Shown one piece after another: positions 1 through 43,217 of a DNA stretch of 43,217 nt; position 1 is the first letter of the stretch, and each line of letters starts with the position of its first letter. This DNA comes from Candidatus Siliceabacter maunaloa (GTDB taxonomy: Bacteria; Actinomycetota; Thermoleophilia; Solirubrobacterales; Solirubrobacteraceae): the NCBI GenBank assembly GCA_024330185.1, contig JANDLV010000035.1, positions 1 through 43,217 of the forward strand, in the 5' to 3' direction. The translations under genes were made by a program, and so were the position numbers. The notes under the pieces are model-generated. The model did no database searches and was not told where the DNA came from. It saw only the letters and a program-made list of their open reading frames with translations.

Positions 1-470
1 CCGTCGGCCGCGCTGCGCAGCGCGGCGATGTCGAGCTTGCCCATGCCGAGCATCGCCTGCATCGCTCGCTGGGCGCGCTGGGGGTCGGGGTCGGCGAACA
101 GCTCCTCCATCCCGGTCGGGACGACCTGCCAGGACAGGCCGTAGCGGTCCTTGACCCAGCCGCAGGGCCCTTCGCTGCCGCCCTCGGACAGCCGCTCCCA
201 GTAGTAGTCGACCTCGTCCTGGGTCTCGCAGCTGATCTCGAAGGAGACGGCCTCGTCGAACGTGAACTGGGGGCCGCCGTTGATGCCGACGAACCGCTGG
301 CCGTCCAACTCGAACTCCACGGTCATCACCGTGCCGGCCGGTCGCGGCGCGGCCGCGGGGTAGTGGGTGACGTTCACGACGCGCGAGTTCTTGAAGACGG
401 AGATGTAGAAGTCCGCGGCCTCCTGGGCCTCGGTGTCGAACCACAGGTTGGGCGTGATCTTCTGCGACAT
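1..470 (-). CDS. VOC-family PhnB-like protein (3' end cut by window edge)
   Basis: The protein starts MSQKITPNLWFDTEAQEAADFY and continues through a FELDGQRFVGINGGPQFTF segment to a WQVVPTGMEELF segment near the visible end. These are typical of the PhnB-like / 3-dmu-9_3-mt branch of the vicinal oxygen chelate fold, small cytoplasmic proteins of mostly unknown substrate. About 156 residues are visible and the C-terminus lies outside the window. The ATG at 470-468 is preceded by a purine-rich AAAGGA stretch. It is transcribed divergently from the two-component genes; the 231-base gap (471-701) must hold both promoters. No substrate can be assigned. Confidence 0.85.
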   Translation of the reverse strand, partial: MSQKITPNLWFDTEAQEAADFYISVFKNSRVVNVTHYPAAAPRPAGTVMTVEFELDGQRFVGINGGPQFTFDEAVSFEISCETQDEVDYYWERLSEGGSEGPCGWVKDRYGLSWQVVPTGMEELFADPDPQRAQRAMQAMLGMGKLDIAALRSAAD

Positions 471-660
471 GGCGCTGCGTCCTTTGGTAGGGCGGGGACG
501 GGCTCCCGCGACGGATACTGCACCTCTAGACCGTCGCACGGGGAGAAACTCATCGCCGCTCGCAGAACCCTGGCCTCTGCGCCGTCGAACCGTGGCCTGC
601 CCCGGTCACACGAGGAAGCGGTCGGTCAGGGGCTGTCAACGCGCCCGCCGCCGCCGTGGC

Positions 661-677
661 TCTCAGCGGCCGCTCAG
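661..677 (+). promoter_or_regulatory. Candidate response-regulator operator upstream of the regulator gene
   Basis: TCTCAG (661-666), five bases, then GCTCAG (672-677) form a direct repeat with 11-bp spacing, ending 24 bases before the regulator ATG. The same TCTCAG-N5-TCTCAG pattern occurs at 2770-2786 before the PepSY gene. An 11-bp direct repeat is the usual half-site spacing for OmpR/PhoB-family regulators, so autoregulation is inferred. The rest of the 471-701 gap shows no other element I can name. Confidence 0.45.
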
Positions 678-701
678 CTCAAGCGTCGAAGATGGTGCTT
701 C

Positions 702-1382
702 ATGCGGGTACTCCTCGTCGAGGATGACGTGCGGATGGCGGCGGCGCTGCGCCGCGCGCTGCGCGGCGAGGGCATCGTCACGGACGTTGCGGCGGGCGGC
801 GAGGAGGCGCTTCGCCTGGCCCGCTCGTGGGAGCCCGACGCAGTCGTGCTCGACGTGATGCTCCCTGACATCGACGGCTTCGAGACCTGCCGCCGCCTGC
901 GCGCCGAGGGGGTGTGGTCGCCGATCATCATGCTCACGGCCCGTGATGCGGTCGAGGATCGGGTGCGTGGGCTCGACCAGGGCGCCGACGACTACCTGAC
1001 CAAGCCGTTCTCGCTGGCGGAGCTCCTCGCGCGGCTGCGAGCGCTGGTGCGCCGGGGGCCTACCGAGAGGCCGGCGGTGCTGGAGGCGGGAGATCTGCGT
1101 CTTGACCCTGCCACGCGCCGGGTGTGGCGCGGCGACCGGGAGGTCGAGCTCTCGGCGCGGGAGTTCGCGCTCCTCGAGGCCTTCATGCGCCGGCCCGAGC
1201 AGGTGCTCAGCCAGGCCCAGCTGCTCGACGCGGCCTGGGATCTCGGCTACGAGCACCGGTCGAACGTGGTCGAGGTCTACGTGCGATACCTGCGCGAGAA
1301 GGTCGACCGCCCGTTCGGCGTGCGGTCGATCGAGACGGTGCGCGGGATCGGCTACCGCCTCCGCAGGGACGGTGGCCGGTGA
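702..1382 (+). CDS. OmpR/PhoB-family response regulator
   Basis: 226 aa. The N-terminal receiver domain (about 1-115) has the acidic pair D8/D9, phospho-acceptor D51 (VVLDVMLPD), T79 and K101. The C-terminal winged-helix trans_reg_C domain (about 130-224) contains LSAREFALLEAF and ends with the typical VRGIGYRL motif. The open frame extends far upstream, but residue 1 is set at ATG 702 because MRVLLVEDD is the canonical receiver start. The stop overlaps the kinase GTG by 4 bases, so the two are co-translated. It probably controls the PepSY gene at 2839 and itself, through the shared 11-bp repeats. The signal is unknown. Confidence 0.95.
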   Translation: MRVLLVEDDVRMAAALRRALRGEGIVTDVAAGGEEALRLARSWEPDAVVLDVMLPDIDGFETCRRLRAEGVWSPIIMLTARDAVEDRVRGLDQGADDYLTKPFSLAELLARLRALVRRGPTERPAVLEAGDLRLDPATRRVWRGDREVELSAREFALLEAFMRRPEQVLSQAQLLDAAWDLGYEHRSNVVEVYVRYLREKVDRPFGVRSIETVRGIGYRLRRDGGR

Positions 1383-2764
1383 GCCGCCTCTCGATCCGCG
1401 CGCGCCTGACGGGCGCCTTCGCCCTGGCGATGATCGTCGTGCTGGCGGGCGCCGGGCTGTTCGTCTACCTACGGTTCAGCGCTGACCTCGACGAGGCGGT
1501 CGACGAGTCGCTGGCCGGCCGCGCCGACGCGGTGGCCGCCCTGGTGTCGAGCTCGGGCCAGACCTTCGCCGGCCCGGCCCCCGAAGCGCTCGAGGACCCC
1601 GAGGAGAGCTTTGTCCAGGTGCTCAGCGCCGACGCGCGGGTCCTGGATGCAACGGGTCGGGTGGCGGATCCGGTCCTCGGCCCGCGCGAGGTGGACGAGG
1701 CCACGCGGGAGGGGCTGCTGGTGGAGCGCTCGGTGCCCGGGATCGAAGGCACCGCACGCGTGCTCGCCCGCCCGCTCTCCGACGCCCCGGGCTCCGCGGT
1801 GCTGGTCGTCGGCCAGTCGCTCGACGACCGCAGCGAGGCGCTCTCCGGCCTGGTCGCCTCCCTGGCCATCGGAGGCCCCGTCGCGGTGGCGCTGGCGTCG
1901 ATCGTCGGCTATCTGCTCGCGGCCGCCGGATTGGCGCCGGTGGAGGCGATGCGCCGTCGAGCCCGCGAGGTATCGCTCGCCCGCGACGACGAGTGGCTGC
2001 CCCTGCCCGCCGCCCACGACGAGGTCCGGCGCCTTGCCGAGACGCTCAACGAGATGCTGGAACGGCTCCGACGCTCCTTCGCGCGCGAGCGCCGCTTCGT
2101 CGCCGACGCGAGCCACGAGCTGCGCACCCCGGTCGCGGTCCTGAAGACCGAGCTCGAGGGCGCCCTGCGCACCGGTGACTACGGTCCCGCGGTGCGCGAG
2201 GCGCTCGTCGCCGCCGTCGAGGAGTGCGACCACCTGGGCGCCCTGGCCGAGGACCTGCTGGTCGTTGCCCGGGCCGCCGAGGGCGAGCTGCCCATATCTG
2301 CCCAAGCGCTCGGAGCGCGTGCGCTCCTCGAAGGCGTCAGCCTGCGGTTCTCCGACCGCGCGCGCGAGCGCGGGCGCCCCATCCGCGTCGACGCGCCGCA
2401 GGACCTGCCCGTGCACGCCGATCCGGCCCGCATGCGCCAGGCGCTGGGCAACCTTGTCGACAACGCGCTGCGCCACGGCGAGGGCGAGATCGTGCTGAGC
2501 GCCGGGCCTGCCGCCCACGGCGGCGTCGAGCTGGAGGTCGCCGACCAGGGTTCGGGCTTCGGCCCCGAGATCGTGGGCAGCGCCTTCGAGCGGTTCACGC
2601 GCGGAGACGCGGGCCGCACGCGCGGAGGCAGCGGTCTGGGGATGGCGATCGTGAGGGCGATAGCCGAGGCTCATCACGGCTGCGCGGAGGTGGTCGCGGG
2701 CCCCGGAGGCCGGGTGCGCCTCTCTTTCCCGCGCGACCCGGCGCAGGGCTCAGCAGATCATTAG
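1379..2764 (+). CDS. Membrane sensor histidine kinase
   Basis: 461 aa, GTG start inside the GTGA overlap with the regulator. There are two membrane segments (about 13-33 and 158-184) flanking a roughly 120-residue extracytoplasmic sensor region. A HAMP linker (about 185-235) and HisKA follow, with phospho-accepting H246 in FVADASHELRTP. The HATPase_c domain has an N box (GNLVDNALRH, about 357-366), a G1 box (DQGSGFG, from 389) and a G2 box (GGSGLGM, about 416-422). All catalytic motifs are intact. It phosphorylates the adjacent regulator. The sensor region has no recognisable ligand domain; pairing with a PepSY protein suggests an envelope signal, by inference only. Confidence 0.95.
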   Translation: MSRLSIRARLTGAFALAMIVVLAGAGLFVYLRFSADLDEAVDESLAGRADAVAALVSSSGQTFAGPAPEALEDPEESFVQVLSADARVLDATGRVADPVLGPREVDEATREGLLVERSVPGIEGTARVLARPLSDAPGSAVLVVGQSLDDRSEALSGLVASLAIGGPVAVALASIVGYLLAAAGLAPVEAMRRRAREVSLARDDEWLPLPAAHDEVRRLAETLNEMLERLRRSFARERRFVADASHELRTPVAVLKTELEGALRTGDYGPAVREALVAAVEECDHLGALAEDLLVVARAAEGELPISAQALGARALLEGVSLRFSDRARERGRPIRVDAPQDLPVHADPARMRQALGNLVDNALRHGEGEIVLSAGPAAHGGVELEVADQGSGFGPEIVGSAFERFTRGDAGRTRGGSGLGMAIVRAIAEAHHGCAEVVAGPGGRVRLSFPRDPAQGSADH

Positions 2765-2769
2765 GACCA

Positions 2770-2786
2770 TCTCAGGGTCATCTCAG
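2770..2786 (+). promoter_or_regulatory. Direct-repeat operator upstream of the PepSY gene
   Basis: A perfect TCTCAG-N5-TCTCAG repeat (2770-2775 and 2781-2786; CATCTCAG is repeated when extended by two bases) lies 52 bases upstream of the PepSY start and just after the kinase stop. A possible -10 (TAGCTT, 2797-2802) follows. Matching spacing upstream of the regulator gene supports binding by the adjacent response regulator. Confidence 0.55.
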
Positions 2787-2838
2787 CTCGGCGGTCTAGC
2801 TTGCCCAGCACACGGTCACCCGAGACGAGGAGAACACC

Positions 2839-3219
2839 ATGGCCGACAAGCTGAAGGGCATCCTGATCGCGATGGCAGCGGTCGCGGTTCTCGCGATCGG
2901 CGGCGTCGCCATCGCCATGGCGACGAGCGGCGACGAGCCTGCCCAGCCCGCAGGGGTTGCCGCGCAGGAAACCGAGAACGAGAGCGACGAGAACGAGAGC
3001 GGCGAGAACGAGGCCGACGAGCAGGCCAGCGGCCCCAGGGCGGACGCCGCCGCCCGAGCCGCGCGCGAAGCCGTCGGCGGAGGGAAGGTTCTCGAGGTCG
3101 AGAACGCCGACGAGGGCAAGAGAGGCTTCGAGGTCGAGATCGAGCGGCCCGACGGCAGCTACGTCGAGGTCAACCTCGACAAGGATCTCCGGGTCGTCGC
3201 AACCGGAAGCGACGACTGA
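2839..3219 (+). CDS. PepSY-domain membrane-anchored or secreted protein
   Basis: 126 aa. The N-terminal hydrophobic helix (about 8-30, ILIAMAAVAVLAIGGVAIAMA) is a signal or anchor. A Glu/Asn-rich acidic spacer follows (about 45-65, repeated ENESDEN-type units), then a single C-terminal PepSY domain (about 70-123) with the typical GKVLEVENADEGKRGFEVEI...DKDLRVV pattern. PepSY domains are extracytoplasmic and often encoded beside two-component systems. A GAGGAG ribosome site lies 7 bases before the ATG. It is transcribed from its own promoter behind the TCTCAG repeats. It may feed back on the kinase sensor domain (inference). Confidence 0.9.
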   Translation: MADKLKGILIAMAAVAVLAIGGVAIAMATSGDEPAQPAGVAAQETENESDENESGENEADEQASGPRADAAARAAREAVGGGKVLEVENADEGKRGFEVEIERPDGSYVEVNLDKDLRVVATGSDD

Positions 3220-3228
3220 GTCCTCCGC

Positions 3229-3252
3229 GGGTCCCGGTCACCGCCGGGGCCC
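3229..3252 (+). terminator. GC-rich hairpin after the PepSY gene
   Basis: GGGTCCCGG (3229-3237) can pair with CCGGGGCCC (3244-3252) around a 6-base loop, with one G-U pair, starting 10 bases after the PepSY stop. It lacks a T tract, so it is either an actinobacterial-type terminator or a 3'-end stabiliser. Confidence 0.4.
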
Positions 3253-3376
3253 GTACCACGTCCCACGAAGCAGCAGGCCACGATGTCCCGCGGCGCCCTT
3301 CTCGCCGCCGTCGCCGTCGCGAGAACTGGAAGCGCGCCCGAGCGGGTGAGACACTGCAGGCGATCGAACCGCTGCA

Positions 3377-3655
3377 ATGATCGGCCTGACGCCCGACATA
3401 ACAGACGCCGCCGTTGCTCGCCACGGCGTGCTTCGCCTCACCTTCGCCGACGGCCTTATGGGTGAAGTCGAGGTCCTCGACAGGATGCGCGGACCCGTGT
3501 TCGACGAGCGGCGCACGCCCGAGGGCTTCGCGAAGGTCGCGGTCGATCGGGAGACCAGCACGGTCACCTGGCCGGGTGGCGCTGACCTGGCGCCGGACAC
3601 GCTCTACGAGCGCGTCCGCACCGGAGTCTGGCCAGATCCCGACGTCGCCGCCTGA
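3377..3655 (+). CDS. DUF2442 family protein
   Basis: 92 aa. The layout matches DUF2442: an N-terminal strand-rich half with LRLTFADGLMGEVEVLD, a middle conserved FAKVAVDRETSTVTWPGGADLAPDTLYE segment and a short variable tail. These small proteins are often found beside DUF4160 or other small genes with toxin-antitoxin-like spacing, but no function is proven. No clear ribosome site precedes ATG 3377. The next gene is a broken DUF2283-like frame, so a former pair may have been lost. Confidence 0.8.
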   Translation: MIGLTPDITDAAVARHGVLRLTFADGLMGEVEVLDRMRGPVFDERRTPEGFAKVAVDRETSTVTWPGGADLAPDTLYERVRTGVWPDPDVAA

Positions 3656-3722
3656 GGCGAGCGCACCTTGAACTAGAGGTGCGTCACGGCCAGCGACACC
3701 GCGGCAGGCGTCTGCTGAAGCT

Positions 3723-3883
3723 ATGAGCGTCACGATCGCCGACATCGCGTTCGACTGCTTCTCCTACGACGCCGATGGAGACGTCCTCTACCTCCATGTC
3801 GGGGCCCCCAGCGACGCGTCGACTTCGACGAGACTCCGGAAGGCCACGGCGTGCGTCTTGATGCAGAGGGCCACGTCGTCTAG
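3723..3883 (+). pseudogene. DUF2283-like gene, frameshifted and truncated
   Basis: The frame from ATG 3723 reads MSVTIADIAFDCFSYDADGDVLYLHVGAPSDA, the conserved start of DUF2283-type proteins (YDADGDVLYL). At about 3815-3821 the family sequence moves to another frame, which reads VDFDETPEGHGVRLDAEGHVV and stops at TAG 3881-3883. One missing base in the GACGCGTCGAC region would explain the shift. The expected tail after GHVV is also absent. In the original frame the translation becomes Ser/Arg/Thr-rich and is not protein-like. I read this as a decayed gene; a sequencing error could explain the shift but not the missing tail. Confidence 0.65.
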
Positions 3884-3892
3884 GAAGGGCGC

Positions 3893-4510
3893 GTGCGATT
3901 TCCGCTCTCGCTCGACCTCCTGCGTCGCCTGCCACGACACCCGGACTGGAAGTACGAGCTCATCGACGGCGAGGCCGTGCTGTCGTCGCGGCCGCGTCCA
4001 CTCGGCTTCCGGCGCCCGACCGACATGGCCGTGGCGGCCGCGCCGAAGCACGACGCCGAGGTCCGAGCGGTCGAGGCGACCCGCGACCGCGCCGGTCTGG
4101 TCACGCTGCTCTTGGACGTGTGGAGCGACGAGGACCCGTACCGCAGCTTCGAGGAGGACGTCCGCGAGGCCGAGCTGCGCCGCGAGCTGGAGCGCACCGT
4201 CGAACGCCCCGAAGAGCTGGAAGGCGCGGTCGCCCTCGACACGCACGGGCTGTGCGCCGGCCTGCTGGTCATGGGCTCAGGGCCGCCGGCGTTGACGTGG
4301 CTCAGCGTCCGGCGCGACGTGCGTGGGCGTGGCCTCGCGACGGCGCTGCTGAGCGTCGTCGTGGATGCGCTTGCCGCACGCGGCGAGCCCGAGCTCGGGA
4401 GCTACGCGTCGGCCGCGAACGTGCCGAGCGTGCGGTGGCATCTGGCCTGCGGCTTCGCGCTGACCCCCGATCGCCTGCGCGAGCTCCTTCGGCGTGACGG
4501 GTCTGCCTGA
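3893..4510 (+). CDS. GNAT-family N-acetyltransferase
   Basis: 205 aa, GTG start, 9 bases after the stop of the broken DUF2283-like frame. The N-terminal stretch (about 11-37, RRLPRHPDWKYELIDGEAVL) looks like the short lead seen before some actinobacterial GNAT domains. The acetyl-CoA binding motif A is RRDVRGRGLATALL (about 140-153), followed by a motif B-like ASAANVPSVRWHLACGF segment (about 172-188). It transfers an acetyl group from acetyl-CoA to an unknown amine. It may depend on read-through transcription from upstream. Confidence 0.85.
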   Translation: MRFPLSLDLLRRLPRHPDWKYELIDGEAVLSSRPRPLGFRRPTDMAVAAAPKHDAEVRAVEATRDRAGLVTLLLDVWSDEDPYRSFEEDVREAELRRELERTVERPEELEGAVALDTHGLCAGLLVMGSGPPALTWLSVRRDVRGRGLATALLSVVVDALAARGEPELGSYASAANVPSVRWHLACGFALTPDRLRELLRRDGSA

Positions 4511-4672
4511 GTGGACTCGATGGTGAGCGTCTCGCCGGACGTTGACAGAGAGGGGAAGCCGACACCGCGCAAGCGCTGCGCTTGAGTCGTCCGGGCCGCG
4601 AGCGACCATAGGGTCGTCTTGCCCTAGACGGCGACCTAGACTTCAAACGCAGACGAGGCTTCAGGAGCGACG

Positions 4673-4852
4673 ATGGCTGATCCGATCTTCTTGCTGGACT
4701 TCCGCCGCGGCACCGTCGAGGCGATCGATGAGACCGTTCCGCCCAGTGGTGTTCGCGATCCGTCATCGACCGTCGAGCCCGAAAAGATTCCTGCGGGCTC
4801 GGGGTACGTGTTGGCGACCCTCGGCACCCCGCCTCAGAGTGAGGAGGGATAG
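4673..4852 (+). CDS. Small hypothetical protein (59 aa)
   Basis: An ATG with CAGGAG 5 bases upstream opens a 59-codon frame starting MADPIFLLDFRRGTVEAID and ending TPPQSEEG before TAG. Composition is protein-like, with little Arg/Ser bias compared with neighbouring false frames. It is followed 7 bases later by a possible TTG start of the next gene, whose AGGAGG site lies in this gene's last codons, suggesting translational coupling. No family is recognised. The 162-base gap before it (4511-4672) shows only a TTGACA at 4542 without a convincing -10. Confidence 0.5.
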   Translation: MADPIFLLDFRRGTVEAIDETVPPSGVRDPSSTVEPEKIPAGSGYVLATLGTPPQSEEG

Positions 4853-4859
4853 CGGGGCC

Positions 4860-5270
4860 TTGCGTCTTGGTTGGGCGCTTCCGTGCGTTCGGGTTCGCGT
4901 GCGCCCGGACGGCTTGCTTGACCTGCTCGCCGCTCCTATCGACGCGGTCGTGGTCGAGGGGCTTACCAAAGACATTCAGTTCGACGTGGCGATGCGGTTG
5001 ATCGGAACCGTCCAAGACTTCGAGGAGCACCACCTCCTCCAGGTCATGCTTTCCGACCCACAGCTCGAGCAGGTCGGTGTTCTCGAGGTTCCGATCGCTC
5101 CGCGCTCGCCGAAGCCCGGCCACATCCCCGGCTACGAGATCAACCACAACATCGGAGTGCGCATCGACTTCGAGGCAGACCAGTACGGCGGCTATGACCT
5201 CTCCTTCGCGCTCGACGGATACGCGCAACACCGACACAAGACGACCATCTCAGTCGTCGAGAAGCGATAG
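4860..5270 (+). CDS. Hypothetical protein, weak resemblance to DUF6941
   Basis: About 136 aa if TTG 4860 is used (AGGAGG at 4842-4847); GTG 4899 is the alternative. The body reads DAVVVEGLTKDIQFDVAMRLIG, a beta-strand rich middle (HHLLQVMLSDPQLEQVGVLE) and a C-terminal strand pair (YGGYDLSFALDGYAQHRHK). This resembles DUF6941-type small beta-sandwich proteins in general layout; that is recall, not a search. It is cytoplasmic, with no signal peptide. The last 21 bases overlap the convergent gene at 5250. Confidence 0.55.
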   Translation: MRLGWALPCVRVRVRPDGLLDLLAAPIDAVVVEGLTKDIQFDVAMRLIGTVQDFEEHHLLQVMLSDPQLEQVGVLEVPIAPRSPKPGHIPGYEINHNIGVRIDFEADQYGGYDLSFALDGYAQHRHKTTISVVEKR

Positions 5271-5543
5271 ACCCGGCTCCGGTAGCAGCAGGTACCTCCA
5301 CGCTCCAGGCGCAGCGCCCCTAGGTCCCGAATTGGTTGCTGCTTGCTTCGCGCGAGCGGGAGCAGGCGCTTGGGCGATCGCTCGGCTGATCCCGACGCTT
5401 CCTCCCCAACGGCCCTCGTCCTCTACGAGTCGCGCGACGGTTCGACGGAGCTCGAGAATGGTGCGCCAGATTCCGTCGTCGTCGATCAGTCGATCCCCTG
5501 TGAGCTCGTAAACGTGGCCCACGCCCGTCGCATGATCCATCAC
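5250..5543 (-). CDS. Small hypothetical protein, downstream of and in frame with the 217-aa gene
   Basis: GTG-ATG start at 5543 and 97 codons. The first 55 residues (VMDHATGVGHVYELTGDRLIDDDG, then a helix TILELRRTVARLVEDEGRW) look like real protein; the tail is Ala/Pro-rich. The frame is the same as that of the upstream gene ending at 5619, and codons between that TGA and 5543 also look coding (PDDLDAIT). The start is therefore unclear, or the TGA interrupts a once longer protein. No family is recognised. Confidence 0.4.
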   Translation of the reverse strand: MMDHATGVGHVYELTGDRLIDDDGIWRTILELRRTVARLVEDEGRWGGSVGISRAIAQAPAPARAKQAATNSGPRGAAPGAWRYLLLPEPGLSLLDD

Positions 5544-5618
5544 GGTGATCGCGTCGAGGTCATCGGGGATCGTCGTAGCGGGCAGTGGTTCGGGTCCCTC
5601 GCCGTCACGGGGACCGCC

Positions 5619-6272
5619 TCAACCGCTCGCCTGCTCGCCGGCGTAGAACTCGTCGGCCAGGTGCTCGTAGTCCGGGTGCTGGTGAGCCTCTTGGAGGGCG
5701 AGCTGTTGCAGCGGGATCGACATGCGCGTGTAGAAGTAGACGAGCCGGCGCATGAGCGCCATCCAGGCTGGCCCCGACAGCGCGGCGATGCGGCGGTCGA
5801 CGTTGAGGAAGGCGCGGTCCACGGGAGTCGCAGTCCTGAGGTCCACGGCCCAGTCGTGCGGTCCTGCCTCGTTGTGCTCGGGGTCCGGCACCCACATGAC
5901 GTGGTGGACCTGCCCCCGGGCCACCTGCTTCGGAGCGAATGGCGTGTCGCTGACGCGCAGGACGCGCGCGACGAGACGCACGGAGTGCGATGCGCCCTTC
6001 TCCTCCTCCGAGAAGTCGCATGGGTGGGGCATGATCATCGCCCGCGGCCCCCGCACGGCGATGCCCTCGCGGACATCTTCGGCGGTCAGCGGACGCTCTG
6101 CCTCCCGGGGTGATGGCGGCGAGGCCTCGGCGAAGGCCGCCTCGCGCGCGGCCGGGTGGGCTACGAAGACCGTCGGGACCCCGCGGAAGATGTCCCCCTG
6201 GAAGATCGGGCGGTCATCGCTCAGGGCTGCGAAGAACGTCTCCCGCTTGGGGTACCACGCCCCGTCGCTCAC
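5619..6272 (-). CDS. Hypothetical protein with QGDIF and PHPCDF motifs
   Basis: 217 aa, GTG start overlapping the stop of the 104-aa gene by 4 bases. Near the N-terminus is DRPIFQGDIFRGVP (about 20-33) and in the middle RAMIMPHPCDFSEEE (about 76-90). This GDIF ... (L/M)xxxCD arrangement recurs in uncharacterised bacterial proteins often found in accessory regions (from memory). The C-terminal third is helical (MALMRRLVYFYTRMSIPLQQLALQEA). There is no signal peptide or membrane segment. With the 104-aa partner it forms a two-gene unit behind a palindromic promoter site. Confidence 0.7.
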   Translation of the reverse strand: MSDGAWYPKRETFFAALSDDRPIFQGDIFRGVPTVFVAHPAAREAAFAEASPPSPREAERPLTAEDVREGIAVRGPRAMIMPHPCDFSEEEKGASHSVRLVARVLRVSDTPFAPKQVARGQVHHVMWVPDPEHNEAGPHDWAVDLRTATPVDRAFLNVDRRIAALSGPAWMALMRRLVYFYTRMSIPLQQLALQEAHQHPDYEHLADEFYAGEQASG

Positions 6273-6583
6273 TGGCCACCGGGGCCGGCCGGCAGGGTGG
6301 CCTCCTCGGGCTCGAAGCTGTCCTCGTAGAGGGCGCGCCGCGCGCTGTCGCTCTCGGCGTAGACGACGCGCTCGGCCATCCCGGGAGCGCCGATGTGCAT
6401 CCCGGCCTCCTGCATGGCCTGAAGGAGCGCCACCGCCGCGGGCAGCCGGCGGATCACATTCTGGCGCACCTGCTCGGTCAGACCGAGGCCGCTCAGCTCG
6501 GCGAAGGTGTCGACCAACTCGGCCTCGCTCGGGCTGAGGGACACTCCGCGCGTCTGAGCCCTGCGGCCGCTCTGGGGGACCAT
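6269..6583 (-). CDS. Hypothetical protein (104 aa), first gene of a small operon
   Basis: The start is MVPQSGRRAQTRGVSLSPSEAELVDTFAELSG, mostly helical thereafter (LTEQVRQNVIRRLPAAVALLQAMQEAG), with an acidic end (EDSFEPEEATLP). A purine-rich AGAGAGGCAAGG ribosome site precedes the ATG. It is translationally coupled to the 217-aa gene. No family is recognised; the short helical layout would suit a small regulator or an accessory subunit. Confidence 0.65.
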   Translation of the reverse strand: MVPQSGRRAQTRGVSLSPSEAELVDTFAELSGLGLTEQVRQNVIRRLPAAVALLQAMQEAGMHIGAPGMAERVVYAESDSARRALYEDSFEPEEATLPAGPGGQ

Positions 6584-6598
6584 CGCCTTGCCTCTCTG

Positions 6599-6615
6599 TT
6601 GCCTACGGTATGCAA
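6599..6615. promoter_or_regulatory. 17-bp palindrome, candidate operator
   Basis: TTGCCTAC (6599-6606), G, GTATGCAA (6608-6615) form a dyad with 7 of 8 matching positions per arm. It ends 16 bases upstream of the ATG of the 104-aa gene, where a repressor site would block initiation. No regulator gene lies adjacent. Confidence 0.45.
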
Positions 6616-6724
6616 GCTAGCGGAGCCCGGGCGCAGGCGCAAGCTGGCGAGTCGTCCCTTCTCCGCCCTACGACCGGCGCCTCGTCGCCCCCACCAGCTC
6701 GAGAGACCCGGCCCGGCCGCGAGC

Positions 6725-7270
6725 TCATCGCTGCGCCTTGGACCACTCGGCCTTGTGCGCGCGCTTGGCCGCCTGGTAGTCGGCAAGTGCCTGCGGAGAG
6801 TCGACATCGCCGAGCGTAGGATGCCAGGGCACGAGCTCCCGGGCGGCCTGGACGCCGAAGCGCTTGGCCAGCACCGCGCCCAGCGCCTTGACCTTCATCT
6901 CGCCGAAGCCCGGGAGGGCCTCCAGGCGCGCTCGCAGCGCGTCGGCGTCGGTCGCGTCGGTCCACACGCGCGCGGCGTCGCCGTCGTACTCGTCGCGCAC
7001 GTGCACCGCGAGGGAATGGACGCGCCCGGCCATCACGCCCGGGTAGCGGTGGATCGCCGGCCTCTGGCGGAAGACCGCCTCGAGGTCCGCCGAGGCGAGC
7101 GTGTCCGCGTCCAGGGCGCCCAGGCGCTCGCGCAGCGCCAGCGGCCCGGCGAACGCCTTCTGCACCGTCACCTGTTGGTCGAGTGCGAAGCCCACGAGCA
7201 GCGCCAGGGGATCGGTCGCGATGAGGGCGTTGGCCTCGTCGGAGGCGGTGAAGTGCAGCCGGTCGGGCAT
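6725..7270 (-). CDS. HhH-GPD family DNA glycosylase-like protein
   Basis: 181 aa. The helix-hairpin-helix is EALPGFGEMKVKALGAVLAKRFGV (about 117-140), followed by the conserved VPWHPTLGDVDSPQALADYQAAKRAHKAEW tail of the actinobacterial HhH-GPD subfamily (TIGR03252 type). The N-terminal half has the LLVGFALDQQVTVQKAFAGP helix. The family is predicted to act in base excision repair, but the substrate base is not established. ATG 7270 shares one base with the upstream stop (TGATG), so the two genes are coupled. Confidence 0.85.
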   Translation of the reverse strand: MPDRLHFTASDEANALIATDPLALLVGFALDQQVTVQKAFAGPLALRERLGALDADTLASADLEAVFRQRPAIHRYPGVMAGRVHSLAVHVRDEYDGDAARVWTDATDADALRARLEALPGFGEMKVKALGAVLAKRFGVQAARELVPWHPTLGDVDSPQALADYQAAKRAHKAEWSKAQR

Positions 7271-7719
7271 CAGTCCAGCCGCCCTGGCAGCCCCGCGCGC
7301 TCGAACACCGCGGCGACCTTCGAGGCGTCGACCGGCTCGTCGGGGTAGCGCACGAAGGCCTCGCGGTCGCGCTCGACCGCCGAACGCGTGACGAACGCGG
7401 TGACCTCCTTGATCCTGTCCCCCTCGAAGGTGAGCACGTCGAGCGCGAACGGGCGGAAGCAGCCCTCGTCCTCGCGCCACGTGTAGGCGCCGACCGCCGG
7501 CTGCCCGTCGGAGCGAGTGACCAGGTGCTTCCAGCGAGACATGCCCGACAGCGGGTACATGGCGAGAGATGCACGCACCTCCCCGTGGCCGCGAAACAAC
7601 GTCGCCAGCGGGGGCATCGACCAGGCGGCGTCCCGGGCCAGCATGGACACGACGGTGTCGACGTCGCCGCCGGCCATGGCCTCCATGTAGCCTTCGGCCG
7701 CCTGGCCGAGCCCCACCAC
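7270..7719 (-). CDS. SnoaL/NTF2-like protein resembling an ECF sigma C-terminal domain
   Basis: About 149 aa from GTG 7719 (a second GTG at 7716 is possible). The sequence AAEGYMEAMAGGDVDTVVSMLARDAAWSMPPLATLFRGHGEV, then GDRIKEVTAFV, and the end VFERAGLPGRLD match the SnoaL-like tail of TIGR02960-type ECF sigma factors. No sigma2 or sigma4 domain precedes it. It is either a stand-alone NTF2-fold protein or the surviving tail of a deleted sigma gene. Translation is coupled to the downstream glycosylase. Confidence 0.65.
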   Translation of the reverse strand: MVGLGQAAEGYMEAMAGGDVDTVVSMLARDAAWSMPPLATLFRGHGEVRASLAMYPLSGMSRWKHLVTRSDGQPAVGAYTWREDEGCFRPFALDVLTFEGDRIKEVTAFVTRSAVERDREAFVRYPDEPVDASKVAAVFERAGLPGRLD

Positions 7720-7753
7720 GGCGAGCTGCTGGCCCACTGCACGGTCACTCGAC

Positions 7754-7940
7754 GAAGGCCTCGTCACGGTCGCCCACTGGGCGGACCTCGGCGTTCCCGT
7801 GGATCTCGCGGATGAGCTGGGTGCTCGCGCGTGACCCGGGAGGAGCGAGTCATCTGTAGCAGGGCTTTGAGTCTGGCTCGCCGCGGGACGCCTTTCCTGA
7901 GAGCGGTGGCGTTCCTCCCTCGACGGCCACGTCTGGGAGC
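7754..7940 (-). other. Non-coding or remnant stretch between cobIJ and the SnoaL gene
   Basis: One minus frame reads RASTQLIREIHGNAEVRPVGDRDEAFVE before a TGA at about 7748-7750. It looks like the C-terminus of a lost protein, because no start or upstream coding continues it. The rest has no feature I can name. The cobalamin operon therefore ends at cobIJ. Confidence 0.35.
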
Positions 7941-9452
7941 TCATGCACATGGAGCAGCAGTGGGCGCGTAGCTGCGCGGCGTGTAGACGCGGGGCGTGCC
8001 GTTGGTGCCGGGCACGACCCGCGTCTGCGACGAGCCGACGAGCAGCAGCGTGCGCATGTCCACGGCGTCGCAGTCCAGGTCGCGCAGCGTCGTGACGGTG
8101 ACCGACTCCTCGTCGGAACCCACGGCACGCGCCACGACGACCGGCGTGTCGGGGGTCCGGTGGTTGAGCAGCACCGTGCGGGCGCGCTCGAGCTGCTCCT
8201 TGCGCGTGCGCGACGCGGGGTTGTAGAGCGCGAGGGCGAGGTCGGCTACGCCCGCGGCGTCCAGCCGGCGCTCGACGATCTCCCACGGCTTGAGCTGGTC
8301 GGAGAGCGAGATGACGCAGAAGTCGTGGCCCAGCGGCGCGCCGACCCGTGCGGCGGCGGCCTGCATCGCCGACACGCCGGGGACGACGCGCACGTCGACG
8401 CCGTCGCCGTCGGCCTCGGCGACCTCGAGCACGGCGGCGGCCATGGCGAAGATCCCCGGATCGCCGGAGGAGACGACGGCCACCCGGGCTCCGCCGGCCG
8501 CGAGGTCCAGCGCCAGGCGCGCGCGGTGGGCCTCCACCCGGTTGTCGCTGGCGTGCAGGCGCTGGCCGGGGCGCGGCGTCACGCGCGCGAGGTACGTCGT
8601 GTAGCCCACGAGCTCCTCGGCCTCGGCGAGCTCGGCGCGCGCCTCGGGCGTGAGCCACTGCGGCCCGCCCGGGCCCAGGCCGACGACCGATACCCGGCCG
8701 GGTCGCGCAGCGCCGTCGCGTTCCGCGCCGGTGGGGTTGGCGGTGGGCACGAGCAGGAGCGACATGTAGGGGACGTCGCCCTCGACCTCGTCCAGCGGCG
8801 CCACGCGCTGCTCCGGCGCGCTCGCGCGCTCCACGTAGACGGCGCGGTCGGCCACGCCGGCGCGCTGTGCGGCGTCGCGCGCGCCCTCGAAGCTGCGCCC
8901 GAGCTTCATGACCACAGCGGCGTCGGCGCCGCGCAGGCCGGCGGCGAGCCCCTCGGCGCCCATCGTGCCGGGGAGCACGGTGAAGACGTCGTCGCGCTTG
9001 GCCAGCGGCGTTCCGGCCGCCGCGGCGGCGGCGCTGAACGCCGTCACTCCCGGGATCACCTCGGTGGCGAAGCGGTGCGCGAGGCGCTCGTGCAGGTACA
9101 TGTAGGAGCCGTAGAAGAACGGGTCGCCCTCGCACAAGACGGCGACGTCGCGCCCCGCCGCCAGGTGCTCGGCGAGCTGCTGCGCGCTGGCGTCGTAGAA
9201 GTCGCGCAGGAGGCGCTCATAGGCCTCCCGCGACGCTGTCGCCTCCGTGGTGACCGGGTAGGTCATCGCGACCTCGATCTGCTCGGGCCCCATGTAGGGC
9301 GCCGCCGCACGCCGTGCGACGCCGCGGCGGTTGCGGGCTGTGGGGTAGGCGACGACCGCGGCCGCCTCGATGACGCGCTGGGCCTTGACTGTGACGAGCT
9401 CGGGGTCGCCCGGGCCGACCCCGACGCCATACAGCCGTCCCGTGGCGGTCAC
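7941..9452 (-). CDS. cobIJ: CobI-CobJ fusion: precorrin-2 C20- and precorrin-3B C17-methyltransferase
   Basis: 503 aa with two SAM-dependent tetrapyrrole methylase domains. The CobI half (about 1-245) starts [21 protein letters not shown] and has [13 protein letters not shown]. The CobJ half (about 258-500) has [28 protein letters not shown] and [14 protein letters not shown]. CobI methylates C20 of precorrin-2; CobJ methylates C17 with ring contraction of precorrin-3B. The fusion is common in actinobacteria. The GTG start at 9452 is fixed by the GTGA overlap with cobH. It is the last gene of the riboswitch-controlled operon here; later cob genes must be elsewhere. Confidence 0.95.
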
Positions 9453-10075
9453 TCCTGCTCCCGGGCGAGGGCGTTGACGGCGGCGGCCGCGAGGGCGCTG
9501 CCGCCGCGGCGGCCGTGGACGACGAGGTGCTCGAGCGTCGCCGGGTGCTCGGCCAGGGCGACCTTGGACTCCGCCGCGCCGATGAAGCCCACCGGGACCC
9601 CGACCACCGCGGCAGGGCGCGGGGCGCCCTGGGCGACGAGCTCGAGCAGGCGGAACAGCGCGGTGGGTGCGTTGCCGACGACGGCCACAGCGCCCTCCAG
9701 TCGGTCGCGCCAGAGCTCCAGGGCGGCGGCGGTACGGGTGGTGTCCAGTTCTCGCGCGAGGCCGGCGACGCGCGGTTCCGACAGGGTGCAGACGACGTCG
9801 TTGCCCGCGGGCAGGCGTGCCCGCGTGACGCCCGAGGCGACCATCGACGTGTCGCACAGGACCGGTGCTCCGGAGCGCAGGGCCGCCTGGGCGGCTGCGC
9901 CGAAGCCGGGCGAGGCGGCGACGTCATCGGTGAGGTCGACCATGCCGCAGGCGTGGATCATCCGCACGACGGTGCGTGCGAGGATGGGATCGAAGGCGTC
10001 GAGGTCGGCCTCGGCGCGGATCGTGGCGAACGACCGGCGGTAGATCTCCGCGCCGTCGCGCAGGTAGTTGGTCAC
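9449..10075 (-). CDS. cobH: Precorrin-8X methylmutase CobH
   Basis: 208 aa, near the family length of about 210. It starts [25 protein letters not shown] and has [10 protein letters not shown] with the expected catalytic H41, then [11 protein letters not shown] and [15 protein letters not shown]. CobH moves the C11 methyl group to C12, giving hydrogenobyrinate, a cytoplasmic step. The GTG start overlaps the cobG stop and the end overlaps cobIJ, so cobG-cobH-cobIJ are translated as a coupled set. Confidence 0.95.
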
Positions 10076-11430
10076 GACGGCTCGCCCCGCTCGGCGAGCA
10101 GTGCGAGTGCGTCGGCGGCGGTCGCGACGTCGCGTCGCCGTCCGTGCGCCGTCTCAACGGTGAGGCCGGCCTGACCGGCCACGACAGCCGTGGCCACGCC
10201 GCGCGGCTCGCCGCAGCGCCGCTCGCAGGCCGACCAGTGCTCGGGCGGCGCGGCGGGGGAGCGCACCCCCGCGCGGCTGGTCGCCGCAGCGCGGACGTCC
10301 ACGCGCGCCCGCGTGCAGGCGCCGAGCCCGGCGCAGGTGGACAGTCCCTCCCAGCCCGAGCCCGCCTCGGTCACCAGGCCGAGCCGCGTCAGCTCGGCGA
10401 GGGCCGCCCGCGCATCGGCGGGCTGCACGTCCACGAGGGTGATGGTGCGCCGCACGGACACGCGCAGCGCGCCGCCGGTCTTCCGGGCCAGCGCGGCGAG
10501 GCCCGCGGCGCCGGGCCCGTCGATGCGCCCCAGCGGGGCGAGCGCCGTGAGCGCGATGGCGCCGTCGCGCTGCTGGCAGCGGCCGGGCGCGGGTGGAGCC
10601 GGTGCGCCGCGACGCGTAGCCGCGACCTCGGGCCGGCGACGATCGGTCGATTGGGCTCGGTGAGCGAGCCCGATCGAATCGTCCGCAGCTGGGGTCCCGC
10701 GGCGGGTCCGTTTCGGGCTCAGCGCGCCGCCCAGCGCCCACGCCACCCGCGCCGGACCGTCTTCGAGCTCCCCGATGCGCCAGCCACGCCCGCCGCCCTC
10801 GTCGTCGCCGCGCAGCGCCAGGAACGCCCGCGCCGCGGCCAGGGCGCAGCCGGCCGCGCCGGTTACCGGGACGGCGATCGTCGTCGGCCGCCCCGCGAGC
10901 ACGAGGCCGAAGCGGTCCGGGCCTTCAGCGAGCAGCGCCACGTCGGCCCCCGCCCGGGGCGCCACGCCGCTGCCGTCGTCGACGGCGAACAGGAACCGGC
11001 CGGGCAGGGCGGCGAGCGCGGCATCCGCGCACAGGCCCCGGTCGAGCGCAGCGACCACCCCGTCGACCTCGGCCAGGGCCGCCGGGTGGCGGCCGCCCAG
11101 CGGGTCGGCGGCGACGTTGCGCACGCGGTCGTGGACGGGAGAGGGCAGCAGGCCGGCGCGCTCCAGCAGCGCCGCGAGCGGCGCCACGGCCTCGGCCGCC
11201 ACGCCGCGGACCTGCACGTTGGCCCGCGAGGTGAGCTCGATGATGCCGTTGCCCAGGCCCGCAGCGTCCGCCAACGCGTCGGCGCCACGGGCGGGGAGCT
11301 GGCCGCCGGGCAGGCGGATGCGGGCCAGGCCGCCATCCTGCGCTGCGTGCAGGCGCAGCACGCCGGGGCAGCGGTCGTCGTGTGGCACAGTGGCGACCGC
11401 GGGGGCGCGGTGGACGAGCGCCGGCGCCAT
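10072..11430 (-). CDS. cobG: Precorrin-3B synthase CobG
   Basis: 452 aa of the nitrite/sulfite reductase-like ferredoxin fold. The N-terminal half has [24 protein letters not shown] and [17 protein letters not shown]; the C-terminal half binds the 4Fe-4S cluster through C366, C372 (CAGLGAC), C402 and C406 (CERRC). CobG hydroxylates precorrin-2-derived trimethyl intermediate with oxygen, marking the aerobic route. Residues about 243-295 are a low-complexity Arg/Ala/Pro insert containing a DNA hairpin (10647-10677), absent from the fold core. ATG start, 6 bases after the cbtA stop. Confidence 0.9.
10647..10677. repeat. Inverted repeat inside cobG
   Basis: A 13-base arm beginning TCGATTGGGCTCG (10647-10659) and CGAGCCCGATCGA (10665-10677), with loop GTGAG, match at 12 of 13 positions and the exception is a G-U pair. 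It is translated as part of a non-conserved insert of CobG (residues about 252-262). It is either a captured palindromic element or a transcript hairpin. Confidence 0.6.
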
Positions 11431-11436
11431 CCGCGA

Positions 11437-12207
11437 TCAGTCCCCCGCCGCCGCGAACCGACGGGACCGCCGGGGCGAGGGCAGCGGACGGCCGGACATG
11501 GCCCGCTGGGCGAGGGGAGCGAAGACCGCGCCGATCGTGCTCCACAGCACGAGCTGCGTCCCGATCGACGCCACGCGGAACTCCCACAGCGTGTCGGCGG
11601 GGAAGGTCGGCGGGATCGCGGCCCCGCCGGGCAGGGCGAGCGCGGCGAGGGTCGCGATCACCACGTAGCCCAGCGCCCCGAGGACGCTCGCGGTATCGCC
11701 GGACAGGCGCGCGGCGAGCCCGCGCCGCAGCCGCCAGCCCGCCACGGCGGCCGCGACGGAGATGCCGACCATCGTGAGGTAGAGCGCGGTGCGCTCCCCG
11801 ATGGTGTCGGGGTCGCCGACGGCCGGCGGGTTGGGCGGGTACTTCAGCGCCGGGACCAGGAAGACCACTACGAACGCCGCCGCCGCGAGCCCCAGCGCGG
11901 TGGTGCCGGGACACCACCGCCCGCGGCCGATCCGTCCGTACCCGAGCGCGAAGACGAGCGCGAAGAGCCCGCCGAGCGCCAGGCCGTAGACCAGGGAGGC
12001 GCTGAGGAGCCCGAGGCCCTTCTGGGCGTTGCGCGAAACGGGCTCGGACTGCGGCTCCCCCGCGGCGCTCACCGCCGGCGCACCGGCCTCCTCGTAGGCG
12101 ATCGCCGCATCCACGGCGGGCTCCCCGACGACGGTCTCGAAGGCGAAGGCGAGCACGCCGGCGACCACGCCGGCCACGAGCCCGCAGATGAGCAACGTCC
12201 TGACCAT
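11437..12207 (-). CDS. cbtA: Cobalt transporter subunit CbtA
   Basis: 256 aa integral membrane protein with an N-terminal helix (VRTLLICGLVAGVVAGVLAFAFETVVGEPAVDAAIAYEE), then helices around LVYGLALGGLFALVFALGYG, TTALGLAAAAFVVVFLVPAL, MVGISVAAAVAGW and a C-terminal pair. KYPPNPPAVGDPDTIGERT is a conserved CbtA loop. CbtA with CbtB is predicted to import cobalt for B12 synthesis, and the pair is usually under a B12 riboswitch, as here. The gap from cbtB is 21 bases. Confidence 0.93.
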   Translation of the reverse strand: MVRTLLICGLVAGVVAGVLAFAFETVVGEPAVDAAIAYEEAGAPAVSAAGEPQSEPVSRNAQKGLGLLSASLVYGLALGGLFALVFALGYGRIGRGRWCPGTTALGLAAAAFVVVFLVPALKYPPNPPAVGDPDTIGERTALYLTMVGISVAAAVAGWRLRRGLAARLSGDTASVLGALGYVVIATLAALALPGGAAIPPTFPADTLWEFRVASIGTQLVLWSTIGAVFAPLAQRAMSGRPLPSPRRSRRFAAAGD

Positions 12208-12228
12208 CCCGACGAGTCCGCGCGGGCG

Positions 12229-12429
12229 TCAGTGGCAGGGGAAGCCCAGCAGGTGGCGCCCGTCGTGCACCCACTCGTGCAGCGCCGCCCCCTCACCGAA
12301 GCCCACGAGGTAGGTCAGCAGGAGCAGGGCGCCTCCGAACAGCGTCCAGGGCCAGGCCTCGCGCAGCGAGATGGCGGGAGGGTGGAGCGTGCCGGCCTCG
12401 CCGGAAGGCACTGCGGTGGCATCGGACAT
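12229..12429 (-). CDS. cbtB: Cobalt transporter subunit CbtB
   Basis: 66 aa, one transmembrane helix (about 27-45, PWTLFGGALLLLTYLVGF) and the diagnostic His-rich end HEWVHDGRHLLGFPCH, a likely metal-binding motif. GGAGG lies 5 bases before ATG 12429. It is the first gene after the cobalamin riboswitch; high B12 should turn off this gene and the whole cbtBA-cobG-cobH-cobIJ unit. Confidence 0.93.
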   Translation of the reverse strand: MSDATAVPSGEAGTLHPPAISLREAWPWTLFGGALLLLTYLVGFGEGAALHEWVHDGRHLLGFPCH

Positions 12430-12465
12430 GTGGACCTCCAGGGGATTGCGCGTCCCCGTAAACGG

Positions 12466-12600
12466 TTCAAAGCGACGATCCGAGTCTCCTGGCTCCCGGG
12501 ACGCCGTCCCGGTGACAGTGGCGCGACCGCGCCGGATTCCCACCGGCTTCCTCGTCCGTCGCTTCTGGGCGGCGGCAGTCTATCCGGCCTTCAGCCCGTC
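12466..12600 (-). ncRNA. Cobalamin (B12) riboswitch
   Basis: On the minus strand the conserved core reads GAGGAAGCCGGTGGGAATCC, then GCGCGGTCGCGCCACTGT, then GAGCCAGGAGACTC (plus positions about 12482-12555). These are the class-defining blocks, in order, of the adenosylcobalamin aptamer. It lies 40-170 bases before cbtB, fitting translational or transcriptional control of cobalt uptake and corrin synthesis. Outer helix limits are approximate. Confidence 0.93.
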
Positions 12601-12612
12601 TGCACACGAGCC

Positions 12613-12864
12613 TCAGCGGTCGGAGAGCCTGCGGTCCTGCACGATCCAGGCGACGCCCTGTGCCGTGAGCGCCCATCCGCCGTCGGCCAACAGGACCACG
12701 AGGCCCTCTTCCTCGAGCGACTGCAGGTTCAGCGGCGTGCGCATGTCGCCGCGTCCGCGTCCGATGACCTCGTCCAGGTCGGCGACAGCCACCGCGACGT
12801 CCGCCTCGCCGCCCGACAGCCTCCACAACGCGGTCAACATGTGCGCGAGGTCGCGTCGGCTCAT
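12613..12864 (-). CDS. Small winged-helix-like hypothetical protein
   Basis: 83 aa. MSRRDLAHMLTALWRLSGGEADVAVAVADLDEVIG, then LNLQSLEEEGLVVLLADGGWALTAQGVAWI: a helix-helix-strand pattern with a C-terminal wing-like LTAQGVAW, resembling short winged-helix domains. No strong ribosome site is seen. It ends just upstream of the riboswitch, and a transcript could run into it, but function and link to B12 are unknown. Confidence 0.6.
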   Translation of the reverse strand: MSRRDLAHMLTALWRLSGGEADVAVAVADLDEVIGRGRGDMRTPLNLQSLEEEGLVVLLADGGWALTAQGVAWIVQDRRLSDR

Positions 12865-13016
12865 GGCGGGATCCTGCCAGGCCAGTAGAATGGCGTGTTC
12901 AGGGCCACTTCACCGCTCCTGCGAAGCGAGTTCGCGCAGAGCACAGCGACGGAAGAGCCGTCCCCATCGAGCAGGACGCCGCGACCGGCGGATCCGCGCT
13001 CGGGAAGGTCGCCGAC

Positions 13017-13361
13017 ATGCAGACCCAGCCCACCCAGCACGACCACGGTGGTCAGCCGGGCGAACGGACCTCCGACGCGAAGTCGGAGGCACCCGACGAC
13101 GACGCCATCCGCACCCTGGTCAAGCGCCTGTCGCGACGCCACCGCTCCGGCGGCCAGGTGATCGAGCGCGCCGCGATCCTCGCGGCGGGCGCCGACTCGT
13201 CGGCGATCCTGCGGTGGATCGCCGCCCACGCCGGGGAGCCCGAGGAGCTGGCCCCCTTGACCGCCGGCCGCGGCCTGCACGCCGCGCGGCTCAGCGACGG
13301 CGGCGGGGCGGGCGGCCGGACGCCGCTGCGCTACGTGCTTCCTGCCGGGGCGCTCTCCTAG
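13017..13361 (+). CDS. Hypothetical protein upstream of recC
   Basis: 114 aa, with GGAAGG 8 bases before ATG. The hydrophilic N-terminus (about 1-27) is followed by a helical core DAIRTLVKRLSRRHRSGGQVIERAAILAAGADSSAILRWIAAHAG and a basic end (GLHAARLSDGG...LRYVLPAGALS). It is divergent from the 83-aa gene and 120 bases upstream of recC on the same strand, so it may share the recCBD promoter. No family is recognised. Confidence 0.6.
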   Translation: MQTQPTQHDHGGQPGERTSDAKSEAPDDDAIRTLVKRLSRRHRSGGQVIERAAILAAGADSSAILRWIAAHAGEPEELAPLTAGRGLHAARLSDGGGAGGRTPLRYVLPAGALS

Positions 13362-13481
13362 AGGCCCAGCTCGCCGAGGCGGTCCTGAAGCTCGCGTAGC
13401 ACGCGTCAGACCACCGCGGACCGCTGCCACCCGAGGGCATGGGGCGTCGACTGTCGCGTGTGACCGGGAGAATGGTGCGAC

Positions 13482-16400
13482 GTGCTGCACGTCCATCGAG
13501 CTGATCGCGCCGACGTCCTGGTGGAGGCGCTCGGCGCGCTGTTGGCCGAGCCCCAACCCGATCCGTTCGCGCCCGAGGTCGTCGCCGTCCCGACCCGGGG
13601 CATGGAGCGCTGGCTCACCCAGCGGCTGTCGGGGGTGCTGGGCACCACGGCGGGCCGCACGGACGGCGTCTGCGCCAACGTCGCGTTCCCGTCGCCCCAC
13701 CAGGTGGTGACCGGGGCGATCGCCGCGGCGTCGGGGATCGACCCGCAGTGCGATCCGTGGGTCGCCGAGCGGATGGTCTGGCCGCTGCTCGAGGTGGTCG
13801 ACGGCTGCCTGGCCGAGCCGTGGCTTGCGGTCCTCGCCGTGCACCTGGACCCGGGCCGCGACGGGGGCACCGAGCTCGGAGCGCGCCGGTTCGGCGTGGT
13901 GCGCCACCTGGCCGGCCTGTTCGATCGCTACGGGCTGCACCGGCCCGAGCTGCTGCGCGCGTGGGCGATCGGCTCTGATGCGGGGAGCCCGTGGCAGTCG
14001 GAGCTGTGGAGGCGCCTGCGTGAGCGGATCGGCTCTCCCTCGATCGCCGAGCGACTCGCGGACGCGGCCGTGCTCCTTCGCGAGGACCCGGCCCTCCTGG
14101 ACCTCCCCGACCGCCTCGCGCTGTTCGGCCTCACCCGGCTCCCCGCCGGCCAGCTCACGATCCTGCGCGCCATCTCCGCGCGGCGCGACGTGCACCTGTT
14201 CCTGCTGCACCCCTCCCCGGCGCTGTGGGAGCGCATCAGCGAGACGGCCGGCGCGCCGATCGTTGAACGCAGCGAGGATCACACGGCGACCGTGCCGGCC
14301 AACCGGCTGTTGGCCTCCTGGGGGCAGGACGCGCGCGAGCTGCAGCTCGTGCTCGCGGACGCCGGCGCGGACGGGGCGGCCGATCACCACCATCCGTGCG
14401 AGCGCGCGCGCGACTTCCTGCTGCGCCGGATCCAGGCCGACGTGCAGGCCGACGCGCCGGCGCCGGGGTCGCCGCTGCCCGGCGACGAGGATCTGCGTAC
14501 CGCGCTCGATCCAGGCGACCGCAGCCTCCAGGTCCATGCCTGCCACGGCCGCGCGCGGCAGGTCGAGATCCTGCGCGACGCGTTGCTGCACCTGCTGCAG
14601 GACGACGACAGCCTCGAGCCTCGCGACATCATCGTGATGTGCCCCGACATCGAGACGTTCGCGCCGCTCATCCACGCCACGTTCGGCGCCGGGCAGGTCG
14701 TCGCGGAGGAGGACGCCGACGAGCCTGGCGGGGTGCCCGCCGCGCTGCGCACGCCCGACCTGCGGGTGCGCCTCGCCGACCGCTCGCTGCGCCAGACCAA
14801 CGCAGTGCTCGGCGTCGTCGCCGGGGTCCTCGAGCTCGCCCAGCGCCGGCTCACCGCCTCGCAGGTCCTCGACCTCGCCGACCGCGAGCCCGTCCGCCGG
14901 CGCTTCGGCTTCGACGACGACGATCTCGCGCGCATCCAGGACTGGGTCGCCCAGAGCGGCATCCGCTGGGGCCTGGACGCCGCGCATCGCCAGCCCTACA
15001 AGCTCGACCGCCTGGCCGCCGGGACCTGGAGGGCGGGCCTGGACCGCGTCCTGCTCGGCGTCGCGATGACCGAGGACGGCCACCGGCTCTACGGCGACAC
15101 GCTGCCCCTCGACGACGTCGAGAGCGGCGCGATCGATCTCGCCGGGCGCCTGTCGGAGCTAGTCGACCGCCTCGGCGCGGCGCTCGACGCGTTGAAGGCT
15201 CCCAAGACGCTCGACGCGTGGGCCCAGGCGATCACCGAGACGGCGCAGTCGCTCACGGCGACCACGCCCCGCGACGCCTGGCAGCAGGCCGAGCTCCAGC
15301 GGGTGCTCGACGCGGTCCTCGACGAGGCACGGGCGTCCGGTTCCAGCGCCGCGCTCACGCTGTCGCTGCCCGAGGTCCGGGCGCTGCTCGCCGGGCGCCT
15401 GGAGGGCCGGCCGACACGGGCGAACTTCCGCACCGGCCATCTGACCGTCTGCACGCTCATGCCGATGCGCTCGGTGCCTCACCGCGTCGTCTGCCTGCTC
15501 GGCCTGGACGACGACGTCTTCCCGCGCAGGTCGCCGCGCGACGGCGACGACCTCATGCTCGACGACCCGCACGTCGGCGAGCGCGACGCGCGCAGCGAGG
15601 ACCGCCAGCTGCTGCTCGACGCGTTGATGGCGGCCACCGACCGGCTGATCGTCACCTACACGGGCAACGACGAGCGCACGAACGTGGTGCGCCCGCCCGC
15701 CGTGCCGATCGGCGAGCTGCTCGACACGGTCGATCGCACCGCGCGCACGAACACCGCCCGCCCCACCCGCGCGCGCGACCACGTCGTGATCCGCCACCCG
15801 CTGCAGCCCTTCGACCCGCGCAACTTCATCGCCGGCGAGCTTCGCGACGACCGCGTCTGGAGCTTCGACGCTGTGACGCTGCAGGGCGCCCGCGCGCTCA
15901 CGGCGCAACGTCGCGAGCCCCGGCCGTTCCTCGCGGGCCCGTTGCCCGACAGGCCGCCACAGCTCGTCGAGCTCGACCATCTCGTGCGCTTCCTCGAGCG
16001 GCCCGTCCGCGCGTTCCTGCGCGTGCGGCTGGGCATTACGCTGGGGGACTACAGCGACGAGGTCGACGACACGCTCGCGGTCGAGCTGGACCACCTCGAG
16101 GCGTGGGCCGTCGGCCGGCGCCTGCTCGATGCCCGCCTGGCGGGCACCGACCTCGACGAGGCGCTCGCCGCCGAGCGAGCGCGCGGCTCGCTGCCGCCCG
16201 GGGCGCTGGCGGCGGGGCTCATCGCCACGGTCCGCCCGCGCGTGGAGGCCGTCGCCGCGAGCGCGATCGCGGCCACCGGGGAGGGCGGCGAGGCGGAGTC
16301 GGTCGACGTCAAGGTCGCCCTCGGCGGCGGGCGGACCCTCAGCGGCACCGTGCCCGGGGTACACGGCGACCTGCTGCGCACGGTCACCTACTCCAGGGTC

Positions 16401-16928
16401 AACCCGCGCCACCGTCTGGCGGCGTGGGTGCGGTGGCTCGCGCTCACGGCGGCGAGGCCGCAGCGGCCGTTCGAGGCAGTCACCGTGGGGCGCTCCGGGG
16501 CCCGGGACGCGGAGGTGACGATCGCGCGGATTCCGCCGCCGCCCGGCGGTCCACAGGAGCGCCGAGCGTTCGCTCTTGCCCACCTGGCTCGCCTCGTCGA
16601 CCTCTTCGACCGCGGGATGCGCGAGCCGGCGCCGCTGGCCTGCCTCACGTCGGCGGCCTACGCGCGGGCCGCGGCCGCGGGTGTCGATGCGGCCAAGGCG
16701 GCACGCGGCGAGTGGGAGTCGCGCTGGAACTTCGACAAGGAGGACAAGGAGCTCGACCACCAGCTCGTGCTCGGCGGCTTGGTGGCCTTCGCGGACCTGC
16801 TCGATCAGGCCCCCCGCGACGACGAGCGCGGCGAGGGCTGGGAGGAGGCCGAGCCCACGCGCTTCGGGCGCTACGCGCGCCGCCTCTGGGCGGGGCTGCT
16901 GGCCTGCGAGGAGCTGAGCGACACATGA
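13482..16928 (+). CDS. recC: Exodeoxyribonuclease V gamma subunit RecC
   Basis: 1148 aa, the usual RecC length. The start has VLVEALGALLAEPQPDPFAPEVVAVPTRGMERWLTQRLSGVLG, the conserved N-terminal inactive-helicase signature. Later segments include the GRARQVEILRDALLHLLQDD and PMRSVPHRVVCLLGLDDDVFPR blocks and a C-terminal inactive nuclease-like domain. RecC recognises Chi in RecBCD and holds RecB and RecD; it acts at double-strand breaks. GTG 13482 has GGGAGA about 11 bases upstream. The stop overlaps recB ATG. Confidence 0.95.
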   Translation: MLHVHRADRADVLVEALGALLAEPQPDPFAPEVVAVPTRGMERWLTQRLSGVLGTTAGRTDGVCANVAFPSPHQVVTGAIAAASGIDPQCDPWVAERMVWPLLEVVDGCLAEPWLAVLAVHLDPGRDGGTELGARRFGVVRHLAGLFDRYGLHRPELLRAWAIGSDAGSPWQSELWRRLRERIGSPSIAERLADAAVLLREDPALLDLPDRLALFGLTRLPAGQLTILRAISARRDVHLFLLHPSPALWERISETAGAPIVERSEDHTATVPANRLLASWGQDARELQLVLADAGADGAADHHHPCERARDFLLRRIQADVQADAPAPGSPLPGDEDLRTALDPGDRSLQVHACHGRARQVEILRDALLHLLQDDDSLEPRDIIVMCPDIETFAPLIHATFGAGQVVAEEDADEPGGVPAALRTPDLRVRLADRSLRQTNAVLGVVAGVLELAQRRLTASQVLDLADREPVRRRFGFDDDDLARIQDWVAQSGIRWGLDAAHRQPYKLDRLAAGTWRAGLDRVLLGVAMTEDGHRLYGDTLPLDDVESGAIDLAGRLSELVDRLGAALDALKAPKTLDAWAQAITETAQSLTATTPRDAWQQAELQRVLDAVLDEARASGSSAALTLSLPEVRALLAGRLEGRPTRANFRTGHLTVCTLMPMRSVPHRVVCLLGLDDDVFPRRSPRDGDDLMLDDPHVGERDARSEDRQLLLDALMAATDRLIVTYTGNDERTNVVRPPAVPIGELLDTVDRTARTNTARPTRARDHVVIRHPLQPFDPRNFIAGELRDDRVWSFDAVTLQGARALTAQRREPRPFLAGPLPDRPPQLVELDHLVRFLERPVRAFLRVRLGITLGDYSDEVDDTLAVELDHLEAWAVGRRLLDARLAGTDLDEALAAERARGSLPPGALAAGLIATVRPRVEAVAASAIAATGEGGEAESVDVKVALGGGRTLSGTVPGVHGDLLRTVTYSRVNPRHRLAAWVRWLALTAARPQRPFEAVTVGRSGARDAEVTIARIPPPPGGPQERRAFALAHLARLVDLFDRGMREPAPLACLTSAAYARAAAAGVDAAKAARGEWESRWNFDKEDKELDHQLVLGGLVAFADLLDQAPRDDERGEGWEEAEPTRFGRYARRLWAGLLACEELSDT

Positions 16929-19900
16929 GCCGCCCGGCGACCCGCGCCCAGCCCTTCGACGTGTGCGGCCCGCTGCCCACCGGCGTCACGGTGCTCGAGG
17001 CCAGCGCCGGGACCGGCAAGACGTACACCATCGCCGCGCTCGCTGCGCGCTACGTCGCGCAGGGCATGGCGCTGGACCGCCTGCTGCTGGTGACCTTCAC
17101 GCGCATGGCCACCGGCGAGCTGCGCGAGCGCGTGCGCGAGCGGCTGGTCTGGGCCGAGCACGGCCTGACCCGCGCGCTCGCGGGGGCTGGTGGGTCGGGA
17201 CGCGACGAGGTCGTCGACCTGCTGGCCACCGGGTCGCCGGACGCGGTCGCCCAGCGCCGCGACCACCTCGCCCGCGCGCTCTCGGACTTCGACGCCGCGA
17301 CGATCGCCACGACGCACGGGTTCTGCCAGGAGGTCCTGGGTGGCCTGGGCGTCGCGGGCGACCTGGAGCCCGACGCCACCCTCGTCGAGGACCTCGACGG
17401 TCTCGTCGAGGAGGTCGTCGACGACCTCTACGTCCGGCGCTTCCACCGGGTCCTCAACCCGGCCTTCGGTCGCGACGAGGCGCTGCGGATCGCCCGCGTC
17501 GCCGTGGCCAATCCCGCGGCGCGGCTGGAGCCTGCCAACGCCGGCTACGACACGGTCGAGGCGATGCGCGTCCGCCTCGCCAAGGCGGTGTGCGCCGAGC
17601 TCGAGGTGCGCAAGCGCCGGCTGGCGGTCATGACCTACGACGACCTGCTGACCCGCCTGGACGCCACGTTGAGGGGCCCGGGCGGCCCGGCCGCCGCACA
17701 GCGCCTCCAGGCACGCTACGGCGTGGTGCTCGTCGACGAGTTCCAGGACACCGACCCCGTCCAGTGGGACATCCTGCGCCGCGCGTTCGTCGGTGGCGCG
17801 ACCACGCTGGTGCTCATCGGCGATCCCAAGCAGGCCGTCTACGCCTTCCGCGGCGCCGATGTCCACGCGTACCTCAAGGCGGCCCGGACCGCCGGTGCGC
17901 AGGCCACGCTGGAGGTCAACCGGCGCAGCGACCAGGGGCTGATCGATGCCTACGACGCACTGCTCGGCGGCGCCAGGCTCGGCCACGAGGGAATCGTCTA
18001 CCGCCACGTGCGCGCAGCGCACGCCAACCAGGCGCCGCGGCTGACCGGCGCCCCGGTGGGCGCGCCGCTGCGTGTGCGCATCGCCCATCGCGACGAGCCG
18101 GCGATCGCACCGACCCGTGGCGGGTACGCGAGCAACGCCTCCGCACGCGACCACATCGCCCATGACCTAGCGGACGATCTCGTCGGGCTGCTCTCGTCCG
18201 GTGCGGAGGTCGAGAGCCGCGCGCAGGACGGCACGGCGTTGGGTCGCGAGCGCCTGCGGCCCGGGCACGTGGCGGTCCTGGTGCGCACGCACCGCAACGC
18301 GGCGCTGATCCGCGACGCGCTGGCAGCGGTCGACATCCCGGCCGTCATCAACGGGGCGGGCAGCGTGCTGGGCACCGACGCGGCGCGCGCCTGGCTGGCG
18401 CTGCTGGAGGCCATCGAGCGGCCGGGATCCTCGCCGCGCGCCAGGGCGGCGGCGCTGACCCCGTTCCTGGGCTGGAGCACCGAGCAGGTCGCGACCGCGA
18501 GCGACGACGCGTGGGAGGACCTCCACCGCCGCCTGCACCGGTGGGCGGGCGTGCTGCGCGAGCGCGGGGTCGCCTCGCTGAGCGAGACGATCACGCGCGC
18601 CGAGGGGCTGCCCGGCCGCGTCCTGGAGGCCGTCGACGGAGAGCGCCGGCTGACCGACCTGCGCCACGTCGCCCAGCTCCTGCACGCCGCCGCGACGACC
18701 GAGCAGATGGGCCCCGCCGCGCTGACCGCCTGGCTGCGCCGGCGGGTCGCCGCCGCTGGCGAGGAGACCGGCGACGAGGAGCGCAGCCGGCGCCTGGAGT
18801 CCGACGAGGAGGCGGTGCAGGTCCTGACCATCCACCGCAGCAAGGGCCTGGAGTTCCCCGTCGTCTACTTCCCCTACCTGTGGGAGCCCGGGTTCATCCC
18901 GCCCGGCGCGCAGCCCGTGTTCTTCCACGACCCCGACCGCGACGACGAGCGGACGGTCGACGTCGGGCTCGGCGGGCCCGACTACCCGCGCCACCAGAGC
19001 CGCCACATGGCCGAGCAGCGCGGGGAGGACCTGCGCCTGGCCTACGTGGCCCTCACGCGCGCGCGCCACCAGGCCGTGGTCTGGTGGGCGGGATCGTGGG
19101 ACAGCCGCAAGTCGCCGCTGGGGCGGCTGCTGTTTGCCCGTGGCGAGGACGGCGAGATCCCGCCCGAGGGCACCTTCACGCCCAGCGACGTCGATGCGGT
19201 CGCGCGCTGCGAGGCGCTTGCCGCCGCCGCGCCGGGCTGTGTCAGCGTCGAGCGGGCGACGCCGGGGTTGGCGCGCTCGTGGGCCGGGCCCGGGGTCGAG
19301 GCGGTGGAGCTGTCGGCGTCCTGCTTTGACCGCGGGCTGGATTGGGGTTGGCGGCGTACGTCGTTCAGCGATCTGACCGCGGGGACGCACGAGGCGCGGG
19401 TGGGGAGCGAGCCCGAGACCGCGGTGCTGGCCGACGAGCCGCAGGTCGCAGGCCCGCCCCCGGTCCCGCCCGCCGGGGCGGGGTCGCCCGCCGACGAGCC
19501 GGAGCTGCGCGCCGTGTCGTCCCTGCTGGGCGGCATGGCGGTCGGGCTGCGCGTGGGGACCTTCGTCCACGAGGTGCTCGAGGCTGTCGACTTCGCCGCG
19601 CCCGACCTCTCTGTCGAGCTGACCGAGCACGTCGCGCGGGCGCAGGCCCGCCGGAGCGTCGACGTCGGCGACGAGGACGCGGTCGTCGCGGGCCTGCGCG
19701 CGGTGCTCCAGACCCCGCTGGGGGAGGTCCTGGGCGGCGAGCGCCTGTGCGACCTCCCCCGGGCCGATCGCCTCGACGAGCTGGTCTTCGAGCTGCCGCT
19801 GGCCGGCGGCGACGACCCGACCGGCCAGCTGACGCTGGATGCCGTCGCCGGTGTCCTGCGCGAGCACCTGCCCGCCGGCGACTCGCTGACCGGCTACGCG

Positions 19901-20347
19901 CAGCGCCTGGCCGATCCGGCGCTGCGCCAGAGCGTCCGCGGCTATCTCACGGGCAGCATCGACCTGGTGGTCCGCCGCCGCGACGAAGCGGGGGAGCCGG
20001 TGTTCGCGATCGCCGACTACAAGACCAACTGGCTCGGCGCGCCCGGGGAGGCGCTGTCGGCCTGGGATCACCGCCCGGCCGCGATGGCCGGCGAGATGGT
20101 GCGCGGCCACTACGGGCTGCAGGCGCTGCTGTACACCGTCGCGCTGCATCGCTACCTGCGCTGGCGGCTGCCCGGCTATGAGCCCGAGCGCCACCTCGCC
20201 GGCGTGCTCTACCTGTTCGTGCGCGGGATGACCGGGCCCGACACGCCGAGGGTCGGCGGGCAGCCCTGCGGCGTCCTGGCCTGGCGCCCGTCGGGCGCGC
20301 TGGTGGAGGCGCTCAGCGACGTCTTCGATCACGGGGTGTCCGCGTGA
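16925..20347 (+). CDS. recB: Exodeoxyribonuclease V beta subunit RecB
   Basis: 1140 aa. The superfamily 1A helicase has Walker A ASAGTGKT (26-33), LVTFTRMA, VDEFQDTDPVQWD, GDPKQAVYAFRGAD, VLTIHRSKGLEFPVVYFPYLW and AYVALTRARH. The C-terminal nuclease domain has GSIDLV with D1013, then DYKTN with D1031 and K1033, and YGLQALLYTVALHRYL. All catalytic residues are present, so this is an active 3'-5' helicase-nuclease. Start ATG 16925 lies within the ATGA overlap. It works with RecC and RecD in double-strand break repair and degradation of foreign DNA. Confidence 0.97.
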   Translation: MSRPATRAQPFDVCGPLPTGVTVLEASAGTGKTYTIAALAARYVAQGMALDRLLLVTFTRMATGELRERVRERLVWAEHGLTRALAGAGGSGRDEVVDLLATGSPDAVAQRRDHLARALSDFDAATIATTHGFCQEVLGGLGVAGDLEPDATLVEDLDGLVEEVVDDLYVRRFHRVLNPAFGRDEALRIARVAVANPAARLEPANAGYDTVEAMRVRLAKAVCAELEVRKRRLAVMTYDDLLTRLDATLRGPGGPAAAQRLQARYGVVLVDEFQDTDPVQWDILRRAFVGGATTLVLIGDPKQAVYAFRGADVHAYLKAARTAGAQATLEVNRRSDQGLIDAYDALLGGARLGHEGIVYRHVRAAHANQAPRLTGAPVGAPLRVRIAHRDEPAIAPTRGGYASNASARDHIAHDLADDLVGLLSSGAEVESRAQDGTALGRERLRPGHVAVLVRTHRNAALIRDALAAVDIPAVINGAGSVLGTDAARAWLALLEAIERPGSSPRARAAALTPFLGWSTEQVATASDDAWEDLHRRLHRWAGVLRERGVASLSETITRAEGLPGRVLEAVDGERRLTDLRHVAQLLHAAATTEQMGPAALTAWLRRRVAAAGEETGDEERSRRLESDEEAVQVLTIHRSKGLEFPVVYFPYLWEPGFIPPGAQPVFFHDPDRDDERTVDVGLGGPDYPRHQSRHMAEQRGEDLRLAYVALTRARHQAVVWWAGSWDSRKSPLGRLLFARGEDGEIPPEGTFTPSDVDAVARCEALAAAAPGCVSVERATPGLARSWAGPGVEAVELSASCFDRGLDWGWRRTSFSDLTAGTHEARVGSEPETAVLADEPQVAGPPPVPPAGAGSPADEPELRAVSSLLGGMAVGLRVGTFVHEVLEAVDFAAPDLSVELTEHVARAQARRSVDVGDEDAVVAGLRAVLQTPLGEVLGGERLCDLPRADRLDELVFELPLAGGDDPTGQLTLDAVAGVLREHLPAGDSLTGYAQRLADPALRQSVRGYLTGSIDLVVRRRDEAGEPVFAIADYKTNWLGAPGEALSAWDHRPAAMAGEMVRGHYGLQALLYTVALHRYLRWRLPGYEPERHLAGVLYLFVRGMTGPDTPRVGGQPCGVLAWRPSGALVEALSDVFDHGVSA

Positions 20348-22338
20348 GCACCCGCTCCGACGGCGGGCGTCGACTTGTTAGTCCCCAGCACCAACAAGTC
20401 GACACTCGACCGATCGAGGCCGATCCGCAGCGCGACGTGCGTCGCGCGCGCCACGCCCCGGGGCTGCTGCGCGAGTTCAACGACGCCGGCGTGCTGGGCG
20501 TCGCCGACGTGCACGTGGCGCTGCGCCTGGCCGAGCTTGGCGGCGAGAGCGACGCCGCGGTCATCCTGGCCGCGGCGCTGGCGGCGCGCGCGCCGCGCCT
20601 GGGCCACGTGTGCGTCGACCTGACCACGATCCGCGAGACGGCCACGGTCGACAGCGAGCTGAGCCAGGACCTCTCCGCGCTGGCGTGGCCGCAGCCCGCG
20701 GCGTGGGTCTCGCGGGTCGGCGCGAGTGCGCTTGTGGGGGCGGATGGCGACGACGCGTCGGTCCGGCCGCTGCGCCTGGCCGCAGGGCTGCTGTACCTGG
20801 ACCGCTACTGGCGCGAGGAGCAGGCGGTCGCGGCCGACGTGCGGCGGCTTGCCGAGGGGGAGACCGCTGAGGTCGACCGGGCCGTGCTCGCCGCCGGGCT
20901 GGCGCGCCTGTTCGCCGGGCAGACCGACAGCCGCCAGTGCCTGGCGGCGGGCGCCGCGGTGCTGCGGCGCTTCTGCGTCGTGGCCGGCGGGCCGGGCACC
21001 GGCAAGACGACCACCGTCGCGCGCATCGTCGCGCTGCTGTATGAGCAGGCGTCCGCCGCCGGGCGACCCGAGCCGCTGGTGGCGCTGGCCGCGCCGACCG
21101 CCGTTGCCGCGGCCCGCCTCGAGGAGGCGGTGCACGACGAGGCCGTGAGCCTGCCGGTCGACCCGGCGCTGGGCGACCGGCTGGCGGGGCTGAGCGCCTC
21201 GACGCTGCACCGCCTGCTGGGCTGGCGGCCCGACAGCCACAGTCGCTTTCGTCACCATCGCGCCAACCGCCTGCCCCACGACGTCGTGGTCGTCGACGAG
21301 ACCTCGATGGTCTCGCTGTCGCTGATGGGGCGACTGCTCGAGGCCGTGCGCCCGCAGGCGCGGCTGATCGTGATCGGCGACCCGGGCCAGCTGACCTCGA
21401 TCGAGGCCGGCGCCGTGCTGGGCGACGTGGTCGGCCCCGCCGCCGACGGGCTGGTGATGAGCGCCGACATGCGCTCCCGCCTGGCACAGGCCACCGGCCG
21501 GGCGGTCGAAGCGGCCGACCCGCCGCCCGGCTGCGCGGGGGTCGGCGACGGCATCGTCGTGCTCGACCGCGTGCACCGCTACGGGGGCGCCATCGCCCGG
21601 GTCGCCGAAAGCATCCGCGCGGCCGACGCCGACGGGGTGATGGCGGCGCTGGACGCCGGCGGGGAAGGCGTGACCTGGATCGTGGCCGACATCGCCGAGC
21701 CCGGCGCCGAGGCCGCCCTGGCGCCGGTGCGCGACGAGGCGGTCCGATCGGCCCATGCCGTGATCGACGCCGCGCGCGCGGGGCACGCGCCCGAGGCGCT
21801 CGACGCCCTGGCCGGCTTTCGCGTCCTGTGCGCCCACCGCCGCGGCGACCACGGCGTGACCACCTGGATGGCCCGAATCGAGCGCTGGCTCGCCCAGGAG
21901 ATCGACGGCTTCGCCGCCGAGGGCGAGTGGTACGCGGGCCGCCCGCTGCTGGTCACCGAGAACGACTACGCCCTGCGCCTGTACAACGGCGACACCGGCG
22001 TCGTGGTCGCCGGCGCCGACGGCCGCCCGACCGCCGCCTTCGAGCGCCGCGGCGAGATCGTCGAGATCCGCCCCTCCCGCCTCTCCGCCGTCGACACCGT
22101 CTACGCCATGACCGTCCACAAGAGCCAGGGCTCCCAGTTCGACACCGCCGCCGTCCTGCTACCCCCGCCCGACTCCCGGATCCTCACGCGCGAGCTGCTC
22201 TACACCGCGGTCACCCGGGCACGGGAGCGGTTGGTGCTCGTCGGGACGCAGGACGCGGTGCGGGCCGCGGTGGAGCGCCCGATCGCGCGCGCCAGCGGGT
22301 TGATGGGGCGGTTGTGGGAGGGCGGTGAGCGCCTGTGA
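20344..22338 (+). CDS. recD: Exodeoxyribonuclease V alpha subunit RecD
   Basis: 664 aa, GTG start within a GTGA overlap with recB. The superfamily 1B helicase has Walker A GGPGTGKTTT with K221, VVVDETSMVSLSLMGRLLEAV, GDPGQLTSIEAGAVLGD and the C-terminal TVHKSQGSQFDTAAVLLP and LLYTAVTRARERLVLVG. The RecD N-terminal domain begins about residue 33 (HAPGLLREFNDAGVLG). Residues 9-20 are encoded by an 11-base inverted repeat and look non-native, so the true family start may lie after it. It provides 5'-3' helicase activity in RecBCD. Confidence 0.95.
   Translation: MSTRSDGGRRLVSPQHQQVDTRPIEADPQRDVRRARHAPGLLREFNDAGVLGVADVHVALRLAELGGESDAAVILAAALAARAPRLGHVCVDLTTIRETATVDSELSQDLSALAWPQPAAWVSRVGASALVGADGDDASVRPLRLAAGLLYLDRYWREEQAVAADVRRLAEGETAEVDRAVLAAGLARLFAGQTDSRQCLAAGAAVLRRFCVVAGGPGTGKTTTVARIVALLYEQASAAGRPEPLVALAAPTAVAAARLEEAVHDEAVSLPVDPALGDRLAGLSASTLHRLLGWRPDSHSRFRHHRANRLPHDVVVVDETSMVSLSLMGRLLEAVRPQARLIVIGDPGQLTSIEAGAVLGDVVGPAADGLVMSADMRSRLAQATGRAVEAADPPPGCAGVGDGIVVLDRVHRYGGAIARVAESIRAADADGVMAALDAGGEGVTWIVADIAEPGAEAALAPVRDEAVRSAHAVIDAARAGHAPEALDALAGFRVLCAHRRGDHGVTTWMARIERWLAQEIDGFAAEGEWYAGRPLLVTENDYALRLYNGDTGVVVAGADGRPTAAFERRGEIVEIRPSRLSAVDTVYAMTVHKSQGSQFDTAAVLLPPPDSRILTRELLYTAVTRARERLVLVGTQDAVRAAVERPIARASGLMGRLWEGGERL
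20369..20403. repeat. Perfect inverted repeat in the recD N-terminal coding region
   Basis: GTCGACTTGTT (20369-20379) and AACAAGTCGAC (20393-20403) are perfect 11-base inverted arms around the 13-base loop AGTCCCCAGCACC. It lies 25 bases into recD, where the encoded peptide (RLVSPQHQQVD) is not part of the RecD fold. The AT-rich arms contrast with the surrounding GC-rich sequence, suggesting an inserted palindromic element. Confidence 0.7.
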
Positions 22339-22376
22339 CCTTGCCCATGCACACAAGTTACGTCTGGTGTCCGTAC

Positions 22377-22391
22377 GAGACCGGCGGTCTC
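22377..22391 (+). terminator. Hairpin terminator after recD
   Basis: GAGACC-GGC-GGTCTC is a 6-bp stem with a 3-base loop, followed by T-rich TCTTTGGTTCTTT. It lies 39 bases after the recD stop and 14 bases beyond the end of the convergent gene. Confidence 0.55.
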
Positions 22392-22404
22392 GGTCTTTGG
22401 TTCT

Positions 22405-22727
22405 TTATGACGCACGCGGAAGACACCTCACGGGTCTGTCCAGGTCGCGGAGAAGCTCCTCGACCACCAGCTCCTCCACCACCTGCACTCCGTGTTGACG
22501 CATGACGTCGCCGAGATCGGAGGGAGCGAGCTTCGCGCGCGGGAGTGCGGGTAGCGCCGTGTGGGATCCGCGGTAGTCCTCCGTGGCCTCCTCACCGCTG
22601 GCATAGCGGAGCACCGGCTGCGGAGGCAGCGGTGCGGGCGCCGTGCGCGCGGCTGCGCCGCGGGGTGGGCTGCGCAGGCCGAGAACGTCGGCGCGTCGAA
22701 CACACCGGGCGGCAGGTCGAGGCTCAT
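22405..22727 (-). pseudogene. Hypothetical gene, frameshifted
   Basis: The ATG at 22727 overlaps the upstream stop (ATGA) and opens MSLDLPPGVFDAPTFSACAAHPAA. After that the same frame becomes Arg/Ser-rich. From about 22640 a different frame is protein-like (LRYASGEEATEDYRGSHTALPALPRAKLAPSDLGDVMRQHGVQVVEELVVEELLRDLDRPVRC) and ends at 22405. I read one gene broken by a shift near 22640-22670, within a GC-rich stretch. Either decay or a sequence error could be responsible. No family is recognised. Confidence 0.5.
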
Positions 22728-23501
22728 GGCGACGAGTCCTCCTCAGTCGCGCAACCCGCAGGAGCCGGAGGGCGCCGCACGAGGTCTGAGCTCGCGATCC
22801 GCCTCAGCTCGGCGACCGGCGGCGCGTGGCGCTCCAGGATCGCGGCGAACTGGTCAGCGAGTGGCCTTCCGCCGAGGGCCAGGCGGAACAGCGAGGCGAT
22901 GCCCGCCTGCTGCTGCGGCATCAGCGTCGTCGGGATCGGCTCGCGCTGGCGTAGTCGCTCTTCGCTGGGTACGCGGCCGTCGGTCAGGGCCCTGCGTACC
23001 ACGTTCTCGAGTGCCTCGAGTGCCTCGAGCGCCCCTCGCAGCTCGCCGTGCTCGCCGACCGGCGGGTCTGCCCGAGCTTCGTTGAAGGCCTTCGCCACCG
23101 CCTCGCTGGCAAGATCGAGGGCAAGGGACCGGGTCGGGGAGCGCGTGCCCGGCGACGGCGACGACCGTGCTGAGATGGCGCTCAGTCCATTGGGTCAGGC
23201 CATCGGTGGGATCGACCCCGGATGGACGCATGAGACGCAGAGCAGCAGCAGCGTGGCGCGCTGGGCAGACCACCTGCACGTCGCTGTCGACGGCGACCAG
23301 GCGGAAGCGGTCGCTCGGGGCAAAGCTGGACGACCAAGCGTCCAGCTCGAGCATCAGCGCGATCTTGTCGTCGCTCTCAACGGTGAAGGCGTCACGTCCA
23401 GGTGGGGCTTGAGGACGATGGCTTCCTCGGTGGGTGCCGGGGGAGGAGTCGCGCGCGGCGGCTCCGATCTGACGCTTTTGCGACCGTGACCAGGCGGTCA
23501 T
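22724..23501 (-). pseudogene. Hypothetical gene with one or more frameshifts
   Basis: The upstream part is protein-like in one frame (AFTVESDDKIALMLELDAW ... RPSGVDPTDGLTQWTERHLSTVVAVAGHALPDP). Near 23120-23150 the coding signal moves to another frame: SLALDLASEAVAKAFNEARADPPVGEHGELRGALEALEALENVVRRAL, through RLALGGRPLADQFAAILERHAPPVAELRRIA, to TGA 22724. A third shift near 23400 is likely, because EEAIVLKPHLDV in yet another frame precedes AFTVES. A possible start is ATG 23501, inside the operator region. The helical C-terminal half has no recognised family. Confidence 0.5.
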
Positions 23502-23530
23502 GCCATGTCGGACGTCTGACCAGTTGGTCA
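23487..23530. promoter_or_regulatory. Two TetR-type palindromic operators
   Basis: TGACCAGGCGGTCA (23487-23500) and the perfect palindrome TGACCAGTTGGTCA (23517-23530) lie 30 bp centre to centre between divergent genes. The GACCA-N2-TGGTC form is a common TetR-family operator shape. The second site ends 13 bases before GTG 23544, and the first touches the likely start of the minus-strand gene. No TetR gene is in the window. Confidence 0.6.
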
Positions 23531-23543
23531 TCCTGCTTTGGGG

Positions 23544-23744
23544 GTGGCGAAGAAGTCGGACATCAAGCAGGTGGACGATGTCGCCGCCGCTCACGGTCTC
23601 ACCGGTCCGCTGCGCGCTGCCTTCGGTTACGCCGTCGAGGATGCCAAGGCAGCAGGCGTCTATAACGTCATCGGGGGCAAGGTCAGCTGGAGCGACTTGA
23701 ACGAGATCGCCGAAGACTTCAAACTGGAACGCGGCATCGCATGA
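23544..23744 (+). CDS. Small protein (66 aa), first of a coupled pair
   Basis: GTG start giving VAKKSDIKQVDDVAAAHGLTG; a TTG 6 bases upstream is possible. The core (LRAAFGYAVEDAKAAGVYNVIGGKVSWSDLNEIAEDFKLER) resembles, from memory, short C-terminal tails of polymorphic toxins and phage-type proteins (pattern FGxxIExxK...FTxxELxxLAxxF). The stop overlaps the next ATG (ATGA). The promoter probably lies at the TetR-type palindromes. Not a toxin by proof: no catalytic motif is visible. Confidence 0.6.
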   Translation: MAKKSDIKQVDDVAAAHGLTGPLRAAFGYAVEDAKAAGVYNVIGGKVSWSDLNEIAEDFKLERGIA

Positions 23745-24244
23745 AGACCGTTGACGACCTCAAGGCACTGCCTGTCGCTGAGCTCCAGCAGCTCATCGGT
23801 GGCTTGGTCGGTCAACCTTTCGCTGGTGCGCGAACGAGCTATGGCGACGAGTTGCGCGTGAGCTTCGGCTCGGCACTTGAGCGAACGAGCGGCTGGGAGT
23901 TGGGGACGCGGGCTGCCAGATGGGTGCTGCTGGGCAACATGGGTATTCTGTGTCGCGAGACCGACGGTCCCCGGGGACTGTCTGGCTTCCAGGCGCTCGG
24001 CGGCGCGAGCGTCGCGGCAGTCGACGCGACGCGCTCAGACCGAACGCTTGCTCTCGCCTTCGACTCGGGTCATCACTTCGTCGTGATGCCCAACAAGCCG
24101 CATCGCACGAAAGATGACCTCGACCTCTGGGAGCTGTTCAGCCCACACGGCTGGTGGCTGGCCGTACGCCGCGACGGCTCGATCGAGCTGATCCCGGATG
24201 AGATGCCGCTGGTCGATCGGCAGCGACGCCATAAAGCAGCTTGA
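23741..24244 (+). CDS. Hypothetical protein, partner of the 66-aa gene
   Basis: 167 aa. MKTVDDLKALPVAELQQLIGGLVGQPFAGARTSYGDELRVSFGSAL, then WVLLGNMGILCRE, then RTLALAFDSGHHFVVMPNKPHRTKDDLDLWELFSPHGWWLAVRRDGSIELIP. The alternating strands and DxWELFSPxGW end look like small soluble proteins found as immunity or accessory partners (DUF6188-like layout, uncertain). It is coupled to the 66-aa gene by ATGA. It is intact, unlike most of its neighbours. Lower codon bias than the recBCD block suggests acquired DNA. Confidence 0.6.
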   Translation: MKTVDDLKALPVAELQQLIGGLVGQPFAGARTSYGDELRVSFGSALERTSGWELGTRAARWVLLGNMGILCRETDGPRGLSGFQALGGASVAAVDATRSDRTLALAFDSGHHFVVMPNKPHRTKDDLDLWELFSPHGWWLAVRRDGSIELIPDEMPLVDRQRRHKAA

Positions 24245-24253
24245 CGGCTCAAC

Positions 24254-24276
24254 CCGCCCTCGAGACGAGCGGGCGG
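24254..24276. terminator. Possible hairpin between convergent frames
   Basis: CCGCCC (24254-24259) pairs with GGGCGG (24271-24276) around an 11-base loop, just after the stop at 24244. No T tract is seen. Confidence 0.25.
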
Positions 24277-24282
24277 ACACGA

Positions 24283-24456
24283 TCAGACGCCGGCGGCCGT
24301 CGCCCCTCGTACGCAGCCGTCGATGAAGGCAAGCTTCTCCTGGACCACCGGGGGAAGTACGAACGGGTAGAGGTCCTCGGCCCCCATGCTGCGGTTGATC
24401 GCGTTGAGCGCGTAGGTCAACGGCAGCCAGGCCTGGAGCAGACCCTCGAGGTACGA
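24283..24456 (-). pseudogene. C-terminal remnant of a putative zinc-binding metallopeptidase
   Basis: The minus-strand frame reads SYLEGLLQAWLPLTYALNAINRSMGAEDLYPFVLPPVVQEKLAFIDGCV to TGA 24283. WLPLTYALNAINRSMGxxDLYPFVLPPxVxEKLAF is, as I recall it, the end of the Peptidase_Mx (putative zinc-binding metallopeptidase) family. About 290 upstream residues with the catalytic HExxH are missing: coding homology stops at about 24456, where an unrelated plus-strand remnant begins. It is a truncated remnant. Confidence 0.6.
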
Positions 24457-24640
24457 CGAGCTCTTCGACGACGACGGCACGCCGCGTCCGCACGCGGCTG
24501 CGCTGGCCGCCGGGCTCGCGGCGCTCGGCCCCGAGCAGGTCGCCTCCGCCGGGCAGCGGCGTGACGCAGCTTCGTCCAGCAGGGGATCACGTTCGACACC
24601 ACCGCCGACGACCTGGCCGACGATAGAGCGGGGCCATCAT
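24452..24640 (+). pseudogene. N-terminal remnant of a circularly permuted ATP-grasp protein
   Basis: The plus frame from 24452 reads YDELFDDDGTPRPHAAALAAGLAALGPEQVASAGQRRDA, then after a shift near 24567 FVQQGITFDTTADDLADD. This matches the start of circularly permuted type 2 ATP-grasp proteins (DxGxPRPHYxxLxxxLxxLGxEELxxR...FxxQGITF). The start codon and the rest of the roughly 480-aa enzyme are absent. It abuts the reversed metallopeptidase tail at a CTCGAG, which marks a rearrangement point. The two families often cluster in actinobacteria, so this could be a collapsed cluster. Confidence 0.55.
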
Positions 24641-25166
24641 GGCATCGAGAGCTCGAGCGTGGGCCTGTACCGCCACCGAGCGTCGAACAGACGATGGATC
24701 GGAACTTCGTCGGTCCCGGGAAAGTCGGGGGCACCAGCCCATGCCGTCCAGTCGTCCCGCTTCAGGGCTTCGTCGCTCTGCAGTGCGCGCCACAATGACT
24801 CGGCGTCGCGTGGCTGCATGCGGATGTGCGATCCCGAGAAGATCGTGAGTCCTGTCACCCTTCGTACTGTCTCGAGGGGCAGTGGCTGCGCGAGCGGCAG
24901 CCACTGCACCCACGCCCAGTGCTTCTTGTCTCCCCTGTGCGCCCGCACCGAGTCGGTACAGCGCGACCGACGGCGATGAACGCCTGTCGGTTTCCCCGGC
25001 CACCCTCGTAGAGCGCCAGCTGGTGCCCGCAGCGGAGCTTCTCGGGCGCGGTCCACGCGTAGTAATCGCCCGGCTCGGGGTTCTCGAACGACCACGTGAC
25101 GCTGTAACGCCAGTAGGCCGGGCCGTCGTCTACCTCACGCACACTCTTCTCTCCTTCATCCCGCAT
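24637..25166 (-). pseudogene. Hypothetical gene, frameshifted (about 175 codons)
   Basis: ATG 25166 opens MRDEGEKSVREVDDGPAYWRYSVTWSFENPEPGDYYAWTAPEKLRCGHQLALYEGGRGNRQAFIAVGRAVP. At about 24930-24960 coding passes to another frame, GDKKHWAWVQWLPLAQPLPLETVRRVTGLTIFSGSHIRMQPRDAESLWRALQSDEALKRDDWTAWAG, ending TLELSMP at 24637. Both halves are rich in Trp/Tyr and clearly protein-like, and joined they give one continuous small protein. It starts 11 bases from the tRNA-Phe 3' end. No family is recognised. Confidence 0.6.
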
Positions 25167-25176
25167 CCGGATGGCA

Positions 25177-25249
25177 TGGCGAGACCCGGACTCGAACCGG
25201 GGACACCACGATTTTCAGTCATGTGCTCTACCAACTGAGCTATCTCGCC
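25177..25249 (-). tRNA. tRNA-Phe (GAA)
   Basis: A cloverleaf on the minus strand: acceptor GGCGAGA pairs with TCTCGCC, D arm TAGCTCAGTTGGTAGAGCA, anticodon stem CATGA/TCGTG with loop CTGAAAA (anticodon GAA), T arm CCGGTTCGAGTCCGG, and A73. CCA is not encoded. The 3' end faces the decayed region at 22.4-25.2 kb, the usual side for element integration. Confidence 0.97.
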
Positions 25250-25301
25250 GTGGCGGGCGGATCGTAGCGGCTGGTCGGCGGGTTCCGGGCGGGCCGCGGG
25301 G

Positions 25302-26315
25302 CTACCCGGAGCGGCCCTGCTCCCAGGCGCGCAGGCTGGGGAGAGGGTCGATGGGGGCGCTGCCGGGGGTGCGCCAGCCGGGGGTCCAGATCTCGAAGTG
25401 GAGGTGGGGGCCGCTGGAGCGCCCGGTGGAGCCGACGGCGCACAGGCGGGCGCCGCGGGCGACGGCCTGGCTGCCGCGCACGGCGGTGGAGCCGCGCTGG
25501 CAGTGGGCGAAGAAGTAGGAGCGGCCGTCGTTGCCGTCCAGGACGACGTACTCGCCGGCTCCCTCGGCCTGGTAGGCGGTCTGGCCCACGCGGCCGGCGA
25601 TCGGAGCGACGACGGGCGTGCCCTGGGCGGCGGCGAGGTCCTGGCCCTGGTGGCTGTAGCTGCCGCGGTCGGCGCCGAACTGGCCGGTGGGGCCGGAGAA
25701 GGTGTAGGCGCCGGCGACGGGGAAGGTGTAGCGGCCCGTGGACGGCGCGGGCGCCGGCCGTGGGGCGGGAGCAGGCCGCGGCGCGGGCGCCGGTGCGCGC
25801 ACGGTCAGCCCGGCCTTGCCGGTCGTCGTCTCTCCGCGGCGCAGCGTGCGCCCGCGGTGGTCCTTGACGTGCAGGCGCACCGTGTAGCGCCCGGGCGCGA
25901 GCTTCGTCGCGCGCGGGAAGCGGCGGGTCACCGTGCGGTTGGTGAGGATGCGGTTCATGTCGTAGCGCGCGACCGTGTCGCCGGTCTCGCGGTCGAGCAC
26001 CACGACGCGCGCTGTCACGCGACTCGCCCGGCGGTGGTCGACGCGCAGGCGCAGCGCGGGTAGCCGCGGGGCGACGACCGGGCTGGGGCTCGCGCGCAGG
26101 GTCCGCGAGACGGGCCGCACGGCATCATGGGAGGGGCCGGTCCCGCCCGTGCGCTCCAGCGACGAGCTCGTGCTCGGGGCGGTCGTGCCGCCGGTGGATC
26201 CGCTCGCGATCCCGGGAAGGAGACAGGCGATCGACGTCGAAACCACAACCAGGACTCCCAGGCGAAGGCAACTCACAGGGAAGCGAACACGGCACACAAG
26301 CCGGACTATCGGCAA
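25302..26315 (-). CDS. Secreted M23-family metallopeptidase
   Basis: About 337 aa (TTG 26315; later GTG codons possible). An N-terminal signal segment (about 11-38) ends near GIASGS. A beta-rich domain (about 85-175, TARVVVLDRETGDTVARYD ... YTVRLHVKDHRG) is followed by an Ala-Pro-Arg linker (about 174-192) and a C-terminal LytM/M23 domain (about 196-325) with zinc ligands H222 and D226 (SHQGQD) and the H304-L-H306 motif (GPHLHFEIW). It is predicted to cleave peptidoglycan cross-links outside the membrane. Residues needed for zinc binding are intact. Confidence 0.93.
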   Translation of the reverse strand: MPIVRLVCRVRFPVSCLRLGVLVVVSTSIACLLPGIASGSTGGTTAPSTSSSLERTGGTGPSHDAVRPVSRTLRASPSPVVAPRLPALRLRVDHRRASRVTARVVVLDRETGDTVARYDMNRILTNRTVTRRFPRATKLAPGRYTVRLHVKDHRGRTLRRGETTTGKAGLTVRAPAPAPRPAPAPRPAPAPSTGRYTFPVAGAYTFSGPTGQFGADRGSYSHQGQDLAAAQGTPVVAPIAGRVGQTAYQAEGAGEYVVLDGNDGRSYFFAHCQRGSTAVRGSQAVARGARLCAVGSTGRSSGPHLHFEIWTPGWRTPGSAPIDPLPSLRAWEQGRSG

Positions 26316-26382
26316 CGCGAGCCACCGACTTCAGCGTGCAGGCGCCCGTGCGCGCTCTGGTCGCCCGCCCGTGCGCGCCCGC

Positions 26383-28677
26383 TCACCCCTGCGCGCGCAT
26401 CCGCGCCAGCACCTCGAGCGCCCCGGCCTTGGCCAGCGGCTCGTTGAGGTTGCCGCACTTGGGCGACTGGATGCAGGAGGGGCAGCCGTCGGCGCAGGGG
26501 CACTCGCCGATGAGCCGCCAGGCGTCCTCGACGAGCGTCTCGAAGACCCTGAACCCCATCCGTGCGATGCCCACGCCGCCGGGATGGCCGTCGTAGACGA
26601 AGATCGTCGGGCGCAGGGTCTGGCCATGGGCGTTGGTCGACAGGCCGCCGATGTCCCACCGGTCGCACATGGCGATCAGCGGCAGCACGGCGATCTGCGC
26701 GTGCTCGACGGCGTGCAGCGCGCCCAGCAGCTCGTAGGGCGCCAGGTCGCCCACCAGCTCCTCGCCCAGCTCGAACCACAGCGCCTGGGTGGCGAACGTG
26801 GTGGGCGGGAGGTCGAGGGCCTGCAGGTCGAGCACCTCGTGGTCGGGCAGGCGCTTGCGCTGGAAGGCCGTCACCTGCTGGGTGACCTCCACCCGGCCCA
26901 GCGACAGCGTCACCCCCAGCGTCTCGCGGCGGTCGAGCAGGCGCTCGATCCACGTGTCGGTCTCCTCCTTGGGCTGGGTGTACCAGTCGCCGTCGAAGCC
27001 GGCGACGAGCGCGCGCTGGGCGTCGAGGTCCAGCTCGCGCACCTCGTAGGCCTTGCCCATGTGCAGGTAGGCGGCCCCGTCGTGGACGGTGGAGCACGCG
27101 CGCGCGCCCTCGACCGTGCCCAGCATCTCGCCGGAGTCGACGTCCACGATGGTCACCCGCTCGGGGGAGGCCGAGCGCAGCGACACCCGCGCGGCGGGGT
27201 AGTCCTGGGGGTGGCGCAGGACGAACTGCCCGCGGGTCTCGCGCAGCACGCCGTTGGAGACCAGCGCCTCGGCGTGCGCGCGCACGCGAGGACCCAGGAA
27301 CGCGGCGTCGCGCTGGGGCTCCAGCGGCCCCTCGTGCGCCGCGCACTCCAGGTGGGCCAGGTGGATCTGCTCGTTCTCGAACTCGAGGATCGCTGCCTCC
27401 ACCGGGCGGTCGAGGAACTCGTCGGGGTGGCGGCAGAAGAACTGGTCCAGCGCGTCCTCGCCGGCGACGTAGACGGCCAGGCCGCGGCCCCGGCGTCCGG
27501 CGCGGCCCCACATCTGGCGCAGGGAGGCGACGGTCCCCGGGAAGGTCACGCACACCGCGGCGTCCAGGGCGCCGATGTCGATGCCCAGCTCCAGCGCGTC
27601 GGTGGTGATGACCGCGCGCAGCTCCCCGGACACCAGCCGCGCCTCCAGCTCCCGACGCTGCTGGGGCGTGTAGCCGGCCCGGTAGGGAGCGACGGCGTCG
27701 GCCAGCTCGGGCGCCTCCTCGGTCAGCGCCATGGAGACCATCCGCGCCACCAGCTCGACGCCGCGGCGCGACTTGACGAAGCAGATGGTCCGCGCGCCGC
27801 CGACCACCAGCTCGCGCACGAGGTCGGCCGCCTCGCCCAGGGCCGAGCGCCGGGAGCCCAGGGCCTTGTCGATCAGCGGCGGGTTCCAGATGGCTATGTG
27901 TCGCCGGGAACGGGGGGCGCCGTCGCGGTCGACCAGCGCGACGTCCTCCAGGCCGGTCAGCCTCTCGGCCAGCTCGACCGGGTTGGCCACCGTCGCGCTG
28001 GCCAGCAGGAACCGCGGCGCGGTGCCGTAGGCGGCAGCGATGCGCCGCAGGCGGCGCAGCACGTTGGCCACGTGGGAGCCGAACACGCCCCGGTAGACGT
28101 GGGCCTCGTCGATCACGACCACGGCCAGGTTGGCGAACAGGTCGCCCCACGCGCCGTGGTTGGGCAGGATCCCGACGTGGAGCATGTCGGGGTTGGTCAG
28201 GATCACGTTGGCCCGCTTGCGCAGCGCACCGCGCTGCTCGCGGGGCGTGTCGCCGTCGTAGATGGCCGGGCGCACCCGCTTGGTCAGCCCCAGCGCGTTG
28301 ATGGCCCGCGCCTGGTCCTGGGCCAGCGCCTTTGTCGGGTAGAGGTACAGCGCGCGGGCGCGCGCGTCGCGCAGCAGCGTGTCCAGCGCCGGGAGGTTGA
28401 AGCACAGCGACTTGCCGCTCGCCGTCCCGGTCGTCACCACGAACGGGCCCTGGGCGGCCAGCTCGTAGGCCTGCGCCTGGTGGGCGTAGAGGCCGTCGAA
28501 GCCGGCTTGCTCCAGCGCCCCGCGCAGCTGCGGGTGCAGGTCCTGGGGTAAGCCGACGAGATCGCCCTCGCGCGCCCCCTCGTAGGCCTGACGCACCAGC
28601 CGCGCGTCGGCCCGCCCGGCCTCCAGGAGGGTGCTCCAGGGCTCGACTTCCCGCGTGACCGCCATGCCGGGCGCCAC
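26383..28677 (-). CDS. DEAD/DEAH helicase with DUF1998 domain (MrfA/YprA-like)
   Basis: 764 aa (GTG 28677; ATG 28665 also possible). Superfamily 2 motifs: Walker A GTASGKS (84-90), TNPDMLHVGILP, DEAH (190-193), LASATVANP, FVKSRRGVELVARM, TDALELGIDIG and GRAGRRGRG. The C-terminal DUF1998 region ends with a four-Cys zinc site (CPCADGCPSCIQSPKCGN). In Bacillus subtilis MrfA acts with MrfB in mitomycin-type DNA damage repair; no MrfB is adjacent here. The helicase motifs are intact. Confidence 0.92.
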   Translation of the reverse strand: MAPGMAVTREVEPWSTLLEAGRADARLVRQAYEGAREGDLVGLPQDLHPQLRGALEQAGFDGLYAHQAQAYELAAQGPFVVTTGTASGKSLCFNLPALDTLLRDARARALYLYPTKALAQDQARAINALGLTKRVRPAIYDGDTPREQRGALRKRANVILTNPDMLHVGILPNHGAWGDLFANLAVVVIDEAHVYRGVFGSHVANVLRRLRRIAAAYGTAPRFLLASATVANPVELAERLTGLEDVALVDRDGAPRSRRHIAIWNPPLIDKALGSRRSALGEAADLVRELVVGGARTICFVKSRRGVELVARMVSMALTEEAPELADAVAPYRAGYTPQQRRELEARLVSGELRAVITTDALELGIDIGALDAAVCVTFPGTVASLRQMWGRAGRRGRGLAVYVAGEDALDQFFCRHPDEFLDRPVEAAILEFENEQIHLAHLECAAHEGPLEPQRDAAFLGPRVRAHAEALVSNGVLRETRGQFVLRHPQDYPAARVSLRSASPERVTIVDVDSGEMLGTVEGARACSTVHDGAAYLHMGKAYEVRELDLDAQRALVAGFDGDWYTQPKEETDTWIERLLDRRETLGVTLSLGRVEVTQQVTAFQRKRLPDHEVLDLQALDLPPTTFATQALWFELGEELVGDLAPYELLGALHAVEHAQIAVLPLIAMCDRWDIGGLSTNAHGQTLRPTIFVYDGHPGGVGIARMGFRVFETLVEDAWRLIGECPCADGCPSCIQSPKCGNLNEPLAKAGALEVLARMRAQG

Positions 28678-28738
28678 GCTAGCGGCGTCGGGGCGGAGCG
28701 CGGGGCGTCCGGACCGCTCCCTGCGCGAAGATCGTGGC

Positions 28739-29560
28739 GTGGCCCCGCTGCGCGCCCTCTACGTCGACCTCGACAACACGCTCCTGGGCGCGGGAGCCTC
28801 GCTGCTGCTCGACGGTGACGGGACGGTCACCGCGCTGGGCGTGCGCGCGATCGAGGCGGCGCTGCGAGCAGACGTCGAGGTCGTGCCGATAACCGGGCGC
28901 CGGCAGGCCCAAGCGCGCGAGGCCGCCCGGCTGCTGGGCGCGCGCGCCTACGTCTTCGAGTGCGGCTCGGCGGTGGTGCTCGACGGCGAGGAGCACTGGC
29001 TCACCGGCGACTACCGCCCCGGCGAGCCGACCATCCACGAGCAGATCGCCGCCACCAGCGCGCCCAACCTCCTGCTTGCCGCCTACCACGACCGCCTCGA
29101 GCACCATGCCCCCTGGCACCGCGGCCGCGAGGTCTCCCACCTCTTCCGCGGCCTCGTCGATACCGCCGCGGCCACCGCTCTGCTGGCCCAGCAGGGCCAT
29201 GGCGACCTGCGCCTGCTCGACAACGGCCGGGCCGTCGGCGACTACCCGTCCCTGGACGGCCTCGAGCAGGTCCGCGTCTACCACCTCCTGCCCGCCGGGG
29301 CCTCCAAGGCCGACGGCGTCGCCTTCCACCGCGAGGCCCGCGGCCTCGAGCGCGAAGCGACCATCGCCGTCGGCGACTCCCCCGAGGACCTGGCCTGCGC
29401 CACCGAGGTCGACCGCCTGTGGCTCGTGGCCAACGCGATCAGCGGCGACCCCACGATGCGCCACCTGGCCGCCGGCCTACCCAACGTCCGCGTCGCCGAG
29501 GAGGGCCACGGCCCGGGCGTCTACGAGGCCGTCATCACCGAGCTGGCGCAGCGGCGGTGA
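28739..29560 (+). CDS. HAD-superfamily hydrolase
   Basis: 273 aa from GTG 28739, chosen because the catalytic DxD is then D10 and D12 (LYVDLDNTLLG). The middle has VVPITGRRQAQAREAARLLGARAYVFECGSAVV, typical of Cof/IIB-type sugar phosphatases, and the C-terminal GDSPEDL magnesium motif lies near residue 213. It is probably a phosphatase for a small phosphorylated sugar; the IIB cap resembles mannosyl-/glucosyl-phosphoglycerate phosphatases, but the substrate is not assigned. It overlaps no neighbour and ends 6 bases from the convergent glycosidase. Confidence 0.88.
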   Translation: MAPLRALYVDLDNTLLGAGASLLLDGDGTVTALGVRAIEAALRADVEVVPITGRRQAQAREAARLLGARAYVFECGSAVVLDGEEHWLTGDYRPGEPTIHEQIAATSAPNLLLAAYHDRLEHHAPWHRGREVSHLFRGLVDTAAATALLAQQGHGDLRLLDNGRAVGDYPSLDGLEQVRVYHLLPAGASKADGVAFHREARGLEREATIAVGDSPEDLACATEVDRLWLVANAISGDPTMRHLAAGLPNVRVAEEGHGPGVYEAVITELAQRR

Positions 29561-29566
29561 GCCGCG

Positions 29567-31510
29567 CTAGTCGTCCGCGGAGCCCTCGCCCCGGGCCTCG
29601 GCCATCGCGTCGAAGAGCTCGCGCACGGCGTCGACCGCTGGCTTGGGGCGGCCGAGGTGGTCGAAGAGGCCCTTCTGGTTGACCCCGCGCACGAGCTTGA
29701 TGTCGGGGACCTGGCGGCTGATTGAGCCCCCGGCGAACGTGGGGTTGACGGCGAAGTCGCGCAGGTTCCAGATCAGCGCGCCGTTGAGCCCCGGGTCGGA
29801 GCCGTAGCTCTCGAGGTGCGTGCGCAGGAGGCGGGACTGGAAGCCCAGGCCGCCGGGCTCCATGTTCTCGTTGAGCTCGTTGCCCTCGGCCCCGAACTCG
29901 GTGACCACGATGGCCTTGCCGGGCGTGGCCTCGCGCAGATCGGCGAGATCCTCGCGGATGGTCCGCTGGGTCTCGGCGCGCGAGGCGTAGGTGCCCTCGT
30001 ACCAGCCGATGTAGTTGGTCCAGCCGATGATGTCGATGTTGCGGTACATCAGGCTGGGCCTACGTGGCGGGTGGGAGCCCCAGATGTCCAGCGCGATCGG
30101 CCGCGACGGGTCGACCTTCTTGAGCTTTCGGGCCATCGCGTCGATCCAGGTGGCCTGGCCGTCGGGGTGCCCGTCCCCGGCCACCTCGTTGGCCAGGTTC
30201 CAGGTGATGACCGACGGGTGGGACTGGAGCTGGTCGACTGTGGTGAGGACCCGCTGGCGCGACTGGCGGCGCAGCTCGGGGGTCTTGGACGTCCAAGCGC
30301 CCGGCGAGTCGACGACGCCGACGCCCAGGTAGAGCAGGATCCCCGCCTCGTCGAGCTTCTCGACCAGCGCCGGGTGGAGCTGGTGCTGGGCGCGGGTGGC
30401 GTTGGCGCCGATCGACTTCAGGGCGTTGACGATCCAGTCGTGGTCGGCACGGTCGAGCGCGTCGCCCTTGCCCTCGACGTCCTCGTGGATGGACGCCCCG
30501 CGCAGGAAGACCTTCTCGCCGTTGACCAGGATGTCGCGGCCCTCCTGGCGGATCTCGCGCAGGCCGACACGGGCGCGGTAGCCGGCCTCCTCCCCGATCT
30601 CCAGGCGCAGGTCCCACAGCCGCGGGTCGTCGGTCGACCACAGCTCGGGATCGTCGATGCGCACCCGGGTCCTGGCGATCACGGTCTGTCCGGCCGGCAC
30701 GCGGACGGGCTCGAAGTCGAGCTCCTCGTCGCGGCCGTCGTCGATGAGCTCCATCGCGCCCTCGAGCTCCAGCTCGCGCGTGCGACCGGTGCGGTTGCGC
30801 ACCTTCACGCTGACGTCGACCACCGCGTCGCCGTCCTTCGCCAGCCGCGTGGCGACCTTCGGATCGAGCAGCTCGCTGTCGCCGACGGGGCGGATGGTGA
30901 CGTCGCGGTTGATGCCGCCGAAGTTGAACCAGGTGCGATGCCAGGCCTCCTTCTTCATCTGGTCGGGATCGCGCCAGTCGGCGCGCACGACCAGTGTGTG
31001 GGTGCCCGCGGTGAGTGTCCGGCGCACCTCGAAAGGGAGGTAGGTGCCGGTGTTGGAGGTCTCGTGATCGCCGTCGATCCACACGTCGGCCTCGTGGTTG
31101 ACCGACTCGAAGCGCACGGCGTACACGCCCGTGGTCGGCACCTCGATCGTCGTGCGGTACCAGGCGACGTTGCCCTGCCAGGTCTCGATGGACTCCTCGC
31201 CCCGCACCTCGGCGGCCTCGGGTACGTGGGGCACGGCGACCTGCTCCCCGGGGAACTCGCCGTCCTGCCAGCCCCGGTCGCGCCCGGTGCTCTGCTCGTC
31301 CAGCGCGACGATCCACTCGCCGCCCAGGCGGGTGCGATCGTCCGGACCCTTGTAGGTGAGCGGGTCGTAGGGGCCGGGCTCCTTGTCGGCGCCCGCGCTG
31401 CGCTCGGGCAGGAAGTTCAGGCCCAGCACGACCGCGAGCGCAGCCAACGCGGCCAGCGCCCACCAGCGGCGGTCGGGCCGCTTGAGGAGTTCGAACGTGC
31501 GCAGCACCAT
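29567..31510 (-). CDS. Membrane-anchored glycoside hydrolase family 2 enzyme
   Basis: 647 aa. N-terminal anchor (about 16-33, WALAALAALAVVLGLNFL). The GH2 sugar-binding domain (about 60-210) contains WYRTTIEVP and NFGGINRDVTIRPV; an immunoglobulin-like domain follows (about 215-325); the TIM barrel (about 325-640) has acid/base E442 in WNLANE and nucleophile E538 in VTEFGAEG. The layout fits beta-galactosidase or beta-glucuronidase type activity on the outer face of the membrane; sugar specificity cannot be read. There is no obvious sugar transporter beside it. Confidence 0.92.
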   Translation of the reverse strand: MVLRTFELLKRPDRRWWALAALAALAVVLGLNFLPERSAGADKEPGPYDPLTYKGPDDRTRLGGEWIVALDEQSTGRDRGWQDGEFPGEQVAVPHVPEAAEVRGEESIETWQGNVAWYRTTIEVPTTGVYAVRFESVNHEADVWIDGDHETSNTGTYLPFEVRRTLTAGTHTLVVRADWRDPDQMKKEAWHRTWFNFGGINRDVTIRPVGDSELLDPKVATRLAKDGDAVVDVSVKVRNRTGRTRELELEGAMELIDDGRDEELDFEPVRVPAGQTVIARTRVRIDDPELWSTDDPRLWDLRLEIGEEAGYRARVGLREIRQEGRDILVNGEKVFLRGASIHEDVEGKGDALDRADHDWIVNALKSIGANATRAQHQLHPALVEKLDEAGILLYLGVGVVDSPGAWTSKTPELRRQSRQRVLTTVDQLQSHPSVITWNLANEVAGDGHPDGQATWIDAMARKLKKVDPSRPIALDIWGSHPPRRPSLMYRNIDIIGWTNYIGWYEGTYASRAETQRTIREDLADLREATPGKAIVVTEFGAEGNELNENMEPGGLGFQSRLLRTHLESYGSDPGLNGALIWNLRDFAVNPTFAGGSISRQVPDIKLVRGVNQKGLFDHLGRPKPAVDAVRELFDAMAEARGEGSADD

Positions 31511-31565
31511 GCAGAGGTGCCGACGCGCGGGTCGCCCTGCCCGTGAGCCGCCGGCTGCCGACAGG

Positions 31566-33035
31566 CTAGAGGGTCATCGCGACGTACTTCGTCTCCAGGT
31601 ATTCGTCGATCCCCTCGTTGCCGCCCTCGCGGCCCACGCCGGACTGCTTGACGCCGCCGAAGGGCGCGCCGGCGTTGGAGACCATGCCCTGGTTGAGGCC
31701 GACCATGCCGGTCTCCAGCCGCTCGCAGACCCCGATCGCGCGCTGCAGGTTCTGCGTGTAGACGTAGGAGACCAGGCCGAACTCGGTCGCGTTGGCCGCC
31801 TGGACCGCCTCGTCGTCGCCGGCGAAGGTCTTGATCGGCGCCACCGGCCCGAAGGCCTCCTCGCGCAGGATCCGCGCCCCGTCGGCGATGTCGCCCAGCA
31901 CGGTGGGCTGGAAGAAGTAGCCGGGCCCGTCCACGCGCTCGCCGCCGGTGAGGACCAGGGCGCCCTTGCTCACGGCGTCCCGGGTGAGCTCCTCGACCAC
32001 GGCGCGCTGGTCGGCGTCGATCAGCGGGCCGACCTCGACGCCGTCCTGCGTGCCTCGGCCGACCTTCATCGCGCCCATGCGGTCGGCCAGCCGGCGCCCG
32101 AACTCCTCGGCCACCGCCTCGTGCACGTGGAAGCGGTTGGCGGCGGTGCACGCCTCGCCGGTGTTGCGCATCTTGGCGATCATCGCGCCCTGGACCGCGG
32201 CGTCGAGGTCGGCGTCCTCGAAGACCAGGAAGGGCGCGTTGCCACCCAGCTCCATGGAGACCCTGAGGACCTGCTGCGCCGACTGCTCGATGAGCGAGCG
32301 GCCGACCTCGGTCGAGCCGGTGAACGAGAGCTTCCGCGTGCGGGCATCGGTGATCAGCGGCTCCATGATCGAGCCGCTGGAGCTGGCCGTCACGACGTTC
32401 AGGACGCCGGGCGGCAGCCCGCACTCCTCGAGGATCGCCGCCAGCGCGAGCATGGTCAGCGGGGTCTGCTTCGCCGGCTTCATGACCATCGTGCAGCCCG
32501 CGGCGACGGCCGGGCCGATCTTGCGCGTGCCCATGGCCATGGGGAAGTTCCACGGGGTGATGAAGACGCACGGGCCGACGGGCTGGCGCATGACCAGCAC
32601 CCGCTGCGCCGGCGCCTTCTCGGCCACCTTGTAGCCACCTTCGATGCGGGTGGCCTCGCCGGCGAACCAGTGGAAGAAGTCCGCCGCGTAGGCGATCTCC
32701 TGCTTGGACTCGGTGATCGTCTTGCCCATCTCCAGGGTCATGAGCAGCGCCAGGTCGTCCACGCGCTCGTTGATCACCTCGTAGGCGCGGCGAAGGATCT
32801 CCCCGCGCTCGCGCGGGGCCATGGCCGCGAAATCGTCCTGCGCGCCGGCCGCGGCGCCCAGGGCGGCCCTGGCGTCGTCGGGCGTCGCGTCGGCCACCTC
32901 GGCCAGGGTCTCGCCGGTCGAGGGGTCCTCGACGCCGAGGGTCTCCCCGCCCGCGCCGTCGCGCCACTCGCCGTCGATGTACAGCTTGGGCGGCGCGTGG
33001 CGCAGCACCGCGCGCTCCTGTGATGCGACAGCCAT
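31566..33035 (-). CDS. gabD: Succinate-semialdehyde dehydrogenase-like aldehyde dehydrogenase
   Basis: 489 aa. ALDH fold with TPWNFP (N163), cofactor-binding KPAKQ (K186), SFTGSTEVGRSL, MELGGNAPF (general base E262) and GEACTAANRF (catalytic C296), then EEAFGPVAPI and PFGGVKQSGVGREGG. Length and motifs fit GabD-type enzymes oxidising succinate semialdehyde to succinate with NAD(P). A strong AGGAGG lies 8 bases before ATG. It is transcribed alone, divergent from the three-gene cassette, with no GABA transaminase adjacent, so the substrate is inferred. Confidence 0.9.
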   Translation of the reverse strand: MAVASQERAVLRHAPPKLYIDGEWRDGAGGETLGVEDPSTGETLAEVADATPDDARAALGAAAGAQDDFAAMAPRERGEILRRAYEVINERVDDLALLMTLEMGKTITESKQEIAYAADFFHWFAGEATRIEGGYKVAEKAPAQRVLVMRQPVGPCVFITPWNFPMAMGTRKIGPAVAAGCTMVMKPAKQTPLTMLALAAILEECGLPPGVLNVVTASSSGSIMEPLITDARTRKLSFTGSTEVGRSLIEQSAQQVLRVSMELGGNAPFLVFEDADLDAAVQGAMIAKMRNTGEACTAANRFHVHEAVAEEFGRRLADRMGAMKVGRGTQDGVEVGPLIDADQRAVVEELTRDAVSKGALVLTGGERVDGPGYFFQPTVLGDIADGARILREEAFGPVAPIKTFAGDDEAVQAANATEFGLVSYVYTQNLQRAIGVCERLETGMVGLNQGMVSNAGAPFGGVKQSGVGREGGNEGIDEYLETKYVAMTL

Positions 33036-33141
33036 GGGACGGACCTCCTAGCGAGACAAAGCTTGAGCGGTGCGTTCCCCGCGCCGCGGCAGCCGAAAAC
33101 CCATCCGAGACAGTACGGTGCGGTTACGCTCCCCATCGCGT

Positions 33142-33975
33142 ATGGAACCCGCTATCGAGACCATCGTCGAGTTCGAGCGACCGCCGGTGATCGAGGTGGT
33201 GTTCGGTACGCAGTTCGGCGCCGCGATCGTCGATCTCGAGGTGCTTGCCGAGTTCGCCAGGTCGGTCCGCGGGGAGTTCCCCCGCCGCGAGCAGATCGAG
33301 CCGCTTCCGAGGGCCTTCGAGTCCTTCGATCATCCGCCGGCCGGAACTCACATCGAGTTTCGCTTCGGAGGGGCACCGCTGCCCCGCACGCGGTTCATCA
33401 GCACGGACGAGCAGACCCTTCTCCAACTGCAGGCCGACCGCTTCCTCTTCAACTGGCGTCGTGTCAGCGCTGACGATGCATACCCACGTTACGAGACGCT
33501 GCGCCCTCGCTTTGATGCCCTCCGCCAGCGCTTGATTGAGGTACTCGACGGACTTGGCCGACCAACGCCGGTGGTCGACCACGTTGAGGTGAGCTACATC
33601 AACGAGCTGAGCTTCCCAGGCCACCCGAGCGCCCGAACCCATGCTTCGTTGTCCGCTCTTGTGTCGACGGTTTCCGACCTACCTCGAGGTGGGTTTCTAT
33701 CTGAGCCAGAAGACGTCGGATACTCAGCCCGGTTCCGCATACCCCGCGCCGACGGCACCGGTCCGATGGGTCGGCTCATAGCCAGGACGGAGCCGGCATA
33801 TCGCTCTGCGGACGGGCGTCCCATCCACCTGCTGACACTTACCGCGAATCTCGTTGGTAGCTTTGCGAGCGACACGGCGGTCATCGATGCGCTCGATCTG
33901 GGTCGTCGCTGGGTCGTGAACGGCTTCCTCGAGATGACCACCCCCGAGCTCCACGCCAACTGGAGACGACTATGA
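33142..33975 (+). CDS. TIGR04255 family protein
   Basis: 277 aa from ATG 33142. The signature FERPPVIEVVFGTQF (11-25) is the conserved N-terminus of TIGR04255, a sporadically distributed family of unknown function. Further conserved features are LQLQADRFLFNWRRVSADDAYPRYE and VDHVEVSYINELSFPG, then a C-terminal alpha/beta half. No signal peptide or membrane helix. No ribosome site is evident, and a TACGGT at 33114 could give a very short leader. It overlaps the next gene by ATGA. Base composition is lower in GC than the flanking metabolic genes. Confidence 0.85.
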   Translation: MEPAIETIVEFERPPVIEVVFGTQFGAAIVDLEVLAEFARSVRGEFPRREQIEPLPRAFESFDHPPAGTHIEFRFGGAPLPRTRFISTDEQTLLQLQADRFLFNWRRVSADDAYPRYETLRPRFDALRQRLIEVLDGLGRPTPVVDHVEVSYINELSFPGHPSARTHASLSALVSTVSDLPRGGFLSEPEDVGYSARFRIPRADGTGPMGRLIARTEPAYRSADGRPIHLLTLTANLVGSFASDTAVIDALDLGRRWVVNGFLEMTTPELHANWRRL

Positions 33976-34457
33976 CCTTGCTACTCCCGGAGCCCACGAC
34001 CACGCCGACCATCGCTGCGGGGACGATGCGCCACAAGGCCTCGAGTCCGGCCTCCAGCCCCTACATCGCGACGTCGCGACGCATCTTGATCGAGGCGGAG
34101 ATCGCACCGCCGTGGATCGCCGCCGTGGAGCGCCGGATCAACGAACTGCTCTTGTTACCGCCCGGATGGGACACCTACGGTGCGCAGCCAATCACCGTAG
34201 AGAACGTGCTTCTGGCACTGAGCCTGCTCGAAAGGCTGGTCGACCTGGACTCCCCGGCGCCGATCATCGTTCCTACGGTGGCTGGTGGCATCCAGATGGA
34301 GTGGGAGTTCGATCGCACTGCGGTTGAGGTTCGTGTCGATGAAGGGGGCGCTTGGTTCTTCGTTGGCGATGACTCGGGTGAGCACGAAGGCCCGGCCAGC
34401 GCGGACCTCTCCGCCCGAGCCGCACGCGTGATAGCTGCGGTGCCGTACTCGACGTGA
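33972..34457 (+). CDS. Hypothetical protein, second gene of the TIGR04255 cassette
   Basis: 161 aa. A variable N-terminus (about 1-40) is followed by RRINELLLLPPGWDTYGAQPITVENVLLALSLLERLV, a helix-turn segment with a conserved-looking WDTYGA motif (about 66-71). Then come beta strands PAPIIVPTVAGGIQMEWEFDRTAVEVRVDEGGAWFFVG. Proteins with WDxYGAxP plus GGxQxEW are, from memory, repeatedly found beside TIGR04255 genes. ATGA overlap upstream and GTGA overlap downstream show strict co-translation. Cytoplasmic; no enzyme motif. Confidence 0.75.
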   Translation: MTLLLPEPTTTPTIAAGTMRHKASSPASSPYIATSRRILIEAEIAPPWIAAVERRINELLLLPPGWDTYGAQPITVENVLLALSLLERLVDLDSPAPIIVPTVAGGIQMEWEFDRTAVEVRVDEGGAWFFVGDDSGEHEGPASADLSARAARVIAAVPYST

Positions 34458-34864
34458 ATGCCGAGCCCGGGGCGCCGGATCCGATCGGTGACGACGTTCG
34501 GCTGTTTCGCCGGATCACCCAGCACCATCTCGTCGACGCGCCGTCCGAACCGCTGGGCAAGCGCATCTCGAGCGCCGCGTTCCAACCTTCGAGCGCCGAC
34601 GAAGGCATCTCTGTCTCGCTCGAGGACACTATGGATGAGCTCGGCATCACTTCAACAGACCTCATGACTCTCGCACCCCCCTCGATCGGGCTGAGCTTCG
34701 TCACTGCCCGACAGGTCCGGGCACCGCCGGTCGGCAAGGACGTCGAGCGCGCGCCTACAGGCGATGATCCTTCGCACGGCAACATCGTGGGACCCGACTC
34801 CACAGCAAGGCGGAGGCACCTCGCCCGGTTAGCACAGGTGCAGTGGGTGATCGAGCCGACCTGA
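34454..34864 (+). CDS. Hypothetical protein, third gene of the TIGR04255 cassette
   Basis: 136 aa, GTG start in a GTGA overlap (the nearby ATG 34458 is in a wrong frame). DDVRLFRRITQHHLVDA, then KRISSAAFQPSSADEGISVSLEDTM, then a C-terminal THxx-like block DPSHGNIVGPDSTARRRHLARLAQVQWVI. The pattern LxRRI...SSxAF...(M/I)SVxL...PxHxxVxG is one I recall from small uncharacterised proteins in phage-defence-like or mobile settings. No catalytic motif is certain; the conserved His and Ser/Arg residues would be worth aligning. It ends 44 bases before the convergent acetolactate synthase. Confidence 0.7.
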   Translation: MNAEPGAPDPIGDDVRLFRRITQHHLVDAPSEPLGKRISSAAFQPSSADEGISVSLEDTMDELGITSTDLMTLAPPSIGLSFVTARQVRAPPVGKDVERAPTGDDPSHGNIVGPDSTARRRHLARLAQVQWVIEPT

Positions 34865-34908
34865 GAGCTGACGCCCAGTTCACCCCGGGGGATCGGCCCT
34901 CGTCGCGC

Positions 34909-36564
34909 TCACGTCCTCACGACTGTCTCGGTTCCAAGCTCCTCGGAGATGGCAACGTCGATCGAGTAGTCGATGGGCAGCACGATCACCGAGGGGCGGT
35001 CGAGCGTCAGCGCGTGGCGCAGGTGCCTGGCGAAGTCGTCGACCTCCTCGCAGCGCCAGGCCGCGCAGCCGAAGGCCTCGGCCAGCTTGACGAAGTCGGG
35101 GTTGGTGAAGTCGGTGCCGAAGTGGGCGCCGAACCGCTTGTCCTGCTTCCAGACGATCGAGCCGTACTGGCGGTTCTCCCAGATCACGTTGACGACGGGC
35201 GTGCCCAGCCGCGTGGCGGTCTCCAGCTCCTGGACGTTCATGAGGAAGCCGCCGTCGCCGTTGACGGTGACCACCTTGCGCTCGGGGTGCACCAGCTTGG
35301 CGGCGACCGCGCAGGGCAGGGCGAAGCCCATCCCGGCCAGGCCGTTGGCGATCAGCACGGTGTTGGGCTCGTGCGCGGGGAACATGCGCCCGATCCACAG
35401 CTTGTGCAGCCCGACGTCGGAGATGAGCATGTCCTCGCGGCCCAGCGCCTTGCGGATCTCCCACAGCGCGCGCGGGGGCTGCATGGGGAAGTGGTCGTCC
35501 TCCTTCGCGGCTTCGAAGCGGCCCAGCACCACGTCGCGCAGGCGGGCGCTGCCGCCGGAGTGGGGGACGTCGCGGCACTCCTCGGCCAGCCGCGTGAGCA
35601 CGTGGTAGACGTCGCCGATCAGCTCGACCTCGGGCACGAAGTTCTGGTCGGTTTCCGCGGGCACGGAGTCGATGACCACGATCTTCTTGTCGCGGCCGGG
35701 GTTCCAGTGGTCGGGGGAGTGCTCGACGAGGTCGTAGCCGACGGCGATGACCACGTCGGCGTCCTCGAAGCCGGCCATGGCGTAGTCGCGGCTCTGCAGG
35801 CCGACGGTGCCCAGGGCCTTGGGGTCGTGGGCGTCGAGCAGGCCCTTGCCCATGAACGTCTCGGCGACGGCGATGCCCGTCGCGCGGGAGAACTCGCGCA
35901 GCGCGGGGGCGGCGCCGGCGCGCACCGCGCCGTTGCCGGCCAGCGCGACCGGGTTGATGGCGTTGCGGATGACGTCGGCGGCCTTGAGCAGCTCGCGTGC
36001 GCCGGGCTCGGGGCGAACGGGACGGCGGCGGGGCAGCGGCCCGGGCGCTCCCTCCGCCACCGGGGCGGCCATCACGTCCTCGGGCAGCTCGATGTGCGTG
36101 GAGCCCGGCTTCTCGGACTCGGCCACCTTGAAGGCCTTGCGCACGACCTCGGGGATGATCTCCGGGCCGGTCACGCGGGTGTTCCACTTGGTGATGGGCG
36201 CCAGCACCTCGACGAGGTCGATGAACTGGTGGCTCTCCTTGTGCATGCGCTCGAGGTCGGCCTGGCCCGTGAGGGCGACCAGCGGCGCGCGGTCCAGGTA
36301 CGCGTCGGCGATGGCCGTGGTGAGGTTCAGCGCGCCCGGGCCCAGCGTGCCCAGGCACACGCCCGCGCGACCGGTGAGGCGGCCGTACATGTCGGCCATG
36401 TAGGCCCCGCCCTGCTCGTGGCGGACGGGCACGAAGGACACCGAGGAGTGGGCCAGCGACTCGTTGAGGTCGAGCGTCTCCTCGCCCGGGATGCCGAAGA
36501 CGTGGCGCACCCCCTCGGACTCCAGGCACTCGACGAAGAGGTCGCTGGCGCGGCGGCGGGTCAT
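34909..36564 (-). CDS. alsS: Acetolactate synthase, large (catabolic AlsS-type) subunit
   Basis: 551 aa thiamine diphosphate enzyme. The N-terminal PYR domain has GIPGEETLDLNE and the proton-relay E50 in PVRHEQGGAYMAD; the central domain follows (about 195-330); the C-terminal PP domain has the GDGGFLMNVQELETA magnesium/ThDP motif and a NRQYGSIVWKQ segment. It condenses two pyruvate to acetolactate. Lack of an adjacent small subunit or ilvC favours the catabolic type, but a related ThDP decarboxylase is not excluded. It is divergent from spoIID. Confidence 0.85.
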   Translation of the reverse strand: MTRRRASDLFVECLESEGVRHVFGIPGEETLDLNESLAHSSVSFVPVRHEQGGAYMADMYGRLTGRAGVCLGTLGPGALNLTTAIADAYLDRAPLVALTGQADLERMHKESHQFIDLVEVLAPITKWNTRVTGPEIIPEVVRKAFKVAESEKPGSTHIELPEDVMAAPVAEGAPGPLPRRRPVRPEPGARELLKAADVIRNAINPVALAGNGAVRAGAAPALREFSRATGIAVAETFMGKGLLDAHDPKALGTVGLQSRDYAMAGFEDADVVIAVGYDLVEHSPDHWNPGRDKKIVVIDSVPAETDQNFVPEVELIGDVYHVLTRLAEECRDVPHSGGSARLRDVVLGRFEAAKEDDHFPMQPPRALWEIRKALGREDMLISDVGLHKLWIGRMFPAHEPNTVLIANGLAGMGFALPCAVAAKLVHPERKVVTVNGDGGFLMNVQELETATRLGTPVVNVIWENRQYGSIVWKQDKRFGAHFGTDFTNPDFVKLAEAFGCAAWRCEEVDDFARHLRHALTLDRPSVIVLPIDYSIDVAISEELGTETVVRT

Positions 36565-36666
36565 GGAGCTCTATTCTCGGGCACGCCGGAGGCGTCCTAC
36601 CCCGGGGGGAGCGATCGCTCACGGCACCGCAACTCCCTTTCGAGATCGCTGTTACGAGACCGCCCC

Positions 36667-38043
36667 ATGCCCCTGAGCCAGTTCGTCGCCTCCGCCGCCG
36701 CCATGGCCATCGCCGCCACCGGGCCCGCCGTGACGGGCACCGACACCGACGAGCGCTTCGTCTTCCGCGGCGCGGGCTTCGGCCACGGCGTGGGCATGAG
36801 CCAGTACGGGGCCAAGGGCTTCGCCGAGCGCGGACGCAGCCACGGCGAGATCCTGCGCCACTACTACTCGAACACGGTGCTCGGCAACCTCGACGGCGAG
36901 GGCGGCACACGCGTCCTGCTGCTCAGCCGGCCCGAGGTGCGCTTCGACGGCGCCTCGAGCATCGGCGACCGGGCGCTGCAGCCCGACCGCACCTACACCG
37001 CGCGCCTGCGAGGGGGTGTCCTGGAGCTCCTCTCCCCCTCCGGGCGGCCGCTCGCGCGCTTCCGTGGCGCGCCGACCGTGCGCGGCCCCGGCTCCTTCCG
37101 CCTCTACGGGAGCACGAGCGGCGGCATCACCGACGGCGCCTACCGCGGAGAGCTGGAGCTGCGCCCGTCCGGCGACCAGATCCAGGCCATCAACGTCGTC
37201 GGGCTGGAGGACTACGTCCGTGGCGTGGTCGCCGCCGAGATGCCCTCCGGCTGGCACCCCGAGGCGCTGAAGGCCCAGGCGGTGGCCGCGCGCACCTACG
37301 CGATCACCACCTCCAAGTCGGGGACCTTCGACCACTACGCCGACATCCGCTCGCAGGTCTACCAGGGCATCGCGGGCGAGGTGGCCAGCACCAGCGCCGC
37401 GGTGGCCGCCACCGCGGGCCAGGTGGTCACCTACGACGGCCGCCCGGCCACCACGTACTTCTTCTCCACCTCCGGCGGGCGGACCGAGGACAACGAGAGC
37501 GCGTTCCTGGGCGGCGGACCGTCGCCATGGTTGCGCAGCGTGCGCGACCCCTTCGACGACGGCGGCGACAGGCACCGGTGGGGTCCGACGAGCTGGTCGC
37601 TGGAGCGCGCGCAGGACGAGCTGGGCGACTGGGTGCGCGGCGAGCTGCGCACGATCGAGGTGGCCGACCGCGGCAGCTCCCCGCGCGTCGTGCGCGCCTT
37701 CGTGACCGGCACCGGCGGGCGTACCGAGGTGACCGGCCCGCAGATCCGCAAGCGGCTGGGCCTGGACGACACCTGGGCCTACTTCACGACCATCCGCACC
37801 ACCGCGACGTCGCTGGAGCGCACCGACGACCCCGACGACCCGCGCGGGCGGCTGAGCGGCATCGTGCGCCCGGGCGGCGCTGACAACGGGATCGCCGTCC
37901 AGCGCCGCGCGGACGGGCGCTGGCGCGAGGTCACCGGGGCGAAGACCACGGGCGGAGGGCACTACCTCGTCGAGGTGCAGCGCCCGGGGCGCTACCGGAT
38001 CGTCGAGCGCGGCATGCCCGGGCCGACGGTCAAGGTGCGCTGA
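36667..38043 (+). CDS. SpoIID/LytB-domain protein
   Basis: 458 aa. A signal-type N-terminus (about 1-23) precedes RGAGFGHGVGMSQYGAKGFAERG (the GHGxGMSQYGA signature), then the SpoIID core VVGLEDYVRGVVAAEMPSGWHPEALKAQAVAARTYA and TYFFSTSGGRTE. The C-terminal 100 residues are a beta-rich tail. The family are lytic transglycosylases or peptidoglycan-acting amidase enhancers outside the cell; outside Firmicutes it is not a sign of sporulation. It lies next to envelope-glycan genes, fitting a wall role. Confidence 0.9.
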   Translation: MPLSQFVASAAAMAIAATGPAVTGTDTDERFVFRGAGFGHGVGMSQYGAKGFAERGRSHGEILRHYYSNTVLGNLDGEGGTRVLLLSRPEVRFDGASSIGDRALQPDRTYTARLRGGVLELLSPSGRPLARFRGAPTVRGPGSFRLYGSTSGGITDGAYRGELELRPSGDQIQAINVVGLEDYVRGVVAAEMPSGWHPEALKAQAVAARTYAITTSKSGTFDHYADIRSQVYQGIAGEVASTSAAVAATAGQVVTYDGRPATTYFFSTSGGRTEDNESAFLGGGPSPWLRSVRDPFDDGGDRHRWGPTSWSLERAQDELGDWVRGELRTIEVADRGSSPRVVRAFVTGTGGRTEVTGPQIRKRLGLDDTWAYFTTIRTTATSLERTDDPDDPRGRLSGIVRPGGADNGIAVQRRADGRWREVTGAKTTGGGHYLVEVQRPGRYRIVERGMPGPTVKVR

Positions 38044-38054
38044 GCGGCGGCTCC

Positions 38055-40031
38055 TCACAGCCCCTCGTTCGGGTTGATCTCCGTGTAGGGCCATACGAGC
38101 TCCTGCGAGCTCACGTCGGGCTCGCCGTTGGGGCGCAGTGGGTACACCGCATAGCCCGCGTTGCGCAGGACGGCGCCCCCGGCAGCGTCAGGCGGTGGCT
38201 CCGCCCACGCCTCCACGAGCGAGAAGTCGCCCGTGAAGCTGAACGGCGGGTGCGGGAAGAAGCCCACCAGCGGAGCGCTGGCTGACACGGGCCGGTCGTC
38301 GAGCATGTACCAGGTCCAGAGCTGGTAGCCGGTGGGCTGGACGTCGATGCGCACGCTGGCTCCCGCGGGCAGGCGCTCGTCCCACGTGTCGAGCTCGAGC
38401 AGCGGCGCGGTGGCGTACTCGTAGGTCTCGCCGATCTCGCGCGCGGCGCCCGCGTTGACGACCGCCACGAGCAGGACGGCGCCCGTCACGGCGGCCGTCC
38501 GGCGCGCGAACCCGCGGGCCTCGCGCAGCAGGCCGACCAGGCCCACCACGGCGAAGGTGAGCACCAGCGGGCCCAGGAAGCCCAGGATCTTGAACCAGAA
38601 CAGCTCCCCGTCCTCGCGCAGGCGGAACGACAGCGCGAAGGCCAGCGCGCCCGCGGCCGTGACCCCCATGGCCACCGCCACGTCGCGGCGCATCCGCCGC
38701 GCCGCGTGCACGGCGAGCGCGACGACGCCCAGCGTGAGCGCCAGCGGGACAAGGCCGGTGCCGTCTATGCCGAAGAAGCGGGCGAAGGGCAGGTAGTCCA
38801 GCGCGGGGCCCGACCAGCCCGACAGGTCGCCCCCGGGCATGATGGCGTTGGCGGCGCTGAACATCTTCTCGATCACGCCGCGCAGCAGCACGGCCACGAA
38901 GGGCAGCGACACCAGAGCAAGGACCCCGAAGGCCACCTTGTGGTCGCGCACGCGGGGCAGGCGCAGCGCGGCGATCCACCCCGGCGAGCGGCCCTCGGCC
39001 CGCGCGCGGCGCCACTGCAGGAGGGCGCACACCCCCAGGAAGGCCGCGGGGAAGGGCAGCAGCAGCGGATAGGCGAAGACCCCCAGCAGGGCGAACAGGG
39101 CCAGAGGGGCCAACGTGCGCCGGCCGGGTTCCTGCAGGAAGCGCCAGCCGAACAGCAGCGTGAAGGGCAGCGTGAACAGTCCCCAGAGCTGGTTGTAGAA
39201 CGGATGGATGGCCAGGTGGACGACGATGCGGTCCAACGGCACGAGGAAGGTCACCGCCAGGGCCGCGGACAGCGAGGCGGCCAGGACCACGCGGGTCAGG
39301 AGGAACAGCCCCAGGGCCACGAGGCCCAACATCACCGCCATCACGGTGGGGAAGGCGGTGACCGGATCCTGCCCGGCGAGCGAGGCCACCGCGGCGAGCG
39401 CGTAGTAGATCGGCAGCTTCGAGCGCCAGACGATGGGTACCTCGTCGACGGCCAGCTCGGGGCGGTTGGCGGTCGGCGGCGCGCTGCGGAGGAACTCGGC
39501 GGTGCCCACGGCCAGCACGGCATCGCCGTTCTGGCCGATGACCGTGGCGAAGCCGGTGCGAAGGACGGGGACCAGGGCCACCGCGGCCACCAGGGCGGCC
39601 AGCAGCAGGGGCATGGCGATGGCCAGCGTGCGCCGGCCGTCGAAGGCCGGCAGGCGCGGCCGCCCCGCCTGCGCGTGCACGGCCACAGCGGCGAGCGTGC
39701 TGCCGACCAGCACGAGGGGCAGCGACCACGTGAAGGGCACGCGCAGCAGGCCGAGCACGGTCAGCTCCAGGGCGACGCACGCGGCGCCGAAGGGCAGCAC
39801 GTAGAGCGGAAGGTCTGCCCGCAGGGCGCAGGGGAGCAGCAGGCGAGCGGGCGCGTAGCCGCACACGGCGAAGAGCACGACGGCGGCCAGCGCCGTGCGC
39901 GCGAGAGCGGGCCACGCGCCGATGCCCAGTACGCCGCCGGCCTGGGCCTGCATCAGGACCAGGGCGCCCGCGCCCACCAGCGCGGCGAGGGCGAGCGCGG
40001 GCCCGCGACGGCTGCCCACGCGCGTCTCCAT
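38055..40031 (-). CDS. Polytopic membrane protein, GT-C-like
   Basis: 658 aa, start ATG 40031. Around a dozen hydrophobic helices are visible between about 15 and 525 (for example ALALAALVGAGALVLMQAQAG, LAIAMPLLLAALVAAVALVPVL and VALGLFLLTRVVLAASLSAALAVTFLVPL), followed by a hydrophilic C-terminal domain (about 525-658). A loop after helix 5-6 (RSAPPTANRPELAVDEVPIVWRSKLPIYYALA) is the likely substrate region. The layout resembles GT-C lipid-linked-sugar glycosyltransferases or arabinofuranosyltransferase-like proteins, with no strict motif seen. It sits 41 bases downstream of WecG on the same strand, suggesting shared envelope-glycan synthesis. Confidence 0.75.
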   Translation of the reverse strand: METRVGSRRGPALALAALVGAGALVLMQAQAGGVLGIGAWPALARTALAAVVLFAVCGYAPARLLLPCALRADLPLYVLPFGAACVALELTVLGLLRVPFTWSLPLVLVGSTLAAVAVHAQAGRPRLPAFDGRRTLAIAMPLLLAALVAAVALVPVLRTGFATVIGQNGDAVLAVGTAEFLRSAPPTANRPELAVDEVPIVWRSKLPIYYALAAVASLAGQDPVTAFPTVMAVMLGLVALGLFLLTRVVLAASLSAALAVTFLVPLDRIVVHLAIHPFYNQLWGLFTLPFTLLFGWRFLQEPGRRTLAPLALFALLGVFAYPLLLPFPAAFLGVCALLQWRRARAEGRSPGWIAALRLPRVRDHKVAFGVLALVSLPFVAVLLRGVIEKMFSAANAIMPGGDLSGWSGPALDYLPFARFFGIDGTGLVPLALTLGVVALAVHAARRMRRDVAVAMGVTAAGALAFALSFRLREDGELFWFKILGFLGPLVLTFAVVGLVGLLREARGFARRTAAVTGAVLLVAVVNAGAAREIGETYEYATAPLLELDTWDERLPAGASVRIDVQPTGYQLWTWYMLDDRPVSASAPLVGFFPHPPFSFTGDFSLVEAWAEPPPDAAGGAVLRNAGYAVYPLRPNGEPDVSSQELVWPYTEINPNEGL

Positions 40032-40072
40032 GGGCTGGAAGGCTAGTGGCCCGCCCCGGGGACGACCACTCA

Positions 40073-40897
40073 CTAGTGCCGTCGCTGCGGCGGGCGGTCG
40101 GTCCGCCCGGCCCGGGCCTGGGCCATGACCCGGGTGAGGAACTGGGGATTGCCCACCAGGTAGCGGCGCCACATGCGCTGGGGCTCCACGGCCAGGCGGA
40201 AGATCCACTCCAGCCCATTGTCGGCCAGCCACGCGGGCGCGCGCGGCACCCGGCCCGAGACGTAGTCGAACAGTGCGCCGACCGTCCACACGACCCCGGC
40301 GTCCAGGCGCGCCGCGGTGCCGCGCACCCACAGCTCCTGCTTGGGGCTGCCCATGCCAACGAGCACGATGTCGGGCCGTCGCGCGTTGACGTCCTCCACC
40401 ACGCGGTCGGAGTGGGGAGAGCCCGGGTCGAAGTAGCCGTGGTGGCTGCCGGCCACGCGCAGGCGGGGGAAGCGCGCGCGCAGGCGCTGCGCGGCGCGCT
40501 GGGACACCATCGGCTCGGACCCCAGCAGGTAGATCGAGGCGCCCTGGGCCTCGCACAGCGCAGCCAGGTCCCACACCCAGTCGGCTCCGGTCATGCGGTG
40601 GGGCACCGGGGCGTCCAGGGCCCGGGCGGCGAGGCGTACGCCGTAGCCGTCGCAGTAGACGAGGTCGGCCGCCTCCAGCGCGTCGCGCAGGTGTGGGTCC
40701 TCGCGCGACTGGTTGAGCACGTGCGCGTTGACGTACATGACCTGGCGGGGCCCGTCGGGGGAACGGTCCTCCCGCACCCAGCCGGTGATGCGCTCGAGTA
40801 GGTCGCGCGGCGGATCGAGCTCGACCGGGATGTCGAAGATGCGCGCCTGGCGCTGCCCGCGCCGCGGCGCGGTCCCTACCTCCATCGTCATCTGCAC
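40073..40897 (-). CDS. WecG/TagA/CpsF-family glycosyltransferase
   Basis: 274 aa from GTG 40897, chosen because GGAGGT lies 7 bases upstream; ATG 40891 is also possible. Conserved blocks: VMYVNAHVLNQSREDP, DGYGVRLAARALDAPVPHRMTGADWVWDLA, IYLLGSEPMVSQRAAQRL, HHGYFDPG and PDIVLVGMGSPKQELWV. GT26 enzymes transfer a ManNAc-type sugar onto a lipid-linked acceptor in capsule or teichoic-acid-like polymer synthesis. It is divergent from the GT4 gene at 41038. Confidence 0.93.
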   Translation of the reverse strand: MQMTMEVGTAPRRGQRQARIFDIPVELDPPRDLLERITGWVREDRSPDGPRQVMYVNAHVLNQSREDPHLRDALEAADLVYCDGYGVRLAARALDAPVPHRMTGADWVWDLAALCEAQGASIYLLGSEPMVSQRAAQRLRARFPRLRVAGSHHGYFDPGSPHSDRVVEDVNARRPDIVLVGMGSPKQELWVRGTAARLDAGVVWTVGALFDYVSGRVPRAPAWLADNGLEWIFRLAVEPQRMWRRYLVGNPQFLTRVMAQARAGRTDRPPQRRH

Positions 40898-41037
40898 GTC
40901 TGCGACCTCCACGCTGCGCCACCCTCTCTCCCGCGGGCATGGTACGCCGTGGAAGGGGCGGGCGTCGCAGGTGACCCGAAAGGGGGCCCGCCTCGGGCAG
41001 CCACCTGACGGCCCTTGGGCACCCCTACGCTCCGCGC

Positions 41038-42054
41038 GTGCCCACCGTCCTGCTCGACGCCCGCGAGGCGGTCGACCCCGCGCCGCGCGGCGTGGGTCGC
41101 TACGTGCGCGGCCTGCTCGGCGGCCTGGCCGGGGTGGAGGGCTGGCGCGTGCGGGCGCCCGTGCGGGGGCTCCCGGGGCCGGAGGTGGTCCACGAGCAGC
41201 TCGGGCTCGACGTGGCGGCGGCGCGGGCCGGAGCCCACGTGCTCCATGCGCCCAATTGCTTTCTCCCCCTGCTTCGTCGCATCCCGGGCGTGGTCACGGT
41301 GCACGACCTCGCCTTCGAGGCCCACCCGCGGGACTTCGCGCCGCGCGCGGGAGCGAAGTACCGCGCCTTCACGCCGCGGGCGGTGCGCTCGGCCCAGCGG
41401 GTGGTGTGCGTGTCGGCGTGGACGGCGGGCGACGTGGCCCGCCGCTACGGCGTCGACGGGGAGCGCCTGCGCGTGGTGCCCAACGCGCCCTCGCTGCCCG
41501 TGGGCGACCGCGAGCCGCCGCCCGGCGGGCCCTACGTGCTGGCCCTGGGCGACCTGCGGGCCAAGAAGAACCTCGTGCGCCTCGTGCGCGCGTTCCGCGC
41601 CCTGCGCGCACAGGGGCTGGAGCACCGCCTGGTGCTGGCCGGGCCCGACGCGGGGGAGGGCACGCGGCTGCGCGCCGAGGCCGGCGACGCGCCGGTGCAG
41701 TTCACCGGGTGGCTGGACGACGGCGCTCTCGACGCGCTCCTGCGCGGGGCCGACGCGCTCGTGCACCCCAGCCTCTACGAGGGCTTCGGCATCGTGCTGG
41801 TGGAGGCGATGGCCCGCGGCGTGCCCGTGGTCTGCTCCAACGCGACGGCGCTGCCCGAGACCGCCGGCGACGCGGCGGCCTACTTCGACCCGCTCGACGA
41901 GGCCGCGCTGGCCGCCGCGCTGCGCGGCGTGCTGGAGGACCGCGCGCTGCGCGAGCGCCTCGGGGCGGCCGGGCGCGAGCGCGCGGCGGGGTACACGTGG
42001 GCGCGCACGGCGCGGGAGACGGCGGCCGTCTACGCGGAGGCGCTGAACGGATGA
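41038..42054 (+). CDS. GT4-family glycosyltransferase
   Basis: 338 aa, GTG start. The N-terminal Rossmann half has VLLDAREAVDPAPRGVGRYVRGLLGGL and GVVTVHDLAFEAHP. The C-terminal half has GDLRAKKNLVRLVRAF, HPSLYEGFGIVLVEAMARGVPVVCSNATALPET and DPLDEAALAAAL, with the EGFGIVLVEA motif binding the nucleotide sugar. It is a retaining glycosyltransferase building an envelope polysaccharide; the sugar is unknown. The stop overlaps the next ATG (ATGA). Confidence 0.93.
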   Translation: MPTVLLDAREAVDPAPRGVGRYVRGLLGGLAGVEGWRVRAPVRGLPGPEVVHEQLGLDVAAARAGAHVLHAPNCFLPLLRRIPGVVTVHDLAFEAHPRDFAPRAGAKYRAFTPRAVRSAQRVVCVSAWTAGDVARRYGVDGERLRVVPNAPSLPVGDREPPPGGPYVLALGDLRAKKNLVRLVRAFRALRAQGLEHRLVLAGPDAGEGTRLRAEAGDAPVQFTGWLDDGALDALLRGADALVHPSLYEGFGIVLVEAMARGVPVVCSNATALPETAGDAAAYFDPLDEAALAAALRGVLEDRALRERLGAAGRERAAGYTWARTARETAAVYAEALNG

Positions 42055-43055
42055 GGACGACGATCGTGATGCTCTCTGTCGACGAGGTACACCGGCTCGA
42101 GCACTCCCTGCCGGCCGCGCTGGCCCAGCCCGACGCCGAGGTGCTCGTCGTCGACAACGCGTGCACTGACGTGACGGCGGCGCTGGCCGGCGCCGCCGGC
42201 GCTCAGGTCCTGTCGCTGCCCGACCGGCTCAGCTACGCGGCCGCGATCAACGCGGGCCTGCGTGCGGTGGGCATCGCGCGAGGGCCTCGAGCGCAGGGCG
42301 CCACGGTTTCTCACGACGCAGCGGGGCACACCGGCGCGGTGCTCCTGCTCAACGCCGACTGCGTCCTGGCTCCCGGCTTCCTGGCCGCCGCCGGCCCGCG
42401 GCTGGCCGAGCCCGGCGTGGGCAGCGTCGCCCCGCGGCTGCTGCGCGCCACCGGCATGGAGGAGGCCGACCGCCTGGCGGTGCTCGACACCGCGGGCATG
42501 ACCATCGACCGCCGGCGCAAGAACGGCCTCGTGGGACACGGCGCGCCGGCGGAGGCCTACGCCCGGGCGGGGGAGGCCTTCGGGCCCGACGGCGCCTGCG
42601 CCCTGTACCGCCGCGCGGCGCTGGACGTTGTCGCCGTCGAGGGCGAGGCCCTGGACGAGTCGATGGCCCTGTGGGCATCGGACGCCGACCTGGCCTGGCG
42701 GGTGCGCCTGGCCGGCTGGCGCTGCGTCTACGAGCCGGCGGCCACGGCCTGGCACGTGCGCTTCTACTCGCCCAGCGCGCGCGCCGCGCTGCCGCCCGAC
42801 CACCGCGCCCTGCAGTTCCGCAACCGCCTGTTGATGCTGGCCAAGAACACCACCTGGGCCGACCTGCGCGGCGACCTGCACCGCGTGCTGGGCTACGAGG
42901 TACTGGCCCTGGGCCACGCCCTCCTGCGCGAGCGCACCCTGCTGCCCGCCTACCGCGACGCCCTCGCCCTGCTGCCGGCGACCCGCCGGCGCCGGGCAGC
43001 CGGCGCCGCCGCCCGGCGTGTCAGGCCGCCGTTCGGACTACGGCCATCCGGGTAG
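42051..43055 (+). CDS. GT2-family glycosyltransferase
   Basis: 334 aa. GT-A fold: TTIVMLSVDEVHRLEHSLPAAL, VLVVDNACTD, then LLLNADCVLAPGF (the NAD divalent-metal motif in place of DxD) and a DADLAWRVRLAGWR motif typical of GT2 rhamnosyl or galactofuranosyl transferases. A GTAHDAAGHT-like 15-residue insertion (about 77-95) before the NAD motif is not usual. The C-terminal tail is Arg-rich. It is co-translated with the GT4 gene, so both likely build the same glycan. Confidence 0.9.
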   Translation: MRTTIVMLSVDEVHRLEHSLPAALAQPDAEVLVVDNACTDVTAALAGAAGAQVLSLPDRLSYAAAINAGLRAVGIARGPRAQGATVSHDAAGHTGAVLLLNADCVLAPGFLAAAGPRLAEPGVGSVAPRLLRATGMEEADRLAVLDTAGMTIDRRRKNGLVGHGAPAEAYARAGEAFGPDGACALYRRAALDVVAVEGEALDESMALWASDADLAWRVRLAGWRCVYEPAATAWHVRFYSPSARAALPPDHRALQFRNRLLMLAKNTTWADLRGDLHRVLGYEVLALGHALLRERTLLPAYRDALALLPATRRRRAAGAAARRVRPPFGLRPSG

Positions 43056-43067
43056 AGCCGCCGAGGG

Positions 43068-43166
43068 ATGTTCCTCTTCTTCACCAACCGGCTGGGCTGT
43101 ATGGGGTCGCTGCTGATCTCGGCCATCGGCACGCTGATCCTGCTGCTCGTGCTGGGGATCATCTAA
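43068..43166 (+). CDS. Small membrane protein (32 aa)
   Basis: ATG 43068 starts MFLFFTNRLGC and continues into one hydrophobic helix (about 13-32, GSLLISAIGTLILLLVLGII), then TAA. It sits 12 bases after the GT2 stop with GAGGG immediately before the ATG. The sequence type (short MFLFF.NRLGC head plus one helix) is one I recall from Thermoleophilia genomes. No function known; length and composition argue for a real single-pass membrane peptide. Confidence 0.65.
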   Translation: MFLFFTNRLGCMGSLLISAIGTLILLLVLGII

Positions 43167-43177
43167 GGAAGCGTCAA

Positions 43178-43217
43178 TCAATAACCCTGAGGCTTGATGA
43201 TGTAGTTCCACTCGCCG
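43178..43217 (-). CDS. C-terminal end of a gene running off the window, possibly an ISAzo13-type transposase
   Basis: The minus frame from the window edge reads GEWNYIIKPQGY and stops at TGA 43180-43178. GEWNY(T/I)I-type endings occur at the end of ISAzo13-family transposases in my recollection. Only 12 codons are visible, so the call is tentative. Confidence 0.35.
   Translation of the reverse strand, partial: GEWNYIIKPQGY

Follow-up and report, generated by a model that had tools for sequence, protein, structure and literature searches.

The window, a 43,217-nucleotide stretch of DNA, contains a block of three small genes that is a TIGR04255-bearing relative of PDC-M32, itself still a candidate system. 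We put the chances at about even that this block is a horizontally acquired tripartite ADP-ribosyltransferase (ART) toxin-antitoxin or abortive-infection module: gene 3 would be the effector, gene 2 its keeper, and gene 1 the sensor. A conflict system is suggested because a constant pair (genes 2 and 3) is combined with a swappable third partner, the predicted effector has an ART-like fold, and the sister system lies within restriction operons and next to prophage repressors. New here are the predicted ART-like fold of gene 3, with its Arg/Ser/His residues, and the finding that genes 2 and 3 have homologues in PDC-M32.

All three genes are on the plus strand. Gene 1 (33142..33975, 277 aa) belongs to a module-linked sub-type of TIGR04255, has a predicted duplicated alpha/beta sheet fold, and is predicted to fill a sensor/regulator slot. 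Gene 2 (33972..34457, 161 aa) encodes a WDxYGA/GGxQxEW domain, is the constant partner of gene 3, and is predicted to be an inhibitor or adaptor. Gene 3 (34454..34864, 136 aa), with conserved R19, S53, and H108, is the predicted ART-like effector. The stop of gene 1 and the start of gene 2 share an ATGA overlap (33972..33975, +), and the stop of gene 2 and the start of gene 3 share a GTGA overlap (34454..34457, +). Coordinates, strand, and both four-base overlaps agree exactly with those given in an earlier note on this DNA, and the block does lie, as described there, between minus-strand gabD-like and alsS-like ORFs. The motifs named in that note were also located: WDTYGA and GGIQMEW in gene 2, and SSAAF, ISV, and DPSHGNIVG in gene 3. 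Genes 2 and 3 had no Pfam or NCBIfam match and no named PHROG match, and a scan of the block for promoters and terminators found none.

An alignment of gene 2 was scanned against one genome per species (84,980 species) and returned 48 loci. Using iterated profiles, TIGR04255 and gene 3 were found to adjoin gene 2, in the same order and with the same orientation, at 31 of these 48, a proportion that is not an unbiased frequency because TIGR04255-linked gene 2 sequences served as the seed. Nine further loci have gene 3 without TIGR04255, which brings gene 3 beside gene 2 to 40 of 48; at one locus gene 1 is present and the contig ends, and at seven neither gene 1 nor gene 3 was detected. Full triads occur in at least 10 phyla (Pseudomonadota, Planctomycetota, Acidobacteriota, Actinomycetota, Chloroflexota, Myxococcota, Thermodesulfobacteriota, Bacteroidota, and two candidate phyla). 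The companion protein types that the earlier note mentioned from other genomes are real, with the same trio standing in tandem across distant phyla. The genes are packed as tightly as in an operon: a start is possible within 60 bases of the preceding stop at all gene 1-gene 2 junctions and at 67 of 68 gene 2-gene 3 junctions, in a list that includes some duplicate loci and the decayed locus L003. Pairwise distances of the three genes are correlated across 26 loci (Spearman 0.54–0.55, with 0 of 2,000 permutations as high), a correlation that partly reflects shared species history.

The block is an insertion, and relatives carry the empty site. In a same-genus genome with an alsS gene 89% identical to that of the window, only 40 bp separate the regions of alsS and gabD homology. 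The gap is ~107 and ~190 bp in two same-family genomes and ~1.9 kb in the window. Flank spacing in these relatives gives an inserted segment of approximately 32990..34899 (no strand assigned), of which the left edge enters the divergent 5' end of gabD, so that the true boundary may be nearer 33035. The composition of the block is foreign by GC3, at 0.74 for gene 1, 0.79 for gene 2, and 0.77 for gene 3, compared to 0.98 for both flanking genes; the less extreme GC usage reported earlier is thus correct and the difference is strong. A search of the insertion for flanking direct repeats or att sites found only short repeats of chance size.

TIGR04255 occurs once in the window's own genome. Gene 2 was matched in five of 101 genomes searched, including that of the window. 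Three of the other four carry the entire triad (L004–L006), and the fourth (G062) has a decayed copy (L003) as well as another gene 2 (L007) that comes after a large ORF unrelated to the module. In the decayed copy (L003:779-2231), from a genome of the same order, gene 1 is reduced to a short remnant, gene 2 is intact, and gene 3 is frameshifted; an AAA-type ATPase-like ORF adjoins it. ORFs that read as tyrosine integrases adjoin the module at L004, L125, L126, and L127, and in the wider locus set three of 140 genes close to the module matched Pfam Phage_integrase. Genes 2 and 3 of the window had no match among plasmids; of two further queries, one gave a single distant gene-2 match on an Acetobacter plasmid and the other gave none. 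Because gene order is conserved in at least 10 phyla, empty sites exist, the composition is foreign, and integrases lie beside some actinobacterial copies, the data support the proposal that the three genes form a single module, which is inherited and moves between genomes as a whole.

Profile searches indicate that genes 2 and 3 are homologous to PDC-M32, gene 2 to the C-terminus of M32A and gene 3 to M32B. Gene 2 matched PADLOC PDC-M32A over profile positions 261-335 of 375 (E 3.6e-11), and profile-profile comparison aligned it to the M32A C-terminus (E 3.8e-10) and gene 3 to M32B (probability 88.6, E 2.7e-6). The window's own gene 3 had no direct match to the PDC-M32B models. M32A, of ~375 aa, joins an N-terminal domain to a WDxxG-type C-terminal domain. 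Gene order is the same in the two systems and spacing is equally tight, but the ~250-residue N-terminal domain of M32A is missing here and a separate TIGR04255 gene is present instead; TIGR04255 had no similarity to the M32A N-terminus by profile comparison. Identification of the block as PDC-M32 itself was rejected, given the absent N-terminal domain and the lack of an M32B model match. Within gene 2, W66 is invariant, and D67, P73, and W111 are conserved in more than 90% of sequences.

A sample of 398 genomes from the phylum of a Pseudomonas contained full-length M32A in five. At L132, M32A-M32B and a PDC-S05 gene lie between the type I methyltransferase HsdM (E 1.9e-177) and the specificity subunit HsdS, and L133, L134, and L136 resemble this locus over the extent of DNA compared. 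On IMG/VR contigs (L174–L176, L180, and L182), M32A-M32B follows a repressor-like HTH gene. The slot after a prophage repressor is the location of many prophage-encoded exclusion genes. PDC-M32 has been reported in Sinorhizobium prophages (PMC12429752).

The gene-1 slot is exchangeable. Besides TIGR04255, its occupants include a DUF6941-like protein, a HEPN protein of the DUF4209 family, and the M32A N-terminus. The DUF6941-like protein occupies the slot at L030, with a match (E 4.6e-4) that falls short of the curated cut-off. In three Hymenobacter loci (L055, L077, and L083), the gene immediately upstream of the gene 2-gene 3 pair encodes a protein with an RNRVAHG HEPN-type motif; the one tested, from L055, matched DUF4209 (E 2.5e-9) and also PDC-S39. 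DUF4209 is a HEPN family (PMC3710099). The arrangement of gene 2 domain, gene 3, and nucleotidyltransferase (MNT-like, PDC-S09) was observed at both L138:1082-2826 and L141:1399-3131; in L138 the gene 2 domain is part of a fusion with repeats, and at L141 a HEPN-like gene also comes after the nucleotidyltransferase. A reading of gene 1 in L057 and L060 as a divergent TIGR04255 found no support, because the protein has no profile similarity to that family; the head of M32A is likewise absent from both loci by profile comparison. Four unexplained families (TIGR04255, DUF6941-like, DUF4209-HEPN, and PDC-M32A) are thereby joined through one companion pair.

A compact operon of foreign composition, sporadic in distribution and missing from its site in relatives, would also be expected of a selfish toxin-antitoxin or addiction module with no part in anti-phage defence. 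Such a module would maintain the inserted segment, with gene 3 as its toxin, gene 2 as its antitoxin, and gene 1 as a folding or stability factor. Adjoining genes are mostly ordinary, as such a module would allow. We regard this explanation as unlikely, given that the homologous pair lies within type I restriction operons and next to prophage repressors, and that the replacement of gene 1 by a HEPN-type protein suggests triggers rather than plain addiction.

A structural model of gene 3 was built with AlphaFold2 from 48 sequences (pLDDT 91.3, pTM 0.84). The top four matches of this model to the PDB in Foldseek were ART-fold proteins, although these matches were weak (best E 0.1). With VIA-align, the first 23 rows were all ART-fold proteins from several families, led by Tpt1/KptA (Z 7.7), CC0527 (Z 6.4), TreTu (Z 5.6), and DarT (Z 5.1), with RES, ParT, and PARPs lower down (Z about 2.4–3.4). 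The best of these values falls below VIA-align's own safe level of Z 8, and one such score alone would not suffice; the predicted ART-like fold is convincing because many different ART families agree. A named RNA 2'-phosphotransferase among the viral structure matches of gene 3 agrees with this fold.

Tpt1/KptA is the closest solved fold to gene 3, with 91-97 residues aligned, but gene 3 covers only the C-terminal half of Tpt1 (approximately residues 84-184) and showed no sequence similarity to it in the PDB search. This best match, together with a sporadic distribution that suits a stress or repair island, would suit a Tpt1/KptA-like RNA- or nucleotide-processing enzyme rather than a toxin, in a module that mends or remodels RNA ends after stress or phage-induced cleavage and in which genes 1 and 2 recruit the substrate. 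Such a role seems quite unlikely: reading the loci by eye turned up no RNA ligase, 2H, or RtcB partner, the close gene 2-gene 3 pairing and strong divergence resemble a conflict system more, and the prophage-repressor and restriction-operon sites fit defence better.

Among the 48 gene 3 sequences, R19 is conserved in 93%, and S53 and H108 in 100%. The equivalent residues R36, S67, and H123 are invariant in 11 divergent relatives, a set that is four short of independent and in which some loci are close kin. Catalytic motifs of ARTs are R-S-E or H-Y-E, and ARTs with variant motifs, including ones without the acidic residue, exist (PMC8883491). Across the 59 relatives of gene 3 there is no conserved Glu, and neither the R-S-E nor the H-Y-E motif is present. 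By position, R19 and S53 probably correspond to the first two residues of the R-S-E motif, and H108 would stand in the place of the Glu. The missing Glu makes transferase activity less certain and leaves the certainty of the fold unaffected.

The identification of gene 1 as TIGR04255 was confirmed by a match over profile positions 2-251 of 252 at 60.9 bits, above the NCBIfam cut-off of 30. Most members of the family sampled in the phylum are solitary, unlike gene 1. TIGR04255 is carried by 26 of 296 genomes of the window's phylum, and only low-scoring copies (55–73 bits; the window, L124–L127, and L129) are flanked by genes 2 and 3. Those scoring above 97 bits in the same phylum sample have no gene 2 or gene 3 adjoining. 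A quick tree placed gene 1 of the window in a 32-row set (SH-aLRT 95) in which 31 rows are module-linked. Several solo rows in this tree are automatically chosen ORFs, and two of them (L110 and L114) look like wrong frames on long branches and fall outside the clade that holds the window's gene 1. Module-linked TIGR04255 is a sub-type, because ordinary TIGR04255 genes mostly stand without partners. The earlier description of TIGR04255 as widespread accordingly needs narrowing: the module triad is found in many phyla, but most sampled members in the phylum are without genes 2 and 3. At L123:509-1447 (G504), a gene 1 from within the module-linked clade has other genes downstream, which indicates that a module can lose genes 2 and 3 or have others in their place. 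Our literature search found no paper mentioning TIGR04255, a curated family without a known role, of which one sub-type now has a partner set and a proposed mechanism.

The single-protein structure prediction called for earlier gave an ART-like fold for gene 3 and, for gene 1, a fold of the phosphagen kinase and S-adenosylmethionine decarboxylase (AdoMetDC) type without the catalytic residues of those enzymes. The AlphaFold2 model of gene 1 is a duplicated alpha/beta sheet (pLDDT 93.0) nearest to phosphagen kinases (Z 9.0) and AdoMetDC. Its conserved residues are Y152, Y114, P15, Q95, E18, F262, and N154, among which there is no Arg cluster and there are no catalytic arginines. A phosphagen (guanidino) kinase was rejected despite the fold match, as the arginine-rich ATP-binding site is absent. 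A kinase- or AdoMetDC-like fold without conserved catalytic arginines suggests that gene 1 would act by binding and not by catalysis. A non-enzymatic regulatory or structural complex, with the ART fold of gene 3 as a binding scaffold and gene 1 as a metabolic ligand sensor, would suit both this resemblance and the missing Glu of gene 3, but is improbable because the invariance of S53 and H108 and the 93% conservation of R19, across very divergent sequences and several gene-1 contexts, are hard to account for without an active site.

Several known systems were compared to the block. The nearest worked-out parallel, by analogy and not as a demonstrated relative, is CmdTAC, an ART toxin-antitoxin-chaperone anti-phage system (PMC11618068). 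Both consist of three adjacent small genes, one with an ART fold and a third whose protein is possibly a sensor. CmdT has an H-Y-[E,D,Q] motif (PMC11618068), whereas gene 3 has R/S/H, and the block here starts with the putative sensor gene and ends with the ART gene. No SecB-like chaperone was among the fold matches listed for gene 1, and the PDB sequence search returned no match for genes 1, 2, or 3. DarTG, RES-Xre, and ParST also pair a small ART-fold protein with an adjoining partner gene, and DarT, RES, and ParT are all in the fold list of gene 3; they differ in that the partner here, gene 2, has no match among named Pfam or NCBIfam families and that a third gene is present.

As a check of its claim, the earlier note had named conserved co-occurrence near defence genes. 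Conserved order in distant phyla and the single module stand; a defence neighbourhood is less evident, as PADLOC families show no clear enrichment in nearby genes. At E 1e-10, these families numbered 43 in 140 genes beside TIGR04255-type modules and 30 in 140 genes further away on the same contigs, a handful of proteins each. Backing for a defence role is indirect and comes from the location of the homologous PDC-M32 pair and from the predicted ART-like fold of gene 3. For the tripartite ART module proposed above, we infer that gene 3 would be an active and toxic enzyme, that gene 2 would inhibit it, that gene 1 would be a sensor, and that the whole would act against phage. The ART-fold effector would use NAD+ to modify a cellular target, or consume NAD+; gene 2, its dedicated partner, would keep it inactive or present it; and the swappable sensor or regulator, here TIGR04255, would detect phage or stress and free the effector. 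This proposal is weakened by neighbours that are not clearly defence-enriched, the missing Glu, a best Z (7.7) below 8, a best Foldseek E of 0.1, and the lack of a direct M32B match.

More tentatively, and with the odds against it, genes 2 and 3 may be a general immune cassette, in which a new-clade ART effector with Arg-Ser-His replacing Arg-Ser-Glu and its dedicated inhibitor are combined with varied sensors, and lone phage gene-2-like proteins act as decoy antitoxins. The sensors would be TIGR04255, DUF6941-like, DUF4209-HEPN, TPR-like repeats, and, inside type I restriction operons, the M32A head. If right, a modular NAD-dependent arm would be added to bacterial immunity, and the presence of PDC-M32 within restriction operons and next to prophage repressors would be accounted for.

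A gene-2-like WDxYGA domain, often of ~90 aa, was observed without gene 1 or gene 3 alongside in 23 of 29 IMG/VR viral-contig loci (L008, L011–L018, L020, L021, L023–L029, and L031–L035), several of them beside phage-like genes. These lone viral proteins are possible decoy antitoxins. Two gene-2 relatives searched against sequenced phage records had no match. On the Acetobacter persici plasmid pAC1084_1 (L142:5944-7249), a 297-aa protein has two tandem gene-2-like domains and is followed by an ORF annotated as the ClpXP adaptor SspB, with a second SspB-annotated ORF upstream. Elsewhere in the window, a large minus-strand ORF (26386-28677) reads like a putative DEAD/DEAH-box helicase.
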